Of a stretch of DNA of 64,000 bases, positions 1-64,000 are shown piece after piece. A model generated the notes under the pieces. That model was not told the DNA's origin and ran no database searches. It saw nothing but the letters and a program-made list of their open reading frames with translations. Each line of letters begins with the position of its first letter. Position 1 is the first letter of the stretch. The stretch spans positions 682,001-746,000 of the forward strand of contig NZ_WNIJ01000001.1 in NCBI RefSeq assembly GCF_009725755.1, written 5' to 3'. The position numbers and the translations under genes were made by a program. The DNA comes from Bombella sp. ESL0385. Lineage in GTDB: Bacteria; Pseudomonadota; Alphaproteobacteria; Acetobacterales; Acetobacteraceae.

Positions 1-234
1 GTAAGTGACGCGCTCATAAAGAGCATGAAGCAGGCGCACCATAATATCTGCACTAAGCATAGAGCGCAGATTGCCCAGATGGACGCGGTCATAAACCGTT
101 GGTCCACAAAAATAGAGGCGGATATGCGCCGGGTCTTCGGGAAGAAAGGGGACAGTCTCACGGCGGTGGCTGTCATGCAGCTTTAGGCTGAACAAGGCGG
201 GGGGCACGGTGATGTGGCTCTGCTTCGTAGTCAT
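1..234 (-). CDS. cysS: Cysteinyl-tRNA synthetase, N-terminal part (cut by window edge)
   Basis: Charges tRNA-Cys with cysteine in the cytoplasm. Only the first 78 codons are inside the window; the gene runs off the left edge. The fragment contains LYFCGPTVYD followed by HLGN, the class I synthetase ATP-binding signature in the form and position seen in CysS. I use the ATG at 234; an in-frame ATG at 291 would add 19 residues and neither start has a strong ribosome binding site. It is divergent from the MATE gene, with about 90 bases between them. Confidence 0.85.
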   Translation of the reverse strand, partial: MTTKQSHITVPPALFSLKLHDSHRRETVPFLPEDPAHIRLYFCGPTVYDRVHLGNLRSMLSADIMVRLLHALYERVTY

Positions 235-327
235 AATCTGTTCAATGCGACAGAGATGCGTCTGGTGCAACAGGGGAATTACGACTTTCATAGTTGCGTC
301 TTGGGTTATATGCGTTAAGAGAATGGT

Positions 328-1728
328 ATGTCTGCATCAAAAATCCACATAAAACACCCTAGAGTAGGGATGTCCGCGCATATTCGCACTCTCATTCAGG
401 TTAGTTTGCCTCTTGCCCTCGCTCAGTTGGCAGAGATGGCCATGGGGGTGACAGATACGATCCTTCTCGGGAGTTTAGGGGTCGATGCGGTTGCCATTGG
501 TGGGATTTCCAACAATTTCTTTTTTACGACCATGATTTCCTTCCAAGCGGTGTTGGGTGGAGTCGGCGTGCTGCTCTCCCATGCGCGTGGTGGGGTGGAG
601 CATGGCCATCATGGAGGGCATGATAAACGTAGCATCATCAGTGCTGGGGTTATGGTCGCCTTGCTGGCCTTTATACCGTGCTTGTTGATTTTATTATGCT
701 CCAGCCCGATTTTCACATGGATGGGAGAGCCCGACCTTGTCGTCACGCAAGGGGGGCGGTTTATTGATGTATTGCTCTATGCCTTATTGCCGAATCTCGT
801 TCTGTTAGGGTTATGCCGTGTGGCCTTGCCGTCCTTGGGAGCAGAATCGCTCTTATTATGGACAATGCCGATTATGGCCGTGTGTAATGGGGTGCTGAAT
901 GCGGCTCTAATTCATGGTTGGTTTGGTCTACCGGCTTATGGGCTGTTCGGCTCGGCCCATGCCACCATGCTCACAGGGTGGGGGGCGAGCCTTGTTTTGT
1001 TGGGGCTATGCCTGCGTAAAGCCAATTTACGGGCGTTATTGAAGCCTATGAAGGTGCGTCTGTCGCTTATTAAGGAGCTTTTGCACCTTGGTTTGCCGAT
1101 GATGGTGACCGCCACGGCAGAGCTTTTGCTCTTTCAAATCACTACATTAAATGCAGGGCGGTTAGGGACGCATAGTCTGGCAGCGCACCAAGTGGCATTG
1201 AACACGATTTCCCTCTTTTTCATGGTGTGTTTAGCCATTGGGCAAGCGGCGAATGTGCGGGTGGCTTATTGGCGTGGGGCAAAACGACCATTAGAAGCCT
1301 GCCGGGCCTCTAGCGGGGCGTTGCTGCTTGTATTGTTGTGGACGATTCTGACAGGCCTTGTATTGATGCTTAGCCCGGATTGGATTGCACGGCTTTATTA
1401 TACGGGGACGCCGCCCGATGCTGGGACGTTTGCAAAAACGGTTCTGCTTTTAAAAATAGCGGGGATTTTCCAGATTGTAGATGGGATACAGGCAGTGTGT
1501 AACGGTGCCTTGCGTGGCTGTGGTGATACGGTGGTACCCATGGTCATTAGCATTGTAACTTATGGCTTGGTCGGCATTGGTTTGGGGTATTGGCTGGCTT
1601 TTTGTCAGGGTTATGGTGTTAAAGGTTTGTGGATTGGCCTTGCAGCAGGGCTAGGGGTTACTGCTGTGGCATTAGGGTTACGCCTCTATATGCTGCTCTA
1701 TCGCCGTGTTGGGAGCGTATCGTCATAG
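328..1728 (+). CDS. MATE family efflux transporter
   Basis: Inner-membrane exporter of the NorM/DinF-like MATE family, which expels drugs or metabolites in exchange for H+ or Na+. The 466 residues match the usual length for 12 membrane segments. The N-terminal half carries the typical pattern ending a first helix with QLAEMAMGVTDTILLGSLG, and the second half repeats the fold (LPMMVTATAELLLFQ, then AAHQVALN). A second in-frame ATG at 370 could be the true start. Substrate cannot be told from sequence. It precedes, on the same strand, a tripartite efflux operon but is separated from it by about 235 bases, so co-transcription is uncertain. Confidence 0.88.
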   Translation: MSASKIHIKHPRVGMSAHIRTLIQVSLPLALAQLAEMAMGVTDTILLGSLGVDAVAIGGISNNFFFTTMISFQAVLGGVGVLLSHARGGVEHGHHGGHDKRSIISAGVMVALLAFIPCLLILLCSSPIFTWMGEPDLVVTQGGRFIDVLLYALLPNLVLLGLCRVALPSLGAESLLLWTMPIMAVCNGVLNAALIHGWFGLPAYGLFGSAHATMLTGWGASLVLLGLCLRKANLRALLKPMKVRLSLIKELLHLGLPMMVTATAELLLFQITTLNAGRLGTHSLAAHQVALNTISLFFMVCLAIGQAANVRVAYWRGAKRPLEACRASSGALLLVLLWTILTGLVLMLSPDWIARLYYTGTPPDAGTFAKTVLLLKIAGIFQIVDGIQAVCNGALRGCGDTVVPMVISIVTYGLVGIGLGYWLAFCQGYGVKGLWIGLAAGLGVTAVALGLRLYMLLYRRVGSVSS

Positions 1729-1963
1729 CGTTATAGGGACTGTATAAGGAAGGGCTTTAGGGGGTAGGGTTTGTGTATGTGATGGGTTCAATCTGTTTGA
1801 AAGACGGCTTGGTCCTCTATATCCTTAACGCATCGTACCTGCTAAAACATATATAATTCAGTGAACAAAGCGTGTGTGGTCGCTGTAGCGTATTCATCCA
1901 AGAGGGTAAGCACCCCATATTGCGACAGTATGTATTTTTCTGATGGTTGGAGTAGAATCTTGT

Positions 1964-2263
1964 ATGAAGTTGCCTAAGGTCGCTTTTCCCTCTCGTGATG
2001 GCATACCATGGTGGGTTGTGTCTTTAAGTCTTGTTCCATCAAAAGGATGGGCATGGGTGGGTGCGCCTAGTTTTCCCATAGTGGGTGCGTATTTCCCCGC
2101 TTGGTTAATCTGCCTTGTTATTGGGGGGATCGGGGCGGTTTTGCTGCGGACAATCTTCCTTGCTTTGCATGTGGATGGCTTATTGCGCTTTCATTTGGTG
2201 ACGTATCTTTCCCTTGGGTCATTGGTCGGTCTGATAGGCTGGCTGGTGCTTTTTGGGCAGTAA
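1964..2263 (+). CDS. DUF1656 small membrane protein of a FUSC efflux operon
   Basis: Small inner-membrane protein of the DUF1656 family (YtcA/AaeX-like), a regular partner of HlyD and FUSC proteins in aromatic-acid or drug efflux operons; its exact job is unknown. The C-terminal 60 residues fit the family: VGAYFP, a hydrophobic helix, a charged turn, and a second helix ending at the C-terminus. I chose ATG 1964 because GGAG lies 11 bases upstream; ATG 1943 or internal GTG codons are possible, and the first 45 residues lie outside the family core. The stop is 10 bases before the start of the HlyD gene, which indicates an operon. Confidence 0.72.
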   Translation: MKLPKVAFPSRDGIPWWVVSLSLVPSKGWAWVGAPSFPIVGAYFPAWLICLVIGGIGAVLLRTIFLALHVDGLLRFHLVTYLSLGSLVGLIGWLVLFGQ

Positions 2264-2273
2264 GGGTGCTTTG

Positions 2274-3332
2274 ATGAAAACAGAACGAATTAAAGGCAGC
2301 TTCCCTGTGGGGAGCGTGTTGGCCCTTTCTGCCCTTGTGGGGGCGTTGCTTGTGGCCCTGTATGTGGATCATGAATCAGGGCTGCATCCTGATAGTGATA
2401 GTTCGATTATCTATACAGAGAGCGTTCATGTTGCAGCTCTGGTAGGGGGGCGTTTGCAGCATCTGGCTGTGGAGCCTAACCAGCCTGTTCATAAGGGGGA
2501 TTTGCTTTATCAAATCGACCCTGAACCTTACGAGATTGCCTTGCATCGGGCCGAGGCGAGCCAAGCGCAAGCCGAGGCAGACCTTAATGACGCCCGCCGT
2601 GCTTTGGCTGTGCGTATGGCAGAGGCTGCAACAAGTGAACGTAGGCACCATCAAGCAGAGGATGAGAAAGACCTTGCATGGCGCACGGTGACGCGTCTTA
2701 AACCTTTGGCTGAGCAACATTATGTCTCATGGCAGGTTTATGACCAAGCTGTGACGCGGTTTAACTCGGCTGTTGATGCCTTGGCCGAAGCCCAACATGC
2801 CGAGCAGGCGAGCCAAGTCGCCGTTGGTGATGTGAAGCATGCTGAAGCGATTCTCAAAGAAGCTGTCGCAGCGGTGGAGCATGCTCGTTATGAACTACGC
2901 CAAACGCGCGTTACAGCGAATCTTGATGGCTTTGTAACCAGCCTAGGCGTGCGGGAAGGGGAGGTCCTTGCGGCTAATCAGGTGCTGTTTACGTTGGTAT
3001 CAAAAGACCAATGGTATGCTCTTGCCCCTATTCGTGAAATCAATCTTGCCCCGATTCATAAGGGGGATTGTGCCACTGTTTATTCCATGATCGACCGTAG
3101 CCACCCACTCCGTGGGGTTGTGGAGAGTGTCGGTTGGGGTGTGTTGACTGATTACATGAAGGAAAATGACCGCGGGGCTCCGTATGTGGAGCGGCAAATG
3201 GACTGGGTGCATATTGCGCAGCGTTTCCCTGTGCGGATACGGATTGAGCATGCCGCTGAAAACCAACATTTATTACGATTAGGGGCGACGGCCAATGTGG
3301 AGATTCTCCATGGTGCTGCTTGCCATGCTTAA
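2274..3332 (+). CDS. HlyD/EmrA-family periplasmic adaptor subunit
   Basis: Membrane-fusion protein that links an inner-membrane pump to an outer-membrane channel. It has an N-terminal signal anchor (about residues 10-30), a barrel-sandwich half-motif (VGGRLQHLAVEPNQPVHKGD), a long Ala/Glu-rich coiled-coil hairpin (about 85-210), the second half-motif (TANLDGFVTSLGVREGE) and a beta-barrel domain. ATG 2274 is chosen for its AAGGG ribosome binding site. The order DUF1656-HlyD-FUSC-outer-membrane factor resembles ytcA-mdtNOP of E. coli, so this is MdtN-like. The end overlaps the next gene. Confidence 0.88.
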   Translation: MKTERIKGSFPVGSVLALSALVGALLVALYVDHESGLHPDSDSSIIYTESVHVAALVGGRLQHLAVEPNQPVHKGDLLYQIDPEPYEIALHRAEASQAQAEADLNDARRALAVRMAEAATSERRHHQAEDEKDLAWRTVTRLKPLAEQHYVSWQVYDQAVTRFNSAVDALAEAQHAEQASQVAVGDVKHAEAILKEAVAAVEHARYELRQTRVTANLDGFVTSLGVREGEVLAANQVLFTLVSKDQWYALAPIREINLAPIHKGDCATVYSMIDRSHPLRGVVESVGWGVLTDYMKENDRGAPYVERQMDWVHIAQRFPVRIRIEHAAENQHLLRLGATANVEILHGAACHA

Positions 3333-5187
3333 ACCGTACATTGATGCGGTTTTGCGGGTATGGCGGTTGGCTATTAGGCCGACACGCGGCCGCACTGCTT
3401 TGGCCTTGCGCAATGCTCTCATTTGTATGGGGGCTGTGCTGATTGGTGAGATATGGCAGCTGCCAATGTTGAGCCTGCTTACCTTGAGCTTGGCCGCCTT
3501 ATGGCAGAATAACAGAGTGGCGAATATGAAAGTCGCCGTGATGTATGTGGTCTTTTTCTCGGTCGTAACGGGTGTCCTTTACGTTGGTGTGGCGACAACT
3601 ATCAACAACTTCTTTGCAACATTGGTGTTTAACTTGTTGCTGAGCTTTGTGTTTTTCTTTTTGAGTACCACCACCATATTAGGTCTCATTAGTGTTGTGG
3701 GTGGGTTAGTGTTGTCTTACCTGCTTGTAACCTTAGATAGTATGCAAATAGGCGATGCAGTTGCTCGTCTTGTACTTTATGCGTGGCGTGTGTTCCTCAT
3801 TATTGGGGGATTGATAGGGTTCATTGGGAGTTGGCTTTCGCCCTCGCCAGAGCATGTTTTGACCGATCAGATTGTGGAGCGGTTGTTCTTATCAGCAAAA
3901 TGCCTAACCCGCCGTGCAAAAGGCCAGCCAATTCCGATAGGTTTGCAAGAGGCAATCACCGATAGTGTCGGTGAGGGTGTAAGCGGTATGTTTGGCGTTC
4001 TCGGCCTTGCAGCGTTAGAGCATCGCTGGACGGGGATGGATCTTTCTTATCTACGGCGTGCTGCTTTAAATAGCTTTGGTATTTTGCAAGTCGTTGAGCA
4101 ATGTTTGACGAATAATGCGCCTATCAGCGATGAGGATTGCGCTCATCTTGCTGGTAAGGTGAAGGCATTGGGGGATTGTTTTGCCGAGAATAGGCGACCA
4201 ACCGAGATAGACGAGCAAACGGTTTGCTCTGGTCCTTTAGCGCAAGAGATAGAGCGATTAATTCAGGCGTTTACGCAACCGCTCACGGCAGAGGAGGTCC
4301 AGCTCCCTCCTAATCAGCCGCCAGCAAAAAACCCTCCCAAAAAGCCGGGTTTCTTTATACCGGGGGCGTTTTGGGATAAGGAGAATGTCCGCTTTGCCGT
4401 CAAGGGGACTGTTTCTGTCTGTATAGCGATTATCACTTATAAGCAGTTGAATTGGACAGGGGTGCATACGTGCATCATCACCTGCTTTGTTGTGTCTCTC
4501 CCAACAATGGGGGCTGTGTTGGATAAGCAACGGCTTCGTATTTTTGGGGCACTGATTGGCTGTAGTATGGCGATGGGGCTCATCGTGTGGGTGATGCCTC
4601 ACCTAACGAGTGTGGCAGAATTATTGATCGTTGTTGGGATTATGATTTTTATCGGGTCGTGGGTAAAGGCCGGTGATCAGCGGATTTCCTATATGGGTTT
4701 GCAGATGATCATAGCCTTTGCTTTATCGGACCTTGTGCAATTTGCCCCAGCGACAGATCTTACCATCCCGCGCGATCGTATTATCGGGATTTTGATTGGA
4801 CTAACCATTACCTTTGTTGTGCACACGGTCTTTTGGCCATGCAGTGCGATGACAGGGGCGATGAAAAAGCTCAAAGCGTTAGATGCTTTATTAGGGCAAG
4901 ACGTAACGCAGTGGAATCATGACCAACGTATGCTTCAGGCCGCTCGGGTGCAGGAGGCTGCTAGTGGTGCGATGAGTTCGTTGCGTTCTGCTATGTTAGA
5001 GCCTTCTTATATGCGCCCAACACAACATAGGCTGCGGCAATATAAGGTGTTTTTACGGCGGGCTGTTATGAATGCAGGATGCTTATTTGGGGCCACAGCA
5101 GAGCATCAGGAGAAAAAGGTCATTCGGTTGGACCAGATTTTAAAAGAAGATGCGCCAGCCTCTGCACAAGGAGAGGGGCAATCGTGA
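3310..5187 (+). CDS. FUSC family inner-membrane efflux protein (MdtO/AaeB-like)
   Basis: Inner-membrane pump subunit of the fusaric-acid-resistance/aromatic-acid exporter family. About 625 residues with the duplicated FUSC layout: an N-terminal bundle of membrane helices (about 20-175), a cytoplasmic domain with a Pro-rich linker near 340, and a second helix bundle (about 365-520). ATG 3310 has GGAG seven bases upstream; ATG 3295 and 3325 are alternatives. It overlaps the HlyD gene by some 20 bases and its TGA overlaps the next ATG, so translation is probably coupled. Likely substrates are aromatic acids or related toxicants, by family only. Confidence 0.85.
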   Translation: MVLLAMLKPYIDAVLRVWRLAIRPTRGRTALALRNALICMGAVLIGEIWQLPMLSLLTLSLAALWQNNRVANMKVAVMYVVFFSVVTGVLYVGVATTINNFFATLVFNLLLSFVFFFLSTTTILGLISVVGGLVLSYLLVTLDSMQIGDAVARLVLYAWRVFLIIGGLIGFIGSWLSPSPEHVLTDQIVERLFLSAKCLTRRAKGQPIPIGLQEAITDSVGEGVSGMFGVLGLAALEHRWTGMDLSYLRRAALNSFGILQVVEQCLTNNAPISDEDCAHLAGKVKALGDCFAENRRPTEIDEQTVCSGPLAQEIERLIQAFTQPLTAEEVQLPPNQPPAKNPPKKPGFFIPGAFWDKENVRFAVKGTVSVCIAIITYKQLNWTGVHTCIITCFVVSLPTMGAVLDKQRLRIFGALIGCSMAMGLIVWVMPHLTSVAELLIVVGIMIFIGSWVKAGDQRISYMGLQMIIAFALSDLVQFAPATDLTIPRDRIIGILIGLTITFVVHTVFWPCSAMTGAMKKLKALDALLGQDVTQWNHDQRMLQAARVQEAASGAMSSLRSAMLEPSYMRPTQHRLRQYKVFLRRAVMNAGCLFGATAEHQEKKVIRLDQILKEDAPASAQGEGQS

Positions 5188-6920
5188 TGATGGGCAGGGA
5201 TTGGGAAAAACGCATGAGGCATAATAAAGGACAAAAGGCACAAAGCTGGCCAGTTGTGTCATCTTGCCAATATAGCGCGCCGGGCGGGCGGTGGCGCAAG
5301 GCGGTGTGGCTGTGTGCATGGTTGGTAGGCAGCACAGCTCTTAGCGGTTGCCAAACAGGGGCGATGAAGGATGCGCCCACGGCACCAGACCGCCCTTGGG
5401 CACAGCGGACTAATGCGCAAGGTCATCTCCTTGCAGGGGGAGAGGCTACCCCTCATGCAGAGCGTGGCGCGCGGGGCTTGCGTATGCCAGCGGGATTTAG
5501 GTTGGCGGCGGACCATAGTATGCCTCAGGCTCCTGCTTTAGCTTCCGTTCAGGTCGATCACGCTTATAATTTGGCGGATTTGATTGATGCAGCGCAGTCC
5601 CTTAACCCCTCAACGCGTATGGCGTGGGATGCGGCACGTCAGAGCGCGGCGGAGACAGGCATCGCGCGCTCGCAATATCTCCCTCATTTAACGGCAAGTG
5701 CTATGGGGGGATATATGGTGTTGGAGCCGCATAACAGGATTCGCGGTGACGCCTCAACGAATAGTAATACGAAGATTCATGGCACAATCGAGCGGCAACA
5801 AGTGGGACTGGAATGGCTATTGTTCGACTTCGGCAAACGTCGTGCCACGATGGAGGAAGCCAGCCAGATTAGCTTAGGTAAGAATATTCTTTTTACTGGT
5901 GAGCATCAGAAGGTTATTCATCAAGTAGCGTTGGCGTATTATCGCTATTCTGCAGCGTTAAATAATGTCGCTTTAGTGAAGCAATCGCTTGAGAACGCGC
6001 ATGAGATTTCTCGCGCTGCGGCGGCTAATTTACGCAATGGCGAAGGGACTGTGGTGGATACGTCTCAGGCTGAACAAGCTGTTGCTGAGGCGGAGTTGGT
6101 TCTGGCACGCACGGAAGGCGATGTCGAAACCTATCGGCTAGAGCTGCTTACAGCCGTTGGGTTGAATCCTTCGCAACCTTTGCATGTGCAGACAGATAAT
6201 AAGCGCGATATTAAGGTTGATGATATTCGCCTTAGTGAGGAGATGGTTCATCAAGCTGTCTCACGCAGGCCGGATGTTTTGGCTGCTTATACAAGTTTGC
6301 GGGCGGCACAAAGTGCTGTTGAGGGGGCGCGGGCGAGTTATCGGCCACAAATCTTCATGAATGGGAATGTGGGGTATAATTTTGATGACCTGCATTTTCG
6401 CGATTTACCTTTAGGGCCGGTTGCGTCTTTGAATGACCGTATCCATGCCTTTGGGAGTACGATCACGGCGGGGATTTCTGTCCCAATTTATGATGGTGGG
6501 CTACGCCGTAACCGTTTGCGGCAAGCTCATGAGCGCGAGGATAGTGCCCGTGCTGCGCTGCAAGATGCACAAAATAACGCAGTACGAACTATCGTGAGCG
6601 CGGAGGCGATGCTCCATACGGGGATTACCGCCTATCAAGCGGCTCTTAGCTTGCAAAAGGCTAGCCAAACGGGCTTTGATGCTGCTCTGACCGCTTACCG
6701 TTCTGGTGATGGGACGATGACGCGTATGCTAGAGCTGCAAAATACACTTCTTAATGCGCGTCTTTCCGTTTCTGACAGCTATTACGGTATGTTGAGTGCT
6801 GCTGCATCCCTCGCTTATGCAGCAGGGACGTTGGGCAGCAGCGCAGCCTTGGCGGATATTGAAGGCTCTTTGGCTGAAACAGCACCAGAGCCAGTGCCCG
6901 TTGCAACACAACATCCGTAA
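5187..6920 (+). CDS. TolC-family outer-membrane efflux lipoprotein
   Basis: Outer-membrane channel component that completes the tripartite pump. A basic/hydrophobic signal (residues about 36-54) ends in a lipobox LSGC with Cys55, so it is a predicted lipoprotein. Two TolC-type repeats follow (about 130-340 and 345-545), rich in Ala and Gln with long alpha-helical heptads, and a Pro/Val-rich tail. The start at ATG 5187 overlaps the FUSC stop (TGATG) and has AAGGAG 13 bases upstream; ATG 5190 or a later Met would shorten the long n-region. No regulator gene is adjacent. Confidence 0.85.
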   Translation: MMGRDWEKRMRHNKGQKAQSWPVVSSCQYSAPGGRWRKAVWLCAWLVGSTALSGCQTGAMKDAPTAPDRPWAQRTNAQGHLLAGGEATPHAERGARGLRMPAGFRLAADHSMPQAPALASVQVDHAYNLADLIDAAQSLNPSTRMAWDAARQSAAETGIARSQYLPHLTASAMGGYMVLEPHNRIRGDASTNSNTKIHGTIERQQVGLEWLLFDFGKRRATMEEASQISLGKNILFTGEHQKVIHQVALAYYRYSAALNNVALVKQSLENAHEISRAAAANLRNGEGTVVDTSQAEQAVAEAELVLARTEGDVETYRLELLTAVGLNPSQPLHVQTDNKRDIKVDDIRLSEEMVHQAVSRRPDVLAAYTSLRAAQSAVEGARASYRPQIFMNGNVGYNFDDLHFRDLPLGPVASLNDRIHAFGSTITAGISVPIYDGGLRRNRLRQAHEREDSARAALQDAQNNAVRTIVSAEAMLHTGITAYQAALSLQKASQTGFDAALTAYRSGDGTMTRMLELQNTLLNARLSVSDSYYGMLSAAASLAYAAGTLGSSAALADIEGSLAETAPEPVPVATQHP

Positions 6921-6941
6921 GGCACGCGCTGCGTTTTGGGG

Positions 6942-8144
6942 TTAAAGGGGATGGCGGCGGCCAACATGGAGGGTGAGAAGGTAAATCACCAGCCCTCCAG
7001 CGGAGAGTATGGCCCCGCCCCAGCCGACTGCATTCATCCCCAGCCCATGCCCAACGAGGAACGCCCCAAAGGATGCCCCTAATGCATTAGCAATATTAAA
7101 GGCGGAATGATTAAGCGAGGCGGAGAGTGTTTGCGCATTCCCTGCAACATCCATAAGGCGCGCTTGCATAGCAGGGCTTAGGATAATCGTAGCGGCAGGA
7201 AGAAAGAAACAAATCACAACCATTGCCGCAGGGGATGGGAGAAAAACCCAGAAGGCAAGCATGAAGATAATGCTAGCAATGAGGCTGAAAATGGTTGTGA
7301 GGTCGAGGTTTTTATCAATCATGGCCCCGCCAAAGGCATTGCCAGCGACCATGCCACAGCCCCAGATGACTTGATACAGCGTAACCATCCAAGGGCTTAG
7401 ATGCGTAACTTGGGCAAGCGCGGAGGTGAGGAAGGTATAAACCCCAAACATCCCTCCAAAGCCGATAGCCCCTGTAAGGAGGGTGAGCAGAACATGAGGG
7501 TTTTTAAAGGCAGTAAGTTCTGAGAGGGCATTATTATCATGGCGCGGTTTATCGGCCGGGATGAGAGCCCATACTCCTGCAATACAGAGCAGGCCTAGGA
7601 CGGACAAAGCCCCATAAATGACCTCCCATGAGATATAATGGGAGAGGAAGGTGCTGAGGGGAGCTCCAATAACGGTGGAAATCATAATCCCGGAGAGGAC
7701 CATGCCAATGGCTCGCCCACGCCGGGCGCGTACGGTCATGGAAGCCCCGGTCAAGGCGGCGATACCAAAATAGGCCCCGTGTGGAAGCCCGGTGATAAAG
7801 CGCATGACCTCAATCGGAAGTAGAGCGGAGCAAAGAACAGTGCCGATATTGCCGATGCAAAAGAGGGTGAGCAAGAGAAGCAGAATGGTACGGCGTGATA
7901 GATGCGCCCCAGCAATCGCCATTACAGGTGCGCCAATGACGACCCCTAAGGCATAGGCGGAGATGACGGAACTTGCATGCTCGACAGAGATATGAAGTGC
8001 CTTGGAGAAGGCGGGCAGAATGCCCATCATGGCGAATTCGCCCGTGCCAATGGTGAAGGTACCCAGCATGAGGGCTGCAATGGCCGGGGCAAACCCATGT
8101 GGTGGGGTAAGCTGTGGCCCGGTGTTGGTTTGAGTTTGCTCCAT
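6942..8144 (-). CDS. MFS transporter, AraJ/sugar-efflux type
   Basis: Twelve-helix major facilitator exporter of the DHA1 (AraJ/Bcr/CmlA) group, about 400 residues. The motif GEFAMMGILP in helix 1, GAPVMAIAGAHLSRR at loop 2-3 (motif A-like) and GLPHGAYFGI in helix 4 match this subfamily; members export sugars, drugs or amino-acid derivatives. It converges on the efflux operon, 21 bases from its end. Upstream, at 8223-8260, a perfect 11-base inverted repeat brackets a -10-like TATAAA on this strand, which suggests control by a repressor encoded elsewhere. Confidence 0.87.
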   Translation of the reverse strand: MEQTQTNTGPQLTPPHGFAPAIAALMLGTFTIGTGEFAMMGILPAFSKALHISVEHASSVISAYALGVVIGAPVMAIAGAHLSRRTILLLLLTLFCIGNIGTVLCSALLPIEVMRFITGLPHGAYFGIAALTGASMTVRARRGRAIGMVLSGIMISTVIGAPLSTFLSHYISWEVIYGALSVLGLLCIAGVWALIPADKPRHDNNALSELTAFKNPHVLLTLLTGAIGFGGMFGVYTFLTSALAQVTHLSPWMVTLYQVIWGCGMVAGNAFGGAMIDKNLDLTTIFSLIASIIFMLAFWVFLPSPAAMVVICFFLPAATIILSPAMQARLMDVAGNAQTLSASLNHSAFNIANALGASFGAFLVGHGLGMNAVGWGGAILSAGGLVIYLLTLHVGRRHPL

Positions 8145-8222
8145 GAGGAAGCATTCTCCCTTAATGACAAAGAGGTATATGGGGCGATATTACGGGATAG
8201 CGAAGGCGTTTTCCAAGATGGA

Positions 8223-8260
8223 CTTATAAAAACGCATCTTAATTTTATAGTTTTTATAAG
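8223..8260. promoter_or_regulatory. Perfect 11-bp inverted repeat upstream of MFS gene (candidate operator)
   Basis: CTTATAAAAAC at 8223-8233 and its exact reverse complement at 8250-8260, with a 16-base spacer. On the minus strand the spacer contains TATAAA (8249-8244), a plausible -10 for the MFS gene, about 100 bases before its ATG. Two arms flanking a -10 element are typical of a dimeric repressor site. No regulator gene lies nearby, so the binding protein is unknown. Confidence 0.45.
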
Positions 8261-8503
8261 GCGATGGTAGCGATTGCTTCCTGTTTCTTGACATTCCTCA
8301 TCCCTTCATGTACTCGCAACCCCATTGCCGGGAATGTGGATGGTCTGGCTGGGAGGCAGCGCGCTGTGGCGTTGTTCTTCCGTATGGTCGTAGGCGATTC
8401 CGTTCTGTCTAACCATTGTTGAACATGGGGAGAGAGCCTACCGGTGCAACAAAGGGCTGCCGCGCAGAATCGGTACGTCTGAGAGAGAATACGGGTTTAA
8501 CCG
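8261..8503 (+). promoter_or_regulatory. rpsD promoter candidate and long 5' leader
   Basis: The interval 8145-8503 has no gene. It holds the inverted repeat described separately and, for rpsD, a TTGACA at 8288-8293 with a 17-base spacer to TACTCG (8311-8316), a weak -10. Transcription from there would give a leader of about 180 bases. The last 80 bases of the leader contain several short G+C-rich pairings, for instance CGATTC near 8389 with GAATCG near 8468, so a structured leader is possible. Ribosomal protein S4 is known to control its own mRNA in some bacteria; whether that applies here is unknown. Confidence 0.35.
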
Positions 8504-9121
8504 ATGTCAAAACGTCTTGAGAGCAAGTATAAAATTAACCGCCGCCTTGGCGTTAACCTGTGGGGCCGTGCAAAATCCCCCGTTAATCGCCGTGAATATG
8601 GCCCCGGCCAGCATGGGCAGCGTCGCCGTCAGAAGCCATCTGACTATTCTGTTCAGTTGATGGCGAAGCAGAAGCTGAAGGGTTATTACGGTAACATCAG
8701 CGAGAAGCAGTTCCGCCGTTATTATGATGAGGCTGTGCGCCGCAAGGGTGATACGTCTGAGAACCTGATTGGTCTGTTGGAGCGTCGTCTGGATGCGGTT
8801 ATTTACCGCCTGAAATTTGCTATGACGCCATTTGCTGCACGTCAGTTTGTCAGCCACGGCCATGTGTTGGTGAATGGTAAGCGCGTCAATATTCCTTCTT
8901 ACCTCGTGAAGGAAGGGGATGTGATTGAGGTGCGTGAGAAGTCCAAGCAGCTCGCAATTGTTCTGGATTCCGTCCAGAGTGCTGAGCGCGATGTGCCTGA
9001 ATATATCGAGGTTGATCATCGCCAGATGAAGGGTACCTTCATCCGCGTGCCGCAGCTTTCCGATGTGCCGTATCCGGTGCAGATGGAGCCGAATCTGGTG
9101 GTCGAGTTCTACTCCCGCTAA
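8504..9121 (+). CDS. rpsD: 30S ribosomal protein S4
   Basis: Primary 16S rRNA-binding protein that nucleates assembly of the 30S body. At 205 residues it has the usual length. The N-terminal region contains [20 protein letters not shown]; the S4 RNA-binding domain spans about 93-155 ([12 protein letters not shown], then [22 protein letters not shown]). It stands alone on its own transcript, with a long leader in front and a strong terminator behind, unlike the alpha operon arrangement of enteric bacteria. Confidence 0.97.
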
Positions 9122-9147
9122 GAGACGGTTTTTGAGCCGTATAAGAG

Positions 9148-9185
9148 ACGCCGGGCGGTTTGTACCGTCCGGCGTTTGCTGTTTC
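9148..9185 (+). terminator. Intrinsic terminator after rpsD
   Basis: A 12-base stem (9148-9159 with 9164-9175, one G-U pair) closes a four-base loop TTGT and is followed by a T-rich stretch (TTGCTGTTT). It lies 27 bases after the rpsD stop and before prfC. Confidence 0.8.
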
Positions 9186-9210
9186 ATGCTCATAAGTGAG
9201 GAAAGTCCCT

Positions 9211-10764
9211 ATGTCCGAGTCTCCTAAAGCTGGTGATATTGCAGCGGAGGTGTCACGCCGGCGCACATTTGCCATCATCTCCCATCCTGACGCTGGTAAA
9301 ACCACGTTGACAGAGCGTATCCTTCGCGCTGGTGGGGCGATTCAGCTAGCTGGGAATGTGCGGGCCAAGGGGGAGCGGCGGCGCACCCGTTCGGACTGGA
9401 TGAGCATTGAGAAGGACCGTGGTATTTCTGTTGTTACCTCGGTGATGACCTTCAATTACGGGGGCTGTGTCTTTAACCTGCTAGACACACCGGGCCATGA
9501 GGATTTCTCTGAAGATACATACCGCACGCTAACGGCGGTGGATTGCGCCGTGATGGTGATTGACGCGGCAAAGGGGATTGAGGCACGGACGCGGAAACTC
9601 TTTGAGATTTGCCGGTTGAGGGATATTCCCATCGTCACCTTCATCAATAAGATGGACCGTGAGGCACAAGATTGCTTTGAGCTGCTTGATGAGATTTCTA
9701 GCGCATTGGCGTTGGATGTCTCCCCTGCGACATGGCCGGTTGGGCGTGCTGCAAAATTTGCCGGGATTTATGATATCCGCACCAAATCTCTGCATCTCAA
9801 AGAGGAGTTAGCAGAGGATGATGAACGCTTGCAGCTGATGCGGGAGGAGGTAGAGCTTGCTGAGGGCGTATTGCCCCCCTTTGAGCAAGAGTTTTTTGAT
9901 GAGGGCCATTTAACGCCCGTCTTTTTCGGCTCCGCGATGAAGGAAATTGGCGTTACGGATTTGCTGGATGCGCTTGTTGCGTACGGGCCGCCACCGCGCG
10001 CGCAATCCTCTGAGACGCGTGAGGTTGAGGCAACGGAGGAGAATGTCACGGCCTTAATCTTTAAGATTCAAGCCAATATGGACCCTAACCATCGGGACCG
10101 CATGGCCTTTGCGCGTGTGTGCTCTGGCCGTTTAACGCGTGGTATGCGCCTTAAACATGTGCGGGTTGGTAAACAATTCGCCCTGCACACGCCGCAATTC
10201 TTCTTCGCCCAAGACCGTCAGTTAGTGGAGGAAGCCTTTGCAGGTGATGTGGTGGGCATCCCGAACCATGGCACATTGCGGATTGGGGATACATTAACCG
10301 ATGGCGAGGAGCTGCGCTTTACCGGTGTGCCTCATTTTGCACCAGAAATTCTTCGCCGTGTGCGTTTAGATGATGCTATGAAGGCCAAGAAACTCCGCCA
10401 AGCATTGGTTGAATTAGCAGAGGAAGGGGTTGTCCAGCTCTTTCGCCCTCAAGATGGAGCACCGCCGATTGTCGGGGTGGTGGGTACCTTGCAGCTTGAT
10501 GTTCTACAATCCCGCCTGAATGCTGAATATAACGTGCCTGTTGGTTTTGAGAGCACGCCCTTCACTCTAGCGCGTTGGGTTACGGGCGAAAAGGCGGCGT
10601 TGGAGCAATTTACGGCTGTCAATCGTAGTGCCATGGCTGATGATTTGGATGGAGACCCCGTCTTTCTCGCTGGTTCAGGCTTTATGATGAATCGCGCTAT
10701 GGAGATGAATGAGGCCCTCAGCTTCCATGATATTAAGCAGATTGGGCTTGTTGAGAAGGCTTAA
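9211..10764 (+). CDS. prfC: Peptide chain release factor 3
   Basis: Translational GTPase that removes RF1/RF2 from the ribosome after peptide release. GTPase motifs are clear near the N-terminus: G1 SHPDAGKTT, G3 DTPGHEDF and G4 NKMD, followed by EF-Tu-like domain 2 and an RF3 C-terminal domain (HFAPEILRRV). The 517 residues are close to E. coli RF3. ATG 9211 follows GAGGAAAG at a good distance; the GTG at 9196 is less likely. Its TAA stop shares the four bases TTAA with the stop of the convergent gene. Confidence 0.95.
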   Translation: MSESPKAGDIAAEVSRRRTFAIISHPDAGKTTLTERILRAGGAIQLAGNVRAKGERRRTRSDWMSIEKDRGISVVTSVMTFNYGGCVFNLLDTPGHEDFSEDTYRTLTAVDCAVMVIDAAKGIEARTRKLFEICRLRDIPIVTFINKMDREAQDCFELLDEISSALALDVSPATWPVGRAAKFAGIYDIRTKSLHLKEELAEDDERLQLMREEVELAEGVLPPFEQEFFDEGHLTPVFFGSAMKEIGVTDLLDALVAYGPPPRAQSSETREVEATEENVTALIFKIQANMDPNHRDRMAFARVCSGRLTRGMRLKHVRVGKQFALHTPQFFFAQDRQLVEEAFAGDVVGIPNHGTLRIGDTLTDGEELRFTGVPHFAPEILRRVRLDDAMKAKKLRQALVELAEEGVVQLFRPQDGAPPIVGVVGTLQLDVLQSRLNAEYNVPVGFESTPFTLARWVTGEKAALEQFTAVNRSAMADDLDGDPVFLAGSGFMMNRAMEMNEALSFHDIKQIGLVEKA

Positions 10765-11651
10765 GGCAAAGCTAGCTGGACAGAAACGGGGCAATGATCC
10801 GAGAGGGTTATGCCCCGTGCTGTATGGGGAAAGACCATAACCCTTAGACTATCGGCAATAAGCCACTCCCGCGCTTGGTTGCCGAGGATAATATGGTCGA
10901 TAAATTGCCGCCCTCCTAAACATGGGCTGGAGAAGCCAGCAGTGGTCAGGGTGAGGGGGGCATCGCTTTGCAGGGTTTGCATAAGTGGGTCGAGCGGGGT
11001 GAGGCGGCGGTTAAAATCGCCTAGAATGGCAAAAGGGATACCGTCATCTTGACGGTCTAAAATCCAATTTTCAATGACGTGAAATTGTTGATAAAGCAGC
11101 CGACAAGCCCGTTTTTTAGAGGTCAGTGGCTGGGCCCAGCAGCCTGTTTTTAAGTGCAGGATGAGGAGGCGTAAATGGGCATCCCCATGATGGATGGTGA
11201 TGTCTAGCCCCCCTCTTAGGGGGTGGTGATGGCCCTCTTGTAGTATATTGAGGGCCGTAAGCTCCGGGTTGAGGGTTGCTGTCAGCCCCTTATCGCGCCG
11301 CATAGCAAGGCCGACTTGCTGGATGATGGGGTCAGGCGCAAAGAACAGAACATAATCCTGCGGGGGGAAAACCTGTCGTGCTGCGTCTGGGCCATCGACT
11401 TCCTCAAAGGCGATAAGGTCGCTTTGGAGCTTCTCTGCATAAGCGCGCAAGGCAGCAAAATCGGCCTGTGTCCGGGTAGGGACGTTAGGCGGTAAGGCGG
11501 GGTCATTAGCGGGGCGGAGGGTGAGCCAATCCATATTCCAGCTTGTGAGTTTAAGCGGGGTAGAGGCTTGAGCGGATGAGAGGAAGCCAAAGAGCATGGC
11601 ACATAAAAAACCGCCTACGAGCGCGCGCAGGCGGTTTTTATAGTTTGTCAT
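10761..11651 (-). CDS. Secreted endonuclease/exonuclease/phosphatase-family protein
   Basis: Predicted exported metal-dependent hydrolase of the EEP (DNase I-like) fold. A signal peptide precedes an Ala-X-Ala site (SAQAS, about residue 28). Active-site residues of the fold are visible in order: Asn in SWNMDW, Glu in AFEEVD, the LHLKTG strand, Asp/Asn in LGDFNRR and the final SDHCPV. Substrate could be nucleic acid or a phosphoester; the sequence does not say. ATG 11651 is chosen so that the signal peptide is N-terminal; ATGs at 11669/11672 are alternatives. It lies just downstream of the carbonic anhydrase gene and may share its transcript. Confidence 0.78.
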   Translation of the reverse strand: MTNYKNRLRALVGGFLCAMLFGFLSSAQASTPLKLTSWNMDWLTLRPANDPALPPNVPTRTQADFAALRAYAEKLQSDLIAFEEVDGPDAARQVFPPQDYVLFFAPDPIIQQVGLAMRRDKGLTATLNPELTALNILQEGHHHPLRGGLDITIHHGDAHLRLLILHLKTGCWAQPLTSKKRACRLLYQQFHVIENWILDRQDDGIPFAILGDFNRRLTPLDPLMQTLQSDAPLTLTTAGFSSPCLGGRQFIDHIILGNQAREWLIADSLRVMVFPHTARGITLSDHCPVSVQLALP

Positions 11652-11661
11652 GATGGCATGA

Positions 11662-12354
11662 TTAAACATCATTGGGGTTTTTATTTTTTCTAAGGATAGC
11701 GATAGCCTCTTTGACGGAATGTTCTGTTTTGGCATCCTCAGTAAGAATATAAACACGGCCCTTCTTAATATCGTAATACCATCCTTGCACATTTAGCTCC
11801 CCACGGGAGAGGGCTTTGGCAACGATGGGATGGGTTTTTAGATGTGTAATCTGCAAACGAACATTTGCTTCCGCAAGGTCGCGCACATCCTTAGGGCCGA
11901 CATCTTCGGCACGGAGGTCACTAATAGTCGCAGCGGCGGCCTCTGCATTATGCAACCAACGGCGGACGGTGGGCATATGTTTTAGCTTGTCCGGTTCCGT
12001 AGCTAAGTCGATGAGAGCCGACATAGCCCCGCAGTTAGAATGACCGCAGATGATGATGTTCTTTACCTTGAGCGCACCGACAGCATATTCAATGGCTGAG
12101 GCGATTGCCCCAACCATATTGCCATAGGCGGGGACGATATTACCGACATTGCGGATGAGGAACAGCTCACCCGGCTCTGTCTGTGTAATCAGGCTAGGGC
12201 TGATGCGGCTATCCGCACAGGTGATGAACAAGGTTGGCGGGGTCTGATCGTAAGCTAGACTCTGGAATAGATCCTGCTTTTGTGGATACACTTCGCTCTC
12301 GAAAGTCTGCACGCCATCCAGCAGCTCTAGCAGAGTGTTACGGTGAAAGACCAT
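11662..12354 (-). CDS. Beta-class carbonic anhydrase
   Basis: Zinc enzyme that interconverts CO2 and bicarbonate, supplying bicarbonate to carboxylases such as the acetyl-CoA carboxylase whose alpha subunit is encoded further along. The zinc and catalytic residues are present: Cys and the Asp/Arg pair in TCADSR, and His and Cys in HSNCGAM. About 230 residues fit the family. ATG 12354 is chosen for GGGGA nine bases upstream and because upstream codons give no family sequence. It probably forms a transcript with the EEP hydrolase. Confidence 0.93.
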   Translation of the reverse strand: MVFHRNTLLELLDGVQTFESEVYPQKQDLFQSLAYDQTPPTLFITCADSRISPSLITQTEPGELFLIRNVGNIVPAYGNMVGAIASAIEYAVGALKVKNIIICGHSNCGAMSALIDLATEPDKLKHMPTVRRWLHNAEAAAATISDLRAEDVGPKDVRDLAEANVRLQITHLKTHPIVAKALSRGELNVQGWYYDIKKGRVYILTEDAKTEHSVKEAIAILRKNKNPNDV

Positions 12355-12490
12355 ATTTTTGTTTCCCCGGTTAAGACGCCTCATACAAAAATAAAAGATG
12401 GCGTAATGGCAGGTGGAGCGATAGAGAGATACAGCCCTATCGCTCCGCACCCTTAAAAAGATTTTTAATCTCCGTCTAGCTGAAAAGACC

Positions 12491-15130
12491 TTAACCCTCT
12501 GTAAGTTTACGGCGAATCATCTCAAACACAGCTTCAGCAGCGGGTTCAGTCCCACCGGCTTGGGCCATGTCGGGACGGCCACCGCCACCTTTACCATCCA
12601 TGAGGGCAGAAGCCTCACGGACAAGGGCTACAGCATCAAAACGTGTGGTGAGGTCTTTGCTAATGGCAATGACGATGCTGCCACGCTCATTCGCCCCGGA
12701 GATTAACGCGACAACGCCGGAGGAAATCTGTTTGAGCAGCCCCTCAGCTAGTCCTTTGAGGTCCTTGGGGTTTACATCCTCCAAGAAGCGGGCTGCAAGC
12801 GTAACACCGTTGATTGTCTCGCTTGATGCCGCACCATCCCCCGTTGTTAGCTTATGTTGCAGAGAGGAAATCTGCGCATTTAAGGCTTTGCGCTCCTCTA
12901 ACAAAGCGGCAAGACGAGCGGGAGCCTCAGCCGGTGTGACCTTGAGCAGAGCGGCCATCTCGGCAAGGCGGTCCTCACTAGTGCGAATAGCCTGTTCTGC
13001 TGCGGCCCCACATACGGCCTCAATGCGGCGCACACCAGATGAGACCCCGCTTTCGGACAGGATGCGGAAAAGGCCAATCTCACCCAGACGGTTTACATGC
13101 GTTCCGCCGCAAAGCTCGATGGAGTAGGCTTGGCGGTTTTTCTCATCCTCATCCCCCATGAAGACAACGCGCACCTCGTCGCCATATTTCTCACCAAAGA
13201 GGGCCATAGCCCCGCTCTCAATGGCTTGCTCCTGCGTCATGAGGCGCGTTTCAACCGGGCTATTTTGCCGGATGCGCGCATTAACCTCAGCCTCAATGTG
13301 CTTTAGCTCCTCCTCAGTGAGGGGACGGGGCTGGCTGATGTCAAACCGCAAACGATCCGGCGTGTTGAGGCTACCTTTTTGGGTGACATGCTCGCCAATG
13401 TGACGGCGCAAGGCCTCATGCAATAAATGTGTGGCAGAGTGATGCCCGCGCACGGCCGTCCGGCGTGTATGGTCGATTTCGGCATGGACATCCATACCGG
13501 GTTTGAGGACACCCTCCACCACGCGGCCATAATGCACGATGAGCGTGCCGTTCTTCTTTTGCGTATCGGTGATGTCGATTTTCAAACCGGGGCCTGTGAG
13601 CGTGCCGTGGTCGCCCACTTGCCCACCACTCTCCCCATAAAAAGGCGATTGGTTGAGAAGAATAGCGACTTCATCACCCGCTTTTGCCTCGGCGAGTTCA
13701 TCACTACCGCGGAAGATAGATTGCACTTGGGCATCCGCGGCTTCACTTACATAGCCGAGGAACTCCGTCCCCCCGAAGCGGTCGCGCGCATCAAACCACA
13801 CAGTCTCTACAGCACTATCGCCAGAGCCCACCCAGGCCGCACGGGCACGTTGGCGTTGCTCAGCCATGGCATTTTCAAAGCCTGCCTCATCCACTTTATG
13901 GCCGCGCTCACGGAGGACATCTTGGGTAAGGTCCAGCGGGAAGCCAAATGTGTCGTAAAGCTTAAAAGCCACATCACCGGGGAGCTGCCCTTTGCTGGAG
14001 AGGCGTCCCATTTCCTCTTCCAGCAGAGCCATCCCACGGCCAAGTAAGGCGGTGAAGCGTTCTTCCTCGCCTTTCATGGTCTCAGCAATGAGGGCTTTAT
14101 GCTGGTTTAGCTCTGGGTAGGCATGGCCCATCTGTTGGATGAGCGCGGGGAGGAGGCGATAAAAAACAGGCTCCTTCGCGCCCATGAGATGGAGATGGCG
14201 CATGGCACGGCGCATAATGCGGCGTAAGACATAGCCGCGCCCTTCGCGGGAGGGGAGAACACCATCGGAGATGAGGAAGGCTGTAGAGCGTAAATGGTCA
14301 GCCACAACGCGATGGCTGGTTTTAAAACGCCCATCAGCATCTTGATGCATTAACTCCGCAGAGGCCTCAATTAAAGCGCGGAGGGTATCTGTATCGTAAT
14401 TATCCTTCTTACCCTGCATAACGGCAGCGAACCGCTCTAGCCCCATGCCGGTATCAATAGAAGGATGGGGGAGGTTGGAGCGTTTGCCCTCACCTTCCTC
14501 AAAGAATTGCATAAAGACGAGATTCCAAATCTCGACAAAGCGGTCGCCATCTTCATCAGGGCTACCGGGAGGGCCCCCAGCAACAGAGGGGCCGTGGTCG
14601 TAAAAGATTTCGGAGGAGGGGCCACAAGGGCCAGTATCGCCCATGCGCCAGAAATTATCAGAGGTAGCAATGCGGATGATTTTTTCGTCCGTAAGACCTG
14701 CGATTTTTTTCCACAATTCTGCGGCTTCATGGTCATCTGCATAGACAGTAACAAGCAGCTTTTTCGCAGGGATGGAGAAGCCCTTGGTTAGGAGTGTCCA
14801 AGCGAATTCAATCACTTCCGCTTTGAAGTAGTCTCCAAAGCTGAAATTACCCATCATCTCAAAGAAAGTATGATGCCGGGCTGTATAGCCAACATTATCA
14901 AGGTCGTTATGCTTCCCGCCCGCCCGGACGACCTTTTGGGCTGTTGTTGCACGCTTGAAGGGTAAGCTCTCTTGCCCGGTAAAGACGTTTTTAAAAGGGA
15001 CCATCCCCGCATTGGTAAAAAGAAGGGATGGGTCATTTTGTGGCACAAGAGACGCAGAGGGTAGAATCTGATGACCGTGAGATTCAAAGTAGCTGAGGAA
15101 TTGAGAGCGGATATCGTTGGTGCTGATCAT
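12491..15130 (-). CDS. alaS: Alanyl-tRNA synthetase
   Basis: Charges tRNA-Ala and edits misacylated Ser/Gly. At 879 residues it is full length: class II catalytic core (about 1-240, [30 protein letters not shown]), tRNA-recognition region, editing domain with the zinc-binding HHSATHLLH and CGGTHV motifs, coiled coil, and a C-Ala/DHHA1 domain ([15 protein letters not shown]). The start is ATG 15130 ([12 protein letters not shown]); the open frame upstream carries no conserved sequence. Confidence 0.96.
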
Positions 15131-15222
15131 GAGCCTATAAGTCCGAAGGGCGGAAAGGAGGAATGCTTTCCGTATGTTAGAGGATTCCCGCGTTATTGGA
15201 AATGGCAGGATTCTTAGTCGGA

Positions 15223-15657
15223 TTAGTCTTTCTTTTTGTGAAAGACGAAATGATGACAGAAGGCGAAATTGATGAACATGCCGCCAGCCGTGCCGCAAAG
15301 AAGGGCGATAAAAGTATAATGGCGTGTAAGGGGCCAGAGGCTGAACAGAGCCAGCACAATTCCGCGATTGATGATAAATCCGGGTAAGTTAGCGAGGATG
15401 AATCGTCCCCATTGGTGATGAAGTGTATAGCTTTCGCGGCAACGGTCGCGGAATGTCCAATAACGATTTAACAACCAGTTATTGCTAGAGGCCACAATAT
15501 AAGCAAGCAAAGCGGCGAGGCGCAGGCCAAGGGCATGACGAAAGAGCGATAATGTAGCCCAATCTACCAGGAAGCCTATCGCACCAACGATACCAAAATA
15601 GAAGAACCGTTGGAGGAGGGGATAATATTTTTGCCAGTTTTGTTTGATGAGGTGCAT
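15223..15657 (-). CDS. GtrA family membrane protein
   Basis: Small four-helix membrane protein of the GtrA/DPMS family (144 residues), thought to help flip undecaprenyl- or polyprenyl-linked sugars across the inner membrane. The family pattern is clear: [19 protein letters not shown] in helix 1, [11 protein letters not shown] after helix 2 and [17 protein letters not shown] at the C-terminus. No glycosyltransferase partner is adjacent. It lies upstream of alaS on the same strand. Confidence 0.85.
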
Positions 15658-15766
15658 TGCTTCTTTTAGGTGCCAACGCTGTGAGGGATGGAATAGCTAG
15701 GGGCTTAGCATAGCTTGGCTCTAGACGTAAGGATTTCTAGAACGGTTTTAGAGATAAAAAGCCCAC

Positions 15767-15790
15767 AAAAAAGGGCACCCGGAGGTGCCC
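15767..15790 (-). terminator. Intrinsic terminator after the OmpA-family gene
   Basis: GGGCACC (15773-15779) pairs with GGTGCCC (15784-15790) around a four-base loop; on the minus strand the hairpin is followed directly by six T (15772-15767). It lies about 45 bases past the stop of the OmpA-family gene. Confidence 0.85.
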
Positions 15791-15833
15791 TCTTTCACAA
15801 ACCTTAGATGGTCCGCTGAGTGTTCATCTGAAC

Positions 15834-16982
15834 TTACTTCAGGATGATCTCAACACGACGGTTCTGCGGCTCACGTGTGTTTTTAGCTGTTGTAACCAGC
15901 GGCTTGGCATCGCCGTAACCGTGGATGTCGATAGCTGTAGCAGGCACGCCGAGACGGACCAGCTCAGCCTTCACGCTGTTAGCGCGCTTGATGGAGAGAC
16001 CCATGTTGTACTTCTCACCACGCGGGCCAGGATGAGCAGCGGAGTTATCGGTGTAACCGTTAACTTCGATGCGTGTTGTCTGGACGTGTGTGGAAGCTTG
16101 AGCAGCCTGAGCAACGATCTCACGAGCGCGACCTGTCAGGTTGGACTTATCCCAGTCGAAGAAGACGAGGTAAGTGCGAGCAGCCTGAGCCGGCGGCGGA
16201 ACGACAACATGCGGTGCAGCAGGCGGAGCTGGCGGTGCGCTGTTGAAGGCGTAACGAACACCGAAGAGGAACTGGTGGGTATAGCGTGTGCCATAACCAA
16301 CGCGATCACCGCGTTCACCGTCATGATGCAGGTAGTGACGGCCGTTGGAGCCCCCCCCTGAAGAACCAGCCTGACCGATGAAACGATACTGGGTGGTCAG
16401 AGCCAAACCGGGAACGCCTGGGATGTCGTAAGCCGCACCAACAATACCCTGAGCAGCGAGGCCACCTGTGGTGTTGTTGAAGTTAGGATAGTTTGTGCCG
16501 CGGTTGTAAACCTTACGGTAGTTCTGCCACATATAGCCAGCACCGATACCAACGAACGGTGTGACAGGGAAGTTGTTCAGGCCGAACATGCCGAGGTCAA
16601 TGTCATACAGGACGTTGACGAACGCGCCATAGCCTTCGCTCTTACCATGAGCGTGACGTGTTCCACCATCAGCGAAGGTGCCTGTCAGACGATTGATATG
16701 CGTCTGGTTGTAGTTACCCTCAACCTCAGCACGCAGGCCGTTGCCGAAGCCATAACCAGCGGACAGATAGCCGTTAAAGCCTGTGCCGGAGTGCATTTTG
16801 CCGTAGTCTTGCGTAGCATCGCGCTTGATGCTGCGGCCTGTGCCAACGCGGGCACTCTGGTGCTGAACCAGGTTATAGCCGGCTGCCATATCGACATACG
16901 GGCCGGTGATCGTGCTGGCCATGGCGAGGGAGGGCAGAGCCACCATCGAGGTCATGGCGAGAAGTGCATTACGAATACGCAT
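15834..16982 (-). CDS. OmpA-family outer-membrane protein
   Basis: Abundant outer-membrane protein tethered to peptidoglycan. It has a signal peptide (MRIRNALLAMTSMVALPSLAMA), an N-terminal beta-barrel (about 25-245) with a long glycine-rich loop near 215, a Pro/Ala linker (APPAPPAAPHVVVPPP) and a C-terminal OmpA-like domain with NGYTDNSA, LSIKRANSV and NRRVEIILK. The peptidoglycan-binding Asp and Arg of that domain are present. Its strong terminator and C-ending codon preference, stronger than in its neighbours, suggest high expression. Confidence 0.92.
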   Translation of the reverse strand: MRIRNALLAMTSMVALPSLAMASTITGPYVDMAAGYNLVQHQSARVGTGRSIKRDATQDYGKMHSGTGFNGYLSAGYGFGNGLRAEVEGNYNQTHINRLTGTFADGGTRHAHGKSEGYGAFVNVLYDIDLGMFGLNNFPVTPFVGIGAGYMWQNYRKVYNRGTNYPNFNNTTGGLAAQGIVGAAYDIPGVPGLALTTQYRFIGQAGSSGGGSNGRHYLHHDGERGDRVGYGTRYTHQFLFGVRYAFNSAPPAPPAAPHVVVPPPAQAARTYLVFFDWDKSNLTGRAREIVAQAAQASTHVQTTRIEVNGYTDNSAAHPGPRGEKYNMGLSIKRANSVKAELVRLGVPATAIDIHGYGDAKPLVTTAKNTREPQNRRVEIILK

Positions 16983-17089
16983 TTACTTCATCAGTCCTTA
17001 ACATTGTGTAACATACGGCCATTACGGTTGGCGGGCATCGGAATGATCACCGTGTGAAGCCAGCGCGGCCGATGAGTCTGATTTAGGGG

Positions 17090-17124
17090 AAAGATGCCTC
17101 AAAGTTAAGAGCTTTTAGGCATCT
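17090..17124 (-). terminator. Hairpin after aroKB (probable terminator)
   Basis: AGATGCCTcAAAG (17092-17104) pairs with the sequence at 17112-17124 over 13 positions with one mismatch, around a seven-base loop. On the minus strand it follows the aroKB stop by 45 bases and is followed by TTCCCC, so the U-tract is short. It sits between aroKB and the OmpA-family gene. Confidence 0.5.
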
Positions 17125-17169
17125 CTGTTGCGAAGAAGTAGATACTGTGTCTAATTGAACACAGATTGA

Positions 17170-18849
17170 TTAAGGGGCGAACCCTTCGGCAAGAAGGAGA
17201 GCGCGAACATCCTCCAAGGCGACATCACGACAGGTGAAGGCTTTGCCAATGCTGTGGAGGAGGACGAAGGTTACTTTTCCTTCGCGGAGTTTTTTATCCC
17301 GCCCCATATGTGCCAGAAGAGTCGCTGTACTGAGATTATGGGGCAAGTCGGCCTTTCCTACAGGCATATTGAGCTTATGTAGATGGGCATCTAGGCGTGC
17401 GAGATCGTCTTGGGGGGCGAGTCCCATTTTGACCGAAAGAGCAAGAGCCATATGTAGGCCGATAGATACAGCCTCCCCATGTAAGAGCCGCCCATCATAA
17501 TGAAACTCGGCCTCAAAAGCGTGGGCGAAGGTATGGCCCAGATTAAGCAAGGCGCGCCCGCCAGAGTGGGCAGATTCCCGCTCATCGTCTTGTACGACTC
17601 CGGTTTTAAAGAGGCAGGCACGGCGTACCGCTTCGCCTAGAGCGGCAGGGTCGCCTTTTAAGACGGCATGGCCATGTTGCTCACACCATGCGAATAATCT
17701 TTCATCCGCAATTAAGCCTGACTTAACGATTTCTGCATACCCCGCTACGAGCTGGCGTGGGGGGAGTGTGTCCAGCACGGTTGTATCAGCTAGAACGAGG
17801 TTAGGCTGCCAGAAGGCTCCGATGAGATTCTTCCCGGCTTTTGCGTTGATGCCGGTTTTCCCGCCGACAGAGCTATCAACTTGAGCAAGCAATGTGGTGG
17901 GGATTTGGATAAAGGGTACGCCGCGCAAAATGCTTGCAGCAACAAAGCCAGCAAGATCCCCTACAACACCACCGCCAAAGGCTATGATGGTTGTGCCGCG
18001 CTCTATCCCTTGGGCGAGAATCGTTTCAATGACGTCTTCAAATCGCTTGAGGGATTTGCTGCTTTCCCCGGGCGGTACGGTGATGGTGGCAAAATGGATG
18101 CCAGCGCGGGTGAGGCTTTCTTCTAGCGCAGCGAGATGCAAGGAGGCGACCGTGCTATCTGTGAGGATAACAGCGCGGTTATTGGGCAGGTGAGGGCGGA
18201 TGCGTAAGCCTGCATCATGCAAAAGCTGAGGGCCGGTGAGTACTTCATAGCTATGGCCTGCCAATGTAACGGGAACATGATGCGGTGGTGTGGCTGTGGC
18301 GAGTTGGGTTGTGATGGTGTGTGTGGCGTGTTCCACGCTTTCATCTCCACATTCGATGATGAGGTCGGCCTCTGCGTAATAAGGGTAACGCTCTTGGGCG
18401 AGGCGGCGGAGGGTTGCTTCTGGGTCGCCTTGGGCTAAGAGAGGCCGGTTATGGCGATTATGGAGGAGACGTTTGAGGAGGGTTGGCATGGGGACATGCA
18501 ACCATATAGTGCAAATGTCTGTTCGTTTATGGCTAAGGGCGCGGGTGCGTGGGTGCATCCACGCTCCGCCGCCTGTGGCAAGGATACATGGCCCCCCCTT
18601 GAGGAGGCGGCGTATGACCCGATGCTCTCCCGCACGGAAATGGGCCTCTCCATGTTGGGAGAAGATTTCTGCAATGCTTTGGCGGCTTGCTTTTTCAATT
18701 TCGGCATCAGTATCGATAAAAGGGATACCGTAATAGTGGGCAAGTTGGCGGCCTAGCGTGGTTTTGCCAGCCCCCATGAGGCCAACAAGCACAATAATAT
18801 GAAAAGGGGGCTTCTCTGACGAAGCGCGCGGGGAAGGAGAGTGCGACAT
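17170..18849 (-). CDS. aroKB: Fused shikimate kinase / 3-dehydroquinate synthase
   Basis: Single polypeptide of 559 residues carrying two enzymes of the shikimate pathway. Residues about 17-180 are shikimate kinase: Walker A GLMGAGKTT, DTDAEIE, GGGAWM and the Arg of the lid (NRPLL). Residues about 190-555 are 3-dehydroquinate synthase: NAD-binding FGGGVVGDLAGF, PTTLLAQVDSSVGGKTGIN, the metal ligands and NLGHTFAHAFE. The two steps are not consecutive (DHQ synthase is step 2, shikimate kinase step 5). In most bacteria aroK and aroB are separate neighbours, so this is a gene fusion with no internal stop. Confidence 0.95.
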   Translation of the reverse strand: MSHSPSPRASSEKPPFHIIVLVGLMGAGKTTLGRQLAHYYGIPFIDTDAEIEKASRQSIAEIFSQHGEAHFRAGEHRVIRRLLKGGPCILATGGGAWMHPRTRALSHKRTDICTIWLHVPMPTLLKRLLHNRHNRPLLAQGDPEATLRRLAQERYPYYAEADLIIECGDESVEHATHTITTQLATATPPHHVPVTLAGHSYEVLTGPQLLHDAGLRIRPHLPNNRAVILTDSTVASLHLAALEESLTRAGIHFATITVPPGESSKSLKRFEDVIETILAQGIERGTTIIAFGGGVVGDLAGFVAASILRGVPFIQIPTTLLAQVDSSVGGKTGINAKAGKNLIGAFWQPNLVLADTTVLDTLPPRQLVAGYAEIVKSGLIADERLFAWCEQHGHAVLKGDPAALGEAVRRACLFKTGVVQDDERESAHSGGRALLNLGHTFAHAFEAEFHYDGRLLHGEAVSIGLHMALALSVKMGLAPQDDLARLDAHLHKLNMPVGKADLPHNLSTATLLAHMGRDKKLREGKVTFVLLHSIGKAFTCRDVALEDVRALLLAEGFAP

Positions 18850-18931
18850 AGCGTTTTTCTATCACGGCTAAAGAGGCGGGGGTAGGTCTCCTCTATGTTT
18901 AAGAGCATGTTGGAGAAGGAGGGTTTTTAAA

Positions 18932-18976
18932 ATGGCTTCTTCCCTTTATAAGCGTGTCATATCCTTTGGGGAGTGA
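18932..18976 (+). CDS. Possible 14-residue leader peptide
   Basis: A short open frame, MASSLYKRVISFGE and a TGA, begins at ATG 18932 behind AAGGAGGG, one of the best ribosome binding sites of the window. It ends four bases before the ATG of the 67-residue membrane protein, whose own ribosome binding site (GGGGAG) lies inside the last codons of the leader. That arrangement fits translational coupling. It has no recognisable run of one amino acid that would suggest attenuation. It may equally be chance. Confidence 0.35.
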   Translation: MASSLYKRVISFGE

Positions 18977-18980
18977 TTTT

Positions 18981-19184
18981 ATGAAAGTCATTGTGCGTTT
19001 GGCTGTGGCCTTATTGGTCCTGATTATACTGGCAGGGGGCGGCTATATCTTAACGCATGGGGAGCATGCTCCTGCTCCTGTTATGGTTCATCATGACTTA
19101 GTGCCCCATGCTGCACCTAGCGCGCCAGCACAGACAAGCGGGGGGGCAAGCTTGCCGGAGCTACCCCCTGTTGGAGGGCATTGA
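18981..19184 (+). CDS. Small single-pass membrane protein, unknown function
   Basis: I do not recognise this 67-residue protein. It has a basic N-terminus, one hydrophobic helix (about residues 4-26, ALLVLIILAGGGYIL) and a His/Pro/Ala-rich tail (APAPVMVHHDLVPHAAP) ending ELPPVGGH. The topology suggests an inner-membrane anchor with a flexible periplasmic tail. ATG 18981 follows GGGGAG eight bases upstream. Its stop overlaps the earliest possible xerD start (TTG 19181), so it probably heads the xerD transcript. It is divergent from aroKB. Confidence 0.6.
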   Translation: MKVIVRLAVALLVLIILAGGGYILTHGEHAPAPVMVHHDLVPHAAPSAPAQTSGGASLPELPPVGGH

Positions 19185-19198
19185 AGCATCGCACTTTT

Positions 19199-20095
19199 AT
19201 GGTGGAGTCTGCGGCTCTTATAGATTCGTTCTTGGAGACGATGTTGGCCGAGCGCGGGGCGGCTCAAAAGACGCGGCAAGCTTATCGTGCTGATTTGGAG
19301 GATTTCGCCCGTTGGTGTGCGCCGGAGTCCGTAGCTGTAGTGCCAGCAATGCGTGTTCACGCCTATTTTGCGGCGTTAGGGCGCGCGGGGCTTGCCGCAC
19401 GCACACAAGCGCGGCGGCTTTCTGCCCTTAAACAATTTGCCCGCTTTTTGCTTCAAATGGGTGTGCGTGAGGATGATTTTACAGCAGGCCAAGCAACGCC
19501 ACGTTATCAGGCAGGCTTGCCTCATCCGCTTAGCGAAGCTGAGGTGCAAAAACTGTTAGAGAAAGGCACGCGCGGCCATGCTGATGTGCGGCGCGATTTA
19601 CTGGCTCGCGTAGCGTTAGAGCTGCTCTATACAACGGGCCTGCGGATTAGCGAGCTCCTCACCCTTCCTGCGCAGGCAGTGCGTCATAAGGGAGGGATGT
19701 TGCCCATCCGCGGTAAAGGCGGGCGGGAGCGGCTTGTGCCGTTCTCTTATGCTGCGCGCGAGGCGGCAGAGGCCTTGATAGCTTATGATAGTGTGTTGGA
19801 TAGCCCGTGGCTGTTCCCCGGTCGTAACCCCAAAAAGCCTCTAACCCGGCAGGGTTTTGATAAGATTTTGCACGCTTGTGCGCTTCAAGCGGGAATAGAC
19901 CCGCAACGGGTTAGCCCGCATGTATTGCGACATTCCTTTGCTACACATTTGCTCAATCGTGGTGCGGATCTTAGAGCGTTACAGATGTTGTTAGGTCATG
20001 CTGATATTACGACCACGCAAATTTACACACAGGTGATGACAGAGCGGTTGAAAGAAACTGTTCGGCAGTATCATCCCTTAGGACGAAGGGGATAA
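19199..20095 (+). CDS. xerD: Tyrosine recombinase XerD
   Basis: Site-specific recombinase that with XerC resolves chromosome dimers at dif. It has an N-terminal SAM-like DNA-binding domain (about 1-90) and a catalytic domain with all residues: Arg in TGLRISELL, Lys in RGKGGRERLVP, HVLRHSFATHLL, LGHADITTTQIYT and the Tyr. The C-terminus (ERLKETVRQYHP) resembles XerD more than XerC. The start is uncertain: TTG 19181 overlaps the previous stop and has GGAGGG very close, ATG 19199 has no good site. It is a housekeeping recombinase, not an element integrase. Confidence 0.9.
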   Translation: MVESAALIDSFLETMLAERGAAQKTRQAYRADLEDFARWCAPESVAVVPAMRVHAYFAALGRAGLAARTQARRLSALKQFARFLLQMGVREDDFTAGQATPRYQAGLPHPLSEAEVQKLLEKGTRGHADVRRDLLARVALELLYTTGLRISELLTLPAQAVRHKGGMLPIRGKGGRERLVPFSYAAREAAEALIAYDSVLDSPWLFPGRNPKKPLTRQGFDKILHACALQAGIDPQRVSPHVLRHSFATHLLNRGADLRALQMLLGHADITTTQIYTQVMTERLKETVRQYHPLGRRG

Positions 20096-20167
20096 GGGGC
20101 GAGTTTCTCGTTAGGAAATGCAAATAAGGGCTATTTTAGGCTTTCTTGGCGTGCTATCGGGCAGGGT

Positions 20168-21136
20168 ATGCGCCAGTTCCTAGATTTTGAAAAATCAGTT
20201 GCCGAGCTTGAGACCAAGATCGGTGAACTTCGTCAGGTTAGCCGCCAAGAAAATGGGGCCGGCCTGGATGGTCTGAATATTGATGAGGAAATGACCCGTC
20301 TGTCTGAAAAGGCGGATAAGCAGCTTCGCACTTTGTATGGCAAATTAACGCCATTGCAGAAGGTACAAGTTGCACGCCATGCACAGCGGCCTCACGCTTT
20401 GGATTACATCGAATCCCTCATGACAGAATACACCCCTCTTGCGGGGGATCGTCTTTTTGGGGATGACCAAGCTCTTATCGGGGGGCTTGCGCGCTTTCGG
20501 GGTCAGCCTGTTGTGGTGATTGGCACAGAGCGTGGCTCTGATACAGAGAGCCGTTTGCGTCATAATTTTGGGATGGCACGGCCAGAGGGGTATCGTAAGG
20601 CGCAGCGTTTGATGCGTCTGGCAGAGCGTTTTGGCCTACCGATTCTCACTTTTGTGGATACTGCTGGCGCATGGCCGGGGATTGATGCTGAGGCACGCGG
20701 TCAGGCCGAGGCGATTGCGCGGGCGATTGATACATGCCTGCAAGTAAAAGTGCCGTTGATTGCTACCGTAATTGGTGAGGGTGGCTCTGGTGGGGCGATT
20801 GCCATTGCCGCAGGGGACCGTGTGTTGATGTTAGAACATGCGATTTACTCGGTTATTTCGCCAGAAGCGGCGGCTTCTATTTTGTGGCGGGACCCGAAGA
20901 TGGCCCCTAATGCCGCTGAAGCTTTGAAATTGACAGCTCATGATTTGAAGAAATTAGGGCTGATTGATCAGATTATTGAGGAGCCTGTTGGTGGTGCACA
21001 GCGTATGCCTGCCGAGGCGATTGACCGTGTTGGTGAGGCCATCGCAGAGGCTTTGGCCGCTGTGAAGGCAATCCCTAAAGAGGATTTGCTGCCATCCCGC
21101 CGGGAGCGTTATTTGGAGATGACGCGCGCTCACTGA
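20168..21136 (+). CDS. accA: Acetyl-CoA carboxylase carboxyltransferase subunit alpha
   Basis: Alpha subunit of the carboxyltransferase that makes malonyl-CoA, the first committed step of fatty-acid synthesis. The 322 residues are typical. The start MRQFLDFEKSVAELE is the family N-terminus; the crotonase-fold core shows FVDTAGAWPGIDAEARGQ and GEGGSGGAIAIAAGDRV, which hold the substrate oxyanion. The beta subunit (accD) is not in the window. A strong terminator follows, separating it from the restriction-modification island. Confidence 0.96.
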   Translation: MRQFLDFEKSVAELETKIGELRQVSRQENGAGLDGLNIDEEMTRLSEKADKQLRTLYGKLTPLQKVQVARHAQRPHALDYIESLMTEYTPLAGDRLFGDDQALIGGLARFRGQPVVVIGTERGSDTESRLRHNFGMARPEGYRKAQRLMRLAERFGLPILTFVDTAGAWPGIDAEARGQAEAIARAIDTCLQVKVPLIATVIGEGGSGGAIAIAAGDRVLMLEHAIYSVISPEAAASILWRDPKMAPNAAEALKLTAHDLKKLGLIDQIIEEPVGGAQRMPAEAIDRVGEAIAEALAAVKAIPKEDLLPSRRERYLEMTRAH

Positions 21137-21164
21137 TGTGTAGGTAGTATTACGCCGTATAAGG

Positions 21165-21195
21165 CCGCCCCTCTCATTATAGGGGCGGTTTTTTT
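21165..21195 (+). terminator. Intrinsic terminator after accA
   Basis: CCGCCCCT (21165-21172) pairs exactly with AGGGGCGG (21181-21188) around an eight-base loop and is followed by seven T (21189-21195). Confidence 0.9.
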
Positions 21196-21262
21196 ATGGT
21201 GAGACTGGTATGTGGCAGCTTTAAGGGAGTTTTTTTAGTACCTTAGAAGGCTCTGTATTACA

Positions 21263-22102
21263 TCAATAATTCTTCACAATAACCTCGTTTGGCTCTTTTC
21301 CTCTGCTTCCCCCTTTGCAGTTAATGGCTCTTTTGGCGGATACTGTTTTGATATCAAAATCGCGATATAGCTCTCTAACAATCTCGGTATTAGAGTTAGA
21401 GAGCATGGCTTTTACCCCTTTGTGTGAAAGCTCTTTAAAGAGTGCGGCAAGGTCTTCTTGGTCTTGCAGAGTAAACCCCTGCTTTGTGTAGCTAGAAAAG
21501 TTAGCTGTTGGTGTCAGCGGCACATAAGGGGGGTCGAGATACACAAAATCCCCTTTTTGAGCGGTAGAACGCACTTTTTTATAATCATGGCGGCTAATGG
21601 ATATAGATTTTTCATTAAGATAGCCATGGATAGCGGTTAAGTTTGTCGCATCTAGGATGTTTGGATTTTTATATTTGCCGAATGGGGTATTGAATTGGCC
21701 CTTTTTATTCTCTCGATACAGGCCGTTAAAGCATGTTTTATTCAAGAATATAAACCGGCTGGCTTGCTCTACCTTGGAGAGCGTAGTCGGGTCTTGGGCG
21801 CGTATGGCGTAAAAATAATCAGGGGTGTTCTGATGTCTGCTGAGAGCCTGCAATAGGCGGGGCAATTCATCTCTGATGATCGTATAAGCGTTGATGAGGT
21901 GAGAGTTAATATCCGAGATGGCCGCCTTTTGGGGCAGTTGGCTAAAAAAGAGTGCGCCACCGCCTAAAAAAGGTTCATAATATGTATCAAATCTTTCAGG
22001 CAGTTCCTCTTGCAGGATAGCAACTAATTGACGTTTACCGCCAGCCCATTTCACAAATGGTTTGGGGTGGATAAAATTGCTTTTGTCTCTTGAGAGAGGC
22101 AT
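21263..22102 (-). CDS. Dam/DpnII-type DNA adenine-N6 methyltransferase (predicted GATC)
   Basis: Transfers a methyl group from S-adenosylmethionine to adenine N6 in duplex DNA. Alpha-class motif order is visible in 279 residues: motif X PFVKWAGGK (15-23), motif I YEPFLGGGALF (42-52), a target-recognition segment with CFNGLYRENKKGQFNTPFG, and motif IV DPPY (190-193) followed by TANFSSY. These match Dam and M.DpnII, so GATC is the likely target. It is divergent from a MutH/Sau3AI-like endonuclease gene with 208 bases between starts, and together they read as a restriction-modification pair. An acquired, not a CcrM-type, methyltransferase. Confidence 0.9.
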   Translation of the reverse strand: MPLSRDKSNFIHPKPFVKWAGGKRQLVAILQEELPERFDTYYEPFLGGGALFFSQLPQKAAISDINSHLINAYTIIRDELPRLLQALSRHQNTPDYFYAIRAQDPTTLSKVEQASRFIFLNKTCFNGLYRENKKGQFNTPFGKYKNPNILDATNLTAIHGYLNEKSISISRHDYKKVRSTAQKGDFVYLDPPYVPLTPTANFSSYTKQGFTLQDQEDLAALFKELSHKGVKAMLSNSNTEIVRELYRDFDIKTVSAKRAINCKGGSRGKEPNEVIVKNY

Positions 22103-22149
22103 TTTGCTGATTTTCTTCCAGACAAAGGAACAAAGGAATACCTTGTTTA

Positions 22150-22161
22150 ATGATATATCAT
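22150..22161. promoter_or_regulatory. 12-bp palindrome in the methyltransferase leader
   Basis: ATGATATATCAT is a perfect palindrome, lying about 20 bases downstream of the methyltransferase -10 and 48 bases before its ATG. A second small inverted repeat (CATAC at 22159, GTATG at 22172) overlaps it. The position suits an operator for autoregulation, but no C-protein gene is present. Confidence 0.35.
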
Positions 22162-22179
22162 ACCTATTTATGTATGGCT

Positions 22180-22228
22180 ATTATAGAAAATATCTTAGAT
22201 TGACATAAGCTTTAATACATTCTCTATC
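22180..22228. promoter_or_regulatory. Divergent, overlapping promoters of the methyltransferase/endonuclease pair
   Basis: On the minus strand TATAAT (22185-22180) is a consensus -10 for the methyltransferase, with only a poor -35 upstream. On the plus strand TTGACA (22200-22205) is a consensus -35 for the endonuclease, with a weak -10 (TCTATC, 22223-22228). The -35 of one lies in the upstream region of the other, so polymerase binding at the two may compete. One has a good -10 and the other a good -35. Confidence 0.4.
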
Positions 22229-22310
22229 TTAGGACAGGGCGTTTTTTAACGGTCTATCTTTATAGCGTTATGGCTTCAGCTTACTAAAAAACATGAGTAG
22301 GGGATATAAG

Positions 22311-23030
22311 ATGACAAAAAAGACCATATCAAGGGATGAGGCTCTACATAATTTACGAAAATATATAGGCCATGATTTAGGGCTTTATGCTGAGAAATAT
22401 AACATTACTATAGAAAAAGATGGAAAGATTAATAAAGGGTGGAAAGGGCAGGTTTTAGAACAGTTAGCGGGTTTGGATAATAACAATATTAGGGCACCAG
22501 ACGGAGGAGATTTTGAGTTAAAATCTGTAGTGCATACAAGAAAAGGCGATAAATGGGACCCCAAGGAAACAATGGCCATTACGATGATAGATGAAGCGTC
22601 CTTAGCGAAAGAGGATGATTTTTATAAAACTCATCTATGGAGCAAGTTAGAAAAATTAATATGCTGCGCTACCTCTTTTGAGGGGAGCGGGGCGAAGACA
22701 AGTAAATTATTAAGCGTAACCTCTTTTGAGTTTTTAGATGGTGATGAGACAATAAAGGAGATAAAGAAAGACTATGAGGATATTAGAGAGAAATCTATAA
22801 AAGATGGTTTCCATAGTTTAAGTGGAAAAGATGGAACATGGATTCAACCAAGAACAAAAGGTCAAGGAGGGGTTAATCCAAGAACTGGGCAGCCTAACCC
22901 TAAGACCCGTGCATTTTATGCGCGCAAAGATTTAGTGAGGAAACTCTTCGAGCCTAATGCCAAGGCTAAGTCTTCCTTACATAAGGTCTCTGGCGCGCAA
23001 ATAGGTATCCCACTAACAGATGACGAATAA
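22311..23030 (+). CDS. MutH/Sau3AI-family restriction endonuclease (predicted GATC)
   Basis: Predicted Mg-dependent nuclease of the MutH/Sau3AI fold, 239 residues (E. coli MutH has 229). Aligned by eye to MutH, NKGWKGQVLE (Glu50) matches the helix with MutH Glu56; PDGGDFELKS (Asp64/Asp67, Glu69, Lys71) is the PD-(D/E)XK core; THLWSKLEK (Lys112) matches the region of MutH Lys116; and IQPRTKG with RAFYARKDLVRKLF matches the C-terminal recognition part. ATG 22311 has AGGGGA six bases upstream. One 60-base line of this gene (22321-22380) has 35% G+C against 58% in a line of accA, consistent with transfer. MvaI/BcnI-type enzymes share this fold and are the main alternative. Confidence 0.8.
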   Translation: MTKKTISRDEALHNLRKYIGHDLGLYAEKYNITIEKDGKINKGWKGQVLEQLAGLDNNNIRAPDGGDFELKSVVHTRKGDKWDPKETMAITMIDEASLAKEDDFYKTHLWSKLEKLICCATSFEGSGAKTSKLLSVTSFEFLDGDETIKEIKKDYEDIREKSIKDGFHSLSGKDGTWIQPRTKGQGGVNPRTGQPNPKTRAFYARKDLVRKLFEPNAKAKSSLHKVSGAQIGIPLTDDE

Positions 23031-23075
23031 ACGCACTGACTCCCCGTTGGGGGAAGGGGCCGCTTAAAGGCGTGT

Positions 23076-23840
23076 TTAGTCTGTATGACGGGGAGGGTCG
23101 CCTTCTAGCGGTGTGAAGCCGAGGCCTTGCAATAAGTGCTTAAGGGCGGCCCCTGCATGGGAGACGGCTTGGTCATCATACCCTTTAGCTACAAGAGCCA
23201 CGCCGCGTTTTGGGCCGGCATTAAAGGGGTAAGAGCCAATATCTAGCATAGGGTAGTCATGTTGCAGGGCAGTGAGGGGCTCAGCAAGGTCGCCTTCATA
23301 CACATCATAGCTATACCAGCTTACGCTGGATAAAGGGGAGCCTGCCTCTAATTGCGGGATGAGCCATGAGACCATGGCTTGAAAAATACGCGGCACCCCC
23401 GCCATGACATGGACATTGCCTAAAGAGAAACCCGGCGCGGTGGAGACGCTGTTTTTAATAGGCGTTGCCCCTTGGGGGAGCCACGCCATACGCTGGCGAG
23501 CTTTATTAAAGCTCCCAGCAGGGAAAAGGGCTTCAAGCTGGCGGAAGCTTTCCTCATGGCATATCAGCGGGACGTTAAACGCCTCAGCAATGCACGCGGC
23601 GGTAATATCATCATGGGTGGGGCCAATGCCCCCGCTTGTAAAGAGGAGGTCGAACCGGGCGCGACATTCATTAACCGTTGTGATGATATGAGCAGGAATA
23701 TCGGGGATGACACGGACCTCTACCAACCGAATCCCTTGATGATTGAGGGCTTGAGCAAGGACGCGCACATTTGCATCTTGTGTGCGGCCGGAGAGAATCT
23801 CATTACCAATGACAAGAAAACACGCTGTACGGGGAGCCAT
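23076..23840 (-). CDS. CinA N-terminal (MoaB/Mog-type) domain protein
   Basis: Competence/damage-inducible CinA-like protein consisting only of the molybdopterin-binding-fold domain plus a short C-terminal part (254 residues); the C-terminal nicotinamide-nucleotide amidase domain of full CinA is absent. The start ACFLVIGNEILSGRTQDAN and the loop TSGGIGPTHDDIT are the family signatures. Homologues of this type have been linked to pyridine-nucleotide repair (ADP-ribose pyrophosphatase activity), but the role here is not settled. It lies at the right end of the restriction-modification island, converging on the endonuclease. Confidence 0.85.
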   Translation of the reverse strand: MAPRTACFLVIGNEILSGRTQDANVRVLAQALNHQGIRLVEVRVIPDIPAHIITTVNECRARFDLLFTSGGIGPTHDDITAACIAEAFNVPLICHEESFRQLEALFPAGSFNKARQRMAWLPQGATPIKNSVSTAPGFSLGNVHVMAGVPRIFQAMVSWLIPQLEAGSPLSSVSWYSYDVYEGDLAEPLTALQHDYPMLDIGSYPFNAGPKRGVALVAKGYDDQAVSHAGAALKHLLQGLGFTPLEGDPPRHTD

Positions 23841-23975
23841 AAGCCTAGAATTACCTTATAATAGCCACATCCCCACAGGTTGTAGGATGTCCTATCAGCC
23901 TAGGGACGTGATGAAGGATGTATGAACCACCCTCACTATGGGCCTATTCCGGTGGTAAGAAAAGGAGTGTTCGCT

Positions 23976-24869
23976 ATGGAGCTAGAATATCACAAACCTG
24001 TTTGTCTCTCGGACCTTCGCGCCATGCTAGGGGAGGGACCAGTTTGGATAGCGGCAGAGCAGTCCTTTTATTTTGTGGATATTCATAGCCATCGCGTCCA
24101 TCGCTATTGCCTTGCAGATGCTACGCTCAAGAGTTGGAATGCCCCTAATCGGATTGGCTTTCTTCTCCCTGTCAGTGATGGCACATTTTTGGCGGGGTTG
24201 CCTGATGGGTTGCATCGGTTTGATGTTAAAACCGGGTATTTTGAACATGCGTGCACGATAGAGGCAGAGGATCCCGATAACCGCCTTAATGATGGCTGTG
24301 TGGACCAAAAAGGGCGTATCTGGTTTGGCACGATGGATGAAGGCGAGAGCCGGGAGAGTGGTGCCCTGTACCGTGTTGAGCATAAAAAGGGTCAACTTAG
24401 CGTGTCTCATTGGGATAGTGGCTATACGGTCTCAAACGGGCCAGCGCTCTCACCTTGTGGCAAGGTACTTTATGCTTGCGATAGCCCGCGCCAACGTATT
24501 TATGCGTTTGATATTACAGAGGCAGGCGAGCTTAAAAATAAGCGTATCTTCGCAACCCTGACGAAAGGGTATCCCGATGGTGTGGTGACCGATAGTGAAG
24601 GTAATCTATGGTGCGGCACATGGGCTGGTGGTCAGATTACGCGTTTCCGGCCTGATGGAACGATGATGGAGCCTATCGCTTTGCCAGTCTCTAATGTAAC
24701 GAAGGTTGCTTTTGGGGGCGTGGATTATAAGACCGTTTTTGTAACGACCGCACGGAAGGGCTTAACCCCTGGTATGGCAGAGGCGCAGCCTCAAGCGGGG
24801 GGGATTTTTGCCTTCCGTACCGATATTGCTGGTAACCCCCAACATAGCTTCGCGCTGGAGCCGCTATAA
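23976..24869 (+). CDS. SMP-30/gluconolactonase-family protein
   Basis: Six-bladed beta-propeller hydrolase of the SMP-30/gluconolactonase/LRE family, about 297 residues without a signal peptide. Metal-binding residues appear as GEGPVW near the N-terminus (Glu), DNRLNDGCVDQKGRIWFGTM in the middle (Asn) and PDGVVTDSEGNLW (Asp). It probably opens a sugar lactone such as glucono-lactone, which suits sugar-oxidising acetic acid bacteria, but substrate is inferred only. ATG 23976 follows AAGGAG eight bases upstream; an upstream ATG at 23922 is less likely. It converges on mutT. Confidence 0.88.
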   Translation: MELEYHKPVCLSDLRAMLGEGPVWIAAEQSFYFVDIHSHRVHRYCLADATLKSWNAPNRIGFLLPVSDGTFLAGLPDGLHRFDVKTGYFEHACTIEAEDPDNRLNDGCVDQKGRIWFGTMDEGESRESGALYRVEHKKGQLSVSHWDSGYTVSNGPALSPCGKVLYACDSPRQRIYAFDITEAGELKNKRIFATLTKGYPDGVVTDSEGNLWCGTWAGGQITRFRPDGTMMEPIALPVSNVTKVAFGGVDYKTVFVTTARKGLTPGMAEAQPQAGGIFAFRTDIAGNPQHSFALEPL

Positions 24870-24897
24870 GGCGGCGTCTCAGCCATTATGCCCGCTA

Positions 24898-25320
24898 TTA
24901 GTGAGTGAGCAATTCTTGGATGTGGGGGATGAGGGGCGCATCTGCCTTTGGCATAGGATACGTCCCTAAATCTTCAGCAGAGACCCAAGCGAGGGTTTGC
25001 CCTTCCCGCCCGATAGGGTCGTTCTCCCATTGCCGGACGACATATAGCACCATGAGGAGATGGAAGGTTGCGCAATCCTCACTCACAAAAGTAAGGGGCT
25101 TTAGGGCTTCTGGTGCCACAATGAGGCCCAGCTCCTCATGGAGTTCGCGCACTAAGGCGGCCTCTGGTGATTCGGGGACTTCGACCTTCCCACCGGGAAA
25201 CTCCCATAATCCTGCAAAGCTTTTGCCCTCTGGACGTTGGGCCAGCAGGACCGTGCCATTATCTTTTATGAGAGCGGCTGCTGTGACGAGTAAGGTACGG
25301 GGACGGAAGGGTGTCGTCAT
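24898..25320 (-). CDS. mutT: MutT-type Nudix hydrolase
   Basis: Hydrolase of about 140 residues that probably cleans oxidised dGTP (8-oxo-dGTP) from the nucleotide pool. The complete Nudix box runs from GGKVEVPESPEAALVREL into HEELGL (residues about 43-66) and the segment WEFPGG before it is typical of MutT. Substrate preference is inferred from close resemblance to the MutT group. Confidence 0.88.
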   Translation of the reverse strand: MTTPFRPRTLLVTAAALIKDNGTVLLAQRPEGKSFAGLWEFPGGKVEVPESPEAALVRELHEELGLIVAPEALKPLTFVSEDCATFHLLMVLYVVRQWENDPIGREGQTLAWVSAEDLGTYPMPKADAPLIPHIQELLTH

Positions 25321-25439
25321 GCAATATTCCCATTAAGATGGACTGACCAGAGGAAAGATAAGGTTAAAATGCGCCTTTTATGCCACAGGGGGAAGAGGAA
25401 AAGTTAAAAAATGGACACAATGCTTGGCGTAAGCGCAGT

Positions 25440-25461
25440 AGGCCGGTAAGGAAACCGGCCT
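25440..25461 (+). promoter_or_regulatory. Strong hairpin in the leader of the TonB-dependent receptor gene
   Basis: AGGCCGGT (25440-25447) and ACCGGCCT (25454-25461) form a perfect eight-base stem around AAGGAA. No T-run follows on either strand, so it is not a standard terminator. It lies about 85 bases before the likely receptor start, in a region that could be leader RNA. Confidence 0.35.
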
Positions 25462-25545
25462 GTTATGAAAGGATAATCATCGGTTATTCTGTAACAGTGT
25501 GTGGCTAGTTTATCACCATTGGAATATGCGAGGGATTTGAGCATA

Positions 25546-28023
25546 GTGCGCCGTCATCTTCTTTTATCGTCTGTTGTGATGTCTGTTGGCTTGGGGGGCG
25601 CGTCTGCTTTTGCACAGACAAAGCCGCAGAAGCCTGCTTTAGCACATGGAACAGCAGGCAAGAAGCTGGCGTCCTCTATGGCTGCGCATCCGGCAAAGAA
25701 GGGGGCTGCGCCTGCCCAGCAGGCGGGGGTTCATGCTGCTCCAGCTCATCATAAGCCGAAATATGTTTCCGCAAAAGGCGTGCAGACGCTCTCTGTTCAT
25801 GCAGGGCATGTTAGCCGCGCGGCAGAGATGGTGGTGCCGAAAAGCGTGATGAAGCAATATGTCCCCGGTACCAGCCCGTATAAGGCGTTGGACCGTATGC
25901 CGGGGGTTAGTTTTACCTCGACTGACCCTTTCGGTGTGGATAGTTTTGGGGCCAATCTTTACGTCCGTGGTTTCTTTATGAATCAGCTAGGCGTAACGCT
26001 TGATGGCATCCCGCTAAATGACCAGACCTATCAATCGGTTAATGGGTTGAGCTTGGCCTCTGCTATCATCCCTGATGATATTGATAGCATCACTATGTCC
26101 CAAGGTGGGGGTGGGGTGGATGTCCCCTCGACCAACACGCTGGGCGGGACAATTCGTTTTACCTCAAGCGACCCGGCCGATAAATTGGGGGGGAAGGTTA
26201 GCCAAGCTTTTGGGAGCTATGGCTCCTATCGGACTTATGCTCGGTTTGATTCTGGACGGCTGAATGAGTCGGGGACGAAGTTTTACACCTCTTATGCGCG
26301 TACAGATGAGGGAATGTGGGAAGGGAAGGGTGATCAGTTCCTCCAACAAGTGAATGCGAAGTTAGTGCAACCTGTTGGTGAGCGTAGCAAAATCTCTGCT
26401 TTTTTTGACTGGACAGACCTGCAACAGCAAAATTACCCAGACCTCTCTTTGGGGATGATTCATAATCTGGGATGGCGTGTGCCTCATCTCTATCCTGATT
26501 ACAAAAAAGCCTATCAATGGGCGCAGCAATGCAATAGTAGCCCGAATAATTTTCTCGCTTATCCGGGGTCTAATGGGCAGGTCAATGCGTGCCAAATGCC
26601 GTATTATGACGGGGGGCAGCGTGAGACGAACTTTTTAGGTGGGTTGAACTTCGATTTCGCATTAACTGACCATCTCACATGGCACACAACTGTTTATGGG
26701 CATGGGCAGTCGGGTAATTATAGTTACACAGCCGCCGCCTCTGCTGCTTCGACCGACCCGGACCTCCAAGTAGCAACACCTAATGGTGTACCGCTTTATC
26801 AAGAGGTGTGGAAGAATAGCCAGCAGCGTTTTGGGGTTAATAGTAGCCTGCAATATCGTATTGCTCATCATAAAATTGAGACCGGTATTTGGTATGAGAA
26901 TAATAACCAAACAGCAGGTTTATATAATTACCTAGAGCCAGAATTAGGGGCGGGGAATCCTGTTAAAGCCGTTGGGCCATATAATGTGTATGGCCCAGCT
27001 GACCGGGTATATAACTTCCGCTGGCGTACCAATGTGGTGCAGACGCATCTACAGGATATTTATAGCATCACGCGTAATTTGACGCTGACAGCGGGCTTCC
27101 GTTCTCTTATCTCCCAGACATCTGGTGGTGGGCATGAGAATGATAATTCATGGGCTGCGCTGGATGCAGGGGGGCTGCCTGCTGGCTCCTTACATGCGAC
27201 AGGGGCATTTTTGCCGCATTTCAATCTTGATTGGCGGGTGAATCGCCATCATGAGTTCTATATTGATGTCTCTAAGAATATGCGTGCTTATGAGGTCTCC
27301 GGTACAGGGGTGGCAAACTCCCTCTTTTCCGTCCCGAATCAGCAGGAGTTCCTACGGCAAAAGGCGCAGAGCAAGCCTGCAAGAGCATGGACCTATCTAG
27401 GGGGGTATCGTTTTACGACCTCCATTGTGCAGCTAGATGCTACCGTTTATCACTCCACCTTAATGCACGAGCTTCTCGCTGGGGCACGCGGGACGATGTT
27501 TAACCCGATCTCTGAGGAGTTTGACTTCGGGCGTATCTCTATGACGGGGGCGAATGGGAGTATTGCCATCCGTCCATTGCCGGGCTTGGTGATTACCAAT
27601 ACGCTTAGCTATAATAGGGGGCGATATGAGCGTAATATTACCTCTAGCGCGGGGAATTATTATCCGCTCAAAGGTAAGAGCATCGCTAATTACCCAACAT
27701 GGATGTATAAAGCCTCTATTGCCTATACATGGCATGGATTGAACGCGCATCTTGATGCGAATTATTTCGGCCGGCGTTATTATAGCTTTATGAATGATAC
27801 CTCTATTGGTGGTTATTGGCTGGCCAATACAGGGGCTAGCTATACGTTTAAGAAACTGGCTGGCGTGCGTGATGTTACAGTGAGTTTTAACGTCTATAAC
27901 CTCTTAAATACAAAATATATTGCCATGATGGGTGAGAATAATAACCCACCTGTAGGGGATTATCAGTCCCTAGAGCGTGGGGCCACGCGGGAATATTTCG
28001 GGACGATTAGCGCAGCGTTTTAA
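25546..28023 (+). CDS. TonB-dependent outer-membrane receptor
   Basis: Outer-membrane active transporter, about 825 residues, probably for iron chelates or another scarce nutrient. A signal peptide (LLLSSVVMSVGLGGASAFAQ) is followed by an unusual Ala/Lys/His-rich low-complexity segment of about 70 residues, then a plug domain (MPGVSFTSTDPFG, NLYVRGF, VTLDGIPLNDQ, NTLGGTIRF) and a 22-strand barrel ending FGTISAAF with a terminal Phe. No clear TonB box is visible. GTG 25546 has AGGGA upstream at 10 bases; GTG 25501 would add 15 residues and has no ribosome binding site. No regulator or periplasmic binding gene is adjacent. Confidence 0.88.
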   Translation: MRRHLLLSSVVMSVGLGGASAFAQTKPQKPALAHGTAGKKLASSMAAHPAKKGAAPAQQAGVHAAPAHHKPKYVSAKGVQTLSVHAGHVSRAAEMVVPKSVMKQYVPGTSPYKALDRMPGVSFTSTDPFGVDSFGANLYVRGFFMNQLGVTLDGIPLNDQTYQSVNGLSLASAIIPDDIDSITMSQGGGGVDVPSTNTLGGTIRFTSSDPADKLGGKVSQAFGSYGSYRTYARFDSGRLNESGTKFYTSYARTDEGMWEGKGDQFLQQVNAKLVQPVGERSKISAFFDWTDLQQQNYPDLSLGMIHNLGWRVPHLYPDYKKAYQWAQQCNSSPNNFLAYPGSNGQVNACQMPYYDGGQRETNFLGGLNFDFALTDHLTWHTTVYGHGQSGNYSYTAAASAASTDPDLQVATPNGVPLYQEVWKNSQQRFGVNSSLQYRIAHHKIETGIWYENNNQTAGLYNYLEPELGAGNPVKAVGPYNVYGPADRVYNFRWRTNVVQTHLQDIYSITRNLTLTAGFRSLISQTSGGGHENDNSWAALDAGGLPAGSLHATGAFLPHFNLDWRVNRHHEFYIDVSKNMRAYEVSGTGVANSLFSVPNQQEFLRQKAQSKPARAWTYLGGYRFTTSIVQLDATVYHSTLMHELLAGARGTMFNPISEEFDFGRISMTGANGSIAIRPLPGLVITNTLSYNRGRYERNITSSAGNYYPLKGKSIANYPTWMYKASIAYTWHGLNAHLDANYFGRRYYSFMNDTSIGGYWLANTGASYTFKKLAGVRDVTVSFNVYNLLNTKYIAMMGENNNPPVGDYQSLERGATREYFGTISAAF

Positions 28024-28029
28024 GGGGAA

Positions 28030-28059
28030 GGTCCAGCCTGTATTATGAGAGGCTGGACC
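28030..28059. terminator. Strong hairpin between convergent genes
   Basis: GGTCCAGCCT (28030-28039) pairs exactly with AGGCTGGACC (28050-28059), ten pairs with a ten-base loop, directly between the stops of the TonB-dependent receptor and the DUF815 gene. T-runs are short on both sides, so it may end transcription poorly or simply protect 3' ends. Confidence 0.55.
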
Positions 28060-28066
28060 GATTGTG

Positions 28067-28942
28067 CTAGCGTTGTGCTGTTGCAAGCTCTGCAGCAAGG
28101 GCGGTTATAAACTGAGCGGCGACCCGGCCAGAGCGGCTTCCTCGTTGGATAGCCCATTGGAGGGCACGGCGGTGGAGGTCCTCCTGAGCGATGGGGAGGT
28201 GCCTTTCTGCGGCATAAGCATCAATGATGCTGAGATAATGCTCCTGCGTTGCCCCATACAGGCCAATCCAGAGGCCGAAGCGGTCGGAGAGGGAGAGTTT
28301 TTCCTCAATCGCTTCCCCCGGATTGATGGCATCTCCGGCTTCATTATCAATCATATGACGAGGCATGAGATGGCGGCGGTTAGAGGTTGCATAGACCAAT
28401 ACATGCTCTGGCCTGCCTGCAATGCCACCATCTAGGATGGATTTGAGCGATTTATAATCGGCATCTTGTGCCTCAAAGGAGAGGTCATCACAAAAGAGGA
28501 TGACCCGGCGGGTGCTACAGCGCAATAGGGCGAGAAGCTGCGGGAGAGTGTGGAGGTCATCGCGGGGGATTTCGATGAGGGCGAGGGGAGGCTGGCCTGC
28601 CTTGCGCTGCTCCTCATTCACCCGGAGAAGGCAAGCTTTGACGAGGGAGGATTTCCCCATCCCGCGCGCACCCCATAGCATGACATTATTTGCCGCTAAG
28701 CCTTGGGCAAAAAAGCGCGTATTGGCCAGCACTTTTTGCATTTGCTGGTCGATCCCTTTTAACAAAGAGAGTGGGACGGTCTGCATAGCTTTAAGTGGTT
28801 GTAGGTTGGCTGTTGTGCCTTGCCAGAGGAAGATGTCGCTGCGTTCATCCTCTAATACGGCAGGGTCTGCTGGGGGTGGGGCGATGCGCTCCAAACTCTC
28901 GGCGATGCGGGTTAAAAGGGGGAGGAATGCAGCGGAAGGCAT
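28067..28942 (-). CDS. DUF815 AAA-type ATPase
   Basis: Cytoplasmic P-loop ATPase of the DUF815 family, 291 residues, function unknown. Walker A is GARGMGKSSLVK and Walker B LFCDDLSFE; later ATSNRRHLMPRH provides the sensor 1 Asn and SDRFGLWIG an arginine finger region typical of AAA proteins. It is a broadly conserved family in proteobacteria. In alphaproteobacteria it is often found near yajC, which here is its divergent neighbour, 88 bases away. Confidence 0.88.
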   Translation of the reverse strand: MPSAAFLPLLTRIAESLERIAPPPADPAVLEDERSDIFLWQGTTANLQPLKAMQTVPLSLLKGIDQQMQKVLANTRFFAQGLAANNVMLWGARGMGKSSLVKACLLRVNEEQRKAGQPPLALIEIPRDDLHTLPQLLALLRCSTRRVILFCDDLSFEAQDADYKSLKSILDGGIAGRPEHVLVYATSNRRHLMPRHMIDNEAGDAINPGEAIEEKLSLSDRFGLWIGLYGATQEHYLSIIDAYAAERHLPIAQEDLHRRALQWAIQRGSRSGRVAAQFITALAAELATAQR

Positions 28943-29030
28943 GGTCTTTTCCTAGAATGAAGGTTGACGTGTGGTGTCGGCACTATATGGTCGCCAAGCG
29001 TTTCTCCCTAAGATGGAACTAAACTGACTT

Positions 29031-29381
29031 ATGAACAATCTTCTTTTCTCTACAGCCTATGCGGCTGATGCAGCAGCTAGCCCGTTTAGTGCAGCGGGAT
29101 TGGTGCAATTTGCTCCAATCCTTTTGGTGTGTGTTGTGTTCTATTTCTTGCTGATTCGCCCTCAGCAAAAACGCCAGCAGAAGCTGCGTGAGGAGCAAAG
29201 CAATTTGCGCCGTGGTGACCGCATCGTGACCTCGGGCGGCATTGTGGGGACTGTGCAAGCAACCCGTGATGATTCGCAGGAAGTGGATGTGGAGATTGCC
29301 CCCGGTGTGAAGGTGAAGGTCATCCGCAGCACGATTAACACCGTCCTTTCACGCGAAGGCAAAGCGGCTAACGATTCATAA
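29031..29381 (+). CDS. yajC: Preprotein translocase subunit YajC
   Basis: Small inner-membrane protein that associates with SecDF and YidC. A single membrane helix (about residues 24-44, FAPILLVCVVFYFLLIRPQQKR) is followed by a basic stretch and a small SH3-like cytoplasmic domain (RRGDRIVTSGGIVGTV). The 116 residues are typical. secD and secF, which usually follow, are not here: a terminator ends the transcript and sodB lies opposite. Confidence 0.95.
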   Translation: MNNLLFSTAYAADAAASPFSAAGLVQFAPILLVCVVFYFLLIRPQQKRQQKLREEQSNLRRGDRIVTSGGIVGTVQATRDDSQEVDVEIAPGVKVKVIRSTINTVLSREGKAANDS

Positions 29382-29407
29382 TCGTTATAAACGATGCCCT
29401 AAAGAAC

Positions 29408-29441
29408 CCCCGCCACGAGTAATCATGGCGGGGTTTCTTTT
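29408..29441 (+). terminator. Intrinsic terminator after yajC
   Basis: CCCCGCCA (29408-29415) pairs with TGGCGGGG (29426-29433) around a ten-base loop, followed by TTTCTTTT. It lies between convergent yajC and sodB and may also act weakly on sodB. Confidence 0.82.
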
Positions 29442-29464
29442 ATAGATGCCGTGGGGCAGGAGGT

Positions 29465-30073
29465 TTAGGCCCCTTTAAGGCAGGCCTCGGCATAGTCGTA
29501 ATTAGCGAGCTTATCGAGGAAGTTTGTCACATAATCAGGGCGGCGATTGCGGAAGTCCAGATAATAGGAATGTTCCCACACATCTAGCCCAAGGAGTGTA
29601 CGCCCTTCATCCTCGGAGAGGGGGTTGGCGGCATTAGCGGTTTTGGTAACCTTCAGCTTGCCATCAGAGCCTAAAACCAGCCACGCCCAGCCGGAGCCGA
29701 ACTGCGTTGTTGCGGCTTGTTTAAAGGCGGCCTTAAAAGCATCGACAGAGCCGAAATCCTCAACCAGCTTCTTCTCTAACGCACCGGGGATGCGCCCGCC
29801 TTTAGGGCTGAGGCAGTTCCAGAAGATGATGTGGTTCCAATGCTGGCCAGCATTATTAAAGACTGGGGTGAGGGCGGAATCTGTATGGGAGAGGGCGATA
29901 ATTTCCTCAAGGGATTTACCAGCAAGTTCTGGTTTACTTTCAATAAACCCATTAAGGGCCGTAACATAGGCTTGATGATGTTTACCGTGATGCAGCTCCA
30001 GCGTTTCTTGGCACATGCCAGCAGCAGCCAAAGCATTTTCCGCATAGGGGAGTTTGGGGAGCTCAAAAGCCAT
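29465..30073 (-). CDS. sodB: Superoxide dismutase, Fe type
   Basis: Cytoplasmic enzyme that turns superoxide into peroxide and oxygen. At 202 residues all metal ligands are present: His28 (LELHHGKHHQ), His81 (QHWNHIIFW), and Asp and His of DVWEHSYYLD. The Gln in NNAGQHW is the position that marks the iron form, while Mn enzymes have Gly there. It converges on yajC across a terminator. Confidence 0.95.
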   Translation of the reverse strand: MAFELPKLPYAENALAAAGMCQETLELHHGKHHQAYVTALNGFIESKPELAGKSLEEIIALSHTDSALTPVFNNAGQHWNHIIFWNCLSPKGGRIPGALEKKLVEDFGSVDAFKAAFKQAATTQFGSGWAWLVLGSDGKLKVTKTANAANPLSEDEGRTLLGLDVWEHSYYLDFRNRRPDYVTNFLDKLANYDYAEACLKGA

Positions 30074-30241
30074 TGTGAATCTTCCTTACTTATAGGAGAG
30101 GGGAGGCACGGAGTACCGACCCCCTCATGACGTCCCTTTAGCTATGGCGGCGGTGCGGGAACGTCAAGGGAGCGAGAGGAGAGATGGGCAAAAAAAGAGT
30201 AAAATGGTCCAAATAATCTTATAATTGAGAAATCGTATCAA

Positions 30242-30272
30242 AAAAGCCCCGCTCTAGCAGGGCGGGGCTTTT
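30242..30272 (-). terminator. Intrinsic terminator after the NYN-domain gene
   Basis: AAAAGCCCCGC (30242-30252) and GCGGGGCTTTT (30262-30272) are exact complements around a nine-base loop; on the minus strand the hairpin runs into T-rich sequence. It is 14 bases after the stop of the NYN gene. Confidence 0.82.
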
Positions 30273-30285
30273 AGGGAGGGGAGAA

Positions 30286-30894
30286 TTATTCCCCATCATC
30301 ATAATCATCATCGACATCAGCAGGATGACGAATAGGCGGGCGGGAGCGGTTATCGGCATTGCGGCGGGTGAAATGATGGGCAATATCCGCCAACTCTACA
30401 AAATGGTCGGTCTGGCGGCGGAGGTCATCACCAATCATTGGGGGGGTGGTTTTAACGGAGGAGATGACTGTCACACGGACACCACAAGCTTGCACCGCCT
30501 CTACAGCACGGCGAAGGTCGGAATCGCCACTGATGATGACGATGTGGTCCAACCGTGGGGCCTGCTCGATAAGGTCCACAGCCAGCTCGACATTCATATT
30601 CCCTTTGATGCGGCGTTGGCCAGATTGGTTGGTGAACTCCCGTGCTGTTTTAGTGACGAGATGGTAGCCATTATAAGCAAGCCAATCTGTCAAGGGGCGT
30701 AGGGGGGAGTAATCCTCTGTCTCTGGCATAGCAGCGTAATAAAAGGCGCGTTGAAAGGCTGATTGCTGCTCAAACAAATCCCGCAGTGCTAGGAAGTCCA
30801 CCTCAAAGCCAAGATTGCGGGCTGCATGGTGGAGGCTGGCCCCGTTGATGAAAAGTGACGTGCGATCGTTTTTGCGTAGCAGAAGGTTAGACAT
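30286..30894 (-). CDS. NYN-domain (LabA/DUF88) putative ribonuclease
   Basis: Predicted PIN-like metal-dependent nuclease of the NYN family, 202 residues. Conserved acidic residues are visible in LFINGASLHHAA (Asn in place of the usual first Asp), GNMNVELAVDLIE (Asp) and IISGDSDLRRAVE (Asp-Ser-Asp). The C-terminus is an acidic tail DVDDDYDDGE. Family members act on RNA, but no substrate is known for this group. The replacement at the first acidic site is worth noting. ATG 30894 is preferred over GTG 30903. It is divergent from rpoZ. Confidence 0.85.
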   Translation of the reverse strand: MSNLLLRKNDRTSLFINGASLHHAARNLGFEVDFLALRDLFEQQSAFQRAFYYAAMPETEDYSPLRPLTDWLAYNGYHLVTKTAREFTNQSGQRRIKGNMNVELAVDLIEQAPRLDHIVIISGDSDLRRAVEAVQACGVRVTVISSVKTTPPMIGDDLRRQTDHFVELADIAHHFTRRNADNRSRPPIRHPADVDDDYDDGE

Positions 30895-31261
30895 ATAGCT
30901 CACTATAGGATTTTAAGTTGATGGGGTTATGCTAGGAGGAACGTCCTGTTTGCTCAGGTTTAGACCGTCAAATACTCTTGGCTTATGTGGTGGTAAACAC
31001 CTTTTTCTTTCCCTGCTCCATAAATGGCTTTTGTGATGATGTAGCATCATCTGTGGTAAAGGCATGCCGCATGGAGGACAGGACAGCCCCTATGCCCCTT
31101 CTTACAGCTTTACGTTGCATCAATAAAGAGATTTATGATAGTTGCTCGCACAGATTGTGCGATAGGTGGGTGTGATGCCATTCTTTTCGTGCTAGGCTGG
31201 GGCGGCTTTGCGAGAGAGCAAAGTCTGCTCGGTGTGATATTACAGGGGGAGAGCCAGTTTT
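30895..31261. other. Gene-free interval with short perfect hairpins upstream of rpoZ
   Basis: About 370 bases without a credible gene. GATGATG (31035-31041) pairs with CATCATC (31045-31051) around TAG, and TCGCACA (31146-31152) with TGTGCGA (31156-31162) around GAT; GGTG-GTAAA-CACC near 30990 is followed by a T-run. I see no consensus promoter and no tRNA or SRP RNA signature. It must contain the promoters of the NYN gene and rpoZ and could hold a small RNA. Confidence 0.4.
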
Positions 31262-31627
31262 ATGGCACGTGTGACCGTAGAGGATTGCATTGAGAAGGTT
31301 TCAAACCGTTTTGACCTCGTATTGCTGGCTGCTCAGCGGGCGCGTGGTCTCTCCCGTGGGGAGGAGTTACAGGTCCCACGCGATAATGATAAAAATACTG
31401 TTGTAGCCCTGCGTGAAATTGCGGAGGACCATGTCAGCCTTGAAGGGCTGAAGAATGGGATTGTCCGCTCCATGGGCCATCAGCCAGAAGTTGAGCCTTC
31501 GGATGAGGAAGTGCTAGATTTGATCCCAACAGACCAGAATATCTTTGGTTTGCAGGATGTCTCCGCTGAGGAAGAAGCCGCTAATATGGCTGCTGATGAA
31601 GCTGGTTCTGGCCGGAGACGTCGCTAA
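31262..31627 (+). CDS. rpoZ: RNA polymerase omega subunit
   Basis: Smallest RNA polymerase subunit; helps assembly of beta-prime and forms part of the ppGpp site, which links it to the alarmone enzyme encoded next. [28 protein letters not shown] is the family N-terminus (given here in part), with the ALREIAE helix after it. At 121 residues it has a longer acidic C-terminal tail than E. coli omega. The order rpoZ-rsh is common in alphaproteobacteria. Confidence 0.95.
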
Positions 31628-31724
31628 TCTTTAAAAGACCGCCTCCTCTGTAAGCGGGGGAGGGGGTTGTTCTCGCACTGTTCTCCCAATTAGGGGGCTA
31701 GCGGGATGGAATGGAGGCGGGGTC

Positions 31725-34046
31725 GTGGGTGGTGAGTCGTTGCTTTCATCTGGAGGTTCAGAGGGAAAAACGGGTGAGACGGCCAACCCCGCGCCTAAAG
31801 ACTTTTATCCGCCTATTCATGGTCTGTTAGAGCGTATTCGGCAATATGATGCTTATGCCGACCTTGCCCAGATAGAAAAAGCCTATGACCTAGCGGCAAA
31901 AGCACATGAGGGGCAATGCCGTGATAATGGCGACCCTTACATCACGCACCCTATCGCCGTAGCGAATATTTTGGCGGGGTTTCATATGGACCCTGTCTCC
32001 ATCATGGTGGGTTTGCTCCATGATACGGTGGAGGATACGGGCGTTACGCTGGAGAGCTTAACGCAGCAATTTGGTAAAGATGTTGCTGCTATTGTGGATG
32101 GCGTAACCAAGCTTACGCGTTTGGAGCTGCAATCCGACCGGACAAAACAAGCAGAGAACTTCCGTAAGCTCGTTTTGGCGATGTCGCGCGATATTCGTGT
32201 CCTCATCGTCAAATTGGCCGATAGGCTGCATAATATGCGGACCTTGCATTATGTGCAGCGGACGGATCGCCGCCAGCGTATTGCGCGTGAGACGTTGGAT
32301 ATTTACGCTCCCCTTGCCGAGCGCATCGGTATGGACCGCGTTAAGACAGAATTGCAGGATGTCGCTTTTGCGAATCTGGAGCCTGATGCTGATGCGACTA
32401 TTCGCGCCCGGTTGAATTATCTGCGTGGCCAAGGCGCGGATATGATTGAGCAAATACGTTGTGAGTTGCTCACTCTTTGTAAAGAAGCTGGGGTAGAGGG
32501 GGCGGAGGTTGTTGGCCGAGAAAAGACGCCTTATTCCATCTGGGAGAAGATGAAGCGGCGTAATGTCGCCTTTGAGCAGCTCTCGGATATTATGGCCTTT
32601 CGTATCCTCGTGCCTACGCGGGAGGCATGTTATGCGGCCCTGGGGGCTGTGCATGGGGCTTACCCGATGATTGCCGGGCGGTTTAAGGATTATATCTCCA
32701 CGCCGAAAACAAACGGTTATCAATCCTTGCATACAGGGGTGACGCTTTACCGCCCTCATAGCCAAAAGATTGAAGTGCAAATCCGCACGCCAGAGATGCA
32801 CGACCTTGCCGAAAATGGCGTGGCCTCGCATTGGAGCTATAAAGATGGCTCTAACCCGAGTGAATATGAAACGGCTGTCTTGTCTGAGACCTTCGGGGCT
32901 TACACGCGTAAGCTGCGTTGGGTGCAAGATTTGTTGGATATTTTGGAGGATAGCCAAGGCCCTGATGAGTTCTTAGAGAATACGAAGTTAGAGCTTTATC
33001 AAGACCAAGTCTTTTGCTTTACCCCCAAAGGGCAGCTTATCTCTCTCCCGCGTGGGGCGACCCCGGTGGATTTTGCCTATGCGGTGCATAGCCAGATAGG
33101 GGATCGCTGCGTTGGGGCTAAGGTGAATGGTAGGCTCGTCCCGCTAAAGCATATTTTGCAAAATGGGGACCAAATCGACATCATGACCGCACGGGGGGGC
33201 ACACCTTCACCCTCGTGGGAGCGGTTTGTCGTTACCGGCAAAGCGCGGGCGCGTGTACGGCGGTTTGTTGCTCTCCAACAGCGGCAGAATAATGTAGAAA
33301 ATGGCCGTGGTGCGGTGGCGCGGGCCTTCCGTCAAAAAGGGGTGGATGGCTCTGAAAAGGTGTTGGAGGGTATTTTAGGCACCTTAAAGCAGAATAGCCT
33401 TACAGATTTATACGGGGCTGTTGGGGCGGGTCATATAGACCCGAAAGATGTTGTTGGGGCGGCATATCCCGAGCTTTCCCGCCAAGGGCGCGCCCCGCGG
33501 ATTGTCCCCGGCTTATCTCCGCGTTTGGAGGAGCGGTTAGGCCAGCGGCCTGCACCACCCAAACCCCTTAATAGCCATGATAGCCCCTTGATTGAGGGCA
33601 TCGGGAGTGGGATTGAGATTAATTTCGCGGGGTGTTGTCGCCCTCTGCCGGGGGACCGGATTGTCGGGATTATTGCGCCCTCAAAAGGGGTGACGGTGCA
33701 TCGGCGGAAATGTCATAATCTCAGCATGTTCTCCGACATGCCGGAGCGTTTTTTGGAGATTTCGTGGAGCGATGAGGCTATGGGGCGTGTCGGGCGGGAT
33801 GCCCCCCGCTATATGGCGCGGCTCTCTGTTGTGGCAGGGAGTGACCCGGCTGTTCTTGCGGCTCTTACCAATCTCGCAACGCGGCATGAGGCGAGTGTGG
33901 TGAATTTGCGGATTGTGAATCGTCAGCTCGATTTTATGGAGATTTTGGTGGATTTGGAGGTCCGTAATAAAGGCCATCTTGCCACGGTATTAGCGAGTTT
34001 CCGCTCCGAGAAAGGCGTCCTCCAAGCAGAGCGGACGAAGGGATAA
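31725..34046 (+). CDS. rsh: RelA/SpoT homologue, bifunctional (p)ppGpp synthetase/hydrolase
   Basis: Makes and destroys the starvation signal (p)ppGpp. Domains in 773 residues: HD hydrolase (about 55-200, HPIAVA and LLHDTVEDT intact), synthetase (about 260-375, RFKDYISTPKTNGYQSLHT and VQIRT intact), TGS (about 420-485), a zinc-finger-like region with INFAGCCRPLPGD, and a C-terminal ACT domain. Both catalytic sites look intact, as expected for the single Rsh of alphaproteobacteria. GTG 31725 follows GGAGG seven bases upstream. acpS follows after five bases. Confidence 0.95.
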   Translation: MGGESLLSSGGSEGKTGETANPAPKDFYPPIHGLLERIRQYDAYADLAQIEKAYDLAAKAHEGQCRDNGDPYITHPIAVANILAGFHMDPVSIMVGLLHDTVEDTGVTLESLTQQFGKDVAAIVDGVTKLTRLELQSDRTKQAENFRKLVLAMSRDIRVLIVKLADRLHNMRTLHYVQRTDRRQRIARETLDIYAPLAERIGMDRVKTELQDVAFANLEPDADATIRARLNYLRGQGADMIEQIRCELLTLCKEAGVEGAEVVGREKTPYSIWEKMKRRNVAFEQLSDIMAFRILVPTREACYAALGAVHGAYPMIAGRFKDYISTPKTNGYQSLHTGVTLYRPHSQKIEVQIRTPEMHDLAENGVASHWSYKDGSNPSEYETAVLSETFGAYTRKLRWVQDLLDILEDSQGPDEFLENTKLELYQDQVFCFTPKGQLISLPRGATPVDFAYAVHSQIGDRCVGAKVNGRLVPLKHILQNGDQIDIMTARGGTPSPSWERFVVTGKARARVRRFVALQQRQNNVENGRGAVARAFRQKGVDGSEKVLEGILGTLKQNSLTDLYGAVGAGHIDPKDVVGAAYPELSRQGRAPRIVPGLSPRLEERLGQRPAPPKPLNSHDSPLIEGIGSGIEINFAGCCRPLPGDRIVGIIAPSKGVTVHRRKCHNLSMFSDMPERFLEISWSDEAMGRVGRDAPRYMARLSVVAGSDPAVLAALTNLATRHEASVVNLRIVNRQLDFMEILVDLEVRNKGHLATVLASFRSEKGVLQAERTKG

Positions 34047-34051
34047 CCCGT

Positions 34052-34483
34052 ATGATTTTGGGCATTGGGGTGGATGTCTGCGCCATAGCGCGGATAGAGG
34101 GAGCCTTGGCGCGGCATGGGGAGGCGTTTTTGCAGCGTGTTTTTACGCCAGCGGAGCAATCTTACATACGCAGCCTCGCCCCTACGGCCCAAGCGGGGGC
34201 TTGTGCCAAGCGTTGGGCAGCAAAGGAGGCTTGTGCTAAAGCTTTGGGGACAGGCTTTGCCGAGGGCGTGCAGATGCAGGATATAGCCGTGGAGCGTAAC
34301 GCGAAGGGTGCGCCGCTTATGAGTCTCTCTGGTAAGGCTGCGGCTCTTTTGCAAAAGCGTACGCCAGCGGGTCATTATGCTGAGATTTTGGTGAGTATGA
34401 GTGATGATGCCCCTCTCGCAATGGCACAGGTTTTGATACAGCTTGTCCCTATAGGTGATGTAGAGAAAAGCGCAGCACGGTAA
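34052..34483 (+). CDS. acpS: Holo-[acyl-carrier-protein] synthase
   Basis: Attaches 4'-phosphopantetheine to acyl carrier protein. GIGVDVCAIARIE near the N-terminus carries the metal-binding Asp, FTPAEQSYI and AKRWAAKEACAKALGTG the catalytic Glu. The 143 residues are slightly longer than E. coli AcpS because of a C-terminal extension. It follows rsh and precedes lepB, a common alphaproteobacterial order. Confidence 0.94.
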   Translation: MILGIGVDVCAIARIEGALARHGEAFLQRVFTPAEQSYIRSLAPTAQAGACAKRWAAKEACAKALGTGFAEGVQMQDIAVERNAKGAPLMSLSGKAAALLQKRTPAGHYAEILVSMSDDAPLAMAQVLIQLVPIGDVEKSAAR

Positions 34484-34550
34484 ATTAACGCATGACCCCA
34501 CAGGCCAAGCAGGCTATGCCGGGTGGGTTAGATTTAGGATATAGAGAGAT

Positions 34551-35390
34551 ATGAGCGCAGAGACACCATTAGAGCCATCAGAGCAGAAGGAGAGCCTTGG
34601 GGCCTCTATTCGGCAGATTATTTTATGGATTGTGCTGATTGTGGCTGTGCGGTCTTTATTGGTGGAGCCTTTTAATATTCCCTCCGCCTCGATGGTGCCT
34701 ACTCTGCAAGTGGGGGATTTTGTTGCTGTCTCTAAGATGAGCTACGGCTATTCCCGCTATTCCTTCCCGATGTCGCCTTCTTTCATCTCTGGGCGTTATT
34801 TTGCCAGTATGCCTCATCGTGGGGATGTGGCGGTGTTCCGTTATACGCAGAATACCTCCATTGATTATATCAAGCGTATTGTTGGCTTGCCGGGGGACCG
34901 GATTCGTATGGAGGAGGGGCGGCTCTTCATCAATGGGCAGGCCGTGCCAAGGCAGGATAAAGGCCCTTATAGCGTGCAGGATGAGCGTGGCTATGTGCTT
35001 TCTGGCACGCGTTATCGTGAGGTGATACCGCGGGAGGATGGTCGCGTTGTTGCGCATGATATTTTGAAAATGCGTGACCATGACCTCGCTAATAATACGC
35101 CGGAATATATCGTCCCGCAGGGCTGTCTTTTCGCTATGGGGGATGATCGAGATGATAGCTCTGATAGCCGCTTCCAAGGGGGGCGTGAGACAGGGGCGTG
35201 TGCGGCCCCACCGGGGAATGCGTATCTCAGCGATAGTAGCGGGCATGACCTCGGATTCGTCCCTGTAGGGAATCTGGTGGGTAAGGCGAAGGTTGTTCTT
35301 TTCTCTGTAGAGATGCGCCATCCAGCATGGCAATTTTGGTACTGGCCTGTGGAGATTCGGTGGGGCCGCTTTTTACACGGTATCGACTAA
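34551..35390 (+). CDS. lepB: Signal peptidase I
   Basis: Inner-membrane protease that removes signal peptides from exported proteins. One membrane helix (about residues 22-42) precedes box B PSASMVPTL with the nucleophile Ser; DYIKRIVGLPGD holds the general-base Lys; GDDRDDSSDSRF is box E. At 279 residues, with a single N-terminal helix. Its TAA overlaps the ATG of rnc. Confidence 0.95.
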   Translation: MSAETPLEPSEQKESLGASIRQIILWIVLIVAVRSLLVEPFNIPSASMVPTLQVGDFVAVSKMSYGYSRYSFPMSPSFISGRYFASMPHRGDVAVFRYTQNTSIDYIKRIVGLPGDRIRMEEGRLFINGQAVPRQDKGPYSVQDERGYVLSGTRYREVIPREDGRVVAHDILKMRDHDLANNTPEYIVPQGCLFAMGDDRDDSSDSRFQGGRETGACAAPPGNAYLSDSSGHDLGFVPVGNLVGKAKVVLFSVEMRHPAWQFWYWPVEIRWGRFLHGID

Positions 35391-36142
35391 TGATGACACG
35401 AGAGGACGCCGTTCGCCTTGTGGAAGCTAAGCTGAATCATCATTTTGAGGATTCAGCTCTGTTGCATGAAGCTTTGACCCATCGCTCTGCCGTGCCTCGG
35501 CGGGCAGGGCGGAATCGGGGACAGAAGAAGGACCAAAAGGGCGTAAAGAAGCCCCGTGGGCAAGGCTCTAATGAGCGGTTGGAGTTTATAGGTGACCGTG
35601 TTTTGGGCTTGCTCATGGCTGAATGGCTGTTTGAGCGGTACCCAGAGGAGCAAGAAGGGGCCTTAGGGGCGCGCCATGCACATTTGGTCTCACGCCCTGT
35701 TTTAGCCCGCATTGCGGAGCGGATTGAACTTTCTGAGGCTATACAAATTGCCCAACATGAGGAACATGCCGGGATTCGCGAGTTAGCGAGTGTCCTTGCC
35801 GATGGGATGGAGGCCCTTTTAGGGGCGTTATATCTTGATGCTGGGCTGGAGCCTGCACGGCATGTTGTCCGCCGCTTATGGGATAGGGATATTGAGCGGA
35901 GCGGCCAGCCGCATAAAGAGCCTAAAACGTTATTACAAGAGTTTTTGCTAGGCCGTGGGGAAGCTTTGCCGCATTATGAGCTGACGTCTGCTGAGGGGCC
36001 ATCTCATGCGCCTGTATTTTGTGTGGAAGTGCATGCGCTAGGGCAGGTCGGTGTTGGGCAGGCAGGCAGTAAACGCGCGGCAGAAAGTGCTGCTGCAAAA
36101 GCGTTGTTAAAGCAGTTAGGACGGGAGGTGGACCATGACTGA
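35390..36142 (+). CDS. rnc: Ribonuclease III
   Basis: Double-strand-specific endonuclease for rRNA and mRNA processing. The signature NERLEFIGDRVLGLLMAEWLF (part quoted) and DGMEALLGALYLDAG with catalytic Glu/Asp are intact; a dsRNA-binding domain occupies about 165-245. An extra Lys/Arg/Gln-rich segment of about 25 residues (36-60) sits between the HRS motif and NERLEF, where most family members have a few residues. ATG 35390 overlaps the lepB stop (TAATG); ATG 35393 is an alternative. It overlaps era by eight bases. Confidence 0.94.
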   Translation: MMTREDAVRLVEAKLNHHFEDSALLHEALTHRSAVPRRAGRNRGQKKDQKGVKKPRGQGSNERLEFIGDRVLGLLMAEWLFERYPEEQEGALGARHAHLVSRPVLARIAERIELSEAIQIAQHEEHAGIRELASVLADGMEALLGALYLDAGLEPARHVVRRLWDRDIERSGQPHKEPKTLLQEFLLGRGEALPHYELTSAEGPSHAPVFCVEVHALGQVGVGQAGSKRAAESAAAKALLKQLGREVDHD

Positions 36143-37076
36143 GGCTTTTACCCATCCAGAGACATTATCCCCCGCTCATGATGGTGTGGCTCGTTGCGGG
36201 TTTGTGGCTCTAGTAGGGGCTCCTAATGCTGGTAAATCCACCTTGATGAATTATATCGTGGGGACCAAGCTTTCCATCGTTAGCCCTAAAGCACAGACGA
36301 CACGCTTTCGGACTTTAGGCATTGTCATGCGTGGGGCAGCGCAGATTGTGTTTGTGGATTTGCCGGGGATTTTTAAACCCCGTCGGCGGTTGGACCGCGC
36401 GATGGTAAAAGCGGCTTGGAGCGGTGTGCAAGATGCTGATTTAAGCCTTTTATTGATTGATAGCCGCATTGGTTTGACGGATGAAATCCGCGACATCATC
36501 ACCACGCTAAAGGAAAGCAAACGTCCTGTCTGGTTGGTGCTGAATAAAACCGACCTCATCGCCCATGATCAGCTTCTCCCCCTGACTAAAGCCGTTACGG
36601 ATTTGCTGCGGGTGGAGGAGGTGTATATGGTCAGTGCGCGCTCTGGTGACGGGGTGGATGGGTTGTTAGATGGGCTGGCCAAAGTCTTGCCTGCAGGGCC
36701 ATACCATTATCCAGAGGATGACCTAACGGACCTGCCTGACCGTTTTCTTGCTGCTGAGATTGTGCGGGAGCAGGTGTTTTTACAGACCCATGAGGAGATT
36801 CCTTATCATGCCACTGTGGAGACGGAATCGTTTAAAGTGCGGCCTGATGGGTCAATCCGTATTGATGTAACAGTTTATGTCTCGCGGTCTGGTCATAAAG
36901 CGATTTTGATTGGCGAGCGCGGCCAGCGCATCCGGGAGATTGGGATGCGGGCGCGGAAGCAGCTATCAGGCTTGCTTGGCGCGCCGTGCCATCTTTTCCT
37001 GAATGTGAAGGAACGTGCAGCATGGGATGAAGAAACAGCCCGCCTCCGTGCCCTTGGTCTTGCTGAGCATAGCTGA
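36135..37076 (+). CDS. era: GTPase Era
   Basis: GTPase that binds the 3' end of 16S rRNA and helps mature the 30S subunit. GTPase motifs are G1 GAPNAGKST, G3 DLPG, G4 NKTD and G5 SARSGDG; the KH RNA-binding domain shows ILIGERGQRIREIG. The 313 residues are usual. The rnc-era overlap is widely conserved and suggests translational coupling. Confidence 0.96.
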   Translation: MTEAFTHPETLSPAHDGVARCGFVALVGAPNAGKSTLMNYIVGTKLSIVSPKAQTTRFRTLGIVMRGAAQIVFVDLPGIFKPRRRLDRAMVKAAWSGVQDADLSLLLIDSRIGLTDEIRDIITTLKESKRPVWLVLNKTDLIAHDQLLPLTKAVTDLLRVEEVYMVSARSGDGVDGLLDGLAKVLPAGPYHYPEDDLTDLPDRFLAAEIVREQVFLQTHEEIPYHATVETESFKVRPDGSIRIDVTVYVSRSGHKAILIGERGQRIREIGMRARKQLSGLLGAPCHLFLNVKERAAWDEETARLRALGLAEHS

Positions 37077-37170
37077 GGGTTATGAGTTTTTCTTGTTTGC
37101 TGAGAGTTGGCTCTGTATGAGAGGGCTGACAAATATCCGGACACCCCTAAGCTAGAGAGCCCCTACGATT

Positions 37171-37908
37171 ATGAGTTCCGCCCCACAAAACCCTTCCTTC
37201 CCTTATAAACGTGTTCTCCTCAAAGTGTCTGGTGAGGCCCTCATGGGCAAAGGGACAGCCGGTGTAGACCCGGAGATGGTGGATATGGTCGCGGCCGATA
37301 TTGCCGCCGTGGTCGCGATGGGAGGGGAGGTGTGCCTTGTTGTTGGGGGCGGCAATATCTTTCGCGGGTTAGCCGCAGCAGCCAAGGGGATGGACCGCGT
37401 ACAGGGCGATTATGCCGGGATGTTGGCAACGGTTATCAATGCGCTCATGTTGCAAAATGCGTTGGAGAAGCGCGAGGTTGAAACCCGCGTGATGACGGCT
37501 ATTCATATGGCGTCTATCGCTGAGCCTTACATCCGGCGGCGTGCTTTGCGGCATATGGAGAAGGGGCGAGTTGTTATTTTCGCTGCGGGGACGGGTAATC
37601 CTTTCTTCACGACCGACACCGCCGCGGCGTTACGCGCAAATGAGATGGAGTGCGATGCCCTCTTTAAAGGGACGCAGGTTGATGGTGTTTACTCTGACGA
37701 CCCACGCCGCAATCCTGAAGCCACGCGGTATGAGCAGCTTACCTATATGGATGCTTTAGCACGCAACCTGAAGGTTATGGACGCTGCCGCTGTGAGCCTT
37801 GCGCGAGAGAATACGCTGCCCATTATTGTTTTTAACATTCATGCACCGGGTGCCTTTGCTGCGGCGATGAAGGGGGAAGGACCCTTTACGCGCATTGTTG
37901 AAGGCTGA
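37171..37908 (+). CDS. pyrH: Uridylate kinase
   Basis: Hexameric bacterial UMP kinase that makes UDP for nucleic acid and envelope sugar synthesis. [25 protein letters not shown] and [17 protein letters not shown] are the amino-acid-kinase fold motifs. At 245 residues it is standard. The order pyrH-frr-uppS-cdsA-dxr-rseP-bamA is a classic proteobacterial run; tsf and rpsB, which often precede, are not here. Confidence 0.97.
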
Positions 37909-37959
37909 GGTAAGACGCGCTAAGCGCGTTTAAAAGAATGGTTTTTGAGGAAGCATGTT

Positions 37960-38526
37960 ATGAGTACAGAATTAAACACCCTGTTAGATGACCTAAAACG
38001 CCGCATGGAAGGCGCGATAGAGAGTTTGCGGCGAGACCTCTCCGGCCTGCGTTCTGGTCGGGCTAGCCCTAATTTGTTGGAGCCGGTGCGGGTGGAGGTT
38101 TATGGCTCTGTTGTGCCGCTCTCGCAGGTTGGCTCTGTCGCTGTGCCAGAAGCGCGTATGCTAACAGTCTCCGTATGGGATGCTAGCGTTGTGTCCTCTG
38201 TTGAGAAAGCGATTCGCGATAGCGGGCTGGGGCTGAACCCTGCCGCTGAGGGTCAGACGATTCGTGTACCCATCCCTCAATTGACGGAAGAACGCCGCAA
38301 TGAGATGGCCAAAGCCGCGGCACGCTATGCCGAAGGCGGACGTGTTGCTGTGCGTGGTGTCCGCCGTGATGGGATGGATAAAGCCAAAGGGCTAGAGAAG
38401 GATGGCGATATCAGCCAAGATGACCTGAAGGTCTGGACAGCTGCCATCCAAAAACTAACCGATGATTATATTGGCCGGGTTGATACGCTGCTTGCTGATA
38501 AAGAGCGTGATATTAAGCAGGTCTGA
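37960..38526 (+). CDS. frr: Ribosome recycling factor
   Basis: Splits post-termination ribosomes together with EF-G. The 188 residues form the three-helix bundle ([20 protein letters not shown], then [17 protein letters not shown]) with the small second domain. ATG 37960 follows TGAGGAAG at a good distance; a TTG at 37945 is unlikely. Confidence 0.97.
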
Positions 38527-38537
38527 TCGCTAGAGTC

Positions 38538-39281
38538 GTGGTGGCTTCTTCCCTCTCATCATCTGCTAAGGATGTTCCCGCCGTGCCGCGCCATATGGCT
38601 GTGATTATGGATGGTAATGGGCGTTGGGCGCAGCAGCGCGGCTTACCTACAGTGCAGGGCCACCGCGCTGGTGGGGAGGCTGTGCAGCGTTGTGTGCGGG
38701 CTGCCATACAAAATGGGGTGAAGTATCTCACCCTTTATGCTTTCTCCTCCGAGAATTGGCGGCGCTCTGGTGATGAGATCAAGGACCTTACCGGTCTGAT
38801 GCAATTTTACTTGCGCCATCGCTTTAAGGAGCTGGATGAGCAAGGGGTACGGCTGCGGATTATTGGTGAGCCTGAGCGTTTTGGGGCAGCTTTTTGTAAA
38901 GAGTTACGCCGTGCGGAAGATAAAACCGCACAGAATACGCGGCTAACGCTAATTTTGGCTTTGTCTTACGGGGGGCGTGCAGAAATTGCCGCAAGTGCGC
39001 GCGCTTTGGCAGAGCAAGTAAAAGCCGGGACATTACAGCCAGAAGCGATTGATGAGGGCCGCTTTGCCTCCGCTTTGCAGACACATGATGTCCCAGACCC
39101 GGATATTGTGGTCCGTACAAGTGGAGAGGCACGCCTGTCCAACTTCCTCTTATGGCAGTCTGCCTATGCGGAACTGATTTTTCTTGATGTGTTCTGGCCG
39201 GATTTTAGCGAGGCTGATTTTGCAGAGGTTCTCCAGCATTATAAAAGCCGCCAACGGCGGTTTGGGGGACGGCCATCATGA
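38538..39281 (+). CDS. uppS: Undecaprenyl pyrophosphate synthase (cis-prenyltransferase)
   Basis: Makes the C55 lipid carrier for peptidoglycan and polysaccharides. HMAVIMDGNGRWAQQRG holds the catalytic Asp; RTSGEARLSNFLLWQ with Tyr and Glu after it is the C-terminal signature. The start is GTG 38538 (or 38541), 11 bases after frr. It overlaps cdsA by four bases (ATGA). Confidence 0.95.
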   Translation: MVASSLSSSAKDVPAVPRHMAVIMDGNGRWAQQRGLPTVQGHRAGGEAVQRCVRAAIQNGVKYLTLYAFSSENWRRSGDEIKDLTGLMQFYLRHRFKELDEQGVRLRIIGEPERFGAAFCKELRRAEDKTAQNTRLTLILALSYGGRAEIAASARALAEQVKAGTLQPEAIDEGRFASALQTHDVPDPDIVVRTSGEARLSNFLLWQSAYAELIFLDVFWPDFSEADFAEVLQHYKSRQRRFGGRPS

Positions 39282-40045
39282 CGGAGCTGCAAAAGCGTAT
39301 TCTCTCTAGCCTCGTTTTAGTGCCTATCGTGCTGTTTTGCTTATGGTCGGGCGGATGGGTGTACCGGGCATTAGTGCTTCTGGTTATGATTGGTCTGGTC
39401 TGGGAGGGTGAAAGCCTGCTCGGCCAACGGATGAAAACTCTGCGTGGTGTCTTGTTGATGTTATGGCCGCTTTGCGCGGGGTTGATCGCGATTAAGGGGC
39501 AATGGTTGGCTGTGGCGTCTTTGGTGGGGGCGAGTCTTTTGTTTGGTCTCCCCACTTGCGGGCCGGTGTTGGTCTCCATTTTTGGGGGGATTGCCCTTTT
39601 ATGGCTGCGTAGTCGCCCAGAAGGCTTGTATGAGACACTCTTTGTCATATTTGCCGTGATTGCGAGTGATAGTTGCGCTTATGCGACAGGCCGTTTGATT
39701 GGCGGGCCTAAGCTTGCCCCAGCGATCTCCCCCGGTAAGACCATTTCTGGCTCTATCGGAGGGATTATAGGAGCTGTGGTGATGGGCGGGGTCATTGCTC
39801 ATGCTGCGGGGGCGGGTTGGTCTGTTAGTGCCTGTCTTATGGGGGGCATTTTAGCCATTGCGGCCCAATGTGGGGACTTGATGGAAAGTGCCTTTAAGCG
39901 GCGTTTAGGGGTAAAGGACTCGGGTAAGCTGATTCCCGGTCATGGCGGGTTGCTAGATAGGCTAGATGCGCTGTTACTGGCAGCCCCCATTGCGGCGTTA
40001 TGTGCTCTATGCAGCGGTCAGGCAGCCTTGTGGACACTATTTTAG
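39278..40045 (+). CDS. cdsA: Phosphatidate cytidylyltransferase
   Basis: Membrane enzyme that makes CDP-diacylglycerol, precursor of all phospholipids. Several membrane helices lead to the signature SAFKRRLGVKDSGKLIPGHG and then GLLDRLDAL, with the Lys-Asp and His-Gly-Gly residues in place. The 255 residues are a little short of E. coli CdsA. Its start overlaps the uppS stop. Confidence 0.94.
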   Translation: MTELQKRILSSLVLVPIVLFCLWSGGWVYRALVLLVMIGLVWEGESLLGQRMKTLRGVLLMLWPLCAGLIAIKGQWLAVASLVGASLLFGLPTCGPVLVSIFGGIALLWLRSRPEGLYETLFVIFAVIASDSCAYATGRLIGGPKLAPAISPGKTISGSIGGIIGAVVMGGVIAHAAGAGWSVSACLMGGILAIAAQCGDLMESAFKRRLGVKDSGKLIPGHGGLLDRLDALLLAAPIAALCALCSGQAALWTLF

Positions 40046-40134
40046 ACTTATTTCTTTAAGGATTTGGTGGGTGATCTGCTATAGGGCAGAGGCTTTTATG
40101 CGAGATGATGGAACAATTAAAGGAGAGGGTGTTT

Positions 40135-41310
40135 ATGGGTGGAGGTTCTGAGCGGCGGCGGGTCAGCGTATTAGGCAGCACGGGCAGTATTGGTGTTTCT
40201 ACCGTTGACCTTTTAAAAACGCAGGCAGAGTCCATCCAAGTGCGGGCTCTGGTAGGCGGGCGGAATGCGGCTCTTTTGGCAGAGCAAGCGCGTGCGTTAA
40301 ATGCGGAGCTAGCCGTCTTAAATGATGAGAGCCATTATGCCGAGCTTAAAGAGCGTCTAGCCGGGACATCTACAAAGGTCGCAGCAGGGCGGCAAGCTGT
40401 GATTGAGGCAGGCGCGCTAGAGGCAGATTGGACCATGGCCGCCATCACAGGGGCGGCGGGTCTCGCCCCTACATTGGCAGCGGTGCAAAATGGGCATCAG
40501 GTCGCTTTAGCCAATAAAGAAGCCCTCGTTTGCGCGGGGGATGTCATGCTCAAGGCCGTGCGCGATGCCGGGGCAGAGTTGCTGCCGGTTGACTCCGAGC
40601 ATAATGCGATTGTCCAATCCCTCGGCGGGGCGGATATGTCTTTAGTGGAGAAGATCGTCCTTACCGCTTCTGGCGGGCCATTCCGCCGGGCGAGCAAGGA
40701 GGAGATGGCCAAAGCCACGCCAGAGCAGGCTTTAAAGCATCCAACATGGTCTATGGGGGCGAAGATTACGATTGACTCAGCCTCTATGGCCAATAAAGGG
40801 TTAGAGGTCATTGAGGCCGCACGCCTCTTTTCGCTGCCGGAGCATCAGATAGATGTTCTGGTTCATCCGCAATCGGTCGTGCATGGGATGGTGTGTTTTC
40901 GGGATGGGAGCTTCGTAGCCCAGATGGGTACGGCTGATATGCGGATTCCCATCGCTCACACATTAGCGGCCCCTACGCGGATGGAGACAAAATGCGAGCG
41001 GTTGGATTTTGTAAAGCTTGGCCGGATGGAGTTTGAGGCCGTTGATGAGGACCGTTTCCGCCCTCTCGGTCTAGCTCGCCAAGTATTGCGAGCAGGCGGT
41101 GTGGCCCCAACGGTGTTCTCCGCCGCGAATGAGATTGCCGTTGAGGCGTTTTTAGCAGGGAAGATTCGTTTCCTCGGTATTGGCCAGCTTATTGAGGCAA
41201 GTTTGCAGGCTATGCCCGAGAATCCAGAGCCAACCTCTTTGGAGGATATTTATCATTGGGATGAACGTGGTCGCGTCCTCGCCCGTGAGCAAATGGAGCG
41301 TATGAGCTGA
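40135..41310 (+). CDS. dxr: 1-deoxy-D-xylulose-5-phosphate reductoisomerase
   Basis: Second step of the non-mevalonate isoprenoid pathway; feeds uppS. NADPH-binding VLGSTGSIGVSTVDLL, ANKEALVCAG, metal and substrate residues in PVDSEHNAI and TASGGPFR, and the C-terminal NEIAVEAFL are present in 391 residues. ATG 40135 is used because AGGAG lies about ten bases upstream; ATGs at 40105/40108 would add residues without homology. Its stop overlaps the rseP start. Confidence 0.96.
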   Translation: MGGGSERRRVSVLGSTGSIGVSTVDLLKTQAESIQVRALVGGRNAALLAEQARALNAELAVLNDESHYAELKERLAGTSTKVAAGRQAVIEAGALEADWTMAAITGAAGLAPTLAAVQNGHQVALANKEALVCAGDVMLKAVRDAGAELLPVDSEHNAIVQSLGGADMSLVEKIVLTASGGPFRRASKEEMAKATPEQALKHPTWSMGAKITIDSASMANKGLEVIEAARLFSLPEHQIDVLVHPQSVVHGMVCFRDGSFVAQMGTADMRIPIAHTLAAPTRMETKCERLDFVKLGRMEFEAVDEDRFRPLGLARQVLRAGGVAPTVFSAANEIAVEAFLAGKIRFLGIGQLIEASLQAMPENPEPTSLEDIYHWDERGRVLAREQMERMS

Positions 41311-42398
41311 TGATGCATACCGTATATACGGTTATTGCCGGGTTAGTCGTTTTTGGGATTGTCGTGTTCGTTCACGAGATGGGGCATTATTTGGCCGCGC
41401 GCTGGCGTGGGGTGCAGGTGGATGTATTCTCCATTGGTTTCGGCCCAGCTCTGACATCATGGCAGGACCGGGTAGGGACAAAATGGCAAATTAGCCTCTT
41501 GCCACTGGGGGGATATGTTAAGCTGCATGGCTTTGAGAAGCACCCTGATGCCCCCGCTGAGGAAGGCGATGAGAACGCCTTCAACCGCAAGTCCGTTCTC
41601 TCCCGTGCGCTTGTAACTGTCGCAGGGCCGGTGTTCAATTTCTTACTGACCATCATATTATTTGCTGTTTTGCTTTCATGCTTCGGCAAACCAGAGGCAA
41701 AGCCCGATATTGGTAGCCTCGCTGCTAATGGTGCCGCTAGCCGTGCGGGCTTAAAGTTGGGGGATGAGATTACCAAGCTGGATGGGCATCGTATCCTCAG
41801 CATTGGTGATATTCAGACGCAAGTAGCGGCTCATCCGGGGGCAGTGATGCAGGTCAGCGTGATGCGGGAGGGCAAAGAGCTAGAACTCCCCGTGACGTTG
41901 GATCGTCTCACACAAGATGGGCATGAGGTCGGCCGTTTAGGCGTGGGCTTTATGTTGAAGCATGGGGCACCTTTGCCTGTTTACAAGGCTATTCCCGCAG
42001 CGTTTGGGCAAACATGGGATATGTGCGCTAATATGCTGGAGGGCATTTGGCAGATTGTCAGTGGGCAGCGGAGCGCGAAGCAGCTCTCGGGGACGATAGG
42101 CATTATTCATATGTCCGGCCAAGCGGTGGACTATGGGGTGGCGAGCGCAGTTGGGTTTGTGGCACTTTTGTCGCTTAATTTAGGTTTGATTAATCTGTTC
42201 CCCGTGCCGATGCTTGATGGCGGGCATTTGCTGTTTTATGCCTGCGAGGCTGTCTTAGGTCGTCCTTTATCAGAACGGACACAAGGTTACGCGCTGCAAT
42301 TTGGATTATTGCTCGTTGTGGCTCTTTTTGTCTATTCAACAGTGAATGATCTCAGGGGGTTGGGTGTTTTTCACTGGTTGTTTGCACATGGGGGTTGA
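41310..42398 (+). CDS. rseP: RIP site-2 metalloprotease RseP
   Basis: Intramembrane zinc protease that cuts membrane-bound anti-sigma factors or leftover signal peptides. HEMGH in the first helix and NLFPVPMLDGGH in the third give the zinc ligands; one PDZ domain (about 115-200, GAASRAGLKLGDEI) lies between, where E. coli RseP has two. 362 residues. It overlaps dxr by one base (TGATG) and precedes bamA. Confidence 0.94.
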   Translation: MMHTVYTVIAGLVVFGIVVFVHEMGHYLAARWRGVQVDVFSIGFGPALTSWQDRVGTKWQISLLPLGGYVKLHGFEKHPDAPAEEGDENAFNRKSVLSRALVTVAGPVFNFLLTIILFAVLLSCFGKPEAKPDIGSLAANGAASRAGLKLGDEITKLDGHRILSIGDIQTQVAAHPGAVMQVSVMREGKELELPVTLDRLTQDGHEVGRLGVGFMLKHGAPLPVYKAIPAAFGQTWDMCANMLEGIWQIVSGQRSAKQLSGTIGIIHMSGQAVDYGVASAVGFVALLSLNLGLINLFPVPMLDGGHLLFYACEAVLGRPLSERTQGYALQFGLLLVVALFVYSTVNDLRGLGVFHWLFAHGG

Positions 42399-42552
42399 TT
42401 TTTGCCCCCTCAATGAGGGAAAAGACCATACTTGGGTAGCGTATTATAACTAAAATAAGTGGGTCTTTGGTCATTATATGGTTAAAGAGCTGCGGTGGGT
42501 TGCGCTATGCGTATAGGACTGTGTTGAGCGGCTTGCATCGGAATGATGTGGG

Positions 42553-45132
42553 ATGGCTGTTCGTAGAACTTTGAGACGAGGAATACCGGTTTTGTCAGGA
42601 TTGCGTACAAAAAGCTTTCGGCCAATGGCCGTTCGACTGGCTCTGCTGGCGTCTGTCTGTACGGCACCAACCCTGCTTAGTGCTGCACAGGCTGCGCCTC
42701 TGGGAGGTCATGGGCGTGGGGGGCATGCTCATCCCGTAGCGAATCAGGCCGAGCCGGGGGGGCTCGCCTTAGGGGGGATGATTCAGTCTATTGATGTTCG
42801 TGGGAATACGCGGATTGAGACCAGCACCGTCCTATCATATTTAGTGGTGCAGCCGGGCGATAGCTTTAACCGCGATGCTCTTAATCGCTCCTTAAAAACA
42901 TTATACGCAACGGGTTTGTTTCGGGACGTTACTTTGCAGCGTCAAGGCAGCACGTTGATTGTCAATTTGGTAGAAAATCCGGTGGTGAATCGGATTGTTT
43001 TTGAGGGAAATCATACCCTCAAAGATGCTGATTTGAGAAAAGAGATTAGCTTGCGGACGCGTGCGGTCTTCTCAACACAAATTGTTGCCGCAGACCGTCA
43101 GAAGATTTTGAATATGTATGCTGCCCGTGCCCGCTACGGGGCAACGGTGGTCCCGCAAGTGATTCGGCTATCGCATAATCGTGTTGATGTCATTTTTAAT
43201 ATTAACGAAGCGCAGCAGACGCTAGTGCGGAAAATCTCCTTTGTGGGGAATAATACCTATAGTGAGGCTGTATTATCGCATGCGATCTCCTCCAAGGAAT
43301 CTGCATGGTATCGCTTTTTCTCATCCTCTGATGAGTATAATCCAGAGCGCGTCCGGTATGATGCAGAGCTGTTAAGGCGGTTCTATTTGCATAATGGTTT
43401 TGTGGATTTTCATCTTGTTGATTCCACAGGCGAGTTATCACCGGATCATAAGAGTTTCTATATCACCTTCACGATCCATGAGGGACCACGTTATAAGCTG
43501 AATAAGATTGGCGTGCGCTCTAATGTGCATCATGTCACCCCAGAGATGGTGAAGAAGCATATCGAGGTTTATAAAAACCAGTATTATGACGGCACAGCCG
43601 TGCAAGATAATGCGACCGATATGCAGGAATGGTTGCAGGCAAACGGTCATCCCTTCGCGATGGTCCGTCCAGAGATTGCACGCAACCCAGAAAAGAAGGT
43701 GGTTGACCTCCTTTTTGATATTGTGGAAGGTCCACATGTTTATGTGGAGCGGATTGATATCAACGGCAATACTGTCACGCGTGACCATGTCATCCGCCGT
43801 AATCTGCCTATGGTCGAGGGGGATGCTTATACGCCCTTCAACCGCAAATATACAAAGATGGCCCTGCAAGATATGGGCTATTTTAGCAGTACAAATGTGG
43901 ATCAAAGCCAAGGCTCTGCTCCAGATAAGGTTAATGTCAGTGCTAATGTGGTGGAGAAGCCAACAGGGGAGTTCTCCCTTGGTGGTGGGTACTCGACAGA
44001 TGCCGGTGTGATGGGGAATGTGGGCCTCAAGCAGCATAACCTTTTAGGGACAGGTGTGGATGCTGGGTTCTCCGGTACGGTTGCGTATTACGAGAAGCAG
44101 GCGGATTTGTCTTTTACAGACCCTTACTTTTTAGGGCGTAACTTTGTTGCTGGGTTTGATATTTATACGGTTCAGAATAATTATCAAACGTATCAGAGCT
44201 ATAATGAGGGGCAGTATGGTGCCTCTATCCGTCTAGGCTACGCTTATAACCGCTATCTTTCCCAATCGTGGACTTACACGGTGGTGGATCGTCATGTGGG
44301 TAATGGCGTGCCGAATCAAGATTATGCAGGGTGGCAGGATGATACGCCTTCTGTCTATGTGCGTAATGCGGCGGGTTGGTCTCTGCTATCGCAGATTGGT
44401 ACTACGATTACATATGATCGGCGCGATAACCGCATGAACCCACGCTCTGGTTATGTTGTGAGCGCGGGCGGGGAGTTTGCTGGCTTAGGGGGTAATGAGA
44501 AATATTACCGCGTAAAGGCAAATGGTGCGTATTATGTACCGTTGGATGATTTGACAGGAACCCATAATTGGGGCCTCCAATTTAAAGGTGGCGTGGGTTA
44601 CATGCATGACTGGAGCTCTAGCGGGGATAGAAACATCGTTGATAACTTCTATCTCGGTGGTGAGAATCTGCGCGGCTTCCTGCAAGGTGGTGTGGGGCCG
44701 CGTAGCTCCCACTATCCTGCCCCCTGTCATCCAACCGCAGCGAATAATACGCTCGCACAAGCGCGTAATGGTTATTGCCCCGGTGCTGGGCAGGATGACC
44801 TGTTAGGGGGTACTTTCATGTACACAGCCTCAGCGCAGGTGAACTTCCCGCTGCCATTTGGCGAGAGTCTCGGTATTTCTGGGCGTGGCTTTATTGACGC
44901 AGGTAGCCTCTCTGGCAAGCGCGTGAAGGACCGTAGCCATTATCGTAATTTTAATGACCCCTATTATACGCCAATCGGTGGTAGCACGATGACGCCGCGT
45001 GTCTCTGGTGGTTTGGGGATTTCATGGAAAAGTCCTTTCGGATTGGTTAATATTGATGGTGCTGTGCCGATTCGGCGTGAGAGAGGGGACCGCCTGTATC
45101 CAATTCGCTTTGGCTTTGGGCAGCAATTTTAA
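42553..45132 (+). CDS. bamA: Outer-membrane protein assembly factor BamA
   Basis: Essential Omp85 insertase of the outer membrane. The 859 residues hold a signal region ending LLSAAQA, five POTRA repeats (about 75-460, the first starting IQSIDVRGNTRIE) and a 16-strand barrel ending GFGQQF with a terminal Phe. The loop 6 motif appears as ENLRGF instead of VRGF. Just after it lies an insertion with two Cys (725 and 742). A later ATG at 42625 would give a more usual signal peptide; neither has a clear ribosome binding site. Confidence 0.95.
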   Translation: MAVRRTLRRGIPVLSGLRTKSFRPMAVRLALLASVCTAPTLLSAAQAAPLGGHGRGGHAHPVANQAEPGGLALGGMIQSIDVRGNTRIETSTVLSYLVVQPGDSFNRDALNRSLKTLYATGLFRDVTLQRQGSTLIVNLVENPVVNRIVFEGNHTLKDADLRKEISLRTRAVFSTQIVAADRQKILNMYAARARYGATVVPQVIRLSHNRVDVIFNINEAQQTLVRKISFVGNNTYSEAVLSHAISSKESAWYRFFSSSDEYNPERVRYDAELLRRFYLHNGFVDFHLVDSTGELSPDHKSFYITFTIHEGPRYKLNKIGVRSNVHHVTPEMVKKHIEVYKNQYYDGTAVQDNATDMQEWLQANGHPFAMVRPEIARNPEKKVVDLLFDIVEGPHVYVERIDINGNTVTRDHVIRRNLPMVEGDAYTPFNRKYTKMALQDMGYFSSTNVDQSQGSAPDKVNVSANVVEKPTGEFSLGGGYSTDAGVMGNVGLKQHNLLGTGVDAGFSGTVAYYEKQADLSFTDPYFLGRNFVAGFDIYTVQNNYQTYQSYNEGQYGASIRLGYAYNRYLSQSWTYTVVDRHVGNGVPNQDYAGWQDDTPSVYVRNAAGWSLLSQIGTTITYDRRDNRMNPRSGYVVSAGGEFAGLGGNEKYYRVKANGAYYVPLDDLTGTHNWGLQFKGGVGYMHDWSSSGDRNIVDNFYLGGENLRGFLQGGVGPRSSHYPAPCHPTAANNTLAQARNGYCPGAGQDDLLGGTFMYTASAQVNFPLPFGESLGISGRGFIDAGSLSGKRVKDRSHYRNFNDPYYTPIGGSTMTPRVSGGLGISWKSPFGLVNIDGAVPIRRERGDRLYPIRFGFGQQF

Positions 45133-45186
45133 AATCTGTTGAGCAGTCTTTTCGTTACGCTAGGACTTTTTGGATAAGAGGGTTTC

Positions 45187-46107
45187 ATGTCACGCTTTTC
45201 CGTCTCTTTGATGCTCGCCAGCACGGTGGCTCTTTTGCCGCTAGGGCAGGCTGTTGCTGCTGACAATAATGGAAGTGGGGCATGGTTCGTGCCGAAGGCG
45301 GCTCAGCCAGCCACCCCAGCAGTGCATCACCATGCTGCGGCGGCTCCTACGGTGCCTGTGGCTTCACAAAATGCCGCTGGTGTGGATGATGGAGCCTCTG
45401 ATGAAGGTGAGGGTGATGCACCACAGCAGGCCCCGGCTATTTTGCCACTTCCTGCTGTGCCTAGCTCACCAGCTGTTCCACGGGAGGATGCTCCACCACC
45501 GCTTACATTGGGGTTGATTAGTGTCCAAGGTGTGATGCAGCTTTCTACAGCAGCGCAAGAGATGCAGCAGGTCCTTGGGGCACGGCGTGATCGCCTCGCA
45601 CAGCAGGTCCAAAAGGAAGAAGCGGCATGGCGGGAGGAGCAGCAGAAGCTCCAAGTGCAAGCGCGTAGTCTGACATCCGACCAACTCCAGCTGCGTGTAC
45701 GGCATTTGCAAGAACGCCGCGCGAAGGATCAGCATGATTTTGGCAATCAAGCACGAATCATTCAAGAGGCTTATCAAGTGGCCTTCCATCAGATTGAGCG
45801 GGTGTTGGAGCAACGCGATGGCATTATTGCCAAGGTTGCGGCTGCCCATGGCATGAATCTTATCCTCCATGCGGAGCAGGCAGTTCTTCATGTTGATGGT
45901 CAGGATATTACCGAGGAAGTGGCAGACCGCTTGAACAAGGTTTTGCCCCATGTGTTCATCCCTGCCGATGGTGTGGACCCGGAGGTTCTGGCAAAATCTG
46001 GTAAAATGCCGACTACTGCTGATGAGGAGCGTATGATGCAGGCTGCACAGCAACCACCTGCACCTGCGCAAACACCAGCAGCAGGCTCTGTAGTACGGCG
46101 TCACTAA
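45187..46107 (+). CDS. OmpH/Skp family periplasmic chaperone
   Basis: Periplasmic holdase that keeps outer-membrane proteins unfolded on the way to BamA. A signal peptide ends AVAA (about 24). An unusually long Pro/Ala-rich, partly acidic segment (about 35-105) leads to the OmpH domain (about 108-225) with its long helical arms rich in Gln, Arg and Glu. A Pro/Ala-rich tail follows. At 306 residues it is nearly twice the size of E. coli Skp. Its place between bamA and lpxD is the conserved one. Confidence 0.88.
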   Translation: MSRFSVSLMLASTVALLPLGQAVAADNNGSGAWFVPKAAQPATPAVHHHAAAAPTVPVASQNAAGVDDGASDEGEGDAPQQAPAILPLPAVPSSPAVPREDAPPPLTLGLISVQGVMQLSTAAQEMQQVLGARRDRLAQQVQKEEAAWREEQQKLQVQARSLTSDQLQLRVRHLQERRAKDQHDFGNQARIIQEAYQVAFHQIERVLEQRDGIIAKVAAAHGMNLILHAEQAVLHVDGQDITEEVADRLNKVLPHVFIPADGVDPEVLAKSGKMPTTADEERMMQAAQQPPAPAQTPAAGSVVRRH

Positions 46108-46125
46108 AACCAGAGGGCGGCGGCC

Positions 46126-47169
46126 ATGGGGGCGGATGCACAGAAAACACAATTACCGGGTGATTCTCGTTTCTTCACGCGTGCTGGGCCGTTTTCTCTA
46201 GATGAGTTGGTGAAGGCCACCGGGGCGGAGGCAACGGGTCCTGCTGGGGGAGGAACCCTCTTTGAGGGGGTTGCTCCGCTCCATGCAGCAGGGCCGCAGC
46301 ATGTTAGTTTTTGTGATAACCGTCGTTATCTGCCTTTGTTAGAGAAAACGGGGGCGGGTCTGGTCGTGCTAGGGCCTGCTTTTGTTGATAAAGTGCCTGA
46401 GGGCTGTACCGCGCTGGTGAGTCGTGAGCCTTATTTGCTCTGGTCCCGTGTTGCGCGTTTATTCCATCCTTTACCGCCTGTTCAAGCCAAACGGCATCCT
46501 ACTGCCGTTATTGGGCAGGATGTTACGATTGGGGAGCGGGTGGAGATAGGGCCGTTCGCTGTTATTGGTGATGGGGTGAGCCTTGGGGATGGCTGTGTGG
46601 TTGGCGCGCATGCCTCGGTGGGCGACCATGTTGTTATAGGGGCAGGGTGCCGGATTGGGGCGCATGTTTCACTTAGCCACGCCTTGTTGGGGGAGCGCGT
46701 GGTTTTGTATCCCGGTGCGCGGATTGGGCAAGATGGTTTTGGCTTTGCCGTGGGGCCGGAAGGGTTTGAGACGGTCCCGCAGCTAGGTCGTGTTGTGCTG
46801 GGTGATGGTGTTGAGGTTGGAGCGAACTCAACTATTGATCGTGGATCAATGCGTGACACGGTGATTGGGGCGGGGACACGCATCGATAATCTGGTGCAAA
46901 TAGGCCATAATGCACAGCTTGGCCGTTGCTGTATTGTTGTGTCCCAAGCGGGTGTATCTGGGTCCACCGTGATTGAGGATTTCGTAACGATTGCCGCGCA
47001 GGCGGGTCTGATTGGCCATATTCATATTGGCCGTAAGGCGCGGATTGGTGCGCAATGCGGCGTTATGAATGATGTGGAAGCGGGGGCCGATGTGATTGGT
47101 AGCCCCGCGATGCCTTTCCGAGAGTTTTTTCGCAATGTGGCGACATTAAGGAAGTTGTCGCGCAAATAA
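46126..47169 (+). CDS. lpxD: UDP-3-O-(3-hydroxyacyl)glucosamine N-acyltransferase
   Basis: Third step of lipid A synthesis. The N-terminal uridine-binding domain (about 20-110) is followed by many hexapeptide repeats forming a left-handed beta-helix (VIGQDVTIGERVEIGPF and so on) and a C-terminal helix. The catalytic His is in VQIGHNAQLG. 347 residues, the usual length. It is followed by fabZ and lpxA, as in most Gram-negative genomes. Confidence 0.95.
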   Translation: MGADAQKTQLPGDSRFFTRAGPFSLDELVKATGAEATGPAGGGTLFEGVAPLHAAGPQHVSFCDNRRYLPLLEKTGAGLVVLGPAFVDKVPEGCTALVSREPYLLWSRVARLFHPLPPVQAKRHPTAVIGQDVTIGERVEIGPFAVIGDGVSLGDGCVVGAHASVGDHVVIGAGCRIGAHVSLSHALLGERVVLYPGARIGQDGFGFAVGPEGFETVPQLGRVVLGDGVEVGANSTIDRGSMRDTVIGAGTRIDNLVQIGHNAQLGRCCIVVSQAGVSGSTVIEDFVTIAAQAGLIGHIHIGRKARIGAQCGVMNDVEAGADVIGSPAMPFREFFRNVATLRKLSRK

Positions 47170-47286
47170 CATTCCCGGATTGGTTTTTGGGGATTTTTTT
47201 GGTAAAAGGGGCAAAGATTGCTCCCTTCATCCTAAGGTGATGAGGGCTGGTCGCGTTTTGTCAAAAAAATCCGGGAGATGAAATAG

Positions 47287-47757
47287 GTGGGAGAGGCTGC
47301 TGAGCAGACACATCAAGTGCCAGAGAGCGTTGATGTCATGCAGATTATGAAGGCGATTCCGCATCGCTATCCTTTCCTCTTGCTGGACAAGATGGAAGAC
47401 ATTGAGGCAGGGGAATCCGCTGTCGGCATTAAGAATGTGACAGTTAATGAACCTTTCTTTCAGGGGCATTTCCCGGCGCGGCCTGTTATGCCAGGTGTTC
47501 TCATCATTGAGGCCATGGCGCAAACAGCGGCAACCTTGGTGGTGCTAACCCTCGGGAAGGCTTTCGAGGGGAAGTTGGTCTATTTCATGACGGTGGAGAA
47601 CGCGAAGTTCCGCCGTCCTGTTGGTCCGGGCGACCAGTTGCGGATTCATGTTAAAAAAGAGCGCGCACGGGGGACTGTGTGGCGTTTTCGTGGGGTGGCA
47701 AAGGTTGATGATGTCGTTGTGGCTGAGGCATCATTCAGCGCGATGATTGTGGACTGA
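47287..47757 (+). CDS. fabZ: 3-hydroxyacyl-[ACP] dehydratase FabZ
   Basis: Removes water from 3-hydroxyacyl-ACP in fatty-acid synthesis and competes with LpxA for the same substrate pool. [24 protein letters not shown] with the catalytic His, and EAMAQTAA with the Glu are intact in a hot-dog fold of 156 residues. GTG 47287 has GGGAG upstream; ATG 47338 is a possible shorter start. lpxA follows after five bases. Confidence 0.96.
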
Positions 47758-47762
47758 CTTTG

Positions 47763-48620
47763 ATGCCAGAACCGGGACATCTCCCTAAAAAGACGGAGAT
47801 TCACCCCACCTCCTTTGTGGACCCACAAGCGACTTTAGGCCGAGGGGTACAGATAGGCCCTTGGTGTGTGGTGGGTCCGCATGTGCGTATGGGCGATGAT
47901 GTCCGCCTGCATGCGTCTGTTATGATAGAGGGGCATACTGTTGTGGAGGAAGGGGTGGAGATTTATCCCTTCACGACAGTGGGGTATCCCCCGCAAGACT
48001 TAAAATATAAAAAAGAGCCGACACGGTGCCATATTGGGGCGCGGACCATCGTGCGGGAGAGTGTCACAATTCATCGTGGTACAGCCCAAGGCGCGGGGGA
48101 AACCCATATCGGGCGAGATTGTCTCATCATGGCCAATGCCCATATCGCGCATGATTGTGTGTTGGGTGATGGTGTTATCATTGTCAATAATGTGGTGATG
48201 GGCGGTCACGTGATTATTGGGGAGCAAGCACGCATTATGGGATCGGCTGCGTTGCATCAGTTTGTCCGCATTGGCCGTGGGGCCGTTGTGGGGGGGCTGT
48301 GCGGTGTGGAGATGGATGTTATCCCCTATGGGAGTGTTTTAGGTAACCGTGCTCGTCTCGTAGGGCTTAATTGGGTAGGGCTGAAACGTGCGGGGGTGGA
48401 TGCAGGGGAAATCCAGAAGATGCGTCTTGCTTTTCGGGAATTATACCCTCGTATTCGTGGAGGGGACGCCCTTTTAGGGGAGCGTGTGAAGGCTGTTCGC
48501 CAAAAATATGGGCATATTGAGCGTGTGGCGGAGATGCTCCACTTTATGGAGGCCCCAACGCGCCGCGGTCTGACCCGCCCGGGGAGAGGGGCTGCGTGGG
48601 AAAAGGATGATGAGGGGTGA
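47763..48620 (+). CDS. lpxA: UDP-N-acetylglucosamine acyltransferase
   Basis: First step of lipid A synthesis. Left-handed beta-helix hexapeptides, the catalytic His in NAHIAHDC and the C-terminal helical domain (LKRAGVDAGEIQKMRLAFRE, part of it) are present; 285 residues, a little over the E. coli length because of a C-terminal tail. ATG 47763 is used. The stop overlaps the GTG start of lpxI, so the two are probably coupled. Confidence 0.95.
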   Translation: MPEPGHLPKKTEIHPTSFVDPQATLGRGVQIGPWCVVGPHVRMGDDVRLHASVMIEGHTVVEEGVEIYPFTTVGYPPQDLKYKKEPTRCHIGARTIVRESVTIHRGTAQGAGETHIGRDCLIMANAHIAHDCVLGDGVIIVNNVVMGGHVIIGEQARIMGSAALHQFVRIGRGAVVGGLCGVEMDVIPYGSVLGNRARLVGLNWVGLKRAGVDAGEIQKMRLAFRELYPRIRGGDALLGERVKAVRQKYGHIERVAEMLHFMEAPTRRGLTRPGRGAAWEKDDEG

Positions 48621-49456
48621 TCCAGCAAGAGCGGGTTGGGATTTTAGCCGGTGGTGGTCCCTTGCCTGCTCGTGTTGCTGCGGCCCTACGCCAGCAAGGG
48701 CGTGAGCCGTTTCTTATCGGTTTTCAAGATTTTGTAGATGAGGCGTTGCTTACGCCCTACCCTCATGAGGTTATACGCCTCGGTGAGGCTGGGGCGATTC
48801 TGCGCGCTTTGAGGGCGCAGCATTGCCGAGAGCTTGTTTTAATAGGCCCAATTAAGCGACCCTCATGGCGGGCTTTACGGCCTGATGCAGAGGGGATGCG
48901 CTTGATAGGCCGGTTAGGCCGCGCCCTCTTTGCGGGGGATGATGGCCTTCTTGCTGCGATTGTACGCCTATTGGAGGAGGAAGGCTTTCGCATCCGTGGG
49001 GCGCATGAGTTTCTCACACCGTCATGTTGCCAGAAGGGAGCATGGGGCAGGTTTCAGCCTGATGAACAAGCGTTAGCGGATATAAAGCAAGCGATGCATA
49101 TTTTATCCGTGATGGGACCGCTAGATATTGGGCAGGGCTGTGTTGTTCAGCAAGGGCTGACCTTGGCGGTAGAAGCTCTGGAGGGGACGGATGCGATGCT
49201 CCAGCGTTGTGCGGCTTTGCAGCAGGAGGGGGCGGGCGGGGTGCTCGTTAAAATGCCCAAAGCGGGGCAAGAGCTGCGTGCTGATATGCCAACAATCGGT
49301 CCGATGACTCTTGTAAGGGCGGCAGAGGCTGGGTTGCGTGGGATCGCTTTTCCCCCACAGCTGACCTTGGTGCTGGATGAGAAGCACTGTATAAAAGAGG
49401 CAGACCGTTTAGGATTGTTTCTTTATGGCTTGGGGGCGGAAACACCCTCTTTATAG
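48617..49456 (+). CDS. lpxI: UDP-2,3-diacylglucosamine pyrophosphatase LpxI
   Basis: Cuts UDP-2,3-diacylglucosamine to lipid X and UMP, the fourth lipid A step. It is the LpxI (DUF1009) type used by alphaproteobacteria instead of the unrelated LpxH. GILAGGGPLPARVA at the N-terminus and VDEALLTPYPHE, LIGPIKRPSW and the C-terminal domain match this family; 279 residues. The GTG start overlaps the lpxA stop. lpxB, which often follows, is not next to it. Confidence 0.9.
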   Translation: MIQQERVGILAGGGPLPARVAAALRQQGREPFLIGFQDFVDEALLTPYPHEVIRLGEAGAILRALRAQHCRELVLIGPIKRPSWRALRPDAEGMRLIGRLGRALFAGDDGLLAAIVRLLEEEGFRIRGAHEFLTPSCCQKGAWGRFQPDEQALADIKQAMHILSVMGPLDIGQGCVVQQGLTLAVEALEGTDAMLQRCAALQQEGAGGVLVKMPKAGQELRADMPTIGPMTLVRAAEAGLRGIAFPPQLTLVLDEKHCIKEADRLGLFLYGLGAETPSL

Positions 49457-49475
49457 AGAGTAGGACGAAAGAGAT

Positions 49476-49883
49476 ATGAGCATTTATCTTCACACAATGG
49501 TTCGTGTACGTGACCTTGAGCGTAGTTTAAGCTTTTACCGGCTGCTAGGCATGCGTGAGCTGCGGCGGTTAGAAGTGCCAGAGGGGCGGTTTACGCTGGT
49601 TTATATTGGCTATGGCGGCAATGAGCATGGTGAAGCGGAAATTGAGTTCACCTATAATTGGGACCAAACAGAAGATTATACTCACGGCACGGGCTTCGGG
49701 CATTTTGCTGTTGGGGTGCCAAATGTTGCGGAGGCGGTAGAGGTTGTTCGCCAGGGAGGTGGGCGCGTTACGCGTGAGGCTGGGCCGATGGGCAATACGG
49801 GCATTGTGATTGCCTTCGTGCAGGACCCTGATGGCTATAAGATTGAGCTGATTGAGAAAGCTGACGCTCCGAAGCCTGCCTAA
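49476..49883 (+). CDS. gloA: Lactoylglutathione lyase (glyoxalase I)
   Basis: Converts the glutathione hemithioacetal of methylglyoxal to lactoylglutathione, detoxifying a by-product of sugar metabolism. In 135 residues the metal ligands appear as His in LHTMVRV, Glu in AEIEFTYNW, His in GFGHFAVGV and Glu in GYKIELIE. The pattern is that of the nickel-dependent bacterial enzyme. A small CCCCT/AGGGG hairpin at 49955-49970 downstream might help end its transcript. Confidence 0.93.
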   Translation: MSIYLHTMVRVRDLERSLSFYRLLGMRELRRLEVPEGRFTLVYIGYGGNEHGEAEIEFTYNWDQTEDYTHGTGFGHFAVGVPNVAEAVEVVRQGGGRVTREAGPMGNTGIVIAFVQDPDGYKIELIEKADAPKPA

Positions 49884-49922
49884 GTTCTAATGCCTTATAA
49901 GCAATGAGTGGGCATTGTAGGA

Positions 49923-49951
49923 TTGACAGAGTAGGGCCAGCCCCTTAAAAG
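49923..49951 (+). promoter_or_regulatory. Sigma-70-type promoter for the rpmH operon
   Basis: A consensus -35 TTGACA at 49923-49928 is followed after 16 bases by TTAAAA (49945-49950), or after 17 by TAAAAG. Transcription would start about 80 bases before rpmH and serve the rpmH-rnpA-yidD-yidC run. Confidence 0.55.
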
Positions 49952-50038
49952 CCACCCCTAAGTGGAGGGGCGTTATTGGGTGCGTCCTGTTCTAAAACGT
50001 GCCATTGAGCATGTTCTAAAGATTAGAGGATAGAAAGA

Positions 50039-50173
50039 ATGAAGCGCACATATCAGCCTTCCCGTCTGGTTCGTAAGCGTCGTCACGGCTTCCGTACACG
50101 CTCCGCTACTGTTGGCGGGCGTCGCGTGCTGGCTAACCGCCGTGCAAAAGGTCGTAAGAAGCTTTCTGCCTAA
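50039..50173 (+). CDS. rpmH: 50S ribosomal protein L34
   Basis: Smallest large-subunit protein, 44 residues, very basic: it starts [19 protein letters not shown] and continues with [19 protein letters not shown], ending KKLSA. Every conserved position of L34 is present. ATG 50039 follows AGAGGA. rnpA begins two bases after its stop, the usual pairing. dnaA and the origin, which adjoin rpmH in many bacteria, are not here. Confidence 0.97.
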
Positions 50174-50175
50174 TT

Positions 50176-50523
50176 ATGGAGCGGCTTGACCGTCTCAAAA
50201 AGCGGTCGCAGTTTCTATATTTAGCCCGTAAGGGGCAGAAGGTCGTGTCTCCCGGTCTCATTGGGCAGGTTCTGCCGCGAGAGGGGGATGTGGGGGTGCG
50301 TGCTGGTTTTACCGTAACGAAAAAGGTCGGTAATTCTGTTGTGCGTAATCGCACCCGCCGCCGTCTGCGTGAGGCTTTACGTGTGAGCGTGAAGGAGGAG
50401 GGCTGCCCTCCTTCTGGTGACCTTGTTTTGATAGGCCGTGCCGCAACGAGGCAACGGCCTTTCTCTCTTTTAAAGAAAGATGTTCGGAAAGTCCTCCGCG
50501 CCTTAGAGGGTGAGGGGAGATGA
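50176..50523 (+). CDS. rnpA: Ribonuclease P protein component
   Basis: Protein cofactor of RNase P, which trims tRNA 5' ends. The RNR signature [19 protein letters not shown] follows the AGFTVTKK strand. 115 residues, basic. It starts two bases after rpmH and overlaps yidD by four bases (ATGA). Confidence 0.95.
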
Positions 50524-50741
50524 GGCATGTGCTTAGTGTCTTTTTGGTCGGTTTAATAAAGCTGTACCAGATTTTGCTAGGGCCGCTTATGGGTGGGCGT
50601 TGTCGTTTTTACCCGTCTTGCAGTGCTTATGGTGAGGAATCGATACGCCGATATGGGCCGTTTTATGGCTCTTGGTTGACGATACGCCGTATTTTAAAAT
50701 GTCATCCCTTTCATCCGGGGGGTGTGGATCATCCCCCTTAG
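50520..50741 (+). CDS. yidD: Membrane protein insertion efficiency factor YidD
   Basis: Small amphipathic membrane-associated protein that helps YidC-dependent insertion. Three-Cys pattern [15 protein letters not shown] and C-terminal [10 protein letters not shown] are the family hallmarks; 73 residues. Its position between rnpA and yidC is conserved. Confidence 0.95.
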
Positions 50742-50863
50742 CAGCCTATTTAATAAGGGCGGGATGGATAAAAAAATGAACCCGGCTATTGTTTTAGGGA
50801 TGATTTTACGCCAGTGAAGGGCCATCTACCCTTCCAGTTCAACGAAAGAGCGGCTCTAGCCCG

Positions 50864-52657
50864 ATGGAAAGTAGCAAAAGATTTATCCTCGCTTTTGGCT
50901 TATCAGCGTTAATTCTGATTGGCTTTAATTTTCTTGTGCCGCAGAAAGCGCATAAGCCAGAGGCCGCGCCCCCACCGGCTCCGGCCTCTGTTGTGGCGAA
51001 TCAATCGCCCGCTGTTACGACTCCTATGGCCTCTCCGGCTGTGGCAGAGGCAGCACAGGACGACCACAAAGAGCATCGTCTAGCGGTGCGGAGTCCTGAT
51101 GTGCAAGGCTCCTTCAATCTGCGCGGGGCGCGGTTGGATGATTTGGAGCTTACGCGCTATCGCGAAACGATCGCCCATGATAGTCCGCTCGTGCGGTTGT
51201 TGGATAAAGCAGGCAGCAAAATGCCGACCTATCTTGTGTTAGGCTGGCAGAATGGGGAGGGGGATAAAACCCGTGTGCCTGATGAGCAATCCCTCTGGCA
51301 GGTCGATGGTGGGCAGGAGGCCCTTACACCAGAGCAGCCCGTGACGCTTTATTGGGATAATGGCGCGAATGTGCGCTTCATTATTCATTTAGCGCAGGAT
51401 CGTCACTATATGGTGACGGTACGGCAGGAGGTGGAGAATCACTCTGGCCAGCCTGTCTCACTTTATCCTTTCCAACGGATACAGCGTGATTATCTGCCGC
51501 AAAACACAGGCTCTTTAACAGAGTTTGAGGGCCTTGTTTCCGTCATGGAAAATGACCTGACACGCAATGGGTATAAAGACATTCGTGGTGATGCTGGCAA
51601 GCCGAATCATGTCTCGTGGGAGGCCACGAGCAAAGGTGGTTGGGGTGGCATTACGGATAAATATTGGTTAGCAGCCATCGGGGCGGATTCGGCTTTGCCT
51701 GTCCGTTTGCAAGAAAGTTACCTCCCACAGAGCGGCTCTTATCGCGCAACCTTTACCCCACAAGAGCCGATGGTCATTCAGGATGGTGCGCGGCTAGGGC
51801 AGGGGAGTTACCTGTTTGCTGGTGCGAAAGAACCCGGATTGCTGCGTTATTATGGCCGCAAGCTAGGTTTGCCCCGCTTTGATGATAGTATTGATTTCGG
51901 TTGGAGTGCTTTCTCCTACCTGAATAAGCCCATCCTTTTCGTGCTGCATTGGCTTTATATCCATATTGGTAATTTCGGCCTTGCTTTGATGGCTTTAACG
52001 CTGTTGGTGAAGATTGTTCTCTTTCCCTTGGCGTCTAAAGCGGCACAATCATCAGCACGTATGCGGCTCGTGGCCCCTAAAGTCACGGAGATACGGCAGA
52101 AATATAAAGATGACCCGGTGACGATGAATCAGAAGGTCATGGCCTTGTATAAGGAGGAGCAAATTAACCCGGTTGGGGGTTGTTTGCCGATGCTTATCCA
52201 AGCTCCTATCTTCTTCTGCTTGTATAAGATGCTGAATCTGAGCATTGATGAGCGGCACGCGCCCTTCTTTGGGTGGATTAAGGACCTCTCCGTCCCAGAC
52301 CCAACAAATCTGTTTAACTTATTTGGTCTCTTGCCGTTTGACCCAACCCATATTTTCTCCTTCTTGCATCTTAGCGTCTGGGGAGCGGCATTGGGCATTA
52401 CCTTCTGGCTGTTGCAGAAGCATAGCATGATTCAGATGGACCCAGCACAGGCACGGATTATGCAATTCATGCCGGTGGTGTATGTCTTTGTGATGTCGAG
52501 CTTTCCTGCTGGTCTGCTGGTTTATTATACATGGAACAACGTGCTGACCTTCCTCCAGCAACATTATATCGAGCGGCGGACGGCCCTGCCTGTACCGTTG
52601 ATGAAGCTGGGCGGGCGCGCTTTGCGTAAACGCTTTGGCAAGAAGAACGAGCCGTGA
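50864..52657 (+). CDS. yidC: Membrane protein insertase YidC
   Basis: Inner-membrane insertase acting alone or with SecYEG. It has an N-terminal helix (about 7-26), a Pro/Ala-rich spacer, a periplasmic beta-sandwich domain (about 70-350) and five C-terminal helices including LVKIVLFPLASKAAQSSARM with the groove Arg region and the PVGGCLPMLIQAPIFFCLY segment. 597 residues, slightly above E. coli. Its TGA overlaps the ATG of engB (TGATG). Confidence 0.96.
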   Translation: MESSKRFILAFGLSALILIGFNFLVPQKAHKPEAAPPPAPASVVANQSPAVTTPMASPAVAEAAQDDHKEHRLAVRSPDVQGSFNLRGARLDDLELTRYRETIAHDSPLVRLLDKAGSKMPTYLVLGWQNGEGDKTRVPDEQSLWQVDGGQEALTPEQPVTLYWDNGANVRFIIHLAQDRHYMVTVRQEVENHSGQPVSLYPFQRIQRDYLPQNTGSLTEFEGLVSVMENDLTRNGYKDIRGDAGKPNHVSWEATSKGGWGGITDKYWLAAIGADSALPVRLQESYLPQSGSYRATFTPQEPMVIQDGARLGQGSYLFAGAKEPGLLRYYGRKLGLPRFDDSIDFGWSAFSYLNKPILFVLHWLYIHIGNFGLALMALTLLVKIVLFPLASKAAQSSARMRLVAPKVTEIRQKYKDDPVTMNQKVMALYKEEQINPVGGCLPMLIQAPIFFCLYKMLNLSIDERHAPFFGWIKDLSVPDPTNLFNLFGLLPFDPTHIFSFLHLSVWGAALGITFWLLQKHSMIQMDPAQARIMQFMPVVYVFVMSSFPAGLLVYYTWNNVLTFLQQHYIERRTALPVPLMKLGGRALRKRFGKKNEP

Positions 52658-53319
52658 TGCCACATCATATCCCTGCTCTGAGTGAGGAAGAACTTGAGGA
52701 AGGTCGGCGGCTTTTTGCAGGCCCTTGTGACTTCTTCTTCGGCGCGCAGACGATCGAGCAGCTTCCCCCGCCAGAGCGGGCAGAGGTGGCGTTTGCAGGA
52801 CGCTCTAATGTAGGCAAATCCAGCATCATTAACGCTTTGACGGGGCGGCGGGCTTTGGCCCGTGCCTCATCAGAGCCGGGGCGGACAAAGCAGCTTAATT
52901 TCTTCGACCTCGGCGGGCGTCTTTCTTTGGTGGATATGCCGGGTTATGGCTTTGCTAAAGCCTCCAAAGCGGTGAAGGAAGATTGGCAGAGGACGATGTT
53001 CGCTTATTTGCGTGGTCGTCCGAATCTGGCTCGTGTGATTTTGCTGATTGATGGCCGGGTTGGCCTTAAGGCCTCTGATAAAGAGGTCTGTGCCCTTTTG
53101 GATAAAGCGGCGGTTGTCTTTCAAATCGTGCTGACAAAATGCGATGCTTTATCCCCCACGGTTCTAACAGAGCGTGTGAAGGAAGTGGAAGCCTTGGCGA
53201 AAAGCCATGCGGCAGCTTTCCCCCATATTGTGGCGACAAGTAGTACAACTGCGTTGGGTATTGCGGAATTGCGTGGCATAATAGCGCAGTTTGCTGAACC
53301 CGCTATTGGGCGTCCTTGA
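52657..53319 (+). CDS. engB: Ribosome biogenesis GTPase EngB/YsxC
   Basis: GTPase needed for late 50S assembly. AFAGRSNVGKSSIINALTG (G1), the RTKQLNFF switch (G2), DMPGYGFA (G3) and LTKCDAL (G4) are the family motifs in 220 residues. ATG 52657 overlaps the yidC stop; the GTG at 52654 is less likely. yidC-engB-argB is a common alphaproteobacterial order. Confidence 0.95.
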   Translation: MPHHIPALSEEELEEGRRLFAGPCDFFFGAQTIEQLPPPERAEVAFAGRSNVGKSSIINALTGRRALARASSEPGRTKQLNFFDLGGRLSLVDMPGYGFAKASKAVKEDWQRTMFAYLRGRPNLARVILLIDGRVGLKASDKEVCALLDKAAVVFQIVLTKCDALSPTVLTERVKEVEALAKSHAAAFPHIVATSSTTALGIAELRGIIAQFAEPAIGRP

Positions 53320-53345
53320 AAAATAGTGTCTGAGAGTGAATGGTC

Positions 53346-54284
53346 ATGTCTTCTTCATCCTCCCCTCCTATGCCACTCCCGGAAGAATTTCTGGCGTCCG
53401 ATAAATTAAGCGAGCAAGAGCAAGCGGCTATTCTTGCAGGGGCTTTGCCTTATCTGCGTCGCTATGCCGGTGATACTATTGTGGTGAAATATGGCGGCCA
53501 TGCAATGGTTGAGAATGACCTTGCCGCGACATTTGGGCGCGATATTGCCTTGCTCAAGCTTGTGGGGATTAACCCCATCGTGGTGCATGGCGGGGGGCCG
53601 CAAATTAACGCTATGATGAAGCGTCTGGGGGTTGAAGCCCAGTTCGTGGACGGGCTGCGCGTGACAGACCGTGAGATGATTGATGTCATCGAGATGGTCC
53701 TCTCCGGTACGGTCAATAAGCAAGTGGCAGACCTTATCAGCCATGCAGGGGCCTTGGCCGTTGGGATTTCCGGCCGGGATGGGCGTTTGATTCAGGCCGA
53801 GCGGTTAGTCCATTATCGCCGGGGTGATGCGGCACATCAGGAGGCTATAGACCTCGGCTTTGTCGGCACGCCTGTGCGGGTGGAGCCGCGCGTTCTTTAT
53901 GCGCTTTTAGGGGCGGGGTTGATTCCCGTTGTTGCTCCTTTAGGGGCCGGTAAGGAAGGCGAGATTTATAACATTAATGCCGATACAGCCGCCGGGGCCG
54001 TAGCGGGGGCTGTGCGGGCCTCTCGTCTATTGATGCTGACCGATGTACCCGGTGTTTTGGATGAGCATGGTAAGCGCATTGAGGAGCTTACCGCAGCAGA
54101 GGCACGCCGGCTTATTAAAGAGGGGCATATCACAGGCGGGATGATTCCGAAGGTGGAGACATGCCTTAAAGCCGTGCAAGCAGGGGCTAAGGCTGCGGTT
54201 ATTTTGGATGGTCGCGTGCCTCATACATGCTTGCTAGAGCTGTTTACCCGCGCTGGACCGGGCACGCTCATCACGGCAGAATGA
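53346..54284 (+). CDS. argB: Acetylglutamate kinase
   Basis: Second step of arginine synthesis. Amino-acid-kinase fold with VVKYGGHAM, VHGGGPQIN, GLRVTDREMIDV and LMLTDVPGVLD; 312 residues with an N-terminal helix of the kind found in arginine-inhibited hexameric enzymes, so feedback inhibition is likely. ATG 53346 is favoured by GAGAG nine bases upstream over ATG 53340. Confidence 0.95.
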   Translation: MSSSSSPPMPLPEEFLASDKLSEQEQAAILAGALPYLRRYAGDTIVVKYGGHAMVENDLAATFGRDIALLKLVGINPIVVHGGGPQINAMMKRLGVEAQFVDGLRVTDREMIDVIEMVLSGTVNKQVADLISHAGALAVGISGRDGRLIQAERLVHYRRGDAAHQEAIDLGFVGTPVRVEPRVLYALLGAGLIPVVAPLGAGKEGEIYNINADTAAGAVAGAVRASRLLMLTDVPGVLDEHGKRIEELTAAEARRLIKEGHITGGMIPKVETCLKAVQAGAKAAVILDGRVPHTCLLELFTRAGPGTLITAE

Positions 54285-54336
54285 GGAAAAGGGCACGCTA
54301 TTTGCCTTCATGATGGTTGTTAAAAAGGAATGAATT

Positions 54337-55167
54337 ATGGACCACGCAACGCTGCGTAAGCATGTAGAAACTTTGTGGGAGGACCGTGCAAGCCTCTCTC
54401 CTCAAACCAAAGGGGAGGCGCGCGATGTCGTAGAGGCTGCTCTGGCCGGGTTGGATAACGGGACCTTCCGTGTTGCAGAGCAAAAGGGCGAGGAGCGTAT
54501 TGTTCATGAATGGCTGAAGAAGGCCGTTCTTATGTCCTTCCGTCTTTATGAGTCCGAGCCTATGGCTTATGGCTGTGGTGGTGCCCCGGGCTTTGATAAA
54601 GTGCCGCTCAAATTTGCTGGTTGGGGCAAGGCTGAGTTCGAGAAAGCAGGCTTCCGCGCTGTACCGGGGGCTGTTGTACGGCGTTCGGCTTATATTGCGC
54701 CGGGTGTGGTTTTGATGCCCAGCTTCGTTAATCTCGGTGCCCGTGTGGAAAGCGGCACAATGGTTGATACATGGGCCACAGTGGGCTCCTGCGCTCAAAT
54801 TGGGAAGAACTGCCACATTAGTGGTGGGGCAGGGATTGGCGGGGTGCTGGAACCCCTCCAAGCCGCACCGGTGATTATTGGGGATGATTGCTTCATCGGC
54901 GCACGCTCTGAGGTGGCTGAGGGCGTCGTGGTCGAGCGTGGCTCTGTTCTCTCCATGGGGGTTTTCCTTGGGGCCTCCACGAAGATTGTGGATCGCACAA
55001 CAGGTGAGATTCATATGGGCCGTGTCCCGGCTTACTCTGTTGTTGTGCCGGGTACATTGCCACCCAAGACACCGGGTGGGCCTTCTTTAGCTTGCGCGGT
55101 CATCGTGAAGCGTGTGGATGAGCGGACACGCTCTAAAACATCCATCAATGAGCTCTTGCGCGACTGA
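54337..55167 (+). CDS. dapD: Tetrahydrodipicolinate N-succinyltransferase
   Basis: Step in the succinylase branch of lysine and meso-diaminopimelate synthesis. An N-terminal helical domain precedes a left-handed beta-helix ([17 protein letters not shown], then [13 protein letters not shown]) in 276 residues, the usual size. AAGGA stands eight bases before the ATG. dapE follows after eight bases, so consecutive-route enzymes are co-transcribed. Confidence 0.96.
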
Positions 55168-55175
55168 GTGACCTT

Positions 55176-56321
55176 ATGAGCCTGTCATCTTCCCTGCGGG
55201 ACCCGCTTGCCCTTGTGCAGGCCCTTCTTCGTTGTCGTTCTGTTACCCCGGCTGATGACGGAGCTTTGGGCGTCGTGGCAGAGGCGTTGGAGATGATGGG
55301 CTTTACCGTCAGAAGGTTGGCCTTTGGCCCTAAGGGGGAGGAGACCCCCAATCTTTATGCGCGGTTAGGGGAGGGTCGTCCCTGCCTTTGCTTTGCTGGT
55401 CATACAGATGTTGTGCCCCCCGGTGAGGGGTGGAGCAGCGACCCATTTGCGGGGGAGGTGCGCGAGGGTCGTATTTATGGCCGTGGTACAGCGGATATGA
55501 AAGGCGGTGTAGCGGCCGCTCTGGCCTCTGTAGCGCGCCGGCTGGAGGCCGGGCCTCTTAAAGGAAGCCTTGCCTTCCTGATTACAGGGGATGAGGAAGG
55601 CCCCGCGCATTACGGCACACGCTCCGTGTTGGAGTGGATGAAAGAGCAAGGGGAACAGCCTGATTTCTGCCTCCTGGGTGAGCCGACCAACCCAACGGAG
55701 ATGGGTGAGGTGATTAAGATTGGCCGCCGTGGCAGCATGAATGCCGTCATTGCGGTGCGTGGGGTGCAGGGGCATGTGGCCTATCCACATTTGGCAGATA
55801 ACCCCACCCATCGGCTTGTGAAGATTTTAAGTGACCTAACAGCGCGTGTGCTGGACCAAGGCAATGAGTGGTTCGCGCCCTCATCTTTGCAAATTACCAG
55901 CATTGATGTCGGTAATTCTGCAACGAATGTGATTCCCGCTACGGCACAAGCGCGGGTGAATATTCGCTTTAATGACCTCCATACGGGGGAAAGTCTTTCG
56001 GGCTGGATAGAGGATGTTGTGGCGTGCCATACAGCGCATGGCACGGTGGATGTCTCCATCAGTGGGGAAGCCTTTCGCACTATAGCGGGGGCGGAGGTAG
56101 AGCATCTCTCCCAAGCGGTGGAGGCTGTAACAGGGCAGACGCCGAAGCTCGATACTGGCGGGGGCACGTCCGATGCCCGTTTTATCACGCATTGCTGCCC
56201 TGTGGCGGAGTTCGGTCTCGTGGGGGCAACGATGCATAAATGTGATGAGCATGTCTCCCTCGCTTCATTGGAGGAGCTAACCCAGATTTACGGGGAGTTC
56301 ATGCAGCGTTTTGGTGTTTAA
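55176..56321 (+). CDS. dapE: Succinyl-diaminopimelate desuccinylase
   Basis: Zinc M20 peptidase-family enzyme that releases diaminopimelate. FAGHTDVVPPG (His, Asp), GRGTADMKGG (Asp), TGDEEGPAHYGT (Glu-Glu) and the final VGATMHKCDEHV (His) supply the metal and catalytic residues. 381 residues with a lid domain in the middle. It meets the AGE-family gene tail to tail, sharing the four bases TTAA for both stops. Confidence 0.96.
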   Translation: MSLSSSLRDPLALVQALLRCRSVTPADDGALGVVAEALEMMGFTVRRLAFGPKGEETPNLYARLGEGRPCLCFAGHTDVVPPGEGWSSDPFAGEVREGRIYGRGTADMKGGVAAALASVARRLEAGPLKGSLAFLITGDEEGPAHYGTRSVLEWMKEQGEQPDFCLLGEPTNPTEMGEVIKIGRRGSMNAVIAVRGVQGHVAYPHLADNPTHRLVKILSDLTARVLDQGNEWFAPSSLQITSIDVGNSATNVIPATAQARVNIRFNDLHTGESLSGWIEDVVACHTAHGTVDVSISGEAFRTIAGAEVEHLSQAVEAVTGQTPKLDTGGGTSDARFITHCCPVAEFGLVGATMHKCDEHVSLASLEELTQIYGEFMQRFGV

Positions 56322-57466
56322 GCGGGTGGGGCGTTAAGGATAGCCTGCCCCGCGCTATAGATATGATACAAGCTGCTAGCGGGCATATGGTCCGTTGCGC
56401 TGTTGCCTGCTTCATCTAGCCGGTCAATCCACCCACCAAAGAGCGTAGCAGGCGCGTATTGGGTGAAGAAAAGTTGGCTCATACGACATAGACGTTGATA
56501 CCGCGTAGCAGGATCAGCGGGCGCGTGTTGAGCGAGCAGGCGCATCATCTCCGTTTGGGGCCAGATGCGTGTTGTGGCCTCTAGTAGGGTACCATCATCA
56601 TATAACGCATCGGGTAGGAGTGGACCGGGAACAGTTTGGTGGAGGCGGTCATAGAGCTTATGTTGAGCCTTGCGTGCAGCAGTGGCGTGGGCACCTGTTG
56701 GGGCAAGGCGATGATACTCTCCTAACAGCCAGCACCATTCGGCTTGATGGCCGGGTTCGACACGATTGCGCCCATAGGGTTCTTCTGGCGTCCAAGCGGG
56801 GGTAAAGAACTCCAACAGCGCATCTGTCCCTTGAGGAATGAAGGCGCGCAGGGCCAGAGCCAGAATAGCTTCTGCATGATGGAGAAAAACCTCCCTTTGT
56901 GAGACTTCAAAAAGGGTCAGGCAGGCTTCCAGAAGATGCATATGCGGGTTTTGGGAATGTCGCTCAGAGAGGGCAGGAATAGCGTCACGATACCCCCCTT
57001 GAGGGGATGGAAAGAGGGCATCAATCTCAGCAAGGCTTTCCTCAGCTATGGTAAGGAGGGCTGTATCCCCGCTAAGGCGGTAGGCCCATCCATGGGCAAA
57101 GAGGATGAAAGCATGGCCGTAAAGGTCGCGCTTGGTGTCAGAGGGGGCAAGGTCCGGCCCTAAAGCAAAGACCCATCCCGCTTGACCATCAGCACGATGA
57201 TAGCGTTTGGTGAGTTGTGCCAAACAGGCCAAAGCGCGTTCTCCTGCTTTATAATGGCCGTTTAAAGCCGCTTGGCAATAAGTCGCAACCTGACGTGCTT
57301 GGACCATCAAACGGCGATGAGGGAGGGGGATGGGAGCGCCTGCAAAGGTGAGGCGTTCATGATACAAGCCAGCTTGTTCATCAAAACCAGCTTGGTTCCA
57401 GAGGGGTAGGGCCTTCTGGCATAACCATGAGTGCCATTGTGTTTGCTCTGTTGTGAGAGACGGCAT
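56318..57466 (-). CDS. AGE-family sugar epimerase/isomerase
   Basis: (Alpha/alpha)6-barrel enzyme of the N-acylglucosamine 2-epimerase family, 382 residues, which includes mannose isomerases and mannose-6-phosphate isomerase-like enzymes. Family active-site residues appear in RLMVQARQVA (Arg), NPHMHLLEA (His), EPGHQAEWCWLL (Glu, His), WPQTEMMR (Gln/Glu) and ASSLYHIY (His). Its ATG shares one base with the hldE stop (TAATG), so it is translationally coupled to heptose synthesis; a sugar or sugar-phosphate feeding the envelope is a reasonable guess. Confidence 0.85.
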   Translation of the reverse strand: MPSLTTEQTQWHSWLCQKALPLWNQAGFDEQAGLYHERLTFAGAPIPLPHRRLMVQARQVATYCQAALNGHYKAGERALACLAQLTKRYHRADGQAGWVFALGPDLAPSDTKRDLYGHAFILFAHGWAYRLSGDTALLTIAEESLAEIDALFPSPQGGYRDAIPALSERHSQNPHMHLLEACLTLFEVSQREVFLHHAEAILALALRAFIPQGTDALLEFFTPAWTPEEPYGRNRVEPGHQAEWCWLLGEYHRLAPTGAHATAARKAQHKLYDRLHQTVPGPLLPDALYDDGTLLEATTRIWPQTEMMRLLAQHAPADPATRYQRLCRMSQLFFTQYAPATLFGGWIDRLDEAGNSATDHMPASSLYHIYSAGQAILNAPPA

Positions 57467-58953
57467 TAGGGAACGTCCTTTAAAGGGTGCGTGTCATCCA
57501 TGATTTTAACGATGCGGCTTGTGGAATGGCCATCTAGCAGTGGAGCAAGGCAGACCCGTCCGCCATAGGCCTTGACGAAATCTCCCCCTACGACTTCATC
57601 CTCTTTGTAATCAGCCCCTTTAACGATGATGTCCGGTTTAAGGGCGGTAATGGTCTCAAGGGGGGTGTCCTCATCAAATAGAACAACAAGATCGACATGG
57701 CGTAGGGCGCGTATAACCGTTGCGCGGGCTTGCTCATGCTGCAAAGGCCGCCGTGGACCTTTGAGCCGTTTGATAGAAGCATCGCTATTGAGGGCTACAA
57801 TGAGTTTATCACCTTGCCCTGCAGCATATTGAACAAGGGCAACATGGCCGGGATGGAGCAAGTCAAAACAGCCATTCGTAAAGACGACCGAAGCCCCATG
57901 ACGCTTCCACGTCTCCACAATCGCACAGGCATCAGTAAGAGGGAGGTAAGAGCCGTTATCGGCAATTTCCGCGAGGAGATGCTGATGCAATTCCTCATGC
58001 GTCACATAGGCTGTGCCTAATTTGCTCACCGCAATAGCGGCGGCTGTGGTAGCCATAGTGACCGCGCTGGGGAGGGTATGACCATCGGCCAACGCGCAGG
58101 CGATTGTGGCGATGACCGTATCGCCCGCGCCAGAGACATCATACACCTCTGAAGGATGAGCTTGGCAATGGAGGGGGGCGGCCTCTTGCTGCCAGAGGGT
58201 CATTCCTTTCTCGGAGCGTGTGAGGAGGATATCGCTACCTGTAAGAGAGGCTATGGCTGTGCAGGCTTGTTCAATCTCTGCCTCCTCATCTAAGGCCCAT
58301 TCATGTCCAGTAGGCGGGCGGATAGAGGCGGTTTTTAACGCGGTGCGCAATTCTTGCCGGTTGGGTGTTAAAAGGCTTGCCCCACGATAGGCGGATATAT
58401 CAGCCCGTTTAGGGTCCACTAAGATAGGAATGTCCCGTGCGCGAGCGGCGGCAATAACATGTTGCAGCACATAATCAGACAGCACACCCTTGGCGTAGTC
58501 GGAGCAAATGAGGATGCGGCTTGTCTCTAACGCGGTGAGCGTTGCAGCAATGAGGGCATCCTCAACCGCACGGGGGAGGGGGTTCAGTTTCTCTTGGTCT
58601 AAGCGAACAATTTGTTGCCGCCCGCTAAGAACACGGGTTTTGGTAATGGTTGTCCAGTTAGGATCGGTGATAAGGCCCGTTAAAGCGATGTCCGACCATT
58701 GTGCTAGGGCCTGACGGAGTGTTTCTGCCGCAGGGTCCTTGCCTACAACTCCGATGAGATGGACCGGATGGCCAAGAGCCGCTGCATTCACCGCGACATT
58801 TGCGGCCCCACCGGGGGTTACATGCTCTTGAGTGTGCAATAAGACGGGGACGGGGGCCTCTGGGGAGATGCGATTGACCTCACCGCTAATATATTGGTCT
58901 AAAAGCAGGTCGCCCAGAATGGTGATGGTGCGGGTTGTTACAGGCTTGGACAA
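57466..58953 (-). CDS. hldE: Bifunctional heptose-7-phosphate kinase / heptose-1-phosphate adenylyltransferase
   Basis: Two steps in making ADP-heptose for the LPS inner core. The N-terminal PfkB-type kinase (about 1-325) shows ILGDLLLDQY, TPGGAANVAVN and DVSGAGDTV; the C-terminal nucleotidyltransferase (about 350-495) shows FTNGCFDLLHPGHV and LNSDASIKRLKGP. The 495 residues are full length. The start is TTG 58953 with AAGGGG nine bases upstream; the nearby ATG at 58960 is out of frame. Confidence 0.95.
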   Translation of the reverse strand: MSKPVTTRTITILGDLLLDQYISGEVNRISPEAPVPVLLHTQEHVTPGGAANVAVNAAALGHPVHLIGVVGKDPAAETLRQALAQWSDIALTGLITDPNWTTITKTRVLSGRQQIVRLDQEKLNPLPRAVEDALIAATLTALETSRILICSDYAKGVLSDYVLQHVIAAARARDIPILVDPKRADISAYRGASLLTPNRQELRTALKTASIRPPTGHEWALDEEAEIEQACTAIASLTGSDILLTRSEKGMTLWQQEAAPLHCQAHPSEVYDVSGAGDTVIATIACALADGHTLPSAVTMATTAAAIAVSKLGTAYVTHEELHQHLLAEIADNGSYLPLTDACAIVETWKRHGASVVFTNGCFDLLHPGHVALVQYAAGQGDKLIVALNSDASIKRLKGPRRPLQHEQARATVIRALRHVDLVVLFDEDTPLETITALKPDIIVKGADYKEDEVVGGDFVKAYGGRVCLAPLLDGHSTSRIVKIMDDTHPLKDVP

Positions 58954-58985
58954 AATACATACCCCTTCATAGAAGTCATAGGATG

Positions 58986-59786
58986 TTAGCGCGTTTGGGT
59001 TGCGAAGGGATTATCAGGATAACCAACATCCATCAGGCATAGCCCATCAGGTGGAGCCGTAGGGCCTGCTTTGCAGCGATTACGGGCCTCTAAGGCTGTT
59101 TTTACACGCTCGGGGGACCATTGATGATGGCCAACTAACGCTAACGTTCCCACCATATTGCGGACTTGATGATGGAGAAAAGAGCGTGCTTGTGTATCAA
59201 TATACACAGCCTCTCCCGAGCGTGTGATGGTCAGCTCATCCAAGGTGCGGAGGGCATCACGCGCTTGGCAAGCGACAGCACGGAAGGATGTAAAATCGTG
59301 ACTGCCGAGGAGGTGATTGGCCCCCGCCTGCATTGCCTCAATATCGAGCGGGGCGCGAATATGCCAGACAAAGCCCTCCTGCATCGCAGGCCGAGCCGGG
59401 CGGTTGAGGATGGTGTAACGATATCGCCGCCATGTTGCAGAGAAGCGGGCATTCCATCCATCCGGTGCGGGGGCAGCCTCTAAAATGGAGATAGGGTGGG
59501 GTTTGAGGTGATAGCCCAGCGCATCACGCACAGCTTTGCGGCTGAGCGGGGCATCTTCTGGGAAGTCTAAATGCGCGACAAGCCCCGCTGCATGCACGCC
59601 CGAATCCGTCCGCCCTGCCGTTACGCTGCTGACCTTGCGGCCCTGTGTGAGATGCTGCGCAGCTTCTTCAATCAGTTGTTGGACGGAAAGGCCGCTCTTT
59701 TGCCGCTGCCAGCCTACAAAGGGCCGTCCATCAAACTCAATACGAATAGCCCAGCGGCTAATACCGGGGGGAGCAGCATCAAACAA
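58986..59786 (-). CDS. truA: tRNA pseudouridine synthase A
   Basis: Makes pseudouridine at positions 38-40 of the tRNA anticodon arm. The catalytic Asp is in AGRTDSGVHA; RFSATWRRYRY, HDFTSFRA and FLHHQVRNMVG are further family motifs. 266 residues. The start is TTG 59786 with AAGGGA six bases upstream, overlapping the end of fmt by eight bases. The order def-fmt-truA is common. Confidence 0.94.
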   Translation of the reverse strand: MFDAAPPGISRWAIRIEFDGRPFVGWQRQKSGLSVQQLIEEAAQHLTQGRKVSSVTAGRTDSGVHAAGLVAHLDFPEDAPLSRKAVRDALGYHLKPHPISILEAAPAPDGWNARFSATWRRYRYTILNRPARPAMQEGFVWHIRAPLDIEAMQAGANHLLGSHDFTSFRAVACQARDALRTLDELTITRSGEAVYIDTQARSFLHHQVRNMVGTLALVGHHQWSPERVKTALEARNRCKAGPTAPPDGLCLMDVGYPDNPFATQTR

Positions 59787-60711
59787 AGCGGGTCCCTTTG
59801 CTAAGCGTGGTACCGCGGAGGAAGGCGTCTCGTGCCATCATGGCTCGCCCCGGTTTTTGAATTTGCTCAATACGCAAACAGCCTTGCCCGCACGCAATGG
59901 TTAAAGCGTTATCCAATATGGTGCCCGGCATAGGGGATGCAGCGGTGAGAGCAGTGGCTTCGGCGTCATCCACTAGCGTTACGGCCCCAATGCGATAGCT
60001 TTGCTCATCCAATAAGGCATAGCTTCCTGGCCAAGGGATAAAGGCCCGGATTTGCCGCTCAATCTCATGGGCGGGGCGTGTCCAATCGATATGCCCATCT
60101 TTGCGTTCTAAGCGCGGGGCGTAGCAGCTTTGGGCATCATCTTGCGGGAGAGGGGTGGGGTGCTCGGCTAAAGCACGGACGATTAAACGCCCACCACTCT
60201 CCGCTAATTTATCATGCAAGCTCCCAGCGGTATCCGTGGGGGTGATGGGTGTGGCCTCGGAGAGAATGACCGCCCCCGTATCAAGCCCTTTATCCATCTG
60301 CATAATGCAGACACCGCTTTTTTCATCCCCAGCGCGAATGGCTGATTGGATGGGCGAAGCCCCCCGCCAACGCGGCAGGAGGCTGGCATGAATATTTAAG
60401 CACCCAAGGCGGGGAGCATTAAGAATCGCCTCTGGAAGAAGCAACCCATAGGCCGCCACAATCGCCGCATCTGCGTTGAAGGATTGGAAGATAGCCAGCT
60501 CTTCCTCATTATGGCGCAGTCTTTCTGGGGTGCGAACAGGAATGTTTAGCGCATCTGCGGCCTCATGCACGGGTTGCCGGCGTAATGACTTCCCCCGGCC
60601 TGCGGGGCGTGGGGGCTGGGTATAGACGGCCACAATATCATGGCCCGCTTTTATAAGCGCATGAAGGGCAGGGACGGCAAAATCCGGCGACCCCATGAAG
60701 ATGAGGCGCAT
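59779..60711 (-). CDS. fmt: Methionyl-tRNA formyltransferase
   Basis: Formylates initiator Met-tRNA. Asn, His and Asp of the formyl-transfer site are in LNIHASLLPRWRGASPIQ and MQMDKGLDTGAVI; the C-terminal tRNA-binding domain begins near 205 (RKDGHIDWTRPAHEIERQ, part). 310 residues. It starts four bases after the def stop, fitting the formylation-deformylation pair. Confidence 0.96.
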   Translation of the reverse strand: MRLIFMGSPDFAVPALHALIKAGHDIVAVYTQPPRPAGRGKSLRRQPVHEAADALNIPVRTPERLRHNEEELAIFQSFNADAAIVAAYGLLLPEAILNAPRLGCLNIHASLLPRWRGASPIQSAIRAGDEKSGVCIMQMDKGLDTGAVILSEATPITPTDTAGSLHDKLAESGGRLIVRALAEHPTPLPQDDAQSCYAPRLERKDGHIDWTRPAHEIERQIRAFIPWPGSYALLDEQSYRIGAVTLVDDAEATALTAASPMPGTILDNALTIACGQGCLRIEQIQKPGRAMMARDAFLRGTTLSKGTRFV

Positions 60712-60715
60712 GGGT

Positions 60716-61267
60716 TTATCGTCTCCGTTTTTGTTCCTTCGCTAGACGCCGCATAATCATATTGCGTTTTAGCGAGGAGAGATGGTCCACAAATAAAATA
60801 CCATCGAGATGGTCAATCTCATGTTGGATACAGGTGGCCAGTAAGCCCGATGCCTCTTGCTCAATGGTCTCACCAGCTAAATTACGATAGCGCACACGGA
60901 TGGATTCCGGGCGGATAACCTCAGCATATTGGTTAGGGAGGGAGAGGCAGCCTTCCTCTCGCGCGGCGAGTGTCTCAGCAGAATCGATGATTTCTGGATT
61001 GATGAGGACCATCGGGTCGCGTGGTTCATCTTCGCGGGCAACATCGACAAGGACAAAGCGTTGGCTTAGGCCCACTTGTGGGGCCGCAAGGCCAATACCG
61101 GGGGCCTTATACATAGCCGAGAACATCCCCGGCAGAGCCTCACGAATCCCGCTCATATCCTCTGGTCGTACCTCATGGGCGACACGGCTGAGAACAGGTT
61201 GCGGCGCAACAAGAATTGACGTTGGGGCTATATCATCAAGCCGCTCAAGAAAATCTAAGTCTTTCAT
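60716..61267 (-). CDS. def: Peptide deformylase
   Basis: Metal enzyme that removes the N-formyl group from new proteins. All three motifs are present: GIGLAAPQVG, EGCLSLP (Cys) and CIQHEIDHLDG (His-Glu-His). 183 residues. First gene of the def-fmt-truA run, divergent from the Hsp20 gene with about 170 bases between. Confidence 0.96.
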   Translation of the reverse strand: MKDLDFLERLDDIAPTSILVAPQPVLSRVAHEVRPEDMSGIREALPGMFSAMYKAPGIGLAAPQVGLSQRFVLVDVAREDEPRDPMVLINPEIIDSAETLAAREEGCLSLPNQYAEVIRPESIRVRYRNLAGETIEQEASGLLATCIQHEIDHLDGILFVDHLSSLKRNMIMRRLAKEQKRRR

Positions 61268-61410
61268 ACGGCTATGTTAGCGGCTGGGCGGTGTTAATTC
61301 CAGCGTCTTCTTTGTATGCCTAATGAGGGAGGGCTTGCATCTTAGGAGGTGGATTATCATATCATGCAGCGTGGGGGATGCCTTTGGTAGGGTCGCCTGC
61401 TTGTTATCAC

Positions 61411-61440
61411 GTCTCGCTCCTTGAGGAGGCCGTTTCGCTT
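61411..61440 (+). promoter_or_regulatory. ROSE-like hairpin masking the Hsp20 ribosome binding site
   Basis: TCGCTCC (61414-61420), loop TTGA, then GGAGG (61425-61429): the CTCC/GGAG stem covers the ribosome binding site, and the next opposed bases are G-G. ROSE RNA thermometers in front of alphaproteobacterial small heat-shock genes have a conserved U(U/C)GCU facing the Shine-Dalgarno with a G-G pair. The element here is short and the rest of a ROSE fold was not verified. Confidence 0.5.
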
Positions 61441-61959
61441 ATGTCGTCAGGACGTCTTTTTACATCCCCCATGTTTTTGGGGTTTGACCATTTGGAACAA
61501 ATGCTTGAGCGTGCTTCAAAAACAGCATCAGACGGTTACCCGCCGTATAATATTGAGCAGTTAAGCCGTACGGCTCTGCGGATTACCCTTGCTGTGGCAG
61601 GGTTTGTGATGGATGATTTGCAGATTACCCAAGAGGATAATCAGCTCGTCATTCGTGGTCGCCAAGCTGATGACGCGCAGGGCCGCGTGTTCATCCATCG
61701 CGGGATTGCAGCGCGGCAGTTTCATAAAGCCTTTGTCTTAGCAGAAGGCATTGAGATTGCTGGGGCGTGGCTTGATAATGGCTTGCTGCATATCGACCTC
61801 CATCGCCCAGAGCCAGAGGTGCGGATAAAACACATCACCATCCAGCAAGGCAGTGCTGAGCTTGCCACTGCGATGCCCGATATAGCCCGCCGGGATGATG
61901 TAAGCCCCGCGCGTGACCTATCCCCTGTGATGGAGGAGGGGCCGTTTGGGCGGGAGTAA
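61441..61959 (+). CDS. Small heat-shock protein Hsp20 (IbpA-like)
   Basis: ATP-independent chaperone that holds unfolding proteins. The alpha-crystallin domain spans about residues 38-140 of 172: YPPYNIEQLSR, VAGFVMDDLQIT, QDNQLVIRG-like NQLVIRGRQ, GIAARQFHKAFVLAEG and NGLLHIDL closely follow the IbpA layout. ATG 61441 is chosen for AGGAGG 11 bases upstream; the frame is open from 61378 but that part has no family sequence. DUF1150 overlaps its end, a pairing seen in other alphaproteobacteria. Confidence 0.92.
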   Translation: MSSGRLFTSPMFLGFDHLEQMLERASKTASDGYPPYNIEQLSRTALRITLAVAGFVMDDLQITQEDNQLVIRGRQADDAQGRVFIHRGIAARQFHKAFVLAEGIEIAGAWLDNGLLHIDLHRPEPEVRIKHITIQQGSAELATAMPDIARRDDVSPARDLSPVMEEGPFGRE

Positions 61960-62218
61960 GAAGGGGAAGCCCACTCAAACTAAGTCCGCACATGATGTTA
62001 TAGAGGAGATGCACGCCCGTGCCCGTGCGATGACAGGTGCGGAGCTGCGGGATTGGGGTCTGACAGAGGTCGCTTATCTGCGGCCTCTCCCCTATGAGGG
62101 GGCTTCTCTTGTGGCAATTTATGCCGCTGATGGCACACCCGTAGCGATTGCTGAGGATGAAGCCAGCGCGGTTGATGCCATCCTCGAGCAAGATATGGTG
62201 CCGACCTTCCTGCATTAG
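61946..62218 (+). CDS. DUF1150 family protein
   Basis: Small protein of about 90 residues, unknown function, of the DUF1150 family found next to small heat-shock genes in alphaproteobacteria. LRDWGLTEVAYLRPL and VAIYAADGTPVAIAEDEA carry the family pattern. TTG 61946 follows AGGAGGGG six bases upstream and lies inside the Hsp20 gene, so its translation is coupled to Hsp20. A stress role is inferred from that link only. Confidence 0.85.
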   Translation: MGGSKKGKPTQTKSAHDVIEEMHARARAMTGAELRDWGLTEVAYLRPLPYEGASLVAIYAADGTPVAIAEDEASAVDAILEQDMVPTFLH

Positions 62219-62226
62219 CTCTGGGA

Positions 62227-62973
62227 TTAGAGGGAGAAGTTCTCCCCCAGATAGACGCGGCGAACGTCCTCGTTAGCCACAATGGCTTCCGGTGTGCCTT
62301 CCATTAAGACGCGCCCGCTATGGAGGATATAAGCGCGGTCAATCACTTCCAGCGTTTCGCGGACATTATGGTCAGTAATTAACACGCCAATGCCGCGATC
62401 TTTTAGGTGCGAGACAAGGTCGCGAATCTCACTCACCGCAATAGGATCAATCCCCGCTAGAGGCTCATCTAGGAGGATATAATTAGGCTGGCTAGCAAGA
62501 GCGCGGGCGATTTCTAGCCGCCGCCGCTCACCCCCTGATAGAGCAAGGGCAGGGGACCGCCGCAGCCGTGTAATACCAAACTCTGCAAGCAGGCCATCTA
62601 GCATAGCGTGGCGTTTGTCGCGGTCTTTCTCTACTGCTTCGAGCGCGACAAGAATATTCTGCTCAACATTTAACCCACGGAAGATGCTGGCTTCTTGGGG
62701 GAGATAGCCAACGCCTAAGCGTGCCCGGCGATACATGGGGAGGGGGGTAATATCAGCACCATCAAGGGTGATGCTGCCCATATCGGCCTGCACAAGACCA
62801 ACAATCATGTAAAAGCTGGTGGTTTTCCCTGCCCCATTCGGGCCAAGTAGCCCCACAGCCTCACCTCGTTGCACATGGAGGGAAACATCATGCACAACAG
62901 TGCGCTTTTTATAGCTCTTGGCAATGCCATGTGCGGCTAAGCCGGGGGTCTCGCTGATAAGGTCGGTAGTCAT
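62227..62973 (-). CDS. lptB: LPS export ABC transporter ATP-binding protein
   Basis: ATPase that powers LPS extraction from the inner membrane by LptFG. Walker A GPNGAGKTT, Q-loop region YLPQEASIFRGL, signature LSGGERRR and Walker B LLDEPLAGIDP are typical of LptB in 248 residues. It overlaps lptA by four bases and meets DUF1150 tail to tail with eight bases between. Confidence 0.96.
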   Translation of the reverse strand: MTTDLISETPGLAAHGIAKSYKKRTVVHDVSLHVQRGEAVGLLGPNGAGKTTSFYMIVGLVQADMGSITLDGADITPLPMYRRARLGVGYLPQEASIFRGLNVEQNILVALEAVEKDRDKRHAMLDGLLAEFGITRLRRSPALALSGGERRRLEIARALASQPNYILLDEPLAGIDPIAVSEIRDLVSHLKDRGIGVLITDHNVRETLEVIDRAYILHSGRVLMEGTPEAIVANEDVRRVYLGENFSL

Positions 62974-63890
62974 TGCTTGGTCTCATTTGGGACAATTAGG
63001 CCCTGTACAGGGTCACTAGAGCCAGAGAGCATGTGGGAAATGCCTGTTTTAAAATCCACAATCGCTTGGGAGCCGTTATTTTGATTTTGCCCTTGGGTGA
63101 CATGTACATTACCCACCATACGGGCAAGTTGCGGCCCAGCCAGATACACCCCTCGGTCCCCCGTGGCGGTTTGTCGCTCGGTGCGGACGACCACATGCCC
63201 CCAACCGTAAGCGCGGTCTAGATTTGTGTCTTGTTGGTCAGAATTGTTAGCACTCTGCCCCTTTTGGCTGGCACGGTTAGCCGCCTTCTGGGCATCAGTG
63301 AGCTCAAAAGCTTGCATAATATCGGCGGTGATGCGTTTGCCGTCACTCGTATTGACAGTAGCATCTCCCCAGCCGATGGAGACGCGCGTATGGGGGTAAT
63401 ATTCCACAAGGTCGCGTGCGGTGAGGAGATGGCGTGGGCTTGTGAACTTCATGGCTTTGCCAGTCATCAGCATGACGCCTTTATCGACATCATAAAGCCC
63501 GTGATCCCCCCATCCTTGGTCCACAAGGTTATAGATATGGACATGCCCAAAGGCCTCTACGCGGTAAAGCTCCATATTCCCCGTATCGCTCTCTGTAGTT
63601 TGTGCGCTTTGGGGTTTGGGGCGGAGATAACCAACCAGCGTATCTGCATCCACAGTCATATCACCACGTTGGGCACGCGCTCCACCTGTGAGGGTAACGG
63701 TCTGGCGGTTATGGTCGTAAATCTCCTCCTTCTTCCAAAAGAGATGCACAACTTGCCCGTGTGATTGGTCGGGCATGACAGTATCAGCCGCATGAGCAGA
63801 GCAAGGGGCTGCAAGAAGGGAGGTGGCGAGTGTTAACCCGGCCACTGCCAGAGGAGTATAAGAGCGAGAGAGGACAGAAAAACGCATCAT
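62970..63890 (-). CDS. lptA: LptA/OstA-type LPS transport periplasmic protein
   Basis: Periplasmic bridge protein carrying LPS to the outer membrane. A signal peptide ends SAHAAD (about 35). The OstA beta-jellyroll follows (VTLTGGARAQRGDMTVDADTL), with a second repeat-like stretch (GHVHIYN, GKAMKF). At 306 residues it is much longer than E. coli LptA (185), partly from a Gln/Asn/Ser-rich segment near 205-225. AAGGAGGG precedes the double ATG. Its end overlaps lptB. Confidence 0.9.
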   Translation of the reverse strand: MMRFSVLSRSYTPLAVAGLTLATSLLAAPCSAHAADTVMPDQSHGQVVHLFWKKEEIYDHNRQTVTLTGGARAQRGDMTVDADTLVGYLRPKPQSAQTTESDTGNMELYRVEAFGHVHIYNLVDQGWGDHGLYDVDKGVMLMTGKAMKFTSPRHLLTARDLVEYYPHTRVSIGWGDATVNTSDGKRITADIMQAFELTDAQKAANRASQKGQSANNSDQQDTNLDRAYGWGHVVVRTERQTATGDRGVYLAGPQLARMVGNVHVTQGQNQNNGSQAIVDFKTGISHMLSGSSDPVQGLIVPNETKQ

Positions 63891-63897
63891 GCCCTCC

Positions 63898-64000
63898 TTA
63901 TGGGCTTTTTACGGGTTTGGGAGAAGAGGGGGTGGGCGATAAATCAGCAAAATGATTCGTCTTTCCTGCCCCGATGAACTGAATCGTATTTGTTTGTTGG
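63898..64000 (-). CDS. C-terminal end of a probable lptC
   Basis: The last 33 codons of a gene that enters from the right edge: QFIGAGKTNHFADLSPTPSS and then a Pro/Lys-rich end. The sequence alone is not diagnostic. Its place directly before lptA-lptB, seven bases from the lptA start, suggests LptC, the membrane-anchored partner of LptA. Confidence 0.45.
   Translation of the reverse strand, partial: QQTNTIQFIGAGKTNHFADLSPTPSSPKPVKSP

Follow-up and report, generated by a model that had tools for sequence, protein, structure and literature searches.

Genes and organisation of the island

Between accA and a cinA-like gene, the window (the whole stretch of 64,000 nucleotides analysed here) contains a 1.89-kb low-GC island with two divergent genes, one encoding a DNA methyltransferase and the other an endonuclease (Table 1). 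The GC content of the island parts ranged from 0.31 to 0.44, compared with 0.53 for the window, and no mobility gene was found within it, in agreement with the earlier note, which had described an A+T-rich two-gene island at this place and had seen no mobility genes in it. The nuclease reading frame opens at position 22293, which gives a form of 245 aa; residues are numbered on this form below.

Table 1. Features of the island, in positions of the window
Feature	Position	Strand	Basis
Whole island	21199..23088		Flanked by the accA terminator and the 3' end of the cinA-like gene; sister alignments stop and resume at its edges
Dam/DpnM-type DNA N6-adenine methyltransferase, 279 aa, predicted to recognise GATC	21263..22102	-	Profile and structure matches
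Stretch between the divergent genes	22103..22292 (to 22310 with the inner ATG as start)		GC 0.31; sequence
Endonuclease with a single domain of MutH/Sau3AI fold, 239 aa counted from the likely start	22311..23030	+	Profiles, fold match, alignment

Given the divergent layout, both promoters presumably lie in the stretch between the two genes. A promoter scan of this region returned 3 hits, against 4.6 expected by chance, and there was no GATC site in it. Among the listed repeat pairs, none lay wholly between the two genes and none joined the two island edges. The two proteins matched the PADLOC models for a type II methyltransferase (E=9.8e-100) and a type II restriction enzyme (E=3.9e-10), and their genes adjoin each other, as those of a type II system do.

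The two sister genomes, G273 and G296, show approximately 94% nucleotide identity to the window. Their alignments run up to position 21198 and begin again at 23089, with approximately 6 bp in between, which represents a clean empty site. The comparison of the accA-cinA junction that the earlier note had proposed revealed that all 10 of the other genus genomes lack the island there, leaving it in 1 of 11. The simplest reading is that the island was gained in this lineage, although it may instead have been lost elsewhere.

The methyltransferase and its prophage copy

The methyltransferase scored 298.8 bits against TIGR00571, well over the curated cut-off of 114.85, which makes it a member of the Dam/DpnM family, and 217.4 bits against PF02086. 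Nearly its whole length aligned with DpnM (2dpm, E=3e-75) and Dam (2ore, E=3e-41), both of which are GATC enzymes. The enzyme was not found in any of the 10 other genus genomes, all of which were searched; Dam-type methyltransferase matches were present in 23 of 150 family genomes. A family genome from another genus (G061, locus L005) encodes a methyltransferase 45% identical to that of the island.

A second copy of the methyltransferase gene was found in a prophage of the same genome (G000:C1:972461-973264; L012 8459-9262), where the neighbouring genes encode a terminase large subunit, a head-tail adaptor, an O-like replication initiation protein, SSB, RusA and a CI-like repressor. No nuclease lay beside the gene at that locus. 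The DNA of the two copies is 97.1% identical over 802 bp without gaps; 14 of the 23 nucleotide differences fall in synonymous codons and 9 in nonsynonymous codons. The likeness ends with the shared coding frame: matches fall to 17 of 60 bases past the stop and to 11 of 60 before codon 14. The analysis of this copy suggests that the prophage probably carries a protecting gene against the restriction system of its host, that is, an anti-restriction gene. Passages of a study of a lactococcal phage (PMC4190342) describe a Dam, M.Phi93DAM, that blocks DpnII and whose gene is without a nuclease. The prophage copy is likewise without one, but it differs from M.Phi93DAM in sharing 97% identity with the cassette gene elsewhere in its host chromosome, so that the protecting gene of the cassette would be common to chromosome and phage.

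A single-domain nuclease of the MutH/Sau3AI fold

Pfam searches of the nuclease at E<=0.01 matched MutH and MvaI_BcnI only. The MutH match passed the gathering score (25.4 bits against 23), whereas the MvaI/BcnI match lay under the Pfam cut-off and was far weaker than the match to MutH/Sau3AI, which sets the protein apart from MvaI/BcnI enzymes. The scores remained far below the cut-offs of the two MutH equivalog models, NF003458 (37.3 bits against 243) and TIGR02248 (20.2 against 229.9), and of the Sau3AI family model NF040973 (60 against 300). The protein covered positions 4-216 of the 475 in NF040973; with 245 aa and one domain, it falls short of the two-domain length of Sau3AI, whose full-size frames have 463-523 aa. 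Identity to MutH and Sau3AI was 17-18% over the best fold matches. The earlier note's assignment to a MutH/Sau3AI type thus holds for the fold and the residues but not for strict membership, as indicated by the equivalog cut-offs and by the separate tree group described below.

The putative active site consists of E56, D70, E75 and K77, with roles assigned by alignment to the MutH-like rows; the spacing is D-x4-E-x-K, in contrast to D-x6-E-x-K in MutH. In the alignment, K48, R187 and Y209 match K48, R184 and Y212 of MutH. According to passages of two published studies, Tyr212 is important for the determination of methylation status by MutH (PMC3848065), and a MutH base editor no longer edits when it carries K48A, R184A or Y212S (PMC10940147). 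At the place of Y209, a tyrosine was present in all 14 of the single-domain rows of the third tree group that reach this point, whereas the full-size Sau3AI rows possessed serine (4 of 5) or alanine (1 of 5). Because the nuclease has the MutH-type K48, R187 and Y209, the last at a place where the Sau3AI rows have Ser or Ala, it is predicted to be an m6A-sensitive GATC nuclease, which is in line with its Dam partner. Sau3AI itself is described, in a passage of PMC5608340, as insensitive to m6A and blocked by cytosine methylation; the island nuclease differs in both its tyrosine and its adenine methyltransferase partner. The tyrosine alone does not fix the partner, since the copy in genome G694 possesses it yet lies beside C5 enzymes.

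MutH is described as a monomeric nicking enzyme (in a passage of PMC3848065), and Sau3AI possesses a second domain; double-strand cutting by a single-domain nuclease is therefore not assured. If both strands are cut, this might be accomplished by a dimer or through two successive nicks.

Relatives, linked methyltransferases and phylogeny

Of 299 family genomes searched, this one alone yielded the nuclease; the search took in 7 of the other 10 genus genomes (G299, G300 and G301 lay outside it). Among 72,556 plasmid records there was no match at E<=1e-5, and two scans of viral contigs yielded no confirmed relative. The 50,697 phage records contained a single relative, in a 595-kb uncultured phage, in which a Dam gene (L003 4969-5973) precedes, by 24 bp, a nuclease with 49% identity to that of the island; this record holds three D12-type matches in total. 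A scan of genome contigs revealed 3 loci, one from Bacteroidetes and two from Bdellovibrionales. Profile searches of the corresponding phyla matched 7 of 395 genomes in the former (3 single-domain, one of them split, and 4 full-size Sau3AI) and 12 of 290 in the latter. In the phylum of the window, 52 of 398 genomes matched, the 51 others at 60.5 bits or less.

Several of these nucleases are linked to methyltransferases of varied kinds. In the Bdellovibrionota genome G1164, Dam adjoins the nuclease, and a second, partial D12 match lies on the other side. In G1294, of the same phylum, the order is Dam, a CcrM-like N6 methyltransferase and the nuclease (L128 2-2142). DpnII systems have the order DpnM-DpnA-nuclease, and the G1294 locus resembles them with the nuclease swapped. 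The island shares with DpnII/MboI-type systems a methyltransferase of the DpnM type and the expected m6A protection of GATC, but its nuclease has the MutH fold and drew no DpnII/MboI-type match in Pfam at E<=0.01. In Bacteroidota, the G1085 locus consists of a DPPY-motif methyltransferase (CcrM-like by model), one small frame and the nuclease, and in G888 a like-looking DPPY-motif methyltransferase is one small frame away from a nuclease copy that is split in two frames. In G694, the nuclease is flanked on one side by a C5 methyltransferase, recognised by model, and on the other by a partial one, recognised by eye. The unusual pairing of a Dam with a MutH/Sau3AI-type nuclease, which the earlier note had pointed out, is real and recurs in the phage and in two Bdellovibrionota genomes. 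Among the matches listed from the open-access literature, none described a MutH-like restriction nuclease linked to a Dam.

A phylogenetic tree was built from 47 of the 48 aligned proteins, L015 being omitted because a contig end truncates it. The split copies L112/L117/L132 (G888) and L129/L130 (G1157), a truncated copy of the window gene (L016) and repeated loci stayed outside the alignment. The tree, read as unrooted, contains three supported groups. One comprises 5 full-size Sau3AI rows (100/99), without the window protein; another comprises 28 MutH-like rows (99/99), labelled by size and similarity and drawn from the best 30 of 52 matched loci. The third group, of 14 rows, includes the window protein (97/91). 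Within it, 8 standalone Bdellovibrionota rows cluster together (95/97), the Dam-linked G1164 row adjoins them (97/91), and the five other linked rows form a group with support of 88/95. Several branches, including that of the window protein, are long. The aligned sequences therefore place the nuclease in a third lineage, separate from both Sau3AI and MutH.

At the place of D70, asparagine is present in the phage (L003 5998-6633), G1085 (L131 4909-5514) and G1294 (L128 1492-2142). All three of these relatives are methyltransferase-linked, and the other rows of the third group possess aspartate.

These substitutions and the split G888 copy would fit a decayed system, in which the nuclease is inactive and the methyltransferase works alone as an orphan Dam. 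The same reading would accommodate promoter hits that do not exceed chance and the retention of the methyltransferase alone in the prophage. However, the frame of the island nuclease is intact and has kept E56, D70, E75, K77, K48, R187 and Y209, and the linkage to a methyltransferase recurs across phyla, so we regard decay as very unlikely. The active-site loop of the predicted model (residues 64-74) has a pLDDT below 50, which counts against the favoured reading, a working type II system.

Scarcity of GATC

In 144 kb sampled from this genome, GATC occurred 163 times, compared with 612 expected from trinucleotides; this ratio of 0.27 was the lowest among the 256 tetramers, and all 16 NGATCN contexts were depleted (0.05-0.60). 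An 18-kb stretch of the prophage showed a ratio of 0.38. The sisters G273 and G296 were also GATC-poor (0.46 and 0.40), and searches for Dam/D12 and for this nuclease found neither in them. The ratio was 0.79-0.90 in four other genus genomes and 1.01-1.10 in three other family genomes. Outside RGATCY, it was approximately 0.33 in this genome, 0.47 in the pooled sisters and 1.07 in the four others; part of the GATC depletion is RGATCY avoidance of the kind seen in other members of the genus.

In 61.8 kb aligned among the three genomes, 34 GATC sites were present in both sisters only and 20 in this genome only (two-sided binomial p=0.076), and like skews were obtained in the same alignment for GTAC (32 to 17) and ACGT (29 to 17). 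Because the sisters, in which neither gene was found, are depleted as well, and because GTAC and ACGT share the skew, the depletion appears to be mostly inherited. Pressure on GATC in this small clade goes back further, and the island fits it but did not cause most of the depletion. GATC scarcity was therefore rejected as proof that the island is active.

The sisters are depleted (L032-L039, L098-L105) although neither a Dam nor a MutH-like nuclease was found in them, and a lost or unrecognised GATC system there is likely. A published study notes, in passages of its text, that avoidance goes with how long a system lasts and that lost systems leave traces behind (PMC4687349). In G032, G299, G243 and G211 (L040-L055), CGCG (0.18-0.30) and pooled RGATCY (0.14-0.33) are scarce while GATC overall is not avoided, pointing to other restriction systems, past or present.

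Both the RGATCY avoidance in the genus (0.14-0.33), which implies that such specificities exist nearby, and the mere 17-18% identity of the nuclease to MutH and Sau3AI would suit a type II system that recognises a different site, such as a longer one containing GATC. We consider this very unlikely, since depletion extends to every NGATCN context in this genome and the methyltransferase aligns nearly full length with two GATC enzymes.

Among the relatives, the Bacteroidota genomes G1085 and G888 had GATC ratios of 0.18 and 0.35, with GGCC and CTAG rarer still. G1164 and G1294, which encode Dam-linked nucleases, were not GATC-poor (1.04 and 0.95 on 30 and 10 kb), and the phage stretch was mildly so (0.63 on 12.6 kb).

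Restriction or repair

The earlier note had left a choice between a plain type II system and a methylation-sensitive nickase resembling the Dam-MutH pair. In a repair pair of the latter kind, the methyltransferase would mark the parental strand and a nuclease recruited by MutL would nick the new strand. The size, the fold and the contact residues of the nuclease are those of MutH, and its standalone relatives in Bdellovibrionota resemble such a repair nuclease. However, the host MutL contains DQHAAHERLTHE and CPHGRP, which we take to be the endonuclease motifs of MutH-independent repair; a role of the nuclease in mismatch repair in this host was rejected on these motifs. The linkage of the two genes and the host MutL also distinguish the island from the MutH arrangement. 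Furthermore, the island is present at the junction in only one of the 11 genus genomes, GATC, which would have to serve as the signal, occurs at 0.27 of its expected frequency, and the window nuclease falls outside the standalone group in the tree. A repair pair thus has very little probability, and the type II half of the earlier choice is favoured over the nickase.

As judged from its sequence, the cassette is a real and intact GATC-type system made up of a Dam-type methyltransferase and a single-domain MutH-like nuclease, and it is very probably a type II restriction-modification system for GATC that was acquired horizontally. This reading is favoured because of the homology and fold of the proteins, the recurrent methyltransferase linkage, the conserved residues, the GATC-poor genome, the endonuclease motifs of MutL, the empty sister site and the prophage methyltransferase. 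The GATC scarcity of the sisters, the lack of it in G1164 and G1294, its mildness in the phage and the low confidence in the active-site loop count against it. In such a system, the methyltransferase would methylate the adenine of GATC in host DNA, and the nuclease would cut GATC in incoming unmethylated DNA; N6-methyladenine would block the nuclease, sensed by the tyrosine equivalent to Tyr212 of MutH. From the comparisons above, we infer GATC specificity for both enzymes, the block by m6A, double-strand cutting and a role in phage defence.

If this is true, a tyrosine-bearing MutH-like restriction nuclease with a Dam represents a middle form between Sau3AI and MutH, and the origin of MutH from a restriction enzyme becomes testable by biochemistry. 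Judging from the closest relatives, nucleases of this kind may have moved between roles in DNA defence and in DNA repair.

A possible second Dam/MutH repair system in Bdellovibrionota

The nuclease was apparently standalone in 10 of the 12 Bdellovibrionota genomes (L014, L015, L120-L124, L126, L127 and G1157, with its copy divided between contigs). A scan for DPPY-like and PCQ sites revealed no methyltransferase motif in the flanks, which in these draft genomes covered approximately 1.5 kb on each side, 6 kb at L014 and less at contig ends. In all 10 genomes, MutL was without intact DQHAx2Ex4E and CPHGRP motifs, although a degenerate CPxGxP was kept in 6; the MutL of G695 was read from its C-terminal piece. 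Both motifs were present in G1294, which has a restriction-type locus, and in 3 of 4 nuclease-free controls (G1092, G1094, G1095 and G1097, the first rows of the match list and not a random choice), whereas the MutL of the fourth control, G1097, had neither. No full MutL was found in G1164. The difference in the presence of both motifs, between 0 of 10 standalone genomes and 4 of 5 others, gave a Fisher p of 0.0037, for genomes that are related and thus not independent.

Six of the 10 standalone genomes yielded a D12-type methyltransferase; the drafts of the remaining four may be incomplete, or the absence may be true and would then argue against a repair role. GATC ratios in the 10 genomes were 0.71-1.11 in samples of 8-31 kb, with three at 0.71-0.75, indicating that GATC is avoided less strongly there than in this genome.

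On these sequence comparisons, the standalone nuclease, Dam and motif-less MutL could possibly constitute a second Dam/MutH repair system. A broader scenario, which we put forward tentatively, is that the third lineage consists of single-domain m6A-sensitive GATC nucleases that spread as restriction systems together with varied methyltransferases, and that one Bdellovibrionota branch independently turned into a repair nuclease, with the endonuclease site of MutL lost to match. If so, methyl-directed repair arose a second time outside gammaproteobacteria, and relatives from before and after the change from restriction to repair have been preserved. A passage in a review holds that methyl-directed repair is restricted to gammaproteobacteria, a view that standalone relatives accompanied by a motif-poor MutL would challenge; among the matches listed from the open-access literature, there was no report of a Bdellovibrionota MutH. 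Both of the two standalone proteins tested, of 10, scored better on MutH than on Sau3AI models, while 5 of 6 linked proteins scored better on Sau3AI than on MutH models.
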